44,374 nucleotides of DNA from Actinomycetota bacterium (lineage in GTDB: Bacteria; Actinomycetota; Acidimicrobiia; Acidimicrobiales; AC-35): contig VAXP01000116.1 of NCBI GenBank assembly GCA_005884125.1, positions 1 through 44,374 of the forward strand, given 5' to 3'. Of this stretch, positions 1 through 44,374 are shown piece after piece. Below the pieces are notes generated by a model. It was not told the DNA's origin and made no database searches. It saw only the letters and a list, made by a program, of their open reading frames with translations. The number at the start of each line of letters is the position of its first letter. The stretch's first letter is position 1. Made by a program: the position numbers and the translations under genes.

Positions 1-1179
1 ACCAGCTTCGCCGACTTCCCCCGGCTGGCCAGCTTCCACGCCGCCGACGGCTATCTCCCCGCCCCCTTCCGCGTCCGGGGCAGGCGACTCAGCTACAGCT
101 ACGGGATCCTGGCCCTGGCCGTCATCGCCAGCCTCGTCACCCTGATCTTCGGCGCCGACGTGCACCGCCTCATCCCCCTGTACGCCGTGGGGGCCTTCGC
201 TTCCTTCACCTTCTCCCAGGCCGGCATGACCCGGCGCCATCTGCGCCTCAGGGAGGAGGGCTGGCGCCACAGCCTGGTGATCAACGGCCTCGGGGCCACG
301 GGCAGCGGGCTGGCCATGGTCGCGGTGATAGTCACCAAGTTCTCCCACGGGGCGTGGGCCGTTCTCGTACTGATCCCCTGCGGGGTCCGCCTGTTCGTCG
401 GCATTCACCGTCACTACGAGCGCCTCGACCACCTACTCGCCGATCCCGGCCCCGAGGAGACCCGGCCCTCCGGGTTGGCGGTGGAGGTTGCCGATGACGA
501 CGGCGACGTTGCCCGGACGGCGCGCCTGTTGTTCTCGCGAGCGCCAGCGGATCCCGGCCCGCGACCCGTCGAGGCCGTGGTCCTGCCCAGGGCGGCCGCG
601 GAAGGAGCGTTGCCGGCCCTGGCCCGGCGCTTCCGGCTCGCAGCCGAGCGCAGGCGCCTCCGCCGGCAGATCGGCGTGGTCCTCGTCGAGCTTCCCCGCT
701 GTCCTGCGACCTGCGACGACCCCGTCCGACTGGCCGCCGTCGTTGTCGTCGACGCCGCCGATGTCCTGGCCCGCCGGGCCATAGAGATCGGGGAGCTGCT
801 CGTCCCTCAGGAGCTTCACGTCGTGCACGTCGATCGCGACCGGGACGCGACCGACGCCCTGCTGCGAGGGTGGCAAGACCACAGTTTCGGGCACGAGGTC
901 GAGGTCTTGACCGCTCCCTACCGGGAGGCGACCGGCCCGCTGGAATGGAAGGCCTCACAGCTCCACAAGGCGGGCAACGACGTCGTCGCCGTCGTCGTCG
1001 CCGAGCTCGTGCCCCGCTGGTGGCAGAAGCCCTTGCACGAGTCGCACGCCGGTTCCATCGCCGCGGTGTTGACCACCTGCCCCTTCGTCGCCGTCCTGGA
1101 GGTGCCCTTCCCCATGCACGGGGGTGGTGCCCGGTCCCGCCAGAGTCGTTCCCCGTTGGCTGCCCCGGGGGGCGGATAG
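1..1179 (+). CDS. APC-family amino acid permease, C-terminal part (5' end outside window)
   Basis: The reading frame is open from the first base and ends in TAG at 1177-1179, giving about 392 residues of a truncated protein. It opens with the loop TSFADFPRLASFHAADGYLP, which resembles the 'ANTSFADFPRL..LA.DGFLP' segment of large APC-superfamily amino acid permeases. Three or four hydrophobic segments follow (roughly residues 37-56, 59-75 and 94-130), including the family-like IPLYAVGAFASFTFSQAGM. The remaining 250 residues are hydrophilic and resemble the cytosolic universal-stress-like tail seen in this permease group. The protein should sit in the inner membrane and import amino acids by proton symport; the substrate cannot be read from the sequence. 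The start and first membrane helices lie upstream of the window. Confidence 0.85.
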   Translation, partial: TSFADFPRLASFHAADGYLPAPFRVRGRRLSYSYGILALAVIASLVTLIFGADVHRLIPLYAVGAFASFTFSQAGMTRRHLRLREEGWRHSLVINGLGATGSGLAMVAVIVTKFSHGAWAVLVLIPCGVRLFVGIHRHYERLDHLLADPGPEETRPSGLAVEVADDDGDVARTARLLFSRAPADPGPRPVEAVVLPRAAAEGALPALARRFRLAAERRRLRRQIGVVLVELPRCPATCDDPVRLAAVVVVDAADVLARRAIEIGELLVPQELHVVHVDRDRDATDALLRGWQDHSFGHEVEVLTAPYREATGPLEWKASQLHKAGNDVVAVVVAELVPRWWQKPLHESHAGSIAAVLTTCPFVAVLEVPFPMHGGGARSRQSRSPLAAPGGG

Positions 1180-1275
1180 CTCGCCGGGCCGCCATGCGCC
1201 GTGGCGCGGTGGGAGGATCCTGAAGGCGACGAGCGGAGCAGGGTCGGCCGGCGGTATGTGAGCAGTCGGAAGGCT

Positions 1276-1290
1276 CCCGCCCGGGGCGGG
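1276..1290. terminator. GC-rich hairpin downstream of the permease, possible terminator
   Basis: CCCGCC and GGCGGG pair around a three-base loop and are followed by CTCTTT. It lies in the 210-base gap between the permease and the convergent glycosylase gene. The T-run is poor, so termination is only a guess. I see no convincing gene in the rest of this gap. Confidence 0.3.
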
Positions 1291-1389
1291 CTCTTTCACC
1301 CGCTGGGCGCCCTGACGTCTTCGCCCGGCGGGGGGGCGACGAGCACCGGACCCTGCGCCGGGTCACGGCGGGTTCGGCCTCCGCCGCCG

Positions 1390-2046
1390 TCAGCCCGCCG
1401 ACAGCCCCTTGTCCTCCGCCGCCCGCCAGCAGTACCAGGCCGCAGCCGTGCGCCAAGGCCGGTAGGGCTCGCCCAGGACCATGAGGTCCTTGGGCTTGGG
1501 GGTCTCCGGAAGCCGGTTGGCCCGGGCGAACCCGGAGCGCACGCCGTAGTCGCCGACGGGCCAGACGTCTAGGCGGCCCAGGGTGAAGATCAGAAACATC
1601 TCGGCCGTCCACCGCCCGATGCCCCGCACGGCGACCAGGCGGTCGACGACCTGCTCGTCGCTGCGGCGGGGAAGGTCGTCCAGGCGGAGGCGGCCGTCGA
1701 CGACTCGTTCGGCCAGGTCGCGTATGGAGGCCGCCTTCGACCCCGACAGGCCCGCCGACCTCAGGGCCGTGTCGGGGAGGGCGGCCACCGCCTGGGCCGT
1801 GGGCGTGCCCTCCTCGAAGAGGGCCGCGAAGCGACCGTGTATGGCGAAGGCGGCCTTGCCGGCCAGCTGCTGGTAGAGGATCGACCGGGCCAGCGCGCCG
1901 AAGTGGCCACCTGGCAGCCTGCGCACGGGGATGGCGCAAGGGCCCATGCCTTCCACGAGGCGGGCCATCACAGGATCGGCGCCAGCCAGGGCCGCGTCGG
2001 CCTCCGCCAGCCGCTCCTTCCTGGACGGGGAACGGGAAGGGGCCAT
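1390..2046 (-). CDS. DNA-3-methyladenine glycosylase II (AlkA-type, HhH-GPD)
   Basis: A 218-residue protein of the HhH-GPD superfamily that would remove alkylated purines from DNA as the first step of base excision repair. The helix-hairpin-helix lies at about residues 136-150 ([14 protein letters not shown]), followed by the Gly/Pro-rich loop and Asp166 in [10 protein letters not shown], the position of the catalytic aspartate. The N-terminal part ([12 protein letters not shown]) matches the conserved helix of AlkA-like enzymes. Length fits the short single-domain form without the Ada-like regulatory domain. The ATG at 2046 is preceded by a GGGAGGAT Shine-Dalgarno. It is a single gene, divergent from the flavin-binding protein at 2125. 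MutY/EndoIII are excluded because no Fe-S cysteines are present. Confidence 0.9.
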
Positions 2047-2110
2047 GGCCGGGCGATCCTCCCACGTTCGCGGTCGGCGCCTCTGGGCGTGGTGAGCGAC
2101 GGGCGCGGCC

Positions 2111-2116
2111 TAGCGT
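2111..2116 (+). promoter_or_regulatory. TAGCGT -10-like hexamer, leaderless-type
   Basis: TAGCGT fits the actinobacterial TANNNT -10 element and lies eight bases before the ATG at 2125. No Shine-Dalgarno is visible there, so the transcript probably starts at or next to the start codon. Confidence 0.45.
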
Positions 2117-2124
2117 TTGGGGCT

Positions 2125-2553
2125 ATGTCCCTCTCCGACAGCCAGCGCGCCTTTCTCGAGCAGAACCACCAAGCGGCGATGATCACCGTCGGCCACGACG
2201 GCAGGCCCCGGGTGGCCAGGGTCGGGGTCTGCATGGTGGACGGGAATCTGTGGAGCAGCGCCACGCAGGCCCGGGTGCGGACCAAGAGGCTGCGACGCGA
2301 CCCCCGCTGTACCGTGTTCGTCTTCGACTCGGGCTGGGCCTGGCTCGCTCTCGACACGACGGTGCGCATCCTGGACGGGCCGGACGCGCCCGAGCTGAAC
2401 CTGCGCCTGTTCCGGCTCATGCAGAACCGGCCCAGCGGTCCCCTGAGCTGGTTCAACGGCGAGGTCAGCCCGGAGGACTTCCTGCGGGCCATGGAGGACG
2501 AGCAGCGCCTCATCTACCAGTTCGAGATAATCGGCGGCTATGGGATGCAATAG
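2125..2553 (+). CDS. Pyridoxamine 5'-phosphate oxidase-like (PPOX/F420 split-barrel) protein
   Basis: A 142-residue split-barrel flavin- or F420-binding protein. The N-terminal pattern [20 protein letters not shown] followed by [19 protein letters not shown] and RDPRCTVFV is typical of PPOX-class proteins that bind FMN or F420 and reduce, or carry, small redox ligands. The C-terminal part has [20 protein letters not shown], where TIGR-type F420-dependent members also carry an acidic helix. The ATG at 2125 was chosen because the family fold starts here and because a TAGCGT -10-like element is eight bases upstream; the frame stays open further upstream but without family similarity. The substrate is unknown. 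Confidence 0.8.
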
Positions 2554-2621
2554 GTCGGGGAGCGTCGGTATCGCCCTCACCGCCGCGGGCTGCCACCGGC
2601 GCCGTGAGGCAGCATGTCGGG

Positions 2622-3038
2622 ATGCCCGCGTGGACCTGCCCCGATTGCGGGCGGCAGTTCGGTAAGGCCAGGCAGTCACACGAGTGCACCCCGGCCATGT
2701 CCTTGGAGGAGTACTTCTCGACCGGCCCACCCCATGATCGGCCTGTGTTCGAGGAGGTCATGCGCCACCTCCGCACGGTGGGCCCCGTCCACGTCGAGCC
2801 CGTCTCGGTGGGGATCTTCCTCAAGCGGAGCCGCACCTTCGCCGAGCTCCGGCCCATGCGTCGGTGGGTGGCGCTCTCCTTCTCCCTGCCCCGCAAGGTC
2901 GAGCACGCCCGGATCACGAGGAAGGTCGTGGGCTACAGGGGCCGCTTCTTCCACGTGGTCAACCTGCGAGGCCCGGACGAGCTGGACGACGAGGTTCGGG
3001 GCTGGTTGACCGAGGCCTACCTCGACTCACCGGCCTGA
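2622..3038 (+). CDS. DUF5655-like domain protein with N-terminal zinc-finger-like motif
   Basis: A 138-residue cytosolic protein. The first 25 residues hold a [17 protein letters not shown] pattern (two Cys in a CxxC, then His and Cys), a likely small zinc site. The rest ([24 protein letters not shown] and the later [14 protein letters not shown]) matches what I recall of DUF5655, a domain of unknown function common in actinobacteria. The ATG at 2622 is the first start that includes the cysteine motif. The gene follows the PPOX-like gene on the same strand after a 68-base gap, so the two may share a transcript. No enzymatic role can be assigned. Confidence 0.75.
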
Positions 3039-3074
3039 CCCGCGGCCCCGCCGCGGTGGGCTAGAACGAGGGCC

Positions 3075-4292
3075 TTGACCTCCGCCGCGCCCGCCCCGAC
3101 AATCGACCTGACGGCGCCCGAGTCCTTCGCCCGGGGCCAGCCCCACGACCAGTTCCGATGGCTGCGCACCCACGACCCCGTCCACTGGCACCCCGAGCCC
3201 GACGGGCCCGGTTTCTGGGCCGTCACCCGCTACCAGGACGTGAAGGCGGTGGGCCGGGACCCCGGCACCTTCTCGTCGGTCCCCACGATCATGATCCCAG
3301 ACAACGAGGGCGCCCTCGACGCCGGAGATCACCAGATGATGATCACCATGGACCCTCCCGACCACACCGGCCACCGCAAGCTCGTCTCCAGCCAGTTCAT
3401 CCCCCGGGCGGCCAAGGCCATGCGCCCCCGCATCGAGCAGCTGGCGGCGCAGATCGTGGACGGAGTCGTCGAGCGGGGCGAGTGTGACCTGGTCGAGGAC
3501 ATCGCCGGCCTCATGCCCTCCTACGTCATCGCCGACATGCTCGGCATCCCGCTGGAGGACGGGGTGGCCCTCTACCGCCTGACAGAGACCATCCACGCCG
3601 CCCCCGAGTCGCGTCCCCCCGGAGCGGCCCTGGGCGCGGTGCTGGAGATGTTCAACTACGCCAGGCAGGTGTGGGAGCGCAAGCGGGAGGAGCCGGGCGG
3701 GGACCTGGCCACGCGGATCGCCTTCGCCTCGGTCGACGACAAGGGCCTCGACCTCATCGACTTCAACCTCTTCTTCATCCTGCTCATAGACGCCGGCGGC
3801 GACACCACCCGCAACCTGGTGGCGGGGGGCCTGGACGCCCTGTTCCAGCACCCCGACCAGCTGGCCTGGCTGGCGGCCGATTGCGACGGGCGTCTGGCCA
3901 CCGCGGTCGAGGAGCTGCTGCGCTGGATCAGCCCCGTCGTCTACATGCGCAGGACCGCCACCCGGGACGCCTCCCTGGCCGGGGCGGCCATGGTCGCGGG
4001 CCAGAAGGTCGTCATGTACTACGGCTCGGCCAACCGGGACGAGGAGGCTTTCGGCCCCACCGCCGATCAGCTCGACCTGGCCCGATCTCCCAACGACCAC
4101 GTCGCCTTCGGTGGGGGCGGACCCCACTTCTGCCTGGGCGCCCACATCGCCCGGATCGAGATCGACGCCCTGCTGCGCCAGGTTCTCTCCCGGTTGCGGG
4201 AGCTGGAGCCCGCGGGCCCCACGGAGTGGCTCGCGTCAACGTTCATCTCCGGGCCCAAGCACCTTCCCGTGCGCTTCCGGCCCGGAGCCTGA
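3075..4292 (+). CDS. Cytochrome P450
   Basis: A full-length soluble bacterial P450 of 405 residues. The I-helix oxygen-binding motif AGGDTTRN is at 240-247, the K-helix ExxR is E280-R283, and the haem loop FGGGGPHFCLG carries the axial Cys353. The Cys loop and the N-terminal IDLTAPESFARGQPHDQFRW resemble the CYP124/125/142-type enzymes that hydroxylate steroid side chains or fatty acids, so a lipid or steroid substrate is plausible but unproven. It needs an electron donor; no ferredoxin or ferredoxin reductase lies nearby. The start is TTG at 3075, chosen because family alignment begins here. A TAGAAC hexamer lies seven bases upstream. It is convergent with the pirin gene, with six bases between the stops. 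Confidence 0.93.
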   Translation: MTSAAPAPTIDLTAPESFARGQPHDQFRWLRTHDPVHWHPEPDGPGFWAVTRYQDVKAVGRDPGTFSSVPTIMIPDNEGALDAGDHQMMITMDPPDHTGHRKLVSSQFIPRAAKAMRPRIEQLAAQIVDGVVERGECDLVEDIAGLMPSYVIADMLGIPLEDGVALYRLTETIHAAPESRPPGAALGAVLEMFNYARQVWERKREEPGGDLATRIAFASVDDKGLDLIDFNLFFILLIDAGGDTTRNLVAGGLDALFQHPDQLAWLAADCDGRLATAVEELLRWISPVVYMRRTATRDASLAGAAMVAGQKVVMYYGSANRDEEAFGPTADQLDLARSPNDHVAFGGGGPHFCLGAHIARIEIDALLRQVLSRLRELEPAGPTEWLASTFISGPKHLPVRFRPGA

Positions 4293-4298
4293 GCGGGA

Positions 4299-5264
4299 TC
4301 AGCTCGCGGGGCGCCCCCGGTAGGGCCTGAGCCCGTCGGCCGGCACCGTCCCCAGGCGCCCGGCCCGGTAGTCCTCGACGGCCTGATTGAGCTCGGGCCT
4401 GGTGTTCATCACGAAGGGGCCGTAGGCGGCCACCGGCTCGCGGATGGGCCGGCCGCCCAGGAGGAGCACTTCCAGCGCCCGCCTGGGGTGCCCTTCGAAG
4501 GTCAGGCTGTCACCGGACCCGAACACCACCAGCTGGCCCGCCTCCACGGGCCGGCGCTCGGCGCCGGCTGTGCCCGACCCCGAGAGCACGAAGCCCAGGG
4601 CGTTGAAGTCCGTGCGCCAGGGCGCGGTCAGGCGGGCTCCGGGGGAGACGGTGGCGTGGGCCACGGTGATCGGCGTGTGCGTCGCCCCCGGCCCCGCGTA
4701 GCCGGCCACGTCCCCGGCGATCAGCCTGAGCAGGGCGCCTCCGTCGGGCGAGGAGAGCAGGGTCACCTGGTCGGCCTCGAGGCTCTGGTAACGGGGCGCG
4801 ACCATCTTCTCCCGGGACGGGAGGTTGACCCACAGCTGGATCCCATGGAACAGGCCGCCGCTGATCACCAGGTCCTCCGGCGGCGTCTCGATGTGGAGGA
4901 TCCCGCCGCCCGCCGTCATCCACTGGGTGGCGCCGTTGGTGATGATGCCGCCACCGCCGTGCGAGTCCTGGTGCTGGAAGGTGCCGTCGATCATGTAGGT
5001 GACGGTCTCGAAGCCGCGGTGGGGGTGCCAGTCGGTGCCCTTGGGCTCGCCCGGCCCGTAGTCCACCTCACCCATCTGGTCCATGTGGATGAAGGGATCC
5101 AGGTCGGCCAGGTCGACCCCGGCGAAGGCGCGCCGCACGGGAAACCCCTCGCCCTCGTAGCCCCGGGGCGAGGTGGTGACCGACCGCACGGCTCGGTCGA
5201 CCTGATCCGGCTCGGGAGCCGGGATCTTGGGGAGGGTCAGGGTGTCGGCCGTGACTGCAGGCAT
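4299..5264 (-). CDS. Pirin family protein
   Basis: A 321-residue double-cupin of the pirin family. The N-terminal cupin carries the metal-site region: DWHPHRGFETVTYMIDG, then QHQDSHGG, then ILHIETPP, which supply the His/Glu ligands of an Fe(II)-type centre. The C-terminal segment LGGRPIREPVAAYGPFVMNT is the conserved pirin tail. Pirins act as quercetin dioxygenase-like enzymes or redox sensors; which applies here cannot be told. The ATG at 5264 has GAGGAG seven bases upstream. A start at 5306 is also open but would overlap a good -35 element (5301-5306), so I reject it. It is probably monocistronic. Confidence 0.9.
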   Translation of the reverse strand: MPAVTADTLTLPKIPAPEPDQVDRAVRSVTTSPRGYEGEGFPVRRAFAGVDLADLDPFIHMDQMGEVDYGPGEPKGTDWHPHRGFETVTYMIDGTFQHQDSHGGGGIITNGATQWMTAGGGILHIETPPEDLVISGGLFHGIQLWVNLPSREKMVAPRYQSLEADQVTLLSSPDGGALLRLIAGDVAGYAGPGATHTPITVAHATVSPGARLTAPWRTDFNALGFVLSGSGTAGAERRPVEAGQLVVFGSGDSLTFEGHPRRALEVLLLGGRPIREPVAAYGPFVMNTRPELNQAVEDYRAGRLGTVPADGLRPYRGRPAS

Positions 5265-5277
5265 GGGAGAGCTCCTC

Positions 5278-5306
5278 AGGGTATTTGCGCGTGCAACTAT
5301 CTTCAA
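5278..5306 (-). promoter_or_regulatory. Sigma-A-type promoter of the pirin gene
   Basis: Reading the minus strand, TTGAAG (5306-5301) and TACCCT (5283-5278) are separated by exactly 17 bases, ending 13 bases before the pirin ATG. If this promoter is used, the transcript would start about six bases before the ATG and would exclude the GAGGAG sequence. Confidence 0.5.
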
Positions 5307-5342
5307 CGCACCGCCGGGCCCCGATGTTCCGGGCCATCGGTT

Positions 5343-6755
5343 CTAGTCCCCGAAGGCCATCACGGTCCGGCTGGCGGCGACGAGGACCCGTCCTCCCCCT
5401 GCGGCCGGGGACGTAAACCGGGAGGGGACGGTGCCGATCGGGAGCGAGGCGAGCCGGCTCCCCGTCGACGGATCCAGGGCGAGGAGACCACCCGAACCCG
5501 TGGCCACCGTCCACACCGCGCCCGTGGTCACGATGGGCGGACCCGGCACCGGCGCCCCCGCCGTCCATCTCACGCTCAGGCGGTCGCCCGTCACGACGAC
5601 GGCGGCGACGCCTGAGGAGCAGGGAATGAACAGCGTCGCGCCGTCGTGGCTGACGGCCCCCAGGGAGGGGCCGTCGCAGACGCTGGCGGTCGAGAGCTGG
5701 CCGCCGATCCCGCCCAGGTGGCCGGAGTCCAGCAGGAACCCGGTGCCCGACTTGCCCACCTGGAAGACGCGGGAGTTCCCGGCCAGCACAGGGTTGGTCG
5801 AGCCCAGGTCGGTGTCGGTCGAGTTCAGCGCGGCCCAGTTCGAGGGGGCGAAGGAGTCGAGCAGCTTCAAGTTCGCACTGAGGTGCAGCACGCTGTTGCC
5901 GTAGTCGTAGGCACCCGTGGCTGCGCTGTTGCCGCTCGAGATGAAGATGCTGTCGTCGGCCGCCACCACCGGGCCTGCGGGAGCCCAGAAACCGGCCCTT
6001 CCCGACGACGGCAGCGTGTATGCGGCGGGCGTCCCCAGCCCGGCGGGAGTGACGGGAACAGCCACGAGCTGTCCGTGGTATGTGCCGCAGTCGCCGAACC
6101 GACCGCCGAAGGGAATCAGGACCTGGCCGGCAGCCAGCGCCAGGGCGCCGCGCTGGTTGTGCGTCGTCGGCTGGGCACCAGGGGCATCGGCCGGGGCCGA
6201 AGACACCATCGATCCCGACGCGAGATCGAGGGCGAAGAGCAGGTGCTGGGCCGGCTGCACCATGCCCGCGGCGTAGACGCGTCCGGCGCCGGTATCGACG
6301 ACCGGCGTCGAGGTGATGCCGACGGGGTCCACGTTGCCGCAAGGAAGCGAGCTCGATCGAACCGGGGTTCCCAGGTGGGTGCTCCACAGCGCGGCACCGC
6401 TATCGGCCCGGAGGGCGTACACGGTGTCGTTCTCTGTGGCCACGATGACCCGGTCGCCGACGACCAGAGGCTGCGCGTAGACGTCGCCGTCCAGCGCGGC
6501 CGAGGTCCACAGCCGGTGCACGGAGGCAGGAGAGGCAGGATCGTCCGGTGCCACGCCGCTCCGGCCCGCGTCGTGAAAGTAGGTCGTCCAGCCTGGCGTC
6601 TTCACGGCCGGCGCGGTCGAGGCCGGCGAGCGTGTCGCCGACGTCGTGGCCGGCGCTGTGCTCCCCCGCTTCGGTCCCGAGGAGCCCGACGAGCAGGACG
6701 CGCCGGCGACCGCCGCAGCCAGGACCGCGGCCCGCCAGGCGGCAGGAAATCGCAT
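5343..6755 (-). CDS. Exported PQQ-type beta-propeller lipoprotein
   Basis: A 470-residue secreted protein. Starting at the ATG at 6755, the N-terminus is MRFPAAWRAAVLAAAVAGAS followed by Cys, a typical actinobacterial lipoprotein signal, though the lipobox is imperfect. A Ser/Thr/Pro-rich linker (about 25-50) leads into repeated strands of the PQQ enzyme-like/outer-membrane YfgL type: VVGDRVIVATENDTVYALRA, GALALAAGQVLIPFG and GAVWTVATGSGGLLALDPST. These repeats form a beta-propeller, which may bind PQQ or only mediate protein contacts. No catalytic residues of alcohol dehydrogenases were recognised, so a structural or scaffold role outside the membrane is as likely as an oxidase. It is transcribed away from the small exported protein at 6910. 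Confidence 0.8.
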   Translation of the reverse strand: MRFPAAWRAAVLAAAVAGASCSSGSSGPKRGSTAPATTSATRSPASTAPAVKTPGWTTYFHDAGRSGVAPDDPASPASVHRLWTSAALDGDVYAQPLVVGDRVIVATENDTVYALRADSGAALWSTHLGTPVRSSSLPCGNVDPVGITSTPVVDTGAGRVYAAGMVQPAQHLLFALDLASGSMVSSAPADAPGAQPTTHNQRGALALAAGQVLIPFGGRFGDCGTYHGQLVAVPVTPAGLGTPAAYTLPSSGRAGFWAPAGPVVAADDSIFISSGNSAATGAYDYGNSVLHLSANLKLLDSFAPSNWAALNSTDTDLGSTNPVLAGNSRVFQVGKSGTGFLLDSGHLGGIGGQLSTASVCDGPSLGAVSHDGATLFIPCSSGVAAVVVTGDRLSVRWTAGAPVPGPPIVTTGAVWTVATGSGGLLALDPSTGSRLASLPIGTVPSRFTSPAAGGGRVLVAASRTVMAFGD

Positions 6756-6909
6756 GTCCCCATCCAACACCGCCTGGCCCGCGGCCCGCACCTCGGCATC
6801 CAAGACTCGGAGGGCCTTCCCAGGAACCGCCAAGGGTGGGTTGATCTCGGGACCTCAATCTGCAGGTGGGTCCGAACGGTTCGAGCCCAACCCACGAGGA
6901 GAAGAAGAG

Positions 6910-7194
6910 ATGAACCCCATCCGAAAAGCCGTCATCGCCACCGCGATGGTCGGCTCGACGATCGCAGGCGGCGCCCTGGGTGCCTACCTGTTCACCGGAA
7001 GCGCAGCGACGGCTCAGACGACCTCCACGACGACCGCGCCGTCGTCCTCGAGCTCGGCCCCGAGCGCCGCGGCCCCGAGCACCGCCGCCCCGGGCGGCAC
7101 CTTCCATCCCAACGAGGACGCCACCCATGAGGCTGGCGAAAGCGCGGCACGAGAGGCCCAGGAGAACGCAGGACAGGTCCCCACCATCCCCTGA
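6910..7194 (+). CDS. Small exported protein with signal or membrane segment and acidic C-terminal motif
   Basis: A 94-residue protein with an excellent AGGAG eight bases before the ATG. Residues 5-35 form a hydrophobic segment ending in SAATAQ, either a cleavable signal peptide or a membrane anchor. Residues 36-65 are a low-complexity Thr/Ser/Ala/Pro linker. The last 30 residues, including HPNEDATHEAGESAAREAQE, are a charged helix-like motif that I remember seeing at the C-terminus of other short actinobacterial exported proteins. No function is known. It faces the PQQ lipoprotein gene across a 154-base divergent region. Confidence 0.75.
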   Translation: MNPIRKAVIATAMVGSTIAGGALGAYLFTGSAATAQTTSTTTAPSSSSSAPSAAAPSTAAPGGTFHPNEDATHEAGESAAREAQENAGQVPTIP

Positions 7195-7225
7195 GCCGCG
7201 CCTCGATGAGCGATCTCCCCAATGG

Positions 7226-7264
7226 TGCGGGAGGGGCCGGCAACAGCCTCCGGCCTCTCCCGCA
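7226..7264. terminator. Bidirectional terminator-like hairpin
   Basis: TGCGGGAGGGGCCGG pairs with CCGGCCTCTCCCGCA over 15 positions with a single G-T wobble, around a nine-base loop. It lies between the converging stops at 7194 and 7279. There is no U-run, as is common in high-GC actinobacteria. Confidence 0.65.
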
Positions 7265-7278
7265 TCGCCCACCCCAGC

Positions 7279-8223
7279 TCAACGCATGAGGTGCACCTCG
7301 GCGGCCAGGCCCTCGGCCAGTCGATCCGAGTTGACCAGGAGCCACTCCACCAGTGGCGGTATATGGGGCACCTGTCCGGCACGAAGGCGCTTGCCCATCA
7401 TCTGCAGGCCACGGCCCAGGATGTGGACGGGGACGGCCCGCGCCTCGCCCTCGGTGACGGAGCGGACGCCCCCATAGCCACGGACGAAGTCGCGAGCCCT
7501 GGCCTCGTCGATGATGGCCGCGCCCTGATGGGGACGCCCGCTGCGCCAGAGTCCGAAGCCGACGTCGGCCAAGGGCACCTCCACGTGGGCGAGCCCGAAG
7601 TCGATCACACCGGTTGGCGTCATGGTCGGGCCTGCGGCGAGGACGTTGTGGGCGGTGAAGTCGCCGTGGATGACGGCGCGCGTCCCCTCGGCGGGGCCAC
7701 TCTCTTGCAGCCGGCGGCCGAGCTCGGCACCCAGAGCCGCCAGCGGCGCTGGGCCTTCGAGCACCGCCGGGACTTCGGTGAGGGGAAGCGCCGTCGGCCG
7801 CTGGACCGGGGTGGCGACGCCGGCCGTGGCGTCGTGCAAGCGGCCCAGAAGAGCACCCATCGCCTCCAGCGGAGGTTCCGGCCGCCAGCCGATCTCGTCT
7901 CCATCCAGGAAGGTGAGCAGCTCCCAGACGGCGCCGGCATGCACGATGCAGCTCGTCCCCTCGAAGGCCGGCACCGGCCTCGGCGCGGGGAAGCGTGTGC
8001 TTTCCAGGCGGGTCAGGAACGAATGCAGCCAAGCCCGGTCGGCCATGGTCGCCGCGTCGGGCCGGTAGAGGCCGGGATCGAGCCGGCGGAGCACGGCCCG
8101 CTCACCGCCCGCCGCCACCAGCCAGAGCCTGGCCTCCCGCTCTGCGAACCGGCGGGGCATAAGGGCCAGCCCGCCCCGCTCGAGCACCTCGGGGTCGGGG
8201 CCGCCAGCCGATGGTCCGTCCAC
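7279..8223 (-). CDS. APH-fold phosphotransferase
   Basis: A 314-residue kinase-like protein of the aminoglycoside phosphotransferase/choline kinase fold. The catalytic loop HGDFTAHN is at 186-193 (base Asp188) and the metal-binding VIDFG is at 206-210. The N-lobe is short. Members phosphorylate aminoglycosides, macrolides, homoserine, sugars or other hydroxyl compounds, and sequence alone does not give the substrate. The start is GTG at 8223. The next gene, an ANT-type nucleotidyltransferase, is divergent with about 29 bases between the starts; two enzyme families known from antibiotic modification side by side is notable, but neither is shown to give resistance. Confidence 0.82.
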   Translation of the reverse strand: MDGPSAGGPDPEVLERGGLALMPRRFAEREARLWLVAAGGERAVLRRLDPGLYRPDAATMADRAWLHSFLTRLESTRFPAPRPVPAFEGTSCIVHAGAVWELLTFLDGDEIGWRPEPPLEAMGALLGRLHDATAGVATPVQRPTALPLTEVPAVLEGPAPLAALGAELGRRLQESGPAEGTRAVIHGDFTAHNVLAAGPTMTPTGVIDFGLAHVEVPLADVGFGLWRSGRPHQGAAIIDEARARDFVRGYGGVRSVTEGEARAVPVHILGRGLQMMGKRLRAGQVPHIPPLVEWLLVNSDRLAEGLAAEVHLMR

Positions 8224-8252
8224 GGCACCATGGTGGGCGACGGACGGGCACG

Positions 8253-8783
8253 ATGGGGGCGGACAGGGCCGTGATCAGCGCTCGGGACGCCATCGCCATC
8301 ATCGGGGCCGTCGAGGTCGCCGGTATCCGGTGCTGGGTCGACGGCGGGTGGGGCGTCGACGCCCTGCTGGGGGCGGAGCAGCGGCCCCACGACGACATCG
8401 ACCTCGTCGTCCCGTTGGCGGAGGCCGATGCGGTGCTGGCCGCCCTCGACCCCCACGGGTTCCGATGCCACCTCGATGAGCGCCCTACCCGGCTGGTCGC
8501 GCGCGACCGCGCCGGCCACCAGGTGGACCTCCACACCGTCACCTTCGACCATGACGGCACGGCCTGGCAGGACGGGGCAGGACCGGGCGGGGGGCCGTGT
8601 CCCTACCCGGTGGAGGGCTTCACCACGGGCACCATCGAGGGGCGGGCGGTGGGCTGCCTTTCGGCCGAGCTCCAGCTGGCCCACCACCGTGGGTACGAGC
8701 CCGGTCCCGTCGACCTCGCCGACATGGCCCGGCTGTGCGCCCGGTTCTCCCTGCCTTGGCCCCGGGAGTACCCGGACGCGTGA
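8253..8783 (+). CDS. Aminoglycoside/lincosamide-type nucleotidyltransferase (ANT(2'')/Lnu-like)
   Basis: A 176-residue nucleotidyltransferase. The signature DGGWGVDALLG (30-40) followed by HDDIDLVV (46-53) is the GG...DxD active site shared by ANT(2'')-I and LnuA-type enzymes, which transfer AMP to a hydroxyl of the drug. The downstream VDLHTVTFD adds the third acidic position. The ATG at 8253 is used here; a GTG at 8271 is an equal alternative that places the family N-terminus (ISARDAIAIIGAVEVAGIRC) right at the start. Chromosomal proteins of this type are common in soil actinobacteria and most have no known substrate. Confidence 0.82.
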   Translation: MGADRAVISARDAIAIIGAVEVAGIRCWVDGGWGVDALLGAEQRPHDDIDLVVPLAEADAVLAALDPHGFRCHLDERPTRLVARDRAGHQVDLHTVTFDHDGTAWQDGAGPGGGPCPYPVEGFTTGTIEGRAVGCLSAELQLAHHRGYEPGPVDLADMARLCARFSLPWPREYPDA

Positions 8784-8808
8784 CCTGGCGACTCGTGGCC
8801 GCTCCGTA

Positions 8809-9330
8809 TCAACGGCTCTCGGCGCTCACCGAGCTCCCCCCGCCCTCAGCCAGAGCCTTGATCCCCTCCAGGGTGGCCAGCATGTTGGCCTCGAACTCGC
8901 CCAGGCGGCGGGCCACGATGCGCTCCTCCTTGTCGGGCATGGCCTCGATGGCGGGGGTCAGACCGGACGGGGCCGGGCCCATCTGGGCCCGCTGGCGTAG
9001 CCGGCTGCCTCGACCGTCGGGCTCGAGCTCGAAGGACCAGCTGGCCGAGGGGAAGGCGGGGTCGCCGACGGCCCACGCGAAGACGCGGCCCGCCTCGCAT
9101 GCGGTCACGGTGCAGGTCGTCTCCCACTCGCCGGTGGCTTGGTGGCGGTTGCGGCCCGCGAAGCGGGCGCCCTGGGCGGCGCCGGTCGAGTCGTCGAGCC
9201 AGCGGGCGCCCTGGAACTCGGTGGAGAACCGTGCTGGCAGGTTGATGTCGGTGATCAGAGGCCACACCCGGTCGGGGCCGGCCTCGATGTGGATGTCGAC
9301 CTCTACGCTGGGCGAGTCCGAGTACCGCAC
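8809..9330 (-). CDS. SRPBCC (START/polyketide cyclase-like) protein
   Basis: A 173-residue helix-grip protein. VEVDIHIEAGPDRVWPLITD at the N-terminus, the middle ARFAGRNRH and a long C-terminal helix (EERIVARRLGEFEANMLATL) are typical of SRPBCC proteins that bind a hydrophobic ligand in an internal cavity. It starts with GTG at 9330, has no clear Shine-Dalgarno, and carries TAGCCT seven bases upstream. It is divergent from the LLM oxidoreductase, with 29 bases between starts. The ligand is unknown. Confidence 0.82.
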   Translation of the reverse strand: MRYSDSPSVEVDIHIEAGPDRVWPLITDINLPARFSTEFQGARWLDDSTGAAQGARFAGRNRHQATGEWETTCTVTACEAGRVFAWAVGDPAFPSASWSFELEPDGRGSRLRQRAQMGPAPSGLTPAIEAMPDKEERIVARRLGEFEANMLATLEGIKALAEGGGSSVSAESR

Positions 9331-9337
9331 CGGACTC

Positions 9338-9343
9338 AGGCTA
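9338..9343 (-). promoter_or_regulatory. TAGCCT -10-like hexamer, leaderless-type
   Basis: On the minus strand TAGCCT lies seven bases before the GTG of the SRPBCC gene, a leaderless arrangement. The divergent LLM gene starts only 17 bases further on, so both promoters occupy the same short region. Confidence 0.45.
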
Positions 9344-9359
9344 GAGGTCCGACGACGAC

Positions 9360-10412
9360 ATGACGCTGCGGGTGGGGATGTGGGCTGACGCCACGAGCGA
9401 GCAGGCCGTCTCCTTCGCCGTCGAGGCCGAGCGCCTCGGCCTGCACTCGCTCTGGGCTCCCGAGGCCTGGGGCCACGACGCCCTCACGCCGTTGGCCTTC
9501 CTGGCGGCGCGCACGACCTCGGTCCGCCTCGGGACGGGTATCGCCCAGATCGGGGCACGGACCCCGGCCATGCTGGCCATGTCGGCCATGTCGCTTCAGG
9601 CCCTGTCTGGCGGCCGGTTCATCCTCGGCCTGGGAACAAGCGGGCCCCAGGTGATGGAGGGATGGCACGGCGTGCCCTTCGCGTCACCCGTGCAGCGCAC
9701 GCGCGAGACGATCGAGATCGTCCGCACCGTCGCCCGGGGAGAGCGCCTCGAGCACGGGGGTCGGATATACCGCCTGCCGCTGCCCGACGGGGCTGGTCGG
9801 GCCATCCGCTCCTCGGCCCCGCCGGTGGACATACCCATCTACGTCGCCTCCCTCGGGCCGGCGAACCTGCGCATGACCGGGGAGCTGGCTGACGGCTGGA
9901 TCGGCACCGCCTTCGTCCCCGAGACGGCCGAGGTCTTCCTGGGCGAGCTTCGGACCGGCGCCGAGAGGGCAGGGCGGTCGCTCGCCGCCCTCGACCTGAC
10001 GGTGCCCGTCTCCGTCGAGTTCACCGACGACGTCGATGAGGCGGCCAAGCGCCACGCCCGCGGCTACGGCTTCACCTTCGGAGCCATGGGGTCCCGTGAC
10101 AAGAACTTCTACAAGGACGCCTTCGACCGCCAGGGCTTCGGCGACGAGGTGGCCGAGGTCCAGCGTCTCTGGCTGGAGGGCAGGCGGCAAGAGGCGGCCG
10201 ACCGGGTCCCGGTTGAGATCGGCCACAAGACCAACCTGTTGGGCCCACCCGCCATGGTCAAAGATCGGCTGCGGATCTACCGGGACGCAGGGGTCACCAC
10301 CCTGCGGGCCGCGCCGGCGGGCAAGGACCTGGGCGCCCGGCTCGACACCCTGGCCGGGCTCATCGAGCTGGTCGGCGAGGTCAACCGGGAGGGTGTCACA
10401 CCCGCGTCTTAG
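9360..10412 (+). CDS. LLM-class F420/flavin-dependent oxidoreductase
   Basis: A 350-residue TIM-barrel protein of the luciferase-like monooxygenase family. Characteristic stretches are AERLGLHSLWAPEAWGHDAL (N-terminal barrel), VRLGTGIAQIGARTPAMLAM, FILGLGTSGPQVMEGWHG and the C-terminal VTTLRAAPAGKDLGARLDTL. In actinobacteria most such proteins use F420 rather than FMN. They act on varied organic substrates, often in lipid or xenobiotic metabolism. The ATG at 9360 has a weak AGAGG upstream. The stop codon TAG at 10410-10412 forms part of a -10-like TAGACT that precedes a candidate LexA box. Confidence 0.88.
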   Translation: MTLRVGMWADATSEQAVSFAVEAERLGLHSLWAPEAWGHDALTPLAFLAARTTSVRLGTGIAQIGARTPAMLAMSAMSLQALSGGRFILGLGTSGPQVMEGWHGVPFASPVQRTRETIEIVRTVARGERLEHGGRIYRLPLPDGAGRAIRSSAPPVDIPIYVASLGPANLRMTGELADGWIGTAFVPETAEVFLGELRTGAERAGRSLAALDLTVPVSVEFTDDVDEAAKRHARGYGFTFGAMGSRDKNFYKDAFDRQGFGDEVAEVQRLWLEGRRQEAADRVPVEIGHKTNLLGPPAMVKDRLRIYRDAGVTTLRAAPAGKDLGARLDTLAGLIELVGEVNREGVTPAS

Positions 10413-10432
10413 ACTAGCGAACACCAGTTCGA
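10410..10432 (+). promoter_or_regulatory. Candidate LexA (SOS) box with overlapping -10 element
   Basis: GCGAACACCAGTTCGA at 10417-10432 contains the perfect inverted repeat CGAAC-N4-GTTCG, the core of the SOS box recognised by actinobacterial and Bacillus LexA. A TANNNT element (TAGACT, 10410-10415) lies just before it, so the expected transcription start falls inside the box. A GAGGAGG Shine-Dalgarno (10441-10447) and an ATG at 10454 follow. Confidence 0.55.
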
Positions 10433-10453
10433 GAACCGTCGAGGAGGTCGCGG

Positions 10454-10714
10454 ATGGGCATGCGCACGCGAGCCGTCGCGCCTCGACGAGCGCCCCCAAG
10501 GCCGGCCCGGCGGCCCCGCGTGTGGGCGAGAGTCTTCACGTGCGGACTCCCGGAGAGGCTTGGCCCTAGCCCGGCGGCGGCCGCCCCGCACTGTCAGTCT
10601 TCACGTGCGGACGACGCGATACTTGGCGGCCGTGCTGAGCACCATCGAGGCGCTTGGACGCCAGGCCGACGCTCGGGCGTCCGAGACCGAGCGCCTCCGC
10701 CGCCTCCCGGATGA
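10454..10714 (+). CDS. Possible small Arg/Pro-rich ORF behind the LexA box
   Basis: An 86-codon frame starting at an ATG placed six bases after a strong GAGGAGG. The product begins MGMRTRAVAPRRAPPRPARR and is strongly basic with no recognisable domain. It overlaps the start of the acyl-CoA dehydrogenase gene by about 80 bases, so only the first 60 codons lie in free space. The good initiation signals argue that something is translated here. The composition looks like that of non-coding high-GC DNA, so it could be a short regulatory peptide, the remnant of a lost SOS gene, or chance. Nothing else is visible in the 219-base gap besides the dyads described separately. Confidence 0.3.
   Translation: MGMRTRAVAPRRAPPRPARRPRVWARVFTCGLPERLGPSPAAAAPHCQSSRADDAILGGRAEHHRGAWTPGRRSGVRDRAPPPPPG
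10530..10549. promoter_or_regulatory. Operator-like dyad, copy 1
   Basis: GAGTCTTCACGTGCGGACTC is palindromic at eight of ten base pairs with CACGTG at its centre. Sixteen of its bases (10531-10546) are repeated exactly at 10596-10611, 65 bases downstream. Such paired dyads suggest binding sites of a dimeric repressor controlling the acyl-CoA dehydrogenase operon. Confidence 0.45.
10596..10611. promoter_or_regulatory. Operator-like dyad, copy 2
   Basis: AGTCTTCACGTGCGGA repeats 10531-10546 exactly and ends 20 bases before the GTG at 10632, where a bound protein would block transcription or initiation of the operon. Confidence 0.45.
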
Positions 10715-11697
10715 GCTGGCCGCCGCCCTCGTGGGCGCGGGGGTCTTCCGGCTGTGCGTCCCCCGGCGCTACGGCGGGGGCGAGGCCCACCTGCTCGACT
10801 ACCACGACGGCTCCACCGGTTGGTGCGCCATGATCGGGGCGACCACAGGTCTCACCGCGGCGCTGCTGCCGCCCGACTTCGCCCGGGAGATCTACGGCGA
10901 TCCCGGCTCGGTGACGGGCGGCTACGCCCTCCCGGTGGGGGCGGCCGTCCCCGTGGAGGGAGGGCTGCTCGTGAACGGGCGCTGGGCGTGGGGATCGGGC
11001 GCCAACCACTGCACCTGGATCGGAGGGGGGTGCTGGATCGTCGACGGCAGCGGCGAACGGGCCCCCCGCCCCGACGGGCTGGTCGCCCCCTTCGTCTTCT
11101 TCCAGCGCAGCCAGGTGGAGCTGCTCGACACCTGGCGGGTGGCGGGGCTGCGGGGAACCGGGAGCACGGACTTCGAGGTCAGCGACGCCCTGGTGCCCGA
11201 GGGGAGGTGGGTGCAGCTACGGGGGGCGCGGCCTCTCATCGACGGGCCCCTGTATCGCTTCCCGCTCCTGAGCGCCCTGGCCCTGGGCGTGTGCGCCGTG
11301 GCCCTCGGTCTGGCCCGGCGGGCCCAGGACCCTGGCCGAACGGCCCGTCGTCCAGGCCCAGGTGGCCAGGGGGGAGGCGGCGTGGCGCTCGGCTCGGGCC
11401 TTCGTGGTCGAGGTGGTGTCGGAGGCGTGGGAGGCGGCCGCGGCCGGGGGTTCGTTGGGTGACGATCACATCCGCCGCCTGCGCCTGGCCGCCACCGACG
11501 CCACGTGGCGGGCTGCCTCGGCCGTCGACCTCGCCTATCACGCCGGCGGCGGCTCCTCTATCCACGACGCCAGCCCCCTGCAGAAGGTTTTCCGCGACGT
11601 CCACGTGGCGACCCAGCACGGCATGGTCGCCGAGCGGACCTACGAGCCGCTCGGGCGCCTGGCCCTGGGGCTGCCCACCGACACGAGCCAGATGTGA
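10632..11697 (+). pseudogene. Acyl-CoA dehydrogenase / flavin monooxygenase-like gene, frameshifted
   Basis: The gene begins in one frame (GTG at 10632) with PDELAAALVGAGVFRLCVPR, GGGEAHLLDYHDGSTGWCAM and NGRWAWGSGANHCTWIGGG, the N-terminal and middle domains of the acyl-CoA dehydrogenase fold, closest in feel to HsaA/DszC-like two-component flavin monooxygenases and Acyl-CoA_dh_2 proteins. Family similarity then switches to the next frame at about 11321-11330 and continues as LAERPVVQAQVARGEAAWRS through PLQKVFRDVHVATQHGMVAE to the normal end at 11697. One surplus base in GGCCCAGG (11321-11328) explains the break. Restored, it would be about 354 residues, shorter than classical acyl-CoA dehydrogenases. 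It is first in an operon with a hydratase (GTGA overlap) and a nitroreductase. The shift may be genuine or a sequencing error. Confidence 0.75.
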
Positions 11698-12488
11698 ACT
11701 ACGGGGAGTTCCGGGCCATCCGCTTCGAGCGCCAAGGGGCGGTGCTGCGGGTGGTGCTCGACCGTCCCGACAGCGACCTCAACGCGGTGGACGATCTGCT
11801 GCACGCCGAGCTGTCCTCCCTGTTCCCCGCGCTCCAGAACGAGCGCGAGGCCCGGGCCGTGTTGCTGACGGGCGCGGGGCGGGCCTTCTCCGCGGGTGGC
11901 GACTTGGGATGGTTCGCCACCCTGCAGGATCCCGAGCGCCTCGAGCACCTGCGCCTGGACGGCAAGCAGATGATCTGGGACCTGCTCGACGTCCACCTGC
12001 CCATCGTCTGCGCGCTGAACGGACCGGCCATGGGGCTGGGAGCTTCCCTGGCCCTGCTGTGCGACGTGATCTTCATGGCCGAGTCGGCCACCATCGGAGA
12101 TCCGCACGTGCGGGTCGGCATCGTGGCCGGCGACGGCGGGACGGTGGCCTGGCCCCTGGCCGTGGGCCCGGCCCGGGCCAAGCAGTACCTCCTCACCGGC
12201 GACCCCGTCCCCGCCGCGGAGGCGGAGCGCATGGGGCTGGTGAACGCGGCCGTTCCCGACGCCCAGCTGGACGAGGTGGCCAGCGCCTTCGCCCAACGGC
12301 TGGCCGCGGGCGCGCCCCTGGCGGTGCAGTACACCAAGCAGGCGGTGAACAAGCTGGTCAAGGGGGCTCTGAACACCGCCTTCGACGTGGCCACCGCCCT
12401 CGAGGTCGTGACCTTCGGCAGCGCCGATCACGCCGAGGCCCTGGCCGCTCTGAGGGAGAAGCGGACTCCCCGGTTCCAGGGACGGTGA
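11694..12488 (+). CDS. Enoyl-CoA hydratase/isomerase family protein
   Basis: A 264-residue crotonase-fold protein. Core motifs are VLRVVLDRPDSDLNAVDDLL, VLLTGAGRAFSAGGDLGWFA (first oxyanion-hole segment) and PIVCALNGPAMGLGASLALL (second). The general acid/base region reads SATIGDPHVRVGIVAGDGG; the canonical catalytic Glu of hydratases near 'LG..PE' is not obvious, so an isomerase or other crotonase activity is possible. It begins with GTG at 11694, overlapping the preceding stop by four bases (GTGA), and its own TGA overlaps the nitroreductase ATG by one base. It is the only intact gene of the three-gene operon. Confidence 0.88.
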   Translation: MNYGEFRAIRFERQGAVLRVVLDRPDSDLNAVDDLLHAELSSLFPALQNEREARAVLLTGAGRAFSAGGDLGWFATLQDPERLEHLRLDGKQMIWDLLDVHLPIVCALNGPAMGLGASLALLCDVIFMAESATIGDPHVRVGIVAGDGGTVAWPLAVGPARAKQYLLTGDPVPAAEAERMGLVNAAVPDAQLDEVASAFAQRLAAGAPLAVQYTKQAVNKLVKGALNTAFDVATALEVVTFGSADHAEALAALREKRTPRFQGR

Positions 12489-13137
12489 TGGATCTCTACG
12501 AGGCGCTCATGACGACGCGGGCCATGCGGCGCTTCACCGACGAGCCGGTGGGTGAGGAGGACGTGTGGGCCTGCCTGCGGGCGGCGGTGCAGGCCCCCAG
12601 CGGGGGCAACATCCAGCCCTACCAGTTCCTGGTGGTCACCGACCCGGCCCTGAGGTCGGCCATCGGCGAGCTGTACCTGAGGGCGTGGGAGCGCTACGCG
12701 CCGGCGGTGGCCAAGGTGACTCCACCGTTCGAGGAGGCCGACGCGGCCCGCGGCCACGAGCGCAACGTGCGGGCGAGCGACCACCTGGCCCACGAGCTGT
12801 CACGGGTTCCGGTTCTCGTGCTCGTGCTCATGCCCAGGATCTCCATGGTCGTGAGCGACGAGGAAGGCCCGATGGACGTGGGCCGACCTATGCGTCGGTC
12901 TATCCGGCGGTGCAGAACCTGATCCTGGCCGCCAGGGGCCGGGGCCTGGCCACCGTGCTCACCACCGTGTACCGGGTCTACGAGGACGAACTGGGCGAGC
13001 TCTGCGGTGTCCCCGAACGTTACGACGTCGTCGCCCTGCTGCCCCTGGGCCACCCCCAGGGCAGGTGGGGGGACGCGGCGCGACGGCCGCCCGGGTCCCT
13101 CACCAGCTGGAACCGCTTCGGCGAACGGCGGGGGTGA
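12488..13137 (+). pseudogene. Nitroreductase-family gene, frameshifted
   Basis: MDLYEALMTTRAMRRFTDEP and AVQAPSGGNIQPYQFLVVTD are the FMN-binding N-terminus of a nitroreductase. The first frame runs into a stop at 12922. Family sequence resumes in another frame with YASVYPAVQNLILAARGRGL, LATVLTTVYRVYEDELGEL and the terminal LGHPQGRWGDAARRP, ending at 13137. One base missing around 12875-12885 reconciles the two. The restored protein would be about 216 residues, the usual length. Such enzymes reduce nitro groups, quinones or enones with NAD(P)H. The ATG at 12488 shares a base with the upstream TGA. This is the second frameshift in the operon, so either the locus is decaying or the assembly is weak here. 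Confidence 0.75.
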
Positions 13138-13202
13138 GGCCGCCGAGGCCGGGAGCCCTCGCGCTCGTTGGCCAGCGCTTGGCCTGTTCTTGTCCGGAGC
13201 AG

Positions 13203-13260
13203 GCCGAGCCTTGGGTTACGGAGGGGCCTGGTTGCACCGACGCTGAGGGGGAACCCACGG
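13203..13260 (+). promoter_or_regulatory. Structured leader, distantly c-di-AMP-riboswitch-like
   Basis: GCCGAGCC (13203-13210), TTACGGAGGGGCC (13216-13228) and GAGGGGGAACCCA (13245-13257) occur in order before the small protein gene. TGGGTT (13212-13217) can pair with AACCCA (13252-13257). The order recalls the GCCGAA / TACGGAGG / GGGGGAACCCA blocks of ydaO-type leaders, but the full fold, including a GGGGTGAATC block, is not evident. This is a weak suggestion only. Confidence 0.2.
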
Positions 13261-13271
13261 GGAGGGCCGAC

Positions 13272-13535
13272 GTGAAAAACCACCTTCATAGAACCGGCAA
13301 GACCGACAGGTTGCTCCACCGACCTGACCCGATCCCCGCCGTGGAAGGTCACGTACGGCACCGCTGCGGGCGGCACTGCGGCGACTGGCACACCTACGCC
13401 ACGTGGGCGGCGGAGGCCGCCCCTCACCACAGCGGCGGGCACTACTCGAGCCTGGCCCTGGACGAGATGTGGCTCTCGGCCCGGATCGAGTCCGCGGCCA
13501 TGGAGACCCTGGTCATGCCGGTCAAGGCGGCCTGA
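13272..13535 (+). CDS. Small His-rich protein of unknown function
   Basis: An 87-residue frame starting with GTG at 13272, five bases after GGAGGG. I do not recognise it. It is unusually rich in histidine (about ten) with two cysteines in HRCGRHCGDWHTY, which could hold a metal. The C-terminal half, SSLALDEMWLSARIESAAME, looks like an amphipathic helix. The first 40 bases are AT-richer than their surroundings. It stands alone between the nitroreductase and the MFS gene, behind a structured leader. A chance ORF is not excluded. Confidence 0.5.
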   Translation: MKNHLHRTGKTDRLLHRPDPIPAVEGHVRHRCGRHCGDWHTYATWAAEAAPHHSGGHYSSLALDEMWLSARIESAAMETLVMPVKAA

Positions 13536-13612
13536 GGCGCTCAGCCCCAGCGCCTGAGCAGTCACACCGCGGCGGCGCGGGGGGACCCCCGTCCGGCGGC
13601 GTAACCGGCCCG

Positions 13613-13618
13613 TAGCCT
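13613..13618 (+). promoter_or_regulatory. TAGCCT -10-like hexamer, leaderless-type
   Basis: TAGCCT lies eight bases before the GTG at 13627 of the MFS gene, which has no Shine-Dalgarno. Confidence 0.45.
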
Positions 13619-13626
13619 GCTGATCG

Positions 13627-14931
13627 GTGTCCGACCCCGACCAGCGCATGGGGCCCGCGCCCCCGGAGCCGGCCACCGCGCCGCCCGACGGCGACAGTCC
13701 CCGCACGGGGTGGCGGGCCCTGACCGTGGACCTGGGTCCGCTGCGCCGGCACCGCGACCTGCGCCTGCTCACCATCAGCCGGGGCATCTCGTTCTTCGGC
13801 TCGATGATCACCTACGTGGGCATCCCCTACCAGGTGTTCAGGCTCACCCACTCGTCCCTGGCGGTGGGGATGCTGGGCGCGGCGGAGCTGGCCTGCCTGC
13901 TCTCTTCGGCCTTCGTGGGGGGCGCGCTGGCCGATGCGACGGATCGGCGGCGCCTGGTGCTGGGCACGGAAGCGACCCTGGCCCTGTGCTCCGTCGCCCT
14001 GTTGGTCAACGCCGCCCTGGCCCGCCCCCGGACGTGGATCCTGTTCGTGATCGCCGGCGTCATGGCCGGGCTCAACGGGATCCAGAGGCCGGCGCTGGCC
14101 GCCCTCATCCCCCGCCTGGTTGACGCCCACGAGCTGGCTTCGACCGCAGCCATCGAGTCGCTCCAGGGGACGGTGGCCATGATCGCGGGCCCGGCCCTGG
14201 CCGGGCTGCTCATCGCCGGCCCCGGCCTGCCCGCCACCTTCGGCGTCGACGTGGGCACCTTCGCCCTCTCCCTCGTCGCCCTGGCGGCCATGGTCGCGGT
14301 GCCGCCGCCCGCCGACGCCGAGCGTCCCAGCGTCCGACGTGTCCTGGAGGGGCTGCGCTACGCCCGCAGCCGCCAGGAGCTCGTAGGCACCTACGTGATC
14401 GACATGGCCGCCATGTTCTTCGGCATGCCCATCGCCTTGTTGCCGGCCATCGCCGCCCGCTACGGCGGTGCCGGCGCCCTGGGGGCCCTCTACGCCGCCC
14501 CCCCGGCGGGGGCCTTCCTGGCCACCGTGACCAGCGGCTGGACCAGTCGGGTCCACCGCCACGGCCTGGCCATCGCCGCCGCGGCCACGCTCTGGGGAGG
14601 GGCCATCGTGGTGTTCGGGCTGGCCGGCCGGCTGTGGTTGGCCCTGGCCGGGCTGGTGGTGGCCGGGGGGGCCGACATGGTGAGCGGCATCTTCCGCATG
14701 ACCATGTGGAATCGCACCGTCCCCGACTCGCTCCGGGGCCGCCTGGCCTCGATCGAGATGGTGAGCTACACGTCGGGCCCCCTGCTGGGCAACACCGAGG
14801 CCGGGGCCGTGGCCGCCCTCTTCGGGGTGCGGGCCTCGGTCGTGTCCGGCGGCGTGCTGTGCGTCGCCGCCGTGCTGCTCACCTCGGCCGCCCTCCCCGC
14901 CTTTCGGGCCTACGACGACCGGAGGAGGTGA
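13627..14931 (+). CDS. MFS transporter (DHA3/EntS-like)
   Basis: A 434-residue inner-membrane protein with about twelve hydrophobic segments. RGISFFGSMITYVGIPYQVF forms helix 1, followed by the MFS loop signature GGALADATDRRRLVLG. The sequence NRTVPDSLRGRLASIEMVSY before the last pair of helices is typical of the EntS/DHA3 subfamily, which exports siderophores, macrolides or other small molecules. A Pro-rich cytosolic N-terminus of about 30 residues precedes helix 1. It starts with GTG at 13627. It is a single gene convergent with the OpuC-type ATPase. The substrate is unknown. Confidence 0.88.
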   Translation: MSDPDQRMGPAPPEPATAPPDGDSPRTGWRALTVDLGPLRRHRDLRLLTISRGISFFGSMITYVGIPYQVFRLTHSSLAVGMLGAAELACLLSSAFVGGALADATDRRRLVLGTEATLALCSVALLVNAALARPRTWILFVIAGVMAGLNGIQRPALAALIPRLVDAHELASTAAIESLQGTVAMIAGPALAGLLIAGPGLPATFGVDVGTFALSLVALAAMVAVPPPADAERPSVRRVLEGLRYARSRQELVGTYVIDMAAMFFGMPIALLPAIAARYGGAGALGALYAAPPAGAFLATVTSGWTSRVHRHGLAIAAAATLWGGAIVVFGLAGRLWLALAGLVVAGGADMVSGIFRMTMWNRTVPDSLRGRLASIEMVSYTSGPLLGNTEAGAVAALFGVRASVVSGGVLCVAAVLLTSAALPAFRAYDDRRR

Positions 14932-14979
14932 ATCGATTGTCGGAGCCTGGGCCCCGGCCGCCTCCGGGTTGTCGAGGCG

Positions 14980-16089
14980 TCACCCGTCCTGCTCGGCGAT
15001 GGACCGGCGCAGGGCGGCGTGCAGAGACTCAGGCGTCAGCACGCCGAGGTAGCGGTTGCCGTCGAGAACGGCCACCCATCCCGCGTCGTGCTGGAGCATC
15101 TCGGCGAAGGCCTGCTTCAGGTTGGCGTGCTTGTCCACCCACGCCGGGAGGCGCTGGGCCACCTCGCCCGCCGTGCCCTCGCTCGCGGTGTCGGCCGCCA
15201 CCCAGCCGCGGAGGCGCCCGTCGCCGCCGACCACGACGGCCCACGGTGCTCCGGCATCGATCATCTTCTGCCTGACCTCGGCCATGTTCTCGCCCGGCGC
15301 CACGTCGGGCGGGTGCTCGAGCTCGAGCGGGTCGATGGCCGTGACGGTCAGGCGCTTGAGGGCGCGGTCGGCCCCCACGAACTCGGCTACGAAGGAGCTG
15401 GCGGGCTTGCCCAGCACCTTGGCCGGCGTGTCGTACTGCTCCAGGTGCCCGCCCTGGGCGAGGATGGCGACCCGGTCGCCGAGATGCACGGCCTCTTCGA
15501 TGTCGTGGGTGACGAACACGATCGTCTTTCGCACCTCCTGTTGGAGGCGCAGGAACTCGACCTGGAGCCGCCCCCTGGTGATGGGGTCGATGGCTCCGAA
15601 GGGCTCATCCATCAGCAGCACCGGAGGGTCGGCGGCCAGGGCCCGGGCCACGCCCACCCGCTGGCGCTGCCCGCCCGACAGCTCGTGCGGATAGCGCCTG
15701 GCGAACTGGCCCGGATCGAGGCCCACCGACTCGAGCAGCTCGTCGACACGCGTCGCCGTGCGCTTGCGATCCCAACCCAGCAACCTGGGCACGGTCGCCA
15801 CGTTGGTGGCGATGGTCTGATGGGGGAAGAGGCCCACGTTCTGGATGACATAGCCGATGCGCCGGCGCAGCATGATGGGATCGGTGTGGGTGACATCGTC
15901 GCCGTCCAGGAAGATGCGGCCGCTGGTCGGCTCGATCAGGCGGTTGATCATCTTCATGGTGGTCGTCTTCCCGCAGCCCGACGGGCCGACCAGGACGCAC
16001 ACCTCACCCTGGCCCACGTCCAGCGACAGGTGATCGACCGCGGGAGGTCCGGGTCCGTAGCGCTTGGTGACCTCGTCCAGGCGGATCAT
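14980..16089 (-). CDS. Glycine betaine/choline-type ABC transporter ATP-binding protein with CBS domains
   Basis: A 369-residue ATPase of the OpuCA/ProV type. Walker A is GPSGCGKTTTMKMINRL (35-51), the signature is LSGGQRQRVGVARALA and Walker B is VLLMDEPFGAIDP, followed by HDIEEAVHLGD. The last 120 residues form two CBS-like units (AVVVGGDGRLRGWVAADTAS and GWVAVLDGNRYLGVLTPESL), which in this family sense ionic strength or bind a nucleotide to gate osmolyte uptake. The ATG is at 16089, with TAGCCT ten bases upstream. It is divergent from the two permease genes rather than co-transcribed, which is unusual. Together with the genes at 16145-18548 it would form a complete importer. Confidence 0.92.
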   Translation of the reverse strand: MIRLDEVTKRYGPGPPAVDHLSLDVGQGEVCVLVGPSGCGKTTTMKMINRLIEPTSGRIFLDGDDVTHTDPIMLRRRIGYVIQNVGLFPHQTIATNVATVPRLLGWDRKRTATRVDELLESVGLDPGQFARRYPHELSGGQRQRVGVARALAADPPVLLMDEPFGAIDPITRGRLQVEFLRLQQEVRKTIVFVTHDIEEAVHLGDRVAILAQGGHLEQYDTPAKVLGKPASSFVAEFVGADRALKRLTVTAIDPLELEHPPDVAPGENMAEVRQKMIDAGAPWAVVVGGDGRLRGWVAADTASEGTAGEVAQRLPAWVDKHANLKQAFAEMLQHDAGWVAVLDGNRYLGVLTPESLHAALRRSIAEQDG

Positions 16090-16099
16090 GTACGGGTTC

Positions 16100-16138
16100 A
16101 GGCTAGATCGTTCCCAGTGGTCCGAGCCCGGGTAGCGT
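16100..16138. promoter_or_regulatory. Divergent promoters of the OpuC-type locus
   Basis: The 55 bases between the two starts hold TAGCCT on the minus strand (16105-16100, ten bases before the ATPase ATG) and TAGCGT on the plus strand (16133-16138, six bases before the permease GTG). Both fit TANNNT -10 elements with leaderless or near-leaderless spacing. Confidence 0.5.
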
Positions 16139-16144
16139 CTTGGC

Positions 16145-16831
16145 GTGGTGCAAGGCTCTGCATACCTGGCCGACGTGGGCCAACAGTGGCTGCGGTGGAG
16201 CTACGTGACCGGATCCTCGCATCGCATCCTCGATGCCCTCCGTCAGCATGTCGTGCTCACGGCCATCGCCGTGTTGGTCGGCTTGCTCATCTCGCTGCCC
16301 CTCGGACTGGTCGCCTGGCGGTTCCGCCGGCTCACGACGCCCATCCTCGGCTTGGCGGGAGTGTTGTACACGATTCCGGCCTTGGCCCTCTTTGCCCTGC
16401 TGGTGCCCATCACCGGCTTGAGCCGCACCACCGCTGAGATCGGGCTGGTCAGCTACACCCTGCTCATCCTGGTGCGCAACCTGGTGGCGGGCCTCGAGGC
16501 CGTGCCGCCGGAGATCCGGGAGGCGGCCCGAGGCATGGGAATGACGCCACTGCGCCAGCTGGCTCGCATCGACCTACCCCTGGCCATACCGGCCATCGTG
16601 GCCGGCATCCGCATCGCCACGGTGACGACCATCGGCCTGGTGACCGTCACCGCCCTCATCGGCCAGAACAGCCTGGGGCAGCTCATCTACAGCGGGCTCA
16701 CCAACTTCGACCGGACGCCGGTCACGGTCGGGGCCGTGCTGTCGGTGGCGCTGGCGGTGGTGGCCGACGTCACCCTCCTCGGCCTGCAGCGGGTGGCCAC
16801 CCCCTGGGCCCGGAGCCGGCGGGTCCAATGA
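16145..16831 (+). CDS. Osmolyte ABC transporter permease (OpuCB/ProW-type)
   Basis: A 228-residue membrane protein with five or six helices, among them VVLTAIAVLVGLLISLPLGL and LAGVLYTIPALALFALLVP. The coupling EAA loop is EIREAARGMGMTPLRQLARI, which contacts the ATPase encoded divergently at 14980. The start is GTG at 16145, six bases after TAGCGT and without a Shine-Dalgarno. Its ATGA end overlaps the next permease, so the two are made together and likely form a heterodimeric channel for glycine betaine, choline or a related compatible solute. Confidence 0.9.
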   Translation: MVQGSAYLADVGQQWLRWSYVTGSSHRILDALRQHVVLTAIAVLVGLLISLPLGLVAWRFRRLTTPILGLAGVLYTIPALALFALLVPITGLSRTTAEIGLVSYTLLILVRNLVAGLEAVPPEIREAARGMGMTPLRQLARIDLPLAIPAIVAGIRIATVTTIGLVTVTALIGQNSLGQLIYSGLTNFDRTPVTVGAVLSVALAVVADVTLLGLQRVATPWARSRRVQ

Positions 16832-17580
16832 CGGCTGGGGGAGCGACCGCCACCATCACGCTGTCGTTCCGGGACCTGTACCGGTGGTACACGACCGCGG
16901 CCCACTGGCGGGGCACGGCGGGCATACCCCATCGCCTGGAGGAGCACGTCGTCATGTCGGTGGCGGTGGTGGCCGCCGCCCTGGTCATCAGCCTCCCGGT
17001 GGGCCTGACCATCGGCCACACCGGCCGGGGCGCGGTGATCGGCGTGAACCTGGCCAACATCGGTCGGGCCATCCCCAGCTTCGCCATCCTGGTCATGGGG
17101 GCGGAGGTGCTCGGCATCGGGGCCCAGCCCGCCTTTCTCGCCCTCCTGGCCCTGGCCATCCCGCCCATCGTCACCAACACGTCAGTCGCCATACGGGAGG
17201 TCGATCCCGACGCCCGAGAGGCGGCCCGGGGCATGGGCATGACGGGCTGGCAGATCCTCCGCCGGGTCGAGCTGCCCATGGCCGTCCCCCTGGTCATGGC
17301 CGGCGTACGCACCGCCGGCGTCCAGGTGGTGGCCACGGCCACGCTGGCCGCGGTCGTGGCCTGGGGGGGACTGGGACGCTTCATCATCGACGGCATCGGC
17401 CAACAAGACGGCGGGCAGCTGGTGGGAGGGGCCCTGCTGGTCGTCGTCTTGTCGCTGGCCGCCGAGGTCGGGTTGGGGGCGCTCCAGCGCGTCCTCACTC
17501 CCGCCGGACTCCGTCAGGCATCCGCCCTCCCCGGAGCCGCCGCGCTCGCGGGCACGGCGGGCGCGGGGCCTGACGCGTGA
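16828..17580 (+). CDS. Osmolyte ABC transporter permease (OpuCD-type)
   Basis: A 250-residue permease, paralogous to the preceding gene, sharing the loop DAREAARGMGMTGWQILRRV and the helix pattern VVAAALVISLPVGLTIGH / ANIGRAIPSFAILVMGAEVL. The ATG overlaps the previous stop by four bases. The tail after the last helix is Ala-rich. It is followed after 59 bases by the substrate-binding protein, so these three genes probably form one transcript. Confidence 0.9.
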   Translation: MTAGGATATITLSFRDLYRWYTTAAHWRGTAGIPHRLEEHVVMSVAVVAAALVISLPVGLTIGHTGRGAVIGVNLANIGRAIPSFAILVMGAEVLGIGAQPAFLALLALAIPPIVTNTSVAIREVDPDAREAARGMGMTGWQILRRVELPMAVPLVMAGVRTAGVQVVATATLAAVVAWGGLGRFIIDGIGQQDGGQLVGGALLVVVLSLAAEVGLGALQRVLTPAGLRQASALPGAAALAGTAGAGPDA

Positions 17581-17639
17581 GCCGGCACAGGTGTGGCGGG
17601 AAGCGCCTGCCGCAACAACGACAGGAAGGAAGCAGACCC

Positions 17640-18548
17640 ATGCGGTTGCGCCGTGTCGGTGCCGTCGGGGCGAGCCTCGTCGCCTTGGCCCTTGTGGCCG
17701 GAGCGTGCGGCTCGGGAGGCGGCTCCAGCTCCAGCACCAAAACGCCCGTCAAGATCGGCTCCGCCAACTTCTCGGAGAACGTCATGCTCGCCCACCTCTA
17801 CGAGGGTGTCCTCAAGAAGGCGGGCTACAGCGTGACCGTCAAAGAGAGCATCGGCAGCCGGGAGGTCATCGGCGGCGCCCTGAAGTCGGGCGACATCAAC
17901 CTGGTTCCCGAGTACGCCGGGAACCTGCTCAACTTCGTGGACAAGTCGACGACGAGCGGGCTTCCCCTGGACCAGACGGTGTCCAAGCTCAAGACCGTCT
18001 TGAAGAGCCAGAACCTCACCGTGCTCGACCCCTCGCCCGCGACGGACGGGGACGTGCTGGTGGTCAACCAGCCGACGGAGTCCAAGTACAGCCCGAAGAG
18101 CGTCTCCGACCTCAAGGCCGTCGCCGCCAACCTGGTGATGGGCGGCCCCTCGGAGTGCCCCACCCGGGACACCTGCCTGAAGGGTCTGCAGGACATCTAC
18201 GGCATCCACTTCAAGGATTTCAAGGTTCTGGACGCGGGCGGCCCGCTCACGGTCAACGCCCTGGCCAACAACAACGTCCAGGTGGGCCGCATGTTCTCGG
18301 CCGACTCCACCATCAAGGCCAAGAACTTCACCGTGCTCGACGACGACAAGCACTTCCAGCTGGCCGGCAACGTCATCCCCGAGGTGCGAGTCGACATCGC
18401 CCAGAAGAAGCTGACCGACGCCCTGAACAAGCTCTCCAGCACCCTCACCACCGACGACCTGATCGCCCTCGACGACCAGGTCCAGACGGCGAAGAAGGAC
18501 CCGACGGCCGTGGCCCAGGCCTACCTGCAGTCCAAGGGTCTGGCCTAG
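17640..18548 (+). CDS. Osmolyte ABC transporter substrate-binding lipoprotein (OpuCC/ProX-type)
   Basis: A 302-residue exported lipoprotein. MRLRRVGAVGASLVALALVA ends in a GAC lipobox, then a Gly/Ser-rich linker. The mature part VKIGSANFSENVMLAHLYEG, IGSREVIGGALKSGDINLVP and ECPTRDTCLKGLQDIYGI belongs to the QAT-type glycine betaine/choline binding proteins (OpuAC fold). The ATG at 17640 has AAGGA nine bases upstream; the frame is open from 17577 but the signal peptide fixes the start. It would deliver the solute to the permeases at 16145 and 16828. Confidence 0.9.
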   Translation: MRLRRVGAVGASLVALALVAGACGSGGGSSSSTKTPVKIGSANFSENVMLAHLYEGVLKKAGYSVTVKESIGSREVIGGALKSGDINLVPEYAGNLLNFVDKSTTSGLPLDQTVSKLKTVLKSQNLTVLDPSPATDGDVLVVNQPTESKYSPKSVSDLKAVAANLVMGGPSECPTRDTCLKGLQDIYGIHFKDFKVLDAGGPLTVNALANNNVQVGRMFSADSTIKAKNFTVLDDDKHFQLAGNVIPEVRVDIAQKKLTDALNKLSSTLTTDDLIALDDQVQTAKKDPTAVAQAYLQSKGLA

Positions 18549-18572
18549 GGGTGTAGCCGGCCTCTCGCGTTA

Positions 18573-19535
18573 CTAGGGCACGAGGACGACCCGGCCCACC
18601 GCCTGACGGCTCTCCACGAAGGCGTGGGCCGCGGCCGCCTCGGCCAGCGGATAGGTCCGGTCCACCTCCACGCGGAGGCTCCCGGCGGCCACGTCCTCGA
18701 CGTGACCGCCGATCATGGCCCTGGCCCGATCGGTGGCGATCTCGGCGCCGAGGAACACCCCGGTGAGGGAGTGGTTGCCCATGGCCAGCACGGACGTGTC
18801 GAAGGGCGTGGGGTCGCGTCCGGCGCTGCCCACGGTTATGGCCCGGCCCCGGTAGGCGAGGCACTGCACGCTGCCGACCAGGACGGAACCGCCCACCGAG
18901 TCGACGACCAGGTCGACGCCCCGGCCCGAAGAGGCGGCCCGCACCGCCGCCACCCAGTCCGGGCGGGAGTAGTTGATGCCGTGGTCGAGGCCGAAGGGCC
19001 GCAGGCGCTCCAGCCGCTCGTCGCTGGACGCGGTGGCGAGCACGGTGGCGCCGGCCCGCTTGGCCAGCTGGATGGCGGCCAAGCCCACGCCTCCCGCCCC
19101 GGCCTGGATGAGCACGGTCTCGCCCGATCGGAGGTGGCCGAACTCGAAGAGGCAGTCGTCCGCCGTGCCGAAGGCCACGGGCACGCAGGCCGCGGCCACG
19201 ATGTCGGCGCCGTCGGGTACGGGCCAGGTGACCAGGGCGGGAACGGCGACCTTCTCGGCGTGGGAGCCCGACATCATGGTGGCGACCACGCGCTGGCCGC
19301 GGTGACGGTCCTCCACCCCCGCCCCCACCTCGACGACGGTCCCCGCGCACTGGTAGCCCACGATGTGGGGCGTCGCCGTCATGGGCCCGCCGGCCCGGTT
19401 CAAGGTGTCGCCGCCCTCGATGCTGATGGCCTCCACATCGATCACCACACCGCCGGGGAAGACGGCGGGGTCGGGAACGTCCTCGTAGCGGAAGACCTCG
19501 GGAGGGCCCGTCTTGTGGTAGACGGCCGCCTTCAC
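18573..19535 (-). CDS. Quinone oxidoreductase-like, zinc-less MDR-family NADPH oxidoreductase
   Basis: A 320-residue medium-chain dehydrogenase/reductase. The N-terminal KAAVYHKTGPPEVFRYEDVP and the Rossmann segment VLIQAGAGGVGLAAIQLAKR are typical of Qor-type NADPH:quinone or enone reductases; the structural zinc cysteines of true alcohol dehydrogenases are absent. The GTG at 19535 overlaps the MarR stop by four bases (GTGA), so the two are translationally coupled. An MDR reductase behind a MarR regulator often serves in detoxification of quinones or electrophiles, an inference here. Confidence 0.88.
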   Translation of the reverse strand: MKAAVYHKTGPPEVFRYEDVPDPAVFPGGVVIDVEAISIEGGDTLNRAGGPMTATPHIVGYQCAGTVVEVGAGVEDRHRGQRVVATMMSGSHAEKVAVPALVTWPVPDGADIVAAACVPVAFGTADDCLFEFGHLRSGETVLIQAGAGGVGLAAIQLAKRAGATVLATASSDERLERLRPFGLDHGINYSRPDWVAAVRAASSGRGVDLVVDSVGGSVLVGSVQCLAYRGRAITVGSAGRDPTPFDTSVLAMGNHSLTGVFLGAEIATDRARAMIGGHVEDVAAGSLRVEVDRTYPLAEAAAAHAFVESRQAVGRVVLVP

Positions 19536-20026
19536 GCGCTCTTGGTGGAGCCGGGGGCCGCGCCGTCGGCCGAGGTTGTCCCGCACTGCCCGCGCCAGGA
19601 GTGGGCGGCCGGGAGCTTGGCCACGATGCCGCGGAGGGCACGGATGTCGGAGTCGGGCAGCTCGAGCAGCTCAGGCGGGGGCTCGTACATGGCCGCCTCC
19701 AGGCGGTCGCGGGCCTTGAGCCCCGCCTCGGTGATCACCACCGTCTTCACCCGCCGGTCGGTGGGGGAGGGCCGGCGTTCGACGAAACCCCGTTCCTCCA
19801 GCTTGTCCACGATCGAGGTCACGAACGACGCGTCGCAGTGCAATTCGTCGGCCAGCACCCGCATGGGCGGGGGGGAATCGATGCTCAGGGAGATGAGGGC
19901 CTTGCCGTGACCGGGGCTGATGCCCAGCTCGTTGGCCACCCAGACCCAGCGGTTGCGCTGGGTCCACAGGTCGACCAGGGCCCGCCACACCTCGCCCGCC
20001 GCCCGGCGGCGGTCATCCCCGTTCAT
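19532..20026 (-). CDS. MarR-family transcriptional regulator
   Basis: A 164-residue winged-helix regulator. The recognition region is ADELHCDASFVTSIVDKLEE followed by the wing RGFVERRPSPTDRRVKTVVI, a close match to MarR proteins. A dimer would bind a palindrome. The C-terminal 25 residues are Ser/Gly-rich and beyond the family fold. It is co-transcribed with the quinone reductase and divergent from a DrrAB-type exporter, with palindromes between, so it probably represses both itself and the exporter until a ligand binds. Confidence 0.9.
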   Translation of the reverse strand: MNGDDRRRAAGEVWRALVDLWTQRNRWVWVANELGISPGHGKALISLSIDSPPPMRVLADELHCDASFVTSIVDKLEERGFVERRPSPTDRRVKTVVITEAGLKARDRLEAAMYEPPPELLELPDSDIRALRGIVAKLPAAHSWRGQCGTTSADGAAPGSTKSA

Positions 20027-20062
20027 GGCTCCACGCTACGCCACCAAGACGAATACTTCAAT

Positions 20063-20105
20063 CTGTGCCACAGTTCACAACCATATATTCTTGACGGGGG
20101 TCAAG
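20063..20105. promoter_or_regulatory. Palindromic operators between marR and the ABC exporter
   Basis: CTTGACGGGGGTCAAG (20090-20105) is a perfect CTTGAC-N4-GTCAAG inverted repeat, and CTGTGCCACAG (20063-20073) is a perfect 11-base palindrome. A TATATT -10-like element (20084-20089) places the exporter's expected transcription start inside the first palindrome. MarR proteins commonly bind such sites. Confidence 0.55.
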
Positions 20106-20127
20106 TAATGGTGCGAGGGTGACGCCC

Positions 20128-21159
20128 ATGACGACGAACCACGCGCCGCACGACGGCCCCGCCATCGAGGTCGAGTCGCTCACCAAGCGTTTCGGCTCGG
20201 TGGTGGCCCTGGACGGCATCGACCTCTCCGTCCCCGCCGGCACCGTGTTCGGGCTGCTCGGACCCAACGGAGCGGGCAAGACCACCACCGTGCGCATCCT
20301 CACCACCATCCTCCAGCCCGACGGCGGGCACGCCCGGGTCCTGGGCCTGGACGTGGGCCGGGAGCCCCATGCGGTGCGGGCCTCGCTGGGCCTGGCCGGC
20401 CAGTACGCGGCGGTGGACGAGCACCTCACGGCGCGGGAGAACCTCAAGCTGGCGGGCTGGCTCACCGGCCAGCCCCGGGCCTCGGCCCGGGCCCGGGGTG
20501 AGGAGCTGCTCGAGCGCTTCGACCTCACCGCGGCCGCCGGCCGGGTGGCGGGCACCTACTCGGGGGGCATGCGCAAGCGCCTCGACCTGGCCGTGGCCCT
20601 GGTGCACCGCCCGCCCGTCCTGTTCCTCGACGAACCCACCACCGGCCTCGACCCCCAGGGCCGGGGCGACCTGTGGGAGCTCATAGAGGAGCTGGTGGCC
20701 GAGGGCATGACGCTCCTGCTCACCACCCAGTACCTGGAGGAGGCCGACCGCCTGGCCGACCGCATCGCCGTGGTCGACAACGGGCGGGTGGTGGCCGAGG
20801 GCACCGCGCCCGAGCTCAAGGCCCGGCTGGGATCCACCATCATCGACGTGGGACTGGCCGATCCGGCCGCGGCGGCCCGGGCCCGGGTCCTGCTCGAGCC
20901 CTTCGGTCCGGCCGAGATCGTGGACGGCACCGCCGTCGAGGTCAACGTGGACGACGGCGCCCGGGCCTTGCTCCAGATCGTGCGCCTGCTCGACCGGGAA
21001 CGCCTCGAGCCCGAGACCGTCGCCATACGCGAGCCCACCCTGGACGACGTGTTCCTGACCCTCACCGGCCGCCGGGCGGAAGCGTCGGGCGGCGCTGCAC
21101 CGGATACCAACGACCGCGGCCGGGCCCGGCGGCGCGGCGCCCAGCGAGGTGCGGCATGA
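20128..21159 (+). CDS. DrrA-type ABC exporter ATP-binding protein
   Basis: A 343-residue ATPase of the daunorubicin-resistance (DrrA) family. Walker A is GLLGPNGAGKTTTVRILTT, the signature is YSGGMRKRLDLAVALVH and Walker B is VLFLDEPTTGLDPQGR. The DrrA-like C-terminal region ends in PTLDDVFLTLTGRRAE. These proteins energise export of drugs, pigments or lipids. The ATG at 20128 is eight bases after GAGGG; a GTG at 20119 is also possible. It overlaps the permease gene by ATGA and is divergent from a MarR repressor. Confidence 0.92.
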   Translation: MTTNHAPHDGPAIEVESLTKRFGSVVALDGIDLSVPAGTVFGLLGPNGAGKTTTVRILTTILQPDGGHARVLGLDVGREPHAVRASLGLAGQYAAVDEHLTARENLKLAGWLTGQPRASARARGEELLERFDLTAAAGRVAGTYSGGMRKRLDLAVALVHRPPVLFLDEPTTGLDPQGRGDLWELIEELVAEGMTLLLTTQYLEEADRLADRIAVVDNGRVVAEGTAPELKARLGSTIIDVGLADPAAAARARVLLEPFGPAEIVDGTAVEVNVDDGARALLQIVRLLDRERLEPETVAIREPTLDDVFLTLTGRRAEASGGAAPDTNDRGRARRRGAQRGAA

Positions 21160-21968
21160 CGACCACGACCTTCCCGGCAACCGTGCCCGTCACGACCGAG
21201 CGCTCCAGCCTGGTGAAGGCGGCCTCGGACACCATGGCCATCACCTGGCGCAACCTGCTCATGCTGAGGCGGGTGCCCCAGCTCCTGGTGTTCAGCACCA
21301 TCCAGCCCGTGCTCTTCGTGCTCATGTTCCGCTACGTGTTCGGTGGCGCCATACGGGTGCCGGGCGTCCGCTACGTCGACTACCTCATGCCTGGGATATT
21401 CGCCCAGACGGTGGCCTTCGGCTCCATCAACACCGGCGTGGGTCTGGCCCAGGACCTCGGGACGGGTCTCATCGAGCGCTTCCGCTCCCTGCCCATGGCC
21501 CGCTCGGCGGTGCTGGCGGGACGGACGGCGGCCGACGTGGTGCGCAACGTGCTCGTCGTCGCCCTCATGGTGTCGGTCGGCTTCATCGTCGGCTTCCGGG
21601 TGCACACCAACGCCGCCGGACTTCTGGCCGCGGTCGGTCTCATGCTCCTGTTCGGCTTCGCCCTCTCCTGGGTGTTCGCCCTCATCGGCCTGGCCACGGC
21701 CAACCCGGAGAGCGCCCAGGCGGCCGCCTTCCCGCTCCTGGCCCCCCTCGTGTTCGCGTCGTCGGCCTTCGTGCCCCTGAAGTCGATGCCGGGCTGGCTG
21801 CAGGTCCTCGCCGCGCACCAGCCCGTCACCATCACGGTGGACGCGGTGCGGGCCCTGGTCCTGGGAGGCCCCACCCTGCGACCAGTGGTGCAGATGGTGG
21901 CCTGGGCCGTGGGCCTGATCGCCGTTTTCGCCCCCCTGGCCGTCTCCCGCTACCGGCGAGCCGCCTAG
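21156..21968 (+). CDS. DrrB-type ABC-2 transporter permease
   Basis: A 270-residue inner-membrane protein with six hydrophobic segments. ITWRNLLMLRRVPQLLVFST leads into the first helix, and the ABC-2 motif YLMPGIFAQTVAFGSINTGV followed by GLIERFRSLPMARSAVLAGR is diagnostic of DrrB permeases. It pairs with the ATPase by a four-base overlap. Substrate is unknown; the MarR context favours a xenobiotic or toxic metabolite. Confidence 0.9.
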   Translation: MTTTTFPATVPVTTERSSLVKAASDTMAITWRNLLMLRRVPQLLVFSTIQPVLFVLMFRYVFGGAIRVPGVRYVDYLMPGIFAQTVAFGSINTGVGLAQDLGTGLIERFRSLPMARSAVLAGRTAADVVRNVLVVALMVSVGFIVGFRVHTNAAGLLAAVGLMLLFGFALSWVFALIGLATANPESAQAAAFPLLAPLVFASSAFVPLKSMPGWLQVLAAHQPVTITVDAVRALVLGGPTLRPVVQMVAWAVGLIAVFAPLAVSRYRRAA

Positions 21969-21994
21969 CGGCGGCGCCCTCGGGCGGGGAGTCG

Positions 21995-22000
21995 TACCCT
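21995..22000 (+). promoter_or_regulatory. TACCCT -10-like hexamer, leaderless-type
   Basis: TACCCT lies five bases before the GTG at 22006 and supports that start of the sigma factor gene rather than the internal ATG at 22045. Confidence 0.4.
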
Positions 22001-22005
22001 CTGGC

Positions 22006-22635
22006 GTGTCGCGTCATCCGGGCCGGCGTCCGGCGCCGAACCCCATGGTGGTGGGAGCCGACGTTCGAGATGTGGGCGACGCGGCGCTGGTCGTCGCCAT
22101 CGGACGGTGGCGGGAGGACGCCCTGGCCGAGGCCTACCGCCGTCACGCCGGCGCCGTCTACGCCCTGGCCTGCCGGGTGCTGAGCGACGGCGCGCTGGCC
22201 GAGGAGGTCGTGCAGGAGGTCTTCCTCCGCCTCTGGCGCCAGCCCGACCGCTTTGACCCCGATCGGGGCTCGCTGCGGGCCTTCCTCCTGGCCCACGCCC
22301 ACGGCCGGGCCATCGACGCCCTCCGGTCCGAGAGCTCCCGGCGCAAGCGCGAGGAGCGCGAGGCCCGCAGCACGGCCGAGGCCGGCTACGACCTGGAGCG
22401 TGAGGTCTGGGACCTAGCCGTGGCCGAGCGGGTCAAGGACGCCCTGGTGCGGCTCCCGGCCGAGGAGCGCCGGGCCATCGAGCTGGCCTACTTCGACGGC
22501 CACACCTACCGTGAGGTGGCCTCGCTCCTGGGCCAGCCCGAGGGCACGGTGAAGAGCCGCATCCGCACCGGCCTGCGTCGCCTGCAGGTACGCCTCGTCA
22601 CCTACGGCGTGACCGGGACGGGAGCCGAGCCGTGA
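22006..22635 (+). CDS. ECF-type RNA polymerase sigma factor (SigK-like)
   Basis: A 209-residue sigma factor with regions 2 and 4 only. Region 2 is AYRRHAGAVYALACRVLSDG followed by AEEVVQEVFLRLWRQPDRFD; region 4 is LPAEERRAIELAYFDGHTYR then EVASLLGQPEGTVKSRIRTG. The SigK group has similar features and pairs with an RskA anti-sigma factor, as here. The GTG at 22006 is used; an ATG at 22045 would remove 13 residues without harming region 2. The gene overlaps the anti-sigma gene by four bases. Target promoters are not visible. Confidence 0.92.
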   Translation: MSRHPGRRPAPNPMVVGADVRDVGDAALVVAIGRWREDALAEAYRRHAGAVYALACRVLSDGALAEEVVQEVFLRLWRQPDRFDPDRGSLRAFLLAHAHGRAIDALRSESSRRKREEREARSTAEAGYDLEREVWDLAVAERVKDALVRLPAEERRAIELAYFDGHTYREVASLLGQPEGTVKSRIRTGLRRLQVRLVTYGVTGTGAEP

Positions 22636-23387
22636 CCCACGACGAGCTCCAGTCCCTTCTCGGCGCCTACGCCCTGGACGCGGTGGAAGACGACGAGGCC
22701 AGAGACGTGGAGCGCCATCTCCGGGAGTGCCCCAGGTGCCGGGCCGAGGTGGCCAACCATCGCGAGACGGCCGCCCTCATGGCCAGCGTGGGGGCCGAGG
22801 CCCCCGCCGGGGTGTGGGACCGCATCAGCGCCGCCCTCGACGACGACCCCCTGCCGGACACGGCCGCCCTGGCCCCGCGGCCCGGTAGCCCCCGCGGCCG
22901 GCGCCGCCTGCCCATGAGGGTGAGGGTGGCCGCCGCCCTGGGCGCGGCGGTGGCGGCCGCGGTCGCCGTGCTGAGCGTGGCCACCGTCCGCCTCGACCAC
23001 AGGGTGGGCACGCTGCGCCGGACCATCCTGGCCAGCCCCGCGGCCCAGGCCGCCACCGCAGCCCTCATCGATCCTCTCCACCGCGACGTCCGCCTCACCT
23101 CGGCCGACGGCCGCCTGGCCGCCCAGGTGGCGCTGCGCCTCACGGGCGAGGCCTACCTGGTGGACACCGACCTGCCCGTGCTGGACCGGGGCCGCACCTA
23201 CCAGGTGTGGGGCCTGGCCGGGGGACGGGTCGTCTCCCTCGGGCTGCTGGGCGCCACTCCCGTCTTCGCCGCCTTCCGGGTGGAGGACACCGTCACCCAG
23301 CTCATGGTGACCTCCGAACCCGCGGGCGGGGTGCCCGCCCCCGACTCCCCGGTGCTGATCCAGGGGCTCATACCGGTCCGGGCCTGA
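22632..23387 (+). CDS. Membrane anti-sigma factor (RskA-like, zinc-binding)
   Basis: A 251-residue protein. The cytosolic anti-sigma domain has the zinc motif HLRECPRC (His29, Cys33, Cys36) that clamps the sigma factor. A single membrane helix at about 97-118 (VRVAAALGAAVAAAVAVLSV) follows, then an extracytoplasmic domain with LDRGRTYQVWGLAGGRVVSL, characteristic of the RskA C-terminus. It holds the preceding sigma factor at the membrane until a signal triggers proteolysis. It starts with GTG overlapping the sigma gene by GTGA. Confidence 0.92.
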   Translation: MTHDELQSLLGAYALDAVEDDEARDVERHLRECPRCRAEVANHRETAALMASVGAEAPAGVWDRISAALDDDPLPDTAALAPRPGSPRGRRRLPMRVRVAAALGAAVAAAVAVLSVATVRLDHRVGTLRRTILASPAAQAATAALIDPLHRDVRLTSADGRLAAQVALRLTGEAYLVDTDLPVLDRGRTYQVWGLAGGRVVSLGLLGATPVFAAFRVEDTVTQLMVTSEPAGGVPAPDSPVLIQGLIPVRA

Positions 23388-23417
23388 GGCCCGCGCCCGG
23401 CCCCGGCCTGAGGCCGG
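23379..23417. terminator. Tandem hairpins GGCCTGAGGCC, likely bidirectional terminator
   Basis: CGGGCC-TGA-GGCCCG (23379-23393) and CCGGCC-TGA-GGCCGG (23403-23417) are near-identical hairpins sharing GGCCTGAGGCC. The first has the anti-sigma stop codon as its loop. They lie between convergent genes. Confidence 0.5.
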
Positions 23418-23429
23418 CGTCCGGCGTGC

Positions 23430-24752
23430 TCAGGCGCCTTCGGGCACCTTGCGGATGCCGAGGCCCACGGCCCGGGTCGCTACGCAGAGGTCGTCGACGT
23501 ACCTGAGCCCCGCCGTCTCGGCGATGTGTCGGGCCTCGGGCGAGCGCAGGCCGAGCTGGAGCCACACCGCCTTGGCCCCGATGGCCACGGCCTGGCGGGC
23601 GACGTCGGGGGCCTCCTCGACGGGGCGGAACACGTCCACCACGTCGACCGGCCCCGGTATGTCGGCCAGGCGGGGGTAGGCCCGGCGTCCGTGGATGGAC
23701 CGGGCCGTGGGGTGGACGGGTATCACGCGGAAGCCGAGTCCGAGGAGGGTCCGCGGTATGGCGAAGGCGGCCTTGGCCGGATCGGTGGAGGCCCCGACCA
23801 CGGCGATGGTCGTGGCCGTGTCCAGGATGTCCCGGGACTCGGCCATGGCCCGGGCCTTGTGCGACCTCTCCGTGGCCACGGCCTCGCGCACGGCGGGGAC
23901 GACCTCGTTGCTGAAGCGCTCCAGCTGCTCGGTGACCGAGCCCGAGGGCCACAGGATGAAGGTGTCCATGCCCGCTTCGATGACGAGCTCGGTGAGCTCA
24001 TCGACCCACTGCTTGGGCGGGCCTTCCAGGAAGGGTCCGCCACCGCTGTCGGTGATGTGGCCGGAGATGTTGTAGATGCGGCGCACGGCATGCGGCTCGC
24101 GGCCGGCGCCCACCGCGGCCTCGTCGATGCGGGCCTGACGCTCGGCCAGATCCTCGGGGGGAATGTAGGGAGACGAAGGCAGCCAGCCGTCGGCCACCCG
24201 CCCGATGAGTCCGAGCATGCGGGGACCGGAGCCGCCCACCCACACCCCGATGGGGTGGGGCGGGGTGGGGCCGGGGTGCACGCCCTGCATGCGGTAGTGG
24301 CGGCCCTCGTAGCTCACGGCCCGTTCGCCGCTCCACATGAGCCGCATCACCGCGATGGCCTCCTCCAGGGCGTCCACGGCCTCGCCCGGGGAGCGCCGGG
24401 GTCCCCCCATGGCCGCGATGGCGTCCCAGAAGCCACCCGCGCCCAGGCCCAGCTCGAAGCGCCCCCCGCTCAGCAGGTCGACGGAGGCGGCCGCCTTGGC
24501 CAGCACCGCGGGCGGGCGCAGGGGCAGGTTGGCCACGTCGGGGAACAGCCGGATCCGGGACGTGCGGGCCGCCAGCGTCGACAGGAGGACCCAGGAGTCC
24601 ACGTAGCGCGACTGGTAGGGGTGGTCCTGGATGCCGACCAGGTCGAGGCCGAGCTGCTCGGCCAGCACGACCTCCTCGATGACCCGGTGGATGTCGTCGG
24701 CCTTGGGCTCGGGGAAGTACCCGAACTCGACTGCCCTGCCGTAGTCGGTCAT
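23430..24752 (-). CDS. LLM-class F420-dependent oxidoreductase fused to a CoA-binding domain
   Basis: A 440-residue two-domain protein in one uninterrupted frame. Residues 1-305 are a luciferase-like TIM barrel (VVLAEQLGLDLVGIQDHPYQ, LLSGGRFELGLGAGGFWDAI, GVWVGGSGPRMLGLIGRVAD), probably F420-dependent. Residues 308-440 are a YccU/CoA_binding_2 Rossmann domain: TTIAVVGASTDPAKAAFAIP, VIPVHPTA and the signature AVWLQLGLRSPEARHIAETA, with Cys423 near the end. The domains are usually separate, so a CoA ester or acyl-CoA may be the substrate or regulator of the oxidoreductase. The ATG at 24752 overlaps the upstream DUF427 gene by ATGA. Confidence 0.9.
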   Translation of the reverse strand: MTDYGRAVEFGYFPEPKADDIHRVIEEVVLAEQLGLDLVGIQDHPYQSRYVDSWVLLSTLAARTSRIRLFPDVANLPLRPPAVLAKAAASVDLLSGGRFELGLGAGGFWDAIAAMGGPRRSPGEAVDALEEAIAVMRLMWSGERAVSYEGRHYRMQGVHPGPTPPHPIGVWVGGSGPRMLGLIGRVADGWLPSSPYIPPEDLAERQARIDEAAVGAGREPHAVRRIYNISGHITDSGGGPFLEGPPKQWVDELTELVIEAGMDTFILWPSGSVTEQLERFSNEVVPAVREAVATERSHKARAMAESRDILDTATTIAVVGASTDPAKAAFAIPRTLLGLGFRVIPVHPTARSIHGRRAYPRLADIPGPVDVVDVFRPVEEAPDVARQAVAIGAKAVWLQLGLRSPEARHIAETAGLRYVDDLCVATRAVGLGIRKVPEGA

Positions 24753-25519
24753 TGCCCGCGAGCCTCCTCGGTCCACTTGGTGCGGGGTTGCTCCTGGAGC
24801 ACCCCGTCCACGTACAGGTCCACCTTCTCGTTGTAGAAGCAGGCCAGGCCCGCGACCTTCTGACTCTCGGGCAGCGGCGCCCGGTACGTCCACACGAAGT
24901 CGTCGTAGCGGCGGCCGTCGGCGTCGAGCGACCAGTAGGTCGCGGTGCCCTTGTAGGGGCAGTGGGTCTCGGTCGCCGACGGGGTGAGCAGGTCGAGGCG
25001 CAGGTCGCTCAAGGGCAGGTAGTAGCGAGGTGGGAGCCCGGTCTCGAACAGGATCCTGGGCTGGTGCGAGTCGGCCACGGTAACCCCGTCCACCACGACC
25101 CGCACGTGGCGGGAGCTGGCCAGGATGTCGACGCGGGAGTAGGGATCGCGGGGATGGGTGTATACGGGCTCGTCCTCCTCCAGCCACTCGTCCATGGCCG
25201 GCCAGTCGATGCGGACGGCGTCGCGCAGCTCGGCTATCGGAGAGGACGGGTAGCGGCGGGCCGCCGCCGCCGCGGTCATACGCGGGACCTTCACGTCGTA
25301 GAGCTCGGCGTCGCCCCGGCTGGGGGAGTGCTCGGTGGCCCCGGTGGGCACCAGGGCGGCGCGCACGTCGGCGGCCGGGAAGTAGTAGGCCGGGTAGTAG
25401 GGGACCTCCCACACCAGGAGGGGCCGGATGGTGTCGGCCACCAGCTCGCCCGCCAGGTAGGCCCGCACCCGCTTGTGCCCGGGCTCGACCCTCACCCTGC
25501 CCCGCTCGTTACCGGCCAC
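24749..25519 (-). CDS. Tandem DUF427-domain protein
   Basis: A 256-residue protein with two copies of the DUF427 beta-fold. The first is around 8-85 (GHKRVRAYLAGELVADTIRP, YYPAYYFPAADVRAALVPTG) and the second around 135-245 (SRHVRVVVDGVTVADSHQPR, TETHCPYKGTATYWSLDADG, ACFYNEKVDLYVDGV). The second copy keeps the conserved HCPYKG motif; the first has HSPSRGDA instead, so only one may be functional. The family's biochemistry is not established. The GTG at 25519 has GGGAGG about seven bases upstream. It overlaps the LLM-CoA fusion gene by four bases, suggesting joint function. Confidence 0.88.
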   Translation of the reverse strand: MAGNERGRVRVEPGHKRVRAYLAGELVADTIRPLLVWEVPYYPAYYFPAADVRAALVPTGATEHSPSRGDAELYDVKVPRMTAAAAARRYPSSPIAELRDAVRIDWPAMDEWLEEDEPVYTHPRDPYSRVDILASSRHVRVVVDGVTVADSHQPRILFETGLPPRYYLPLSDLRLDLLTPSATETHCPYKGTATYWSLDADGRRYDDFVWTYRAPLPESQKVAGLACFYNEKVDLYVDGVLQEQPRTKWTEEARGQ

Positions 25520-25623
25520 CCGCGCCTCCCTTCGGTCCCGCCGGAGCGAACGCCGACCGTAGGGCCCTCCTCCCCGGGCGCGCCAGAGATGGACATGGGC
25601 ACCGGGCGGTACGGTCGGAGGCC

Positions 25624-26406
25624 TCAGCCGAACTTGCGCAGGAACTCGCGCAGGGGCCCGTTGACGGCCTCGGGGTGGCTGAGGTTGGAGGCGTGGCCTG
25701 CGCCGGGGATGCGCACCAGCTCGACGCAGTTGCCCAGCTCCCGCTGCAGGGCCTCGGCCTGCCCCATGGGGATGGCGGCGTCGGCGTCGCCGTGGAAGAC
25801 GATGGCCGGGCAGGTGATCTCCCCCAGGCGGGGGGTGAGGTCGTCTCGCCCCATCAGGGTGGCGAAGGGCTCCAGGATCGACCCGGGGGGCCGCGCCTTC
25901 CACTTGGCCACCCAGGCCGAGTGGTCGTAGCCCGGGCTCATGATGATGGAGGCGACCGCCCCGGCCAGGGCGTCGTCGGGACCCTGGGTGGACCACTGCT
26001 GGGCCATGGCCTCGTAGGCCGGGCGCGCCTCGTCGGCCTCGACGCCGGCCTGGGTGTCGATGAGGGCCAGGCCCCTGACCCGGTCCGGGTCCGAGAGGGC
26101 GGCCCGCATGGACAGGAAGCCACCTTGGGACATGCCGGCCAGCACGGCTCCGTCGAGCCCGAGGTGGTCGAGCAGACCCACACAGTCGCGCGCCGAGTCC
26201 CAGTAGGTGAAGGGTCCCTGGGCCCCGGTCTGTCCGAAGCCGCGCTCGTCCCAGGTGATGCAGCGGAACTCGTCGGCGAGGGCGTCGACCTGGGGGGCGA
26301 ACATCTCATGATCCATGAGGAAGCCGTGGCTGAACACCACGGCCGGGCCGCTGCCTCCCGAGTCCTGGTAGAAGAGGACCTGACCGTCGACGTCGGCAAA
26401 GGGCAT
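25624..26406 (-). CDS. Alpha/beta hydrolase
   Basis: A 260-residue alpha/beta hydrolase. The oxyanion segment is VVFSHGFLMDHEMF, the nucleophile elbow is AGMSQGGF (Ser in GMSQG), the acid is in VFHGDADAAIP and the catalytic His is in PGAGHASNLSHPEAVN. It resembles small esterases, 3-oxoadipate enol-lactonases and haloperoxidase-like enzymes; no specific reaction can be assigned. The ATG at 26406 has TAGCTT five bases upstream and no Shine-Dalgarno. Confidence 0.88.
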   Translation of the reverse strand: MPFADVDGQVLFYQDSGGSGPAVVFSHGFLMDHEMFAPQVDALADEFRCITWDERGFGQTGAQGPFTYWDSARDCVGLLDHLGLDGAVLAGMSQGGFLSMRAALSDPDRVRGLALIDTQAGVEADEARPAYEAMAQQWSTQGPDDALAGAVASIIMSPGYDHSAWVAKWKARPPGSILEPFATLMGRDDLTPRLGEITCPAIVFHGDADAAIPMGQAEALQRELGNCVELVRIPGAGHASNLSHPEAVNGPLREFLRKFG

Positions 26407-26411
26407 GCCCC

Positions 26412-26417
26412 AAGCTA
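26412..26417 (-). promoter_or_regulatory. TAGCTT -10-like hexamer, leaderless-type
   Basis: On the minus strand TAGCTT is five bases before the hydrolase ATG at 26406, close enough for a leaderless transcript. Confidence 0.4.
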
Positions 26418-26455
26418 ACGCCCGCCGCCGCCCCGGGGAGGGGCGCAGGCCGAGC

Positions 26456-28360
26456 TCAGATGGCGGGGTGGACGAAGGGACTGGCCATGGCCCCCTCCTC
26501 GGCCTTGATCACGTGCATCACGGCGTTGATGAGGGCCAGGTGGGTGAAGGCCTGGGGGAAGTTGCCCAGGTGGCGCCCGCTGTGGGGGTCCAGCTCCTCG
26601 GCGTAGAGCTCGAGGGGGCTGGCCAGGGACAGCAGCTTCTCGCACAGCTGGCGGGCCCGGATGTGCTCGCCGATCTCGGCCAGGGCGGACACGAGCCAGA
26701 ACGAGCAGATGGTGAAGCTGCCCTCCTCTCCCGACAGCCCGTCGTCGGTCTCCTTGACCTGGTAGCGCAGGACGAGCCCGTCCACCGTCAGGTCGTCGGC
26801 GATGGCGAGCACGGTGGCCCGTACCCGGGGATCGTCGGGGGGCAGGAAGCGCACCAGGGGCATGAGCAGCACCGAGGCGTCCAGGGCGGTGGTGTCGTAG
26901 TGCTGCCTGAACACGCCGTTCTGGATGCCCCGGGTGCACACCTCGGCGTGGATCTCGTCGGCGCCCGCCTGCCAGCGGTCGGCCCGCTCGAAGTCCTCCC
27001 GGATGCGGGCCAAGCGCGCCCCCCTGTCGGCCGCCACCCAGCACATCATCTTGGACGAGGTGAAGTGCTTGGGGTCGCCCCGAACCTCCCAGATGCCCCG
27101 GTCCGGCTCCCGCCAGTGCGTCAGGGCGGCCTCGACCTGGCGGCAGAGGATGGGCCAGAGGCGCTCGTCGAGCCGGTCCCGTGAGCGGGTGTGGAGGTAG
27201 ACCGAGTCGAGCATCGCCCCCCACACGTCGTGCTGGCGCTGGTTGTGGGCGCCGTTGCCGACGCGGACGGGGCGGGCCCCGTCGTAGCCGTGGAGGTGAT
27301 CCAGCGTCCGCTCCTCGAGGTCGCGCTCTCCGTCGACCCCGTACATGACCTGCAGCTCATCGTCCCGCTCGGCCACGTCGGCGATGAACCAGAAGAAGTC
27401 GTTGGCCTCCCAGTCGAAGCCGAGGCTGAACAGGCCCCACAGGGCGAAGGTCGAGTCCCGGATCCAGCTGTAGCGGTAGTCCCAGTTGCGCTCGCCCCCG
27501 GGCGTCTCCGGCAGCGACGTGGTGGCCGCCGCCACCAGGGCGCCCGTGGGGCCGAAGGTCAGCCCCTTGAGGGTGAGGGCGCTGCGCTGCAGGTGACCCC
27601 GCCAGGGATGGTCGGGGAAGCGGCCCCGGGCCAGCCAGTGCTGCCAGTGGTGGGCGGTCCACGTCAGCCTGCGGTAGGCCTCCTCGTAGGTGTAGGGCGG
27701 CTCGTGCTCCGTCCAGGACAGGGCGCAGAAGCGGTAGTCCCCCTCCTTCATGAGGGTGCGGGCGCACGCCCGCGGCCCCTCGAAGCCGATGCGCATGTCG
27801 GAGGTGAGGCTCAGCTCTACCTCCACCGTGTCGGCTCGGGCTATGCCCTGGTTGTAGCCGCGGTCGCCGTAGGTCCACCGCGCCGCCCTGCGGCCGTAAT
27901 CCATCATGGGCTCGCACTCCATCACGACCTGGACCTCGCCGTTGACGCAGCGGACCGTGCGGAGCAGCACGTGGTCGGCGTCGTAGTCGGTGGGGGCCCG
28001 CCGGTGGGTGCGGGACAGCTCGGCGGTGTGGTGCCAGGGGCCGATGAGGAGGACGTCCCTGACGATGATCCACCCCGTCGTGGTGCCCCAGCTCGTCTCC
28101 AGCACCATCGTCCCCGGCAGGTACCGGCGGGCGGCGGGCACGGTCACGTCGTCGGGGCCGAGGCGGAACCCGCCGGCGTCACGGTCGAGGATGGCGGCGA
28201 AGACGCTGGGCGAGTCAAGCCGGGGCAGGCACAGCCACTCCACGTTCCCGCTGGGCGCGACCAGGGCGGTGGTCTCGCAGTCGGAGAGGAAGGCGTAGTC
28301 CGCTATGGGCGGAAAGGGCGAGTGCCCGAGCAGCACGTCGGCCAGCTCCGGAGCCGTCAC
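26456..28360 (-). CDS. Glycoside hydrolase family 15 protein (trehalase/glucoamylase type)
   Basis: A 634-residue GH15 enzyme. The N-terminal beta-sandwich starts with PIADYAFLSDCETTALVAPS, and the (alpha/alpha)6 barrel holds NWDYRYSWIRDSTFALWGLF and, at about 545-556, EEGSFTICSFWL, with a catalytic glutamate. PQAFTHLALI near the C-terminus is also typical. Close relatives in mycobacteria (e.g. the Rv2402 type) hydrolyse trehalose to glucose, and that activity is likely here. No signal peptide is present, so it is cytosolic. It starts with GTG at 28360. It is co-directional with its neighbours but separated by 49 and 60 bases. Confidence 0.9.
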   Translation of the reverse strand: MTAPELADVLLGHSPFPPIADYAFLSDCETTALVAPSGNVEWLCLPRLDSPSVFAAILDRDAGGFRLGPDDVTVPAARRYLPGTMVLETSWGTTTGWIIVRDVLLIGPWHHTAELSRTHRRAPTDYDADHVLLRTVRCVNGEVQVVMECEPMMDYGRRAARWTYGDRGYNQGIARADTVEVELSLTSDMRIGFEGPRACARTLMKEGDYRFCALSWTEHEPPYTYEEAYRRLTWTAHHWQHWLARGRFPDHPWRGHLQRSALTLKGLTFGPTGALVAAATTSLPETPGGERNWDYRYSWIRDSTFALWGLFSLGFDWEANDFFWFIADVAERDDELQVMYGVDGERDLEERTLDHLHGYDGARPVRVGNGAHNQRQHDVWGAMLDSVYLHTRSRDRLDERLWPILCRQVEAALTHWREPDRGIWEVRGDPKHFTSSKMMCWVAADRGARLARIREDFERADRWQAGADEIHAEVCTRGIQNGVFRQHYDTTALDASVLLMPLVRFLPPDDPRVRATVLAIADDLTVDGLVLRYQVKETDDGLSGEEGSFTICSFWLVSALAEIGEHIRARQLCEKLLSLASPLELYAEELDPHSGRHLGNFPQAFTHLALINAVMHVIKAEEGAMASPFVHPAI

Positions 28361-28420
28361 GTCACCACTTTCCCAGCTTCGCGGTCACTCCGCCACGTCG
28401 ATCCGGGCCCGAGCGTGTCC

Positions 28421-30241
28421 TCACCACGTGTCGATGCAGGGTCGCTTCTTGCCCGTGCGGGGTGGAGGGGGTGGCGCCGCGTCCAGCGCGGCCGTGATCC
28501 ATCTCCTGGAGTCGGCGGGGTCGATGACGTCGTCGATCTCGAAGTAGGTGGCGGTGTTCAGCGCCTGGCCGTGCTCGTACATGCGCCCCACCATCTCGTC
28601 GAACAGGGCTTGGCGCTCCTCGGGGTCGTCGACCGCGGCCAGCTCGTTGCGGAACCCGAGCTTCACCGCGCCCTCCAGCCCCATGCCTCCGAACTCCCCT
28701 GTGGGCCAGGCCACGGTGAAGACGGGCGCCTTGAAGCTGCCTCCGGCCATGGCCTGGGCTCCCAGCCCGTAGCCCTTGCGCAACACGATGGTGAAGAAGG
28801 GCACGGTGAGGCTGGCGCCGGTGACGAACATGCGGCTCACGTGGCGAACCAGCGCCGTGGTCTCCGCTTCGGGGCCGACCATGATCCCCGGCGTGTCGCA
28901 CAGGAAGAGGATGGGCACGTCGAAGGCGTCGCACAGCTGCATGAATCGGGCCGCCTTGTCGGCTCCCTGGGCGTCGATGGCACCGGCCAGGTGGGTCGGG
29001 TTATTGGCGATGAGGCCCATGGGCCGGCCCTCCACCCTGATCAAGGCGGTCACCATCCCGACGCCGAAGGCGGGGCGCAGCTCGAGCACCGAGCCCGCGT
29101 CGGCCAGCGTCTCGATGACCGCGCCCACGTCGTAGACGCGCAGCCGGTTCTCGGGTATGGCCGACCGCAGTCGGGCCTGGTCGGCGCAATCCCAGATGGG
29201 GGTCGATCCCTGAAAATAGGAGAGGTACCTCTTGGCCGCGGCCACCGCCTCGGCCTCGTCGGCCACGGCGATGTCGACGACGCCGTTGGGCACCTGCACG
29301 GCCATGGGGCCGATCTCCTCGGGCCGGAACACGCCCAGGCCGCCGCCTTCGATCATGGCCGGTCCGCCCATGCCGATGTTCGAGTCGGCTGTGGCGATGA
29401 CCACGTCGCAGCACCCCAGGATGGCGGCGTTGCCGGCGAAGCACCGGCCCGAGTTGATGCCCACCAGGGGCACGAGTCCGCTGAGCCCGCCGAACAGGCT
29501 GAAGGCCATGCAGTCCAGTCCCGACGCTCCCGTCCCGTCGGTGTCGCCCGGCCGGCCGCCGCCGCCCTCGGTGAAGAACACCACGGGGAGCCGCAGGCGC
29601 TCGGCCAGCTCGAACAACCTGTCCTTCTTGCGGTGGTTCTGCAGGCCCTGGGTGCCGGCCAGCACCGTGTAGTCGTAGGACATGACGATCGTCCGGTGCC
29701 CGTTCACGGTGGCCACGCCGGCCACCAGCCCGTCGGCCGGGGTGCGCCGGATGAGGTCTTCGACCGGCCGGCGCCGGCGCTGGGCCGCGATGACCAGGGG
29801 GCCGTACTCCAGGAGGCTGTCCGGGTCGCAGAGGTCCTCCACGTTCTCCCGGGTGGTGCGCTGACCGGTCCTGCGGCGCCGTTCCACCGCATCGGGCCGG
29901 CTAGGGTCCAGGCCCGAGGCGTGGCGCGCCCGCACTGCAGCCAGGTCGGCCCGGACTGCCCCCTCCTCGACCAGTGGCGGGGCGACGGCCTCGGCGCTCG
30001 GCACCTCCGCTTCCTGGATGACCACCAGGGCATCGCCCGGATGGACCGTGTCGCCCAGGGCCACGGGGACCCGCTGCACGACGCCGCTCCAGTCGGCCGT
30101 GATGACGTGCTCCATCTTCATCGACTCGATCACCAGCAGCTGCTGGCCCGCCCGGGCCGCGTCCCCCGGCCGCACGTCGACGCGCACGATCGTGCCCTGC
30201 ATGGGGGACTCGACGATCCGTTGGTGGTCGGACCCCGTCAT
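28421..30241 (-). CDS. Biotinyl domain - carboxyltransferase fusion (acyl-CoA carboxylase subunit)
   Basis: A 606-residue protein with an N-terminal biotin attachment domain (about 8-75; VIESMKMEH with biotinylated Lys42) followed by a full carboxyltransferase of the AccD/PccB type (about 115-600). CT motifs are VFFTEGGGGRPGDTDG, VGINSGRCFAGNAAILGCCD and FLCDTPGIMVGPEAETTALV. It would transfer CO2 from carboxybiotin to an acyl-CoA. The order biotinyl-CT without a biotin carboxylase domain is unusual; it recalls a long-chain acyl-CoA carboxylase that has lost its BC part. No BC gene is in the window. The ATG at 30241 is used; a GTG at 30286 is possible. Confidence 0.88.
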   Translation of the reverse strand: MTGSDHQRIVESPMQGTIVRVDVRPGDAARAGQQLLVIESMKMEHVITADWSGVVQRVPVALGDTVHPGDALVVIQEAEVPSAEAVAPPLVEEGAVRADLAAVRARHASGLDPSRPDAVERRRRTGQRTTRENVEDLCDPDSLLEYGPLVIAAQRRRRPVEDLIRRTPADGLVAGVATVNGHRTIVMSYDYTVLAGTQGLQNHRKKDRLFELAERLRLPVVFFTEGGGGRPGDTDGTGASGLDCMAFSLFGGLSGLVPLVGINSGRCFAGNAAILGCCDVVIATADSNIGMGGPAMIEGGGLGVFRPEEIGPMAVQVPNGVVDIAVADEAEAVAAAKRYLSYFQGSTPIWDCADQARLRSAIPENRLRVYDVGAVIETLADAGSVLELRPAFGVGMVTALIRVEGRPMGLIANNPTHLAGAIDAQGADKAARFMQLCDAFDVPILFLCDTPGIMVGPEAETTALVRHVSRMFVTGASLTVPFFTIVLRKGYGLGAQAMAGGSFKAPVFTVAWPTGEFGGMGLEGAVKLGFRNELAAVDDPEERQALFDEMVGRMYEHGQALNTATYFEIDDVIDPADSRRWITAALDAAPPPPPRTGKKRPCIDTW

Positions 30242-30308
30242 CACGGTCTGTCTACCGCCACGGGAGGCCCCGGCGCTCGGCGCCACGGGCTGGCCCCTGC
30301 CGCCGCCG

Positions 30309-31127
30309 TCAGAGAGCCCGCAGCCAGCGGTCGCGGAGCGACGCCAGGACGGCCAGCGACACGGCCAGCAGCACCAGGCTGAGCACGATGGCCGACCCCG
30401 GGTCCGAGCTCTCGAGCTTGACGTAGACGAACAGGGGCAGGGTCTGGGTCTTGCCCTGGAGGTTGCCGGCGAAGGTGATCGTGGCCCCGAACTCGCCCAG
30501 GGCCCGAGCCCAGCAGAGCACGCCCCCGGCCAGGAGCGAGGGCCGCACCAAGGGGAGGGTGACGCTCCGGAACACGGCCCACCTGCCCGCCCCCAGGGTC
30601 CGGGCCGCCTCCTCCAGCCCGCGATCCGAGGTGCGCAGCCCGGCCTCGACCGTGAGGACCAGGAAGGGCATGGCCACGAAGGCCTCGGCCAGCACCGCCC
30701 CCGCGGTGGAGAAGGGGAGATGGACGCCCACGCGGTCGAGCTGGGGGCCGACGAGGCCGCGCCGTCCCAGGGCCAGCAGCAGAGCCGTGCCCCCGACGAC
30801 GGGGGGCAGGACCATGGGAAGGGTGGTGAGGGCCCGCACCAGGCTGCGCCCCCGGTACTCGACGCGGGCCTGCACCCACGCCAAGGGAACCCCCAGGGCC
30901 AGAGCCAGGGCCGTGGCCGATACCGACGTCACCAGGGACAGGCGCAGGGCCTGCCCCGCCTCCTCCGAGGTCAGCGCGGGCCATGCCTTCGACCAGGGCG
31001 CCTTCCACAGCAGCCCGGCCAGGGGCAGGGCGAACAGGGCGGCGGCCGCCCCGGCCACGACCACGGGCGCGGTCGGCGCCCGCTCCCGCACCCCCGCCGA
31101 CCGGCCCGCCTTGTGGGTCTCGCTCAC
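30309..31127 (-). CDS. modB: Molybdate ABC transporter permease ModB
   Basis: A 272-residue permease. LRLSLVTSVSATALALALGV, LTTLPMVLPPVVGGTALLLA and LLAGGVLCWARALGEFGATI are the ModB/CysT-type segments; GVPLAWVQAR and the EAA loop GLEEAARTLGAGRWAVFRSV couple to an ATPase. The first 20 residues are a hydrophilic extension. GTG at 31127 overlaps modA's stop by GTGA. No modC ATPase gene lies here, so the ATPase must come from elsewhere. A tungstate or other oxyanion specificity is not excluded. Confidence 0.9.
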   Translation of the reverse strand: MSETHKAGRSAGVRERAPTAPVVVAGAAAALFALPLAGLLWKAPWSKAWPALTSEEAGQALRLSLVTSVSATALALALGVPLAWVQARVEYRGRSLVRALTTLPMVLPPVVGGTALLLALGRRGLVGPQLDRVGVHLPFSTAGAVLAEAFVAMPFLVLTVEAGLRTSDRGLEEAARTLGAGRWAVFRSVTLPLVRPSLLAGGVLCWARALGEFGATITFAGNLQGKTQTLPLFVYVKLESSDPGSAIVLSLVLLAVSLAVLASLRDRWLRAL

Positions 31128-31918
31128 GAAGCGGGGAGGAACCCGTGGGCCTCGAGCGCGGCCTGCCCCGATCCCGACAGGACCTCCTGGACGAAGGCGG
31201 CCGCGCCGGCGTGATTCGCGCCGGTCCTGACCACGGCGATGGGGTAGGTGGCGACGACGTTCTGGGCGGTGGGGATCGTGACGCCGGAGGCCTTCGACCC
31301 CGCGGCCTGGACGTCGGACGCGTACACGATGGCCGCGTCGGCCTCGCCCGAGGTGACCTTGGCCAGGGCCGACTTCACGTCCAGCTCGAGGGACCTGGGC
31401 CTCACCCTCGCCCCCGCCCGGGCCAGGGCCTGCTGGCTGTAGCTGCCGGCGGGGACGGACGGATCCTCCAGGACCACGACGAGATCGGGGCGGACCAGGT
31501 CGCTCAACCCGCCCACGTGCTTGGGGTTCCCGGGCGCCACCGCGATCTCCAGCTGGTTGCGGGCGAACGCCCGGGGCGCTTCCACGAGCTTGGCGTCGAC
31601 CAGCCTCTGCATGGTCTTGTCGTCGGCCGAGGCGAAGACGTCGGCCCTGGCCCCCTGGATGATCTGCTGGGCCAGGGTCTGGGACCCGGCGAAGCTGTAG
31701 GTCAGGCTCAGGGCGGGAGCCCTTGCCGCGAGAGTCGCCTTCTCCTGGTTGAAGGCCTCGGTCAGCGATGCCGCGGCGAACACGGTCACGGACCCCGAGA
31801 GGGCGGAGCGGGACCTGTCGCCCGAAGCGCCGCCGCCGCTCCCGCAGGCGCCGGCCACCAGGGCCGCGGTCAGGGCCAAGGCCGCGCCCCGGGCCCGGGG
31901 TCGGCCCGCCCGGGTCAC
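31124..31918 (-). CDS. modA: Molybdate ABC transporter substrate-binding lipoprotein ModA
   Basis: A 264-residue exported lipoprotein. Residues 10-22 (ALALTAALVAGAC) form the signal and lipobox. The ModA fold begins at GSVTVFAAASLTEAFNQEKA, with the oxyanion-binding segment LTYSFAGSQTLAQQIIQGA and ADVFASADDKTMQRLVDA. IVYASDVQAAG matches the family hinge. It delivers molybdate (or tungstate) to ModB. The GTG at 31918 overlaps the stop of the zinc-ribbon gene by four bases. Confidence 0.92.
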   Translation of the reverse strand: MTRAGRPRARGAALALTAALVAGACGSGGGASGDRSRSALSGSVTVFAAASLTEAFNQEKATLAARAPALSLTYSFAGSQTLAQQIIQGARADVFASADDKTMQRLVDAKLVEAPRAFARNQLEIAVAPGNPKHVGGLSDLVRPDLVVVLEDPSVPAGSYSQQALARAGARVRPRSLELDVKSALAKVTSGEADAAIVYASDVQAAGSKASGVTIPTAQNVVATYPIAVVRTGANHAGAAAFVQEVLSGSGQAALEAHGFLPAS

Positions 31919-32229
31919 CCCCGCCGCCGGCCGTCGACGAGGGCGGCCACCACGTCGGCGTCGGCGCCGTCGGCCATGGGGCCGTAGGTGGCGACGAGCG
32001 TTCCCAGGGCACCGCACCGCGAGCAGCGGAGGCCGGCCACGATGACCTCCTCCGACGGATCGGACTCGCCCTCCAGCCGGAAGAGCCGCACCACCTCGGC
32101 GTCGGCCGGGCTGATGAGGGCCCCGCAGCTGCCGCAGCGGATCATGGGCCCGTCGTCCGTGGCGGCGACGTGGAACTCGCCCGTGAAGCCCTCGGCGGCG
32201 AGGCGATCGAGCGCCTCGACCAGAGTCAT
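31915..32229 (-). CDS. Small zinc-ribbon protein coupled to modAB
   Basis: A 104-residue cytosolic protein with two CxxC knuckles, IRCGSCGA and LRCSRCGA, about 37 residues apart, forming a likely zinc ribbon. The N-terminus TLVEALDRLAAEGFTGEF and the rest resemble small actinobacterial proteins often labelled phosphoribosylpyrophosphate synthetase-like without evidence; I do not trust that label. The ATG at 32229 is used, since similarity begins there; the frame is open to 32283. Its GTGA overlap with modA implies it is made with the transporter. Function is unknown. Confidence 0.75.
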   Translation of the reverse strand: MTLVEALDRLAAEGFTGEFHVAATDDGPMIRCGSCGALISPADAEVVRLFRLEGESDPSEEVIVAGLRCSRCGALGTLVATYGPMADGADADVVAALVDGRRRG

Positions 32230-32342
32230 CTCGCTGCTCGATCCTGCCAATCCGCCCTCCGGGGCCGGCTCGCCCCCAGCCAATCAGGTCGGCGCAGGGG
32301 ATGCACGGGCGCACCCGTGGGGCTCGCCCGGCGGGGCCCCCT

Positions 32343-32804
32343 TCAGTCCGTGCGGGTGCCGAACCAGGCGGGCGCCTCGATGGGCGGGTTGGGGAGGGGG
32401 CTTATGCCCCGCTGGGCCAGCAGAGCGGCGAAGCCCTCGCGGTCGGCGGGCACGGCCCGGGGGTCGCCCGTCATGATCTCCAGGAGCAGCGCCCCGTCCG
32501 GTCCGGCCTCGATGGGGCCGAAGACGGCGCCCTCCTCGAGCACGATGCTGGTGGACGGGCTGCAGACCACGTCGCCCACTGTGATCTGGCCCTGGAGGAC
32601 GTAGACGACGTGGTTGCTGAGGTGACCGTGGCGCTCGACGAGCATGCCCGGGTCGTAGCGGGCGTAGAGGACCATGAGCCCGGGCGACCACTCCAGGTAC
32701 CTCTCCCAGACCGAGACGCGCCGCTCGCCGTGCAGCTGGGCCTTGACCTCCTGCCAGGCCACGTCCTCGACACGGGCGATCCTGGGCCCGCCGGCGCCGC
32801 TCAC
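32343..32804 (-). CDS. Cupin-domain protein
   Basis: A 153-residue single-domain cupin. Motif 1 appears as GMLVERHGHLSNHVVYVLQG, with two His as likely metal ligands, then GAVFGPIEAGPDGALLLEIM for motif 2. Such proteins bind a metal and often act as dioxygenases, isomerases or sensors. It begins with GTG at 32804, overlapping the preceding SRPBCC gene by four bases, so the two probably work together on one hydrophobic ligand. Confidence 0.83.
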   Translation of the reverse strand: MSGAGGPRIARVEDVAWQEVKAQLHGERRVSVWERYLEWSPGLMVLYARYDPGMLVERHGHLSNHVVYVLQGQITVGDVVCSPSTSIVLEEGAVFGPIEAGPDGALLLEIMTGDPRAVPADREGFAALLAQRGISPLPNPPIEAPAWFGTRTD

Positions 32805-33295
32805 CCCCGCTCCCGGCTTGCCAGCTCGGTGCTCAGCTTGGCCATGGCCCGCCGGAAGAGGCGGCTCATGACAGTGGGCGCCAGGGGCTGGCCCACGCGG
32901 AAGAGGACACGGGGTTCGATGGCGAAGGTCCAGCGCACGAGGGTCCCGTCGCCGGCGTCCTCCGTGGCCCACTCCTCCACCAGGGCCCGGGCCATGGGGA
33001 CCGAGCACCGGTCCACCCGGTAGGCCCAGCGCTCGTCCTGGACCCAGCTCACCACCGTCTCGCGGTAGGTGACGCCCGACATGCGCACCTGGCGGACCGA
33101 GCCCACCCCGGGGGGTCCGTCGCCCTCGTAGCGGCCCGAGGACAGGCCCGGGAACCAGCTCTTCCACTCGGAGGGGTCACCGCTGATGGCCCCGAACACG
33201 GTGGGGCGCGGCGCGGCCACGCCGGCCTCGAACCGCCACGTCCTGGGGGCCCGGGCCAGGAAGTCGAGGCCCTCGGGCCGCAGCTCATAGGTCAT
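32801..33295 (-). CDS. SRPBCC family protein
   Basis: A 164-residue helix-grip protein with the N-terminal strand TWRFEAGVAAPRPTVFGAIS, a middle region RYEGDGPPGVGSVRQVRMSG and a C-terminal helix (VMSRLFRRAMAKLSTELASR). It probably binds a hydrophobic small molecule. The ATG at 33295 follows a strong GGGAGGAGG. The stop overlaps the cupin start. Ligand unknown. Confidence 0.83.
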   Translation of the reverse strand: MTYELRPEGLDFLARAPRTWRFEAGVAAPRPTVFGAISGDPSEWKSWFPGLSSGRYEGDGPPGVGSVRQVRMSGVTYRETVVSWVQDERWAYRVDRCSVPMARALVEEWATEDAGDGTLVRWTFAIEPRVLFRVGQPLAPTVMSRLFRRAMAKLSTELASRERG

Positions 33296-33334
33296 GGGAT
33301 CCTCCTCCCTTGGGCGCGGGCCCACTCGTGGCCG

Positions 33335-34318
33335 TCACGTCCCCCTGAGCTTCATGCCCGCGGCCTGGTAGATGGAGTCGATGACCCGCATGTTGGCGAT
33401 CGAGTCCTCTGGAGGGGTGAGCGTGGGCTCGCCCCGCAGCACGGCATCGCAGAACGCCTGGAGCTGGTACTCGTAGGTCGGCCTCCCCCGCAGGCGCTCG
33501 GCCCGCTTGCGGCCACCGGCTCGCACGGTGAGGCGGTGATAGATGTGAGGTGCGGTGGGGTTCAGGACCCGCATCTCGCCCGCTTCACCCGTGACGCGAG
33601 CGCCGACGCGGAGCACCGAGGACGACCACATGGAGCAGGTGAGCCGGCCCTCCGCCCCGCTGGGGAAGCGCAGCTCGGCGGCCATGGCCCTGTCCACGTC
33701 CGGGGTGCGCAGCTTGGCTCGTGCGGAGACGACCTCGGGCTCCCCGCCACCCAGCAGACGCTGCATGTGCACCGTGTAGCAGCCGGCGTCCATGAGAGCG
33801 CCCCCGCCCAGGTCGTAGCGATAGCGGATGTCGGAGAAGCGGGGGAGGGGGAAGCACAGCCAGGTCTCGATGCGGCGCAGCTCGCCCAGCTCGCCGTCCT
33901 GGGCGATGGACCGCATGCGCTCGGCCAGGGGGTGGTAGCGGTAGTGGAAGGCTTCCATCACCACCAGACCGGTGCGGGCGGCGACGGCGGCCACCTGCCC
34001 GGCCTCGGCCGCGTTGTTGGTGAAGGGCTTCTCGCAGAGCACGTGCTTGCCCGCCTCCAGCGCGGCGATCGTCCAGCGGGCGTGCAGGCCGTTGGGCAGG
34101 GGGTTGTAGACCGCGTCGATCCCGCTGTCGGCCAGCACCGCGTCGTAGCTGGCGTGGACCGTGGGCACGCCGTGCTTGGACGCGAACTTCCTGGCCCGCT
34201 CGGGATCGCGGGCGGCGACGGCCGTGGCCTCGGCTTCGGGCAGGCGCCGGGCCGGGCGCACCAGGGCCGCGGGGGCGATGCGGGCCGCCCCCAAGATGCC
34301 GATCCGCACCCGGCTCAC
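33335..34318 (-). CDS. Gfo/Idh/MocA-family oxidoreductase
   Basis: A 327-residue NAD(P)-dependent oxidoreductase. The Rossmann start VRIGILGAARIAPAALV, DAVYNPLPNGLHARWTIAAL and the diagnostic LCEKPFTNN (Lys of EKP) define the family. GGALMDAGCYTVHMQRLL gives the second-domain catalytic region. Members oxidise sugar, inositol or trans-dihydrodiol hydroxyls; the YHPLAERM and MDAGCYTV features recall dihydrodiol dehydrogenase-type members, but the substrate is not determined. The GTG at 34318 is the start. Confidence 0.88.
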   Translation of the reverse strand: MSRVRIGILGAARIAPAALVRPARRLPEAEATAVAARDPERARKFASKHGVPTVHASYDAVLADSGIDAVYNPLPNGLHARWTIAALEAGKHVLCEKPFTNNAAEAGQVAAVAARTGLVVMEAFHYRYHPLAERMRSIAQDGELGELRRIETWLCFPLPRFSDIRYRYDLGGGALMDAGCYTVHMQRLLGGGEPEVVSARAKLRTPDVDRAMAAELRFPSGAEGRLTCSMWSSSVLRVGARVTGEAGEMRVLNPTAPHIYHRLTVRAGGRKRAERLRGRPTYEYQLQAFCDAVLRGEPTLTPPEDSIANMRVIDSIYQAAGMKLRGT

Positions 34319-34419
34319 GGCCGCTCCCGCATCGCCGTCTTCTACTACACCGCCTCCTCGGCCGTGTCTCGTGGCCGTCGGCTAGACCGGTCCCGACCCG
34401 AGCGGAGGGGGAGCGAGCT

Positions 34420-35784
34420 ATGGCGGCCACGCGCGCCGACGTCGTCGTGATCGGCATGGGACCCGGTGGCGAGGAGGTGGCCGAGCGCCTGGCCGAGGCC
34501 GGCCTCGACGTGGTGGGCATCGAGAGCAAGCTCGTGGGTGGCGAGTGCCCGTACTGGGGCTGCATCCCCTCCAAGATGATGATCCGCGCCGCCGACATGT
34601 TGGCCGAGGCCCGCCGCGTCCCGGGCATGGCCGGCGCGGCCACGGTCGAGCCGAGCTGGGAGCCGGTGGCCCGGCGCATACGGGCCGAGGCGACCGACGA
34701 CTGGGACGACAGGGTTGCGGTGGAGCGCTTCGAGGAGAAGGGCGGCCGCTTCCGGCGGGGCCGGGGCCGGCTGGTGGGTCCCGGGCGGGTCGCGGTGGGG
34801 GACGAGGTGGTCGAGGCGGCGCGGGCCGTTGTCGTCGCCACCGGGACCGAGCCTGCCATCCCGCCCGTTCCCGGGCTGGCCGGTGTCGCCTACTGGACCA
34901 ACCGCGAGGCCATCGAGACCAAGGAGGTGCCCGCCTCCCTGGTGGTGATGGGTGGTGGGGCGGTGGGGATGGAGCTGGCCCAGGTGTTCCGGCGCTTCGG
35001 AGCCGAGGTCAGCGTGGTGGAGGCGGCCGACCGGCTGCTGCCCCTGGAGGAGCCGGCCGCGGGTGAGCTCGCCGCCCGGGTGTTCGAGAAGGAAGGCATC
35101 GTGGTGCGCACCGGGGTCCACGTGGTCGCGGTGCGGGCCGACGGGAACCGCCTCGTCGCCGAGCTGGCAGATGCCACCCTCGTGTCCGGTCGGCGCCTCC
35201 TGGTCGCCACGGGACGGCGGGCCGACGTGGCCGGCCTGGGTCTGGCCAGCGTCGGCATCGACGAACAGGCCCGCTTCATCGCGGTGGACGGGCACATGCG
35301 AGCGGCGCCCGGCGTGTGGGCCGTGGGCGACGTGACGGGCAAGGGCAACTTCACCCACGTGGCCATGTACCAGGCCGGCATAGCCGTGACCGACATCCTG
35401 GGCCAGGATGGCCCGCCCGCCGACTACAAGGCGCTTCCCCGGGTGACGTTCACCGATCCCGAGATCGGATCGGTGGGGGCCACCGAGGCCGAGGCCCGGG
35501 CCTCGGGCGTGCGTGTACGCACGGGCGCCACCCCGATCCCGGACTCGGCCCGGGGCTGGATCCACAAGGCGGGCAACGAGGGCTTCATCAGGCTGGTGGA
35601 GGACGCCGATCGCGGCGTACTGGTGGGCGCCACCTCTGCCGGTCCCGCCGGGGGGGAGGTGCTGGGGCTTCTGACCCTGGCCGTCCACGCCGAGGTCCCC
35701 ACCGAGCGCCTGCGCCAGATGATCTACGCCTACCCCACCTTCCACCGGGCCATCGAGGCGGCCCTGCGGGACCTGGCCCGCTGA
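34420..35784 (+). CDS. Dihydrolipoyl dehydrogenase/mercuric reductase-like flavoprotein disulfide oxidoreductase
   Basis: A 454-residue FAD enzyme of the class I pyridine nucleotide-disulfide oxidoreductases. The FAD-binding start is ADVVVIGMGPGGEEVAERLA, the redox-active disulfide is GGECPYWGCIPSK (Cys-x4-Cys), the NAD(P) site is LVVMGGGAVGMELAQVF and the second FAD motif is GVWAVGDVTG. The C-terminal FHRAIE is close to the usual His-Pro-Thr...Glu catalytic pair, here YPTFHRAIE. Lpd, mercuric reductase and mycothione reductase share this scaffold; genuine Lpd usually reads HAHPT. The ATG at 34420 follows a GGAGGGGGAG stretch. Confidence 0.88.
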   Translation: MAATRADVVVIGMGPGGEEVAERLAEAGLDVVGIESKLVGGECPYWGCIPSKMMIRAADMLAEARRVPGMAGAATVEPSWEPVARRIRAEATDDWDDRVAVERFEEKGGRFRRGRGRLVGPGRVAVGDEVVEAARAVVVATGTEPAIPPVPGLAGVAYWTNREAIETKEVPASLVVMGGGAVGMELAQVFRRFGAEVSVVEAADRLLPLEEPAAGELAARVFEKEGIVVRTGVHVVAVRADGNRLVAELADATLVSGRRLLVATGRRADVAGLGLASVGIDEQARFIAVDGHMRAAPGVWAVGDVTGKGNFTHVAMYQAGIAVTDILGQDGPPADYKALPRVTFTDPEIGSVGATEAEARASGVRVRTGATPIPDSARGWIHKAGNEGFIRLVEDADRGVLVGATSAGPAGGEVLGLLTLAVHAEVPTERLRQMIYAYPTFHRAIEAALRDLAR

Positions 35785-35788
35785 TCGG

Positions 35789-36913
35789 TCAGGGCTCGGG
35801 AGGGCACAGGCCCATGTCCTCCCAACCGCTGAACCCGTAGCGGTCGTGGGGGCCGATGCAGGCGAACTCGAGCATCCCCATCCCGACGGCCCCGTTGGAC
35901 TGCACGGCGGTGACGGCGTTCTCCATGAGGCCGAACAGGCTGCCCCGGACCTCGGGATCGGCCAGGTCCCACGAGCGGGACTGCGCCTCGAGGGGCCCGT
36001 GCCACATCCCGTGGCGCCAGTCGGCGTCGAAGCCGTAGCCGGTGCCCTTCATGAGATAGAACGGCAGCACCACCTCTAGGCTGACGTCCAGCTTGGTCCC
36101 GTCGGGCTCGGTCAGGTGCAGCACGGCCCGCCGCGGCGCCCGCGTGTGGGGCAGGAACTCGATGTCGTGGTCGGGCCGGCCCAGGTGCTGCACCGGTTGG
36201 GTGGGGTCGTTCGGGACCCGCACCGCCTCCTCCAGCACCCGGGTGCCGTCGCGCTCCTCCTGCACGATGCAGAGGATGGAGTGGTCGTCGAACTGGAGCG
36301 GCGCGTAGCACCAGAAGAAGGTGGAGGGCTCTCTCGATGCCCGTATGCCCGCGGGCTCGGGCTCGCCCACGGGCCTAACGCCCCACGACCGGTCCCGGAA
36401 TCCCCACCAGCGGTCGGGGGTGAGCTCGAATCTTCTGCCTCCCAGCTCCAGCGTCCCGGTCCAGCGCCCGGTCTGGGCCAGGCGCTGGGTGTCGAAGGAG
36501 ACGCGCTCGTGTTCCCGCCGCCAGTGCCGGGGCTCGAGGGTGGCGGGGATCACGCCGTCGAAGGTGGCGTCGACGGCCAGGTCGGACTGGCCGGGCTCGA
36601 GCACCACGCGGAGGCGCTTCAGGCCTTCTAGAACCTCGACCCGCAGGGGACCCACCGAGGTGTCCATGCGGTCGGCGCCCAGCTCCCGGGAGGCCCGCAC
36701 CACCCGGTGCAGGCGCCCGTCGCTCACGGCGAGGAAGGCGTCGGCCGTGCCCAGGTTGGGGTACTGGCCCATCCCGAACACGGCGAACATGTCGGCGCTG
36801 GTGGGGTAGATGTTGAAGTAGTAGCGGTCGTAGAAGTTGCGGTCGCTCGTGCCCGTGTGGCGCATGACCTCGGCGATCTGGTGGATGGGATAGTCGTCAG
36901 CGGGAGATAGCAA
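35789..36913 (-). CDS. Protein of unknown function paired with an APH-fold phosphotransferase (DUF7064/7065-like)
   Basis: A 374-residue cytosolic protein, mostly beta-strands by appearance, with aromatic-rich stretches such as DRNFYDRYYFNIYPTSADMF, RWWGFRDRSWGVRPVG and YGFDADWRHGMWHG. I associate this layout with lipocalin-like DUF7064/DUF7065 proteins, without certainty. The TTG at 36913 is the start: a perfect GGAGG sits six bases upstream. The phosphotransferase stop is two bases before it (36916), so the two genes are co-translated and likely act in one pathway. Confidence 0.78.
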   Translation of the reverse strand: MLSPADDYPIHQIAEVMRHTGTSDRNFYDRYYFNIYPTSADMFAVFGMGQYPNLGTADAFLAVSDGRLHRVVRASRELGADRMDTSVGPLRVEVLEGLKRLRVVLEPGQSDLAVDATFDGVIPATLEPRHWRREHERVSFDTQRLAQTGRWTGTLELGGRRFELTPDRWWGFRDRSWGVRPVGEPEPAGIRASREPSTFFWCYAPLQFDDHSILCIVQEERDGTRVLEEAVRVPNDPTQPVQHLGRPDHDIEFLPHTRAPRRAVLHLTEPDGTKLDVSLEVVLPFYLMKGTGYGFDADWRHGMWHGPLEAQSRSWDLADPEVRGSLFGLMENAVTAVQSNGAVGMGMLEFACIGPHDRYGFSGWEDMGLCPPEP

Positions 36914-36915
36914 CC

Positions 36916-37989
36916 TCAGCCTCCGAGGTCGTGGGCCAGGAGCCGGGTGACGATGTTGTCGACGCCGTAGTTGGTGTCCGGGGCCATGAGCTCGAACTCG
37001 ATGCACATGGCGATGACCCGCATCATCACCACGGCGAAGCGGAACCCGGCCCAGACGGTGTAGAAGCTCAGCTGGTCGGCGCGCCGGCCGGTCAGCTCCT
37101 GCCAGCGGGCAACGGTGGCGTCGTGGGAGGGGAAGCCCTCCAGGCGGGGGACGTCGTGGCCCTCGGAGTGGTGGCGGTCGAGGAACAGGAACCAGGCCAG
37201 GTCCTGCTGAGGGTCCCCCACGGCCACCATCTCCCAGTCGAGCACCGCCGCGGCCCGACCCCGGTCGAAGATGACGTTGCCCAGCCGGCTGTCCCCCCAG
37301 CACAGCGCGGTGGGCTCGGGGCCGGCGGGGAGGTTGGCCTCGAGCCAGGCCAGGGCCTCGTCGGCCAGGGGCGTCTCGGGCCAGTCCTTCTTGGCCCACG
37401 CCAGGTAGTCCCGGTAGTAGGCCAGCTGCTGGGCCAGACCGGTGTCCCCCCGCTCCTCCTGCCAGAGCTCGCCCAGGCCGAGGGCGCGCCAGTCGACGTT
37501 GTGCACCGCGGCCATGGCCTCCAGGGCGCTCCACCACATCGCCTCTCGCTCCGCCGGGCTGGTCTCCTCCACCACCCAGCCCTCCACGTGGTAGGAGGGG
37601 GAGTCGCCCGGGACCCGGCCCTGGACCCGGCCCATGACGAAGAAGGGCGCGCCCAGCACCGAGGCGTCGTCCTCGTACCAGAGGGTGGGCGGGACGGGGA
37701 CCTGGGTGCGCTCGCTGAGCGCTCGCAGCACGCGGTACTGCGTCTCGAAGGCCGACTCCAGGAAGATCGTGTAGGCGCCCGGCTTCACCCGCACCGCGAA
37801 CCCCTGGCTGTGCTCACGGCCTCCCTCGGTCCACGCCGCGTCGAACAGGAGGGTCTCGTTGGAGAAGCCGGTGGTGGCGGGGGCGTCGATGTCCGAGATG
37901 GCCACCTCGCCTGCGCCCAGCTTGGCTCCCAGCCAGGAAGTGAGGCGGGCCCTGGCCTCGTCGAGGTCGCGCTGCTTGGGCACGCCCAT
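36916..37989 (-). CDS. Phosphotransferase family protein (APH fold, ACAD10/11-like)
   Basis: A 357-residue kinase-like protein. ATTGFSNETLLFDAAW is the glycine-rich loop, CWGDSRLGNVIFD the catalytic loop (Asp, Asn) and AVLDWEMVAVGDPQQDLAWF the metal-binding region. These variants occur with acyl-CoA dehydrogenases (ACAD10/11 N-domain), where they phosphorylate hydroxy-acyl-CoAs, so a lipid-related substrate is likely. The ATG is at 37989. It is followed directly by an unknown protein and divergent from a hydrolase. Confidence 0.86.
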   Translation of the reverse strand: MGVPKQRDLDEARARLTSWLGAKLGAGEVAISDIDAPATTGFSNETLLFDAAWTEGGREHSQGFAVRVKPGAYTIFLESAFETQYRVLRALSERTQVPVPPTLWYEDDASVLGAPFFVMGRVQGRVPGDSPSYHVEGWVVEETSPAEREAMWWSALEAMAAVHNVDWRALGLGELWQEERGDTGLAQQLAYYRDYLAWAKKDWPETPLADEALAWLEANLPAGPEPTALCWGDSRLGNVIFDRGRAAAVLDWEMVAVGDPQQDLAWFLFLDRHHSEGHDVPRLEGFPSHDATVARWQELTGRRADQLSFYTVWAGFRFAVVMMRVIAMCIEFELMAPDTNYGVDNIVTRLLAHDLGG

Positions 37990-38085
37990 CTCGTCCCCTG
38001 TCTCGTCTGTCTCGTGCGTCTCCGCCGGCCGTGGACCGAGGGGCGGCCCTCGGCCGCGAGCGAGTCAAGCAGAATTGGGTCCGGG

Positions 38086-38745
38086 ATGGATGAGCCACCG
38101 GTTCAGCCGACGCGCATCCGGGCCCGCGGCCTCGAGCTCGACGCCGACGTGTCCCTACCTCCCGAGGGGGCGGGGGTCGTGCTCTTCGCCCACGGCAGCG
38201 GCAGCAGCCGGCGCAGCCCCAGGAACCTCCAGGTGGCCGCCGCCCTCCAGGGGGCCGGCCTCGGAACCGTGCTCATGGACCTGCTCACGGCCGAGGAGGA
38301 GGAGGCCGACAGGCGCACCGGGCACCTGCGCTTCGACATCGGGCTCCTGGCCCAGAGGCTCACGGCCGCGGTCGACTGGGCCGCCGGCCGGGACTGGGGC
38401 GGGGGGCGGGGCCTGGGGCTCTTCGGCGCCAGCACCGGGGCCGCGGCCGCGCTCGTCGCCGCGGCCCGGCGCCCCGAGGAGGTGGGGGCGGTGGTGTCGC
38501 GGGGAGGGCGGCCCGACCTGGCCGGCCGGGAGCTGGAGTCGGTGCGGTCTCCGACGCTGCTCGTCGTGGGTGGGAACGATCCCGTGGTGGTGAAGCTGAA
38601 CCGAGAGGCGCTCTCCCGCCTGCGGGTCGAGAAGGATCTGGTGGTCGTGCCCGGTGCCACCCACCTGTTCGAGGAGCCCGGCGCGCTGGACGAGGTGTCC
38701 CGTCTGGCCGCGGACTGGTTCGTGGAGCACCTGCGGGGCCGGTGA
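38086..38745 (+). CDS. Dienelactone hydrolase-like alpha/beta hydrolase
   Basis: A 219-residue alpha/beta hydrolase: VVLFAHGSGSSRRSPRNLQV is the oxyanion loop, LGLFGASTGAAAALVAAARR has the nucleophile Ser in GASTG, LLVVGGNDPVVVKLNREAL supplies the acid and VPGATHLFEEPGALDEV supplies the His. The overall pattern fits small dienelactone hydrolase-like or phosphoribosyltransferase-associated hydrolases. The ATG at 38086 is used. No paired gene is present. Confidence 0.86.
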   Translation: MDEPPVQPTRIRARGLELDADVSLPPEGAGVVLFAHGSGSSRRSPRNLQVAAALQGAGLGTVLMDLLTAEEEEADRRTGHLRFDIGLLAQRLTAAVDWAAGRDWGGGRGLGLFGASTGAAAALVAAARRPEEVGAVVSRGGRPDLAGRELESVRSPTLLVVGGNDPVVVKLNREALSRLRVEKDLVVVPGATHLFEEPGALDEVSRLAADWFVEHLRGR

Positions 38746-38784
38746 CCCGATCGGGCCCGCCCGGCCCGCCCGGCGCTACGGCCC

Positions 38785-39057
38785 TCAGGCCCTCAGGTTG
38801 CTGGGGTTACTGCGTCGCAGAGCGGACAGGGCCTCGATGACGTCGGGGCTCAGCCCCCGGATCATGTCCTTGAGCACGCCCTCCAGATGGGAGCCCTGCG
38901 TCATGATCATGTCGAACAGCGCCTCGCGGCGGTGGTCGTCCAGACGTTCGTAGTGACGACGAAGCGTGTCGGCGGCGGTGGTGATGATCCCGACGGAAGC
39001 CAACAGCCCGTGGGCCATCACCGCGGCGCTCTCGTCGAAGCCCTCGCTCGCTTCCAC
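38785..39057 (-). CDS. Small stand-alone HisKA-like (DHp) protein
   Basis: A 90-residue protein of two predicted long helices. AHGLLASVGIITTAADTLRR resembles the H-box helix of histidine kinases (His in MAHGL), and HRREALFDMIMTQGSHLEGV the second helix; no ATPase domain follows. The GTG at 39057 has AAGGTG about seven bases upstream. It lies downstream of, and on the same strand as, a histidine kinase and a receiver-like gene. It could be a phosphotransfer or dimerisation partner; that is inference. Confidence 0.6.
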   Translation of the reverse strand: MEASEGFDESAAVMAHGLLASVGIITTAADTLRRHYERLDDHRREALFDMIMTQGSHLEGVLKDMIRGLSPDVIEALSALRRSNPSNLRA

Positions 39058-39181
39058 GCGTACACACCTTGACGTGTTCGAGGGAACCGGGCAATCACCC
39101 GGATGAGCATGCCGAGGTGGGCTAGGCCGGTCGGTGTAGGCCGAGCCCGGCCCACCCCCCGAACGCGCCATGCGATGTGAG

Positions 39182-39565
39182 CTATGCCCGCCGGCGGCGG
39201 GGCCCGGGACAGTAGACGTCGAGCACACCCAGTAGCGCTGTGAGGCGGTCGATCTCCACCTCGGCTCGCTTCCCGCCCGCCTCCACCACCGCCCGCCCCT
39301 TGCCGCCGGAGTCGTGGGGCAGCCGGATGACCACCGGGGAGCGGACACCTTCGGGCAGGCCGACGGTCGCGACCACGGCGTCGAACTCCTGAGCCCGGCC
39401 CGCGGGCAGGGAGTCGAGATGGACGACCTCGTCGACGTCGACCTCCTGCAGGGCGCTGGCCAGGGCCTGCCCGAACATCGCCGGTTCGACGGCGAGGCCG
39501 AGGCGGGGCCGCACATCGGTCACCGCATCAAGAAAGCGCCCCGGGACCCCCGCCGTCATCGCCAA
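39182..39565 (-). CDS. Possible degenerate receiver-like protein downstream of the histidine kinase
   Basis: A 127-residue protein. VRPRLGLAVEPAMFGQALAS resembles the start of a response-regulator receiver, but the acidic pair is missing (AVEP instead of ADDH). FDAVVATVGLPEGVRSPVVI resembles the phosphoacceptor strand region, with no conserved Asp-Met-x-x-Pro, and a Lys further on is uncertain. It overlaps the kinase's end by 38 bases. The start is TTG at 39565 or ATG at 39559. I regard the REC resemblance as tentative; it could be an unrelated alpha/beta protein. Confidence 0.6.
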   Translation of the reverse strand: MAMTAGVPGRFLDAVTDVRPRLGLAVEPAMFGQALASALQEVDVDEVVHLDSLPAGRAQEFDAVVATVGLPEGVRSPVVIRLPHDSGGKGRAVVEAGGKRAEVEIDRLTALLGVLDVYCPGPRRRRA

Positions 39566-41075
39566 GATTGATGACTTCCTCGCCAGGGGGAGCGGCGGGC
39601 GGGCCGTCTACGGGAAGCTCGACCCGAAAGATGGTGCCTTGTCCGGGTTCGCTGCGCACCGAGGCTCGGCCGGCGTGGGCCCCGGCGATGGCGGCCACGA
39701 TGGAGAGTCCCAACCCTGTGCCGGCCGTCCCCCCCTTGCCCCGGGTCCGGGCCGGGTCGGCCCGGTAGAAGCGCTCGAAGACGCGCTGGGACTGCTCGGG
39801 TGTGAGCCCCGGCCCGTGGTCGGCCACCTCGAGCACGGCCCAGCCGTCCCTCCCCCCCACCGTCACCGTGGCCGGCGTGGTGACCGGGGTGTGGGCGCGC
39901 AGGTTGGCCAGGAGGTTGGCTGCCACCTGGTGGAGGCGCGCCGGGTCCCCCACCACGGTGACGGGACCGTCGGCCTCCAGGGTCAGGGGCCGGTCGGGTT
40001 CGACGGCCCGGGCGTCGGCCACCGCGTCGCGGGCCACGGCCACCAGGTCGACGGGCTGGCGCTCGAGGGGCCGGCCCTGGTCCAGGCGGGCCAGCAGCAG
40101 CAGGTCCTCCACCAGGACTCCCATGCGGGCCGCCTCCTCCTCGATGCGGCGCATGGCCTGCCCCAGCTGTTCGGGCTCGCGGGCCGCGCCCCGACGGAAG
40201 AGCTCGGCGTAGCCCCGGATGGAGGTGAGCGGGGTGCGCAGCTCGTGGGAGGCGTCGGCCGCGAAGCGCCGAAGCTGGCGCTCCGACGCGGTGCGCTGGG
40301 CGAAGGCGGCCTCGATCTGGGACAGCATGGCGTTGAGGGCGGTGGCCAGGCGGCCCACCTCCGTCCCCTCGCCCGAATGCGGAACCCGCTGAGTCAGGTC
40401 GCCGCCGGCGATGGCGCCCGCGGTGCGCTCGATGTCGGTCAGGGGGTGAAGGCCGACTCGCACCAGCCAGAGGGCGAGCATGCTCACGCCCAACAGAGCC
40501 ACCAGCGTGACGATGAGCTCGACGATGGCCAGCTTGTGGACGGTGTCGGTCAGCCCGGTCAAGGGCTTGGCCAAGACCAGGGTCCCGTGGGGCAGGACCT
40601 CGACCACGGTCCGGTAGCGGGTGCCCCCGCTGGCGGCCGAGACGGTGAGCGATCGCACCGATCCGGGCGCGGCGGCCGCGGCCTTGAGGGCCCGGTCGGG
40701 GACCCGGGGACCGGCTCCGCCCCGGCTGTCGGCGGGCACGTCGACCAGCACGGCACCGGGCGGGTCGAGCACCTGCAGGTAGGTCCCCGAGGGCAGGAGC
40801 CCGCGCACACGGGCCGGGTCGGACAAGAGCCCCGGGCCGGGTGCCGACCGCCCGTCGGGAGCGGGCGCGGGGCGGGCGGCCTCTGACCCCAGGGGAGGCC
40901 TGCTGGCCGAGAGCGCCCGCTCGAAGGGCCTGCGAGCCGAGGCCAGCTCCTGGTCCACGCCCCGCAGGAGCTGGCCCCGCAGCACCGTGTAGGTCGCCAC
41001 GTCCGACGCGGCCAGGGCCAGCGCCAAGAGGACGACCAGCACGGTGAGCAGACGGGCGCGCAAGGAGAGCTTCAT
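39528..41075 (-). CDS. Membrane sensor histidine kinase (HAMP-HisKA-HATPase)
   Basis: A 515-residue kinase. Membrane helices are at about 9-29 and 183-206 with a periplasmic sensor of about 150 residues between them. HAMP follows (about 207-262; PLTDIERTAGAIAGGDLTQR), the phosphoacceptor is His277 in DASHELRTPLTSIRGYAELF, and the ATP lid region has VADHGPGLTPEQSQRVFERF and GTAGTGLGLSIVAAIAGAHA. No normal response regulator is adjacent, so it appears orphaned. The two following small genes may substitute. The sensed signal is unknown. Confidence 0.92.
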   Translation of the reverse strand: MKLSLRARLLTVLVVLLALALAASDVATYTVLRGQLLRGVDQELASARRPFERALSASRPPLGSEAARPAPAPDGRSAPGPGLLSDPARVRGLLPSGTYLQVLDPPGAVLVDVPADSRGGAGPRVPDRALKAAAAAPGSVRSLTVSAASGGTRYRTVVEVLPHGTLVLAKPLTGLTDTVHKLAIVELIVTLVALLGVSMLALWLVRVGLHPLTDIERTAGAIAGGDLTQRVPHSGEGTEVGRLATALNAMLSQIEAAFAQRTASERQLRRFAADASHELRTPLTSIRGYAELFRRGAAREPEQLGQAMRRIEEEAARMGVLVEDLLLLARLDQGRPLERQPVDLVAVARDAVADARAVEPDRPLTLEADGPVTVVGDPARLHQVAANLLANLRAHTPVTTPATVTVGGRDGWAVLEVADHGPGLTPEQSQRVFERFYRADPARTRGKGGTAGTGLGLSIVAAIAGAHAGRASVRSEPGQGTIFRVELPVDGPPAAPPGEEVINLGDDGGGPGALS

Positions 41076-41135
41076 GTCGGTTCCGGCGCACAGGATCCGC
41101 CCTCGACATGAGGGGATGCTGTGAAGGGCCTGGGA

Positions 41136-43730
41136 TCAGTCCCCGTCCGCCTCATCGGCCAGCTCGACGGACACCTCGGGCGCTTGCGGGGAGTCTCCGG
41201 CGACTGCCTCGAGGACGAGCTCGGCCAGGTTGCCGGCCTCGACCAGATCGGCCCGGGCCCGCTCCAGGGCGGCGATGGTGGCCTGAGACCCCCGCACGCT
41301 CAGGCGGGCGACGGGGGCGCGCATGGAGCGCCGGGCCTCGGTCTTGGCCTTGCGCACCCGGGCCAGCACCGCGGCGGCGGCCTCGAGGACGGCGGGATCG
41401 GCGTCGGCTCCCGCCGCCTCCAGCAGGAGGGCGGGGTCGGGCCAGGGGCCGCGATGGATCGAGCCCGTCCCGGCCTCGGGCCACCACGACCACACCTCCT
41501 CGGTGACGAAGGGCAAGAAGGGGGCGAAGGCCCGCAGCAGCGTCGACAGGGCCAGGGTCAGGGCCCGGTTGGCCGAGGCCGCTCCTTCCTCGCCCGAGCT
41601 GCCGTAGGCCCTGCTCTTCACCAGCTCCAGGTAGTCGTCGCAGAAGGACCAGAAGAACTCCTCGGTCCGCTCCAGGGCCCGGGCGTAGTCGTAGGCATCG
41701 AAGGCCGACGTGGCCTCGCTCACCACCGCGGCCAGGCGGGCCAGCATGGCCGCGTCCAGAGCAGCGGTGACAGAGCCATCGGACCCGAGGCGGGACAGCA
41801 CGAAGCGGCTGGCGTTGAGGATCTTGATGGCGAGCCGGCGTCCGATCCTCATCTGGCCCGTGTCGAAGGTGCTGTCCATGCCGGGCCTGCCGCTGGCCGC
41901 CCAATAGCGGAACCCGTCGCTCCCGAACTGCTCGAGCAGCTCCATGGGGGTGACCACGTTGCCCTTGGACTTCGACATCTTCTTGCGGTCCGGGTCGTAG
42001 ATGAACCCGGAGACGGCCGCGTTGGTCCAGGGCAGCCCGCCCTGCTCGAGGTAGGAGCGCAGCACGGTGACGAAGAGCCAGGTGCGGATGATGTCGTGGC
42101 CCTGGGGCCGCAGGTCCATCGGGAACAGGCGGCCGAACAGATCGTCGTCCTCTTCCCACCAGGAGGCGATCTGCGGCGTCATCGACGAGGTGGCCCAGGT
42201 GTCCATCACGTCGGGGTCGCCGGTGAAGCCGCCCGGCCTGTCGCGCTGGTCGGCGGTGTACCCGTCGGGGACGTCGGTGGAGGGATCGACGGGGAGACGA
42301 TCCTGGGGCGGCACCAGGGGATGGTCGTGGTCGACGGCGCCGTCGTCCAGGATCGGGTACCACACGGGAAAGGGGACACCGAAGAACCTCTGGCGGCTGA
42401 CGAGCCAGTCACCGTTGAGGCCGCTCACCCAGTCCTCGTAGCGGACCCGCATGAAGTCGGGGTGCCAGGCCAGCTCCTTGCCCAGCCGCAGCAGCTCGTC
42501 GCGCAGCTCGGGGTCCCGGCCGCCGTTGCGGATGTACCACTGGCGGCTGGTGACGATCTCGAGCGGGTGCTCGCCTCGCTCGTAGAACTTGACCGGATGG
42601 GTGATGGGCCGGGGCTCGCCCTGGAGCTGACCGCCTTCCCTCAGCAGCTCGGCCATGCGCTCCCGGGCCTGCTCGACGGTGAGACCGGCCAGGGCCTCGT
42701 AGGCGCGCTGAGCCTGGTCGGGGGCGTCGGACTCCCAGCCCGGCTCTCCCCAGCTGACGGGGCGCAGGCGGCCGTCACGCTGGACCACGGCCCGGATGGG
42801 CAGGCCCAGCTCGCGCCACCACGTGACGTCGGTGACATCGCCGAAGGTGCAGATCATGGCGATCCCCGACCCCTTCTCGGGGTCGGCCAGCTCGTGGGCC
42901 ACGACCGGCACGCGCGCCCGGAACAGGGGCGTGAGTACCTCGGTGCCGAACAGGGGCCGGAAGCGAGCGTCGTCGGGGTGGGCCACCAGGGCGACGCACG
43001 CCGGGATCAGCTCGGGCCTGGTGGTCTCGATCTCGACGTGACCGTCGCCCTGGGCCCGGTCGAAGCGCACCCGGTGATAGGCGCCCGGCAGCTCCCTGTC
43101 CTCCATCTCGGCCTGGGCCACCGCCGTGCGGTAGTCGACGTCCCACAGGGTCGGCGCCTCGGCCTGGTAGGCCTCGCCCCGGGCCAGGTTGCGGAGGAAG
43201 GCCCGCTGCGAGGCCCGTTGGGAGCGCTCATCGATGGTGGCGTATGTCCACGACCAGTCGACCGAGAGGCCCAGCCGGCGCCACAGGGCCTCGAAGGCGC
43301 GCTCGTCCTCCGCCGTGAGCCGGTGGCAGAGCTCGACGAAGTTGGGCCGCGAGACGGGCACGGGGTTCCGGCCCGGTCGCTGGGGCGGCCTGAAGTCCGG
43401 GTCGTAGGGCAGCGAGGGGTCGCAGGCGACCCCGAAGAAGTTCTGGACCCTCCGCTCCGTGGGCAGCCCGTTGTCGTCCCACCCCATGGGGTAGTACACC
43501 TCTCGACCCCGCATGCGCTGGAAGCGAACGACGAGATCGGTGTGGGTGTAGGAGAAGGCGCTGCCCACGTGCAGCGTGCCGCTGACGGTGGGGGGAGGGG
43601 TGTCGACCGAGTAGATCTCGGCCCGCGTCCTGGTGCGGTCGAATCGGTAGGTGCCTTCCTCCTCCCAGCGGGCCATCCACTTGGGCTCGAGGCCGTCGAG
43701 GCTGGGCTTTTCCGGGACGGTCGGGCACAT
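41136..43730 (-). CDS. valS: Valyl-tRNA synthetase
   Basis: An 864-residue class I aminoacyl-tRNA synthetase. The N-terminal MCPTVPEKPSLDGLEPKWMA is followed by the HIGH-equivalent SGTLHVGSAFS at about 50-60 and the KMSKS motif KKMSKSKGN at about 580. The editing (CP1) domain holds IETTRPELIPACVALVAHPD. It charges tRNA-Val and proof-reads threonine. The ATG at 43730 is used, where family similarity begins; the frame is open further upstream. Its start is 20 bases from that of cysS on the opposite strand. Confidence 0.95.
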   Translation of the reverse strand: MCPTVPEKPSLDGLEPKWMARWEEEGTYRFDRTRTRAEIYSVDTPPPTVSGTLHVGSAFSYTHTDLVVRFQRMRGREVYYPMGWDDNGLPTERRVQNFFGVACDPSLPYDPDFRPPQRPGRNPVPVSRPNFVELCHRLTAEDERAFEALWRRLGLSVDWSWTYATIDERSQRASQRAFLRNLARGEAYQAEAPTLWDVDYRTAVAQAEMEDRELPGAYHRVRFDRAQGDGHVEIETTRPELIPACVALVAHPDDARFRPLFGTEVLTPLFRARVPVVAHELADPEKGSGIAMICTFGDVTDVTWWRELGLPIRAVVQRDGRLRPVSWGEPGWESDAPDQAQRAYEALAGLTVEQARERMAELLREGGQLQGEPRPITHPVKFYERGEHPLEIVTSRQWYIRNGGRDPELRDELLRLGKELAWHPDFMRVRYEDWVSGLNGDWLVSRQRFFGVPFPVWYPILDDGAVDHDHPLVPPQDRLPVDPSTDVPDGYTADQRDRPGGFTGDPDVMDTWATSSMTPQIASWWEEDDDLFGRLFPMDLRPQGHDIIRTWLFVTVLRSYLEQGGLPWTNAAVSGFIYDPDRKKMSKSKGNVVTPMELLEQFGSDGFRYWAASGRPGMDSTFDTGQMRIGRRLAIKILNASRFVLSRLGSDGSVTAALDAAMLARLAAVVSEATSAFDAYDYARALERTEEFFWSFCDDYLELVKSRAYGSSGEEGAASANRALTLALSTLLRAFAPFLPFVTEEVWSWWPEAGTGSIHRGPWPDPALLLEAAGADADPAVLEAAAAVLARVRKAKTEARRSMRAPVARLSVRGSQATIAALERARADLVEAGNLAELVLEAVAGDSPQAPEVSVELADEADGD

Positions 43731-43738
43731 GATCGGGT

Positions 43739-43745
43739 TACCGTA
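43739..43745. promoter_or_regulatory. Shared bidirectional -10 element between valS and cysS
   Basis: TACCGTA contains TACCGT on the plus strand (six bases before the cysS GTG at 43751) and TACGGT on the minus strand (nine bases before the valS ATG at 43730). Both fit TANNNT, so one seven-base core could serve both leaderless or near-leaderless transcripts. Confidence 0.5.
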
Positions 43746-43750
43746 CCTGC

Positions 43751-44374
43751 GTGTTGCGCCTGCACGACACCGCTTTGGGCGAGGTCGCGTCGCTCGAGCC
43801 CCGTGAGCCGGGCAAGGTGTCGATGTACGTGTGCGGTCCCACCGAGTACCGGGAGCCACACCTGGGCCACGGCCGCTTCGCGCTGGTCTTCGACGTGCTC
43901 CGGCGCTACCTGACCTGGACGGGGCTCGAGGTCCGGTACGTCTCCAACATCACCGACGTCGACGACAAGATCATCCAGCAGGCGGCCGAGGAGGGGCGCA
44001 CGGCCGAGGAGGTGGCCAGGACCTCCGAGCGCATCTGGTACGACGCCGTGGAGGGGTTGGGGGTGGACCGCCCCGACGCCGATCCCCATGCCACCGACTA
44101 CATCCCCCAGATGATCGAGCTGGTGGCCGAGCTGGCCGACAAGGGCGTGGCCTACGAGACCTCCGACGGGGTGTACCTCGAGACCGATCGGGTGCCCGGA
44201 TACGGCCTGCTGGCCCGCCAGCCCCTGGAGTCCCTGCGGGCCGGCGCCAGGGTGGACGTGGCCGACGAGAAGCGCTCGGCCCTGGACTTCGCACTATGGA
44301 AGAAGGCCAAGCCGGGAGAGCCCTGGTGGGAGTCCCCGTGGGGACCGGGGCGGCCCGGCTGGCACATCGAGTGC
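43751..44374 (+). CDS. cysS: Cysteinyl-tRNA synthetase, N-terminal part (3' end outside window)
   Basis: 208 codons from GTG at 43751, open to the window end. MYVCGPTEYREPHLGHGRFA has the zinc Cys and the HIGH motif (HLGH), NITDVDDKIIQQAAEEGRTA is the CysS core, and DFALWKKAKPGEPWWESPW followed by WHIEC is diagnostic of CysS, not of the mycothiol ligase MshC, which has 'CGITPYDATHLGH' at the start. The GPT-EY form differs from the usual GPTVY. It charges tRNA-Cys. The KMSKS part lies beyond the window. Confidence 0.92.
   Translation, partial: MLRLHDTALGEVASLEPREPGKVSMYVCGPTEYREPHLGHGRFALVFDVLRRYLTWTGLEVRYVSNITDVDDKIIQQAAEEGRTAEEVARTSERIWYDAVEGLGVDRPDADPHATDYIPQMIELVAELADKGVAYETSDGVYLETDRVPGYGLLARQPLESLRAGARVDVADEKRSALDFALWKKAKPGEPWWESPWGPGRPGWHIEC

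Follow-up and report, generated by a model that had tools for sequence, protein, structure and literature searches.

F420-dependent luciferase-like hydride transferases (LLHTs), among them the TIGR03619/Rv2161c group, Mer and FGD, are built on a common Bac_luciferase TIM barrel. F420 enzymes of this luciferase-like monooxygenase (LLM) fold catalyse both oxidation and reduction, and most luciferase-like F420 enzymes have no known function (PMC8498797); an evolutionary split among them has been described (PMC6279831). Single-domain CoA_binding_2 proteins of the type of 2DUW, TT1466 and PH1109 are stand-alone polypeptides of ~140 aa. Such CoA-binding proteins from Pyrococcus bind CoA, and we know of no function assigned to those of the YccU type. 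In the window analysed here, a 44,374-nucleotide stretch of DNA from an Actinomycetota bacterium, the YccU-type domain does not stand alone but lies C-terminal to an LLM enzyme. The features concerned are as follows.

22006-23387, (+) strand: paired genes for a Sigma-70 ECF factor and an RskA-type anti-sigma factor, running convergently towards the fused gene
23430..24752, (-) strand: fused gene, LLM plus YccU-type CoA-binding, 440 aa in one frame
23430..23819, (-) strand: CoA_binding_2 (YccU-type) domain, residues 312-440
23820..23861, (-) strand: junction, residues 298-311, with a linker of ~10 residues
23862..24752, (-) strand: LLM/LLHT TIM-barrel domain, residues 1-297
24749..25519, (-) strand: tandem DUF427 protein, 256 aa, from GTG at 25519 to TGA at 24749
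25624..26406, (-) strand: alpha/beta hydrolase, possible operon member
26456-28360, (-) strand: GH15/trehalase-like
28421-30286, (-) strand: biotinyl-carboxyltransferase, 621 aa

The fused gene starts with ATG at 24752 and ends with a stop at 23430-23432. Pfam places Bac_luciferase (PF00296) at residues 17-235 (181.7 bits against a cut-off of 27.9, E 3e-53) and CoA_binding_2 (PF13380) at residues 315-425 (126.2 bits against 22.8, E 1.2e-36), which bears out the preliminary description of two complete domains in a single 440-residue frame. Single-domain homologues of the LLM half end at ~281-310 and stand-alone CoA homologues start to align at residues ~305-311; thus, neither domain is truncated and only about ten residues make up the joint. 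The F420-dependent LLHTs are the best matches to the barrel in sequence and fold, but the fused protein carries the additional C-terminal CoA domain and stays below the TIGR03619 (F420_Rv2161c) cut-off (147.3 versus 166.9 bits); none of the NCBIfam LLM models shown is matched above its curated cut-off.

The CoA half aligns over its full length with actinobacterial homologues at 43-58% identity and has the conserved residue at each of the 12 columns that are invariant among 31 aligned homologues; of the solved structures it is closest to 2DUW, a putative CoA-binding protein. The fused domain differs from 2DUW, TT1466 and PH1109 in forming the C-terminal domain of an oxidoreductase. AlphaFold2 models the barrel with confidence and runs a single helix (273-312) across the joint, whereas the CoA half is poorly modelled (pLDDT ~50 or below) because the input alignment contained LLM relatives alone.

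Several observations bear on the cofactor of the barrel. By sequence, the solved structures nearest to the LLM half are Mer and FGD enzymes; among fold matches of its model FGD1 ranks top, with FMN enzymes such as SfnG close behind. Asp43-His44, which we take to correspond to the position of the catalytic His40 of FGD1, is invariant in 41 members of the LLM subfamily. The genome bearing the fusion contains cofD, and this gene occurs in 42 of 45 genomes that carry the subfamily (undetected in the other 3) versus 114 of 199 across the phylum (Fisher p 1.6e-6, ignoring taxonomy and genome size). Taken from these matches, the conserved pair and the co-occurrence with cofD, use of F420 by the fused barrel is indirectly supported, in line with its preliminary description as an F420-type oxidoreductase.

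Related fusions were sought widely. None was present among the best 80 matches to the LLM half from 84,980 species, and no CoA domain was attached or adjacent to the LLM gene in 59 relatives, 395 genomes of the class and 198 of the order (overlapping sets, 652 genome-searches). From the CoA side, none of ~58 readable homologue loci adjoins an LLM gene of the fused gene's kind. Plasmids yielded LLM-only matches and no LLM-CoA fusion; viral contigs yielded no LLM matches, and a separate scan of them for CoA homologues was also empty. The preliminary description had named absence from all relatives, combined with evidence of a sequencing error, as refuting the fusion, and in this search for the two-domain architecture it is indeed absent from all those among the genomes searched. 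The genome-collection search recovers close relatives only, so distant LLM-CoA fusions could be missed. Among the matches listed, those most similar to the LLM half (up to 68% identity) belong to Actinomycetota and Chloroflexota. Three genomes (G408, G385 and G256) have both an LLM and a CoA gene, on different contigs. In the fusion-bearing genome itself, the other CoA_binding_2 matches are large acyl-CoA-synthetase-like and Pat-like proteins; therefore, no YccU-type domain other than the fused one is seen in this 94%-complete assembly. We found no paper that treats luciferase-like monooxygenase together with CoA-binding domain and F420, and none on LLM, hemerythrin and F420 together.

The LLM subfamily does have other C-terminal partners. 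Pfam identifies a hemerythrin domain following the LLM domain in L015, L018, L021 and L034, and FAD_binding_4, usually with BBE, in L055, L062 and L090; by length and tblastn these architectures extend to ~21 and ~12 loci, respectively. The fusions in Nocardioides caldifontis (L018, LLM-hemerythrin) and Streptomyces sp. GQFP (L062, LLM-FAD) belong to the same subfamily and occupy the same C-terminal place as the CoA domain, but their partners are unrelated to it and recur in many genomes as against one for CoA. About 60 sampled relatives are single-domain, among them the sister of the window LLM (L014, 68% identity), with which it pairs at SH-aLRT 96. On this LLM tree, starred branches force at least two of the three changes required for the hemerythrin label, and at least one of the two changes for the FAD label is forced; the tree is a quick one sampled from best matches only, and the label changes may be losses or gains. 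The same partners also occur as neighbours: a separate hemerythrin gene lies downstream of LLM at L017, L027 and L030, and a FAD-domain gene lies upstream at L036, L041, L048, L071, L077 and L081 and downstream at L043, L064, L066 and L067. In the six upstream cases (~1600-4005), an apparent LLM-FAD fusion directly precedes a single-domain LLM as a tandem pair. Pfam annotation of the relatives' neighbours gave FAD oxidase or LLM-FAD genes at 6 of 31 upstream and 3 of 26 downstream positions and hemerythrin at 2 of 26, with no shared operon beyond these genes. The sister LLM gene of L014 (1088-3236) sits between a pirin gene, which it overlaps by 8 nt, and a ferritin-like gene. The subfamily thus accepts C-terminal partners, CoA being one more and not the usual one. 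Since it has other partners and many single-domain members, the catalytic domain can evidently do without a CoA module, and therefore the CoA domain alone does not define the substrate.

Transcription on the minus strand runs from biotinyl-carboxyltransferase through GH15/trehalase-like, alpha/beta hydrolase and DUF427 to the fused gene, with gaps of ~50-105 nt until the final ATGA overlap; the row is possibly an operon of mixed content. The first protein (28421-30286) has a biotin/lipoyl domain N-terminal to its carboxyltransferase and scores far under the mmdA cut-off. DUF427, a beta-tent domain of unknown function (PMC4287342), occurs as two stretches (NTP_transf_9 in Pfam) in the gene immediately upstream of the fusion, whose TGA shares the ATGA with the start of the fused gene, just as originally described. 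The accompanying proposal that DUF427 is a functional third partner found no support: DUF427 was absent from the flanks of ~100 LLM relatives, and none of ~28 DUF427 homologues adjoins a close LLM, distant LLM genes (32-35%) lying near L177 and L178 only. As the pairing is not kept at these loci, DUF427 is ruled out as a conserved LLM partner.

Whether the two halves are genuinely joined depends on the DNA around the junction. The assembly comprises 183 contigs and is the sole genome of its family in the collection searched, so there is no independent copy of the fusion; this fragmentation, and the fact that no relative searched has the fusion, would fit an artefact in which faulty assembly or base calling erased a stop codon between adjacent genes. 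However, the 180 nt at the joint are free of stops in every frame, the nearest downstream stops in the alternative frames falling at about residues 342 and 460; one indel therefore cannot yield two clean genes, and a single indel error is ruled out as the origin of the fusion. Codon bias is unbroken, with third-position GC at 0.88-1.00 along the whole fused frame, residues 291-312 included, which argues that the frame is coding and not open by chance. A chimaeric join, moreover, would be unlikely to land in frame and exactly between two complete domains. A stop codon misread or lost by substitution at the joint would go unseen in one assembly and is possible. The preliminary description had considered a sequencing error removing a stop at about residue 305; we find no evidence of one. 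The joint looks genuine, and an artefact seems very unlikely.

Two further explanations concern what a genuine fusion does. On the reading of the preliminary description, the fused protein is a single enzyme for a CoA-bound substrate: a CoA thioester would be presented or recognised by the CoA domain and oxidised or reduced at the F420 barrel. Conservation of the CoA-domain residues is consistent with this, as is the upstream biotinyl-carboxyltransferase gene on the same strand, whose family acts on acyl-CoAs. We nevertheless regard this reading as improbable: the subfamily dispenses with the CoA domain in the ~60 sampled relatives and has unlike partners in others, no other locus searched links LLM to a CoA_binding_2 gene, YccU-type domains stand alone in many genomes, and the model, given its low confidence in the CoA half, does not support a CoA site facing the barrel. 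A CoA thioester is a possible substrate, but the fusion is no less compatible with a CoA-responsive module or with two independent functions. The latter would make the fusion neutral, with unrelated functions on one chain and the CoA domain perhaps also produced separately from an internal ATG near codon 304. That ATG lies about where stand-alone CoA homologues begin, where such a protein would be expected to start, both domains are complete, the fusion is confined to a single lineage, and relatives keep the LLM and CoA genes apart. Nothing speaks directly against it, but the signal for internal initiation is merely a weak AAGG at Shine-Dalgarno distance before the ATG, and we consider a neutral fusion rather unlikely. 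The explanation we favour, with modest confidence, is a lineage-specific fusion by stop loss. A gene for an F420-dependent luciferase-like hydride transferase would have lain adjacent to the genome's only YccU-type CoA-binding gene, and loss of the stop between them would have placed both on one chain. Hydride transfer with F420 is the most likely activity of the barrel. CoA or a CoA thioester is most likely still bound by the CoA domain, which would probably act from outside the active site, as a separate or modulating module on the shared chain. Counting against this explanation are the occurrence of the fusion in one assembly only, the low confidence of the modelled CoA half, the closeness in fold of FMN enzymes such as SfnG, and the three subfamily genomes in which cofD went undetected.

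The two-domain architecture is probably real, singular so far, and a fusion of two intact genes in one lineage. Each half is ordinary; their joining, seen in no other genome searched, gives one testable link between two poorly understood families, F420 LLM enzymes and YccU-type proteins. A broader and doubtful proposal is that the subfamily forms an F420 redox platform with interchangeable C-terminal modules that would link F420 chemistry to the state of oxygen, flavin or CoA; the window would then show a third, CoA-responsive type. The recurrence of partners at the C terminus of the subfamily is a more useful observation than the fusion itself, and the physiological role of the subfamily may be read more readily from the different redox partners that it joins at this one end than from any one genome.
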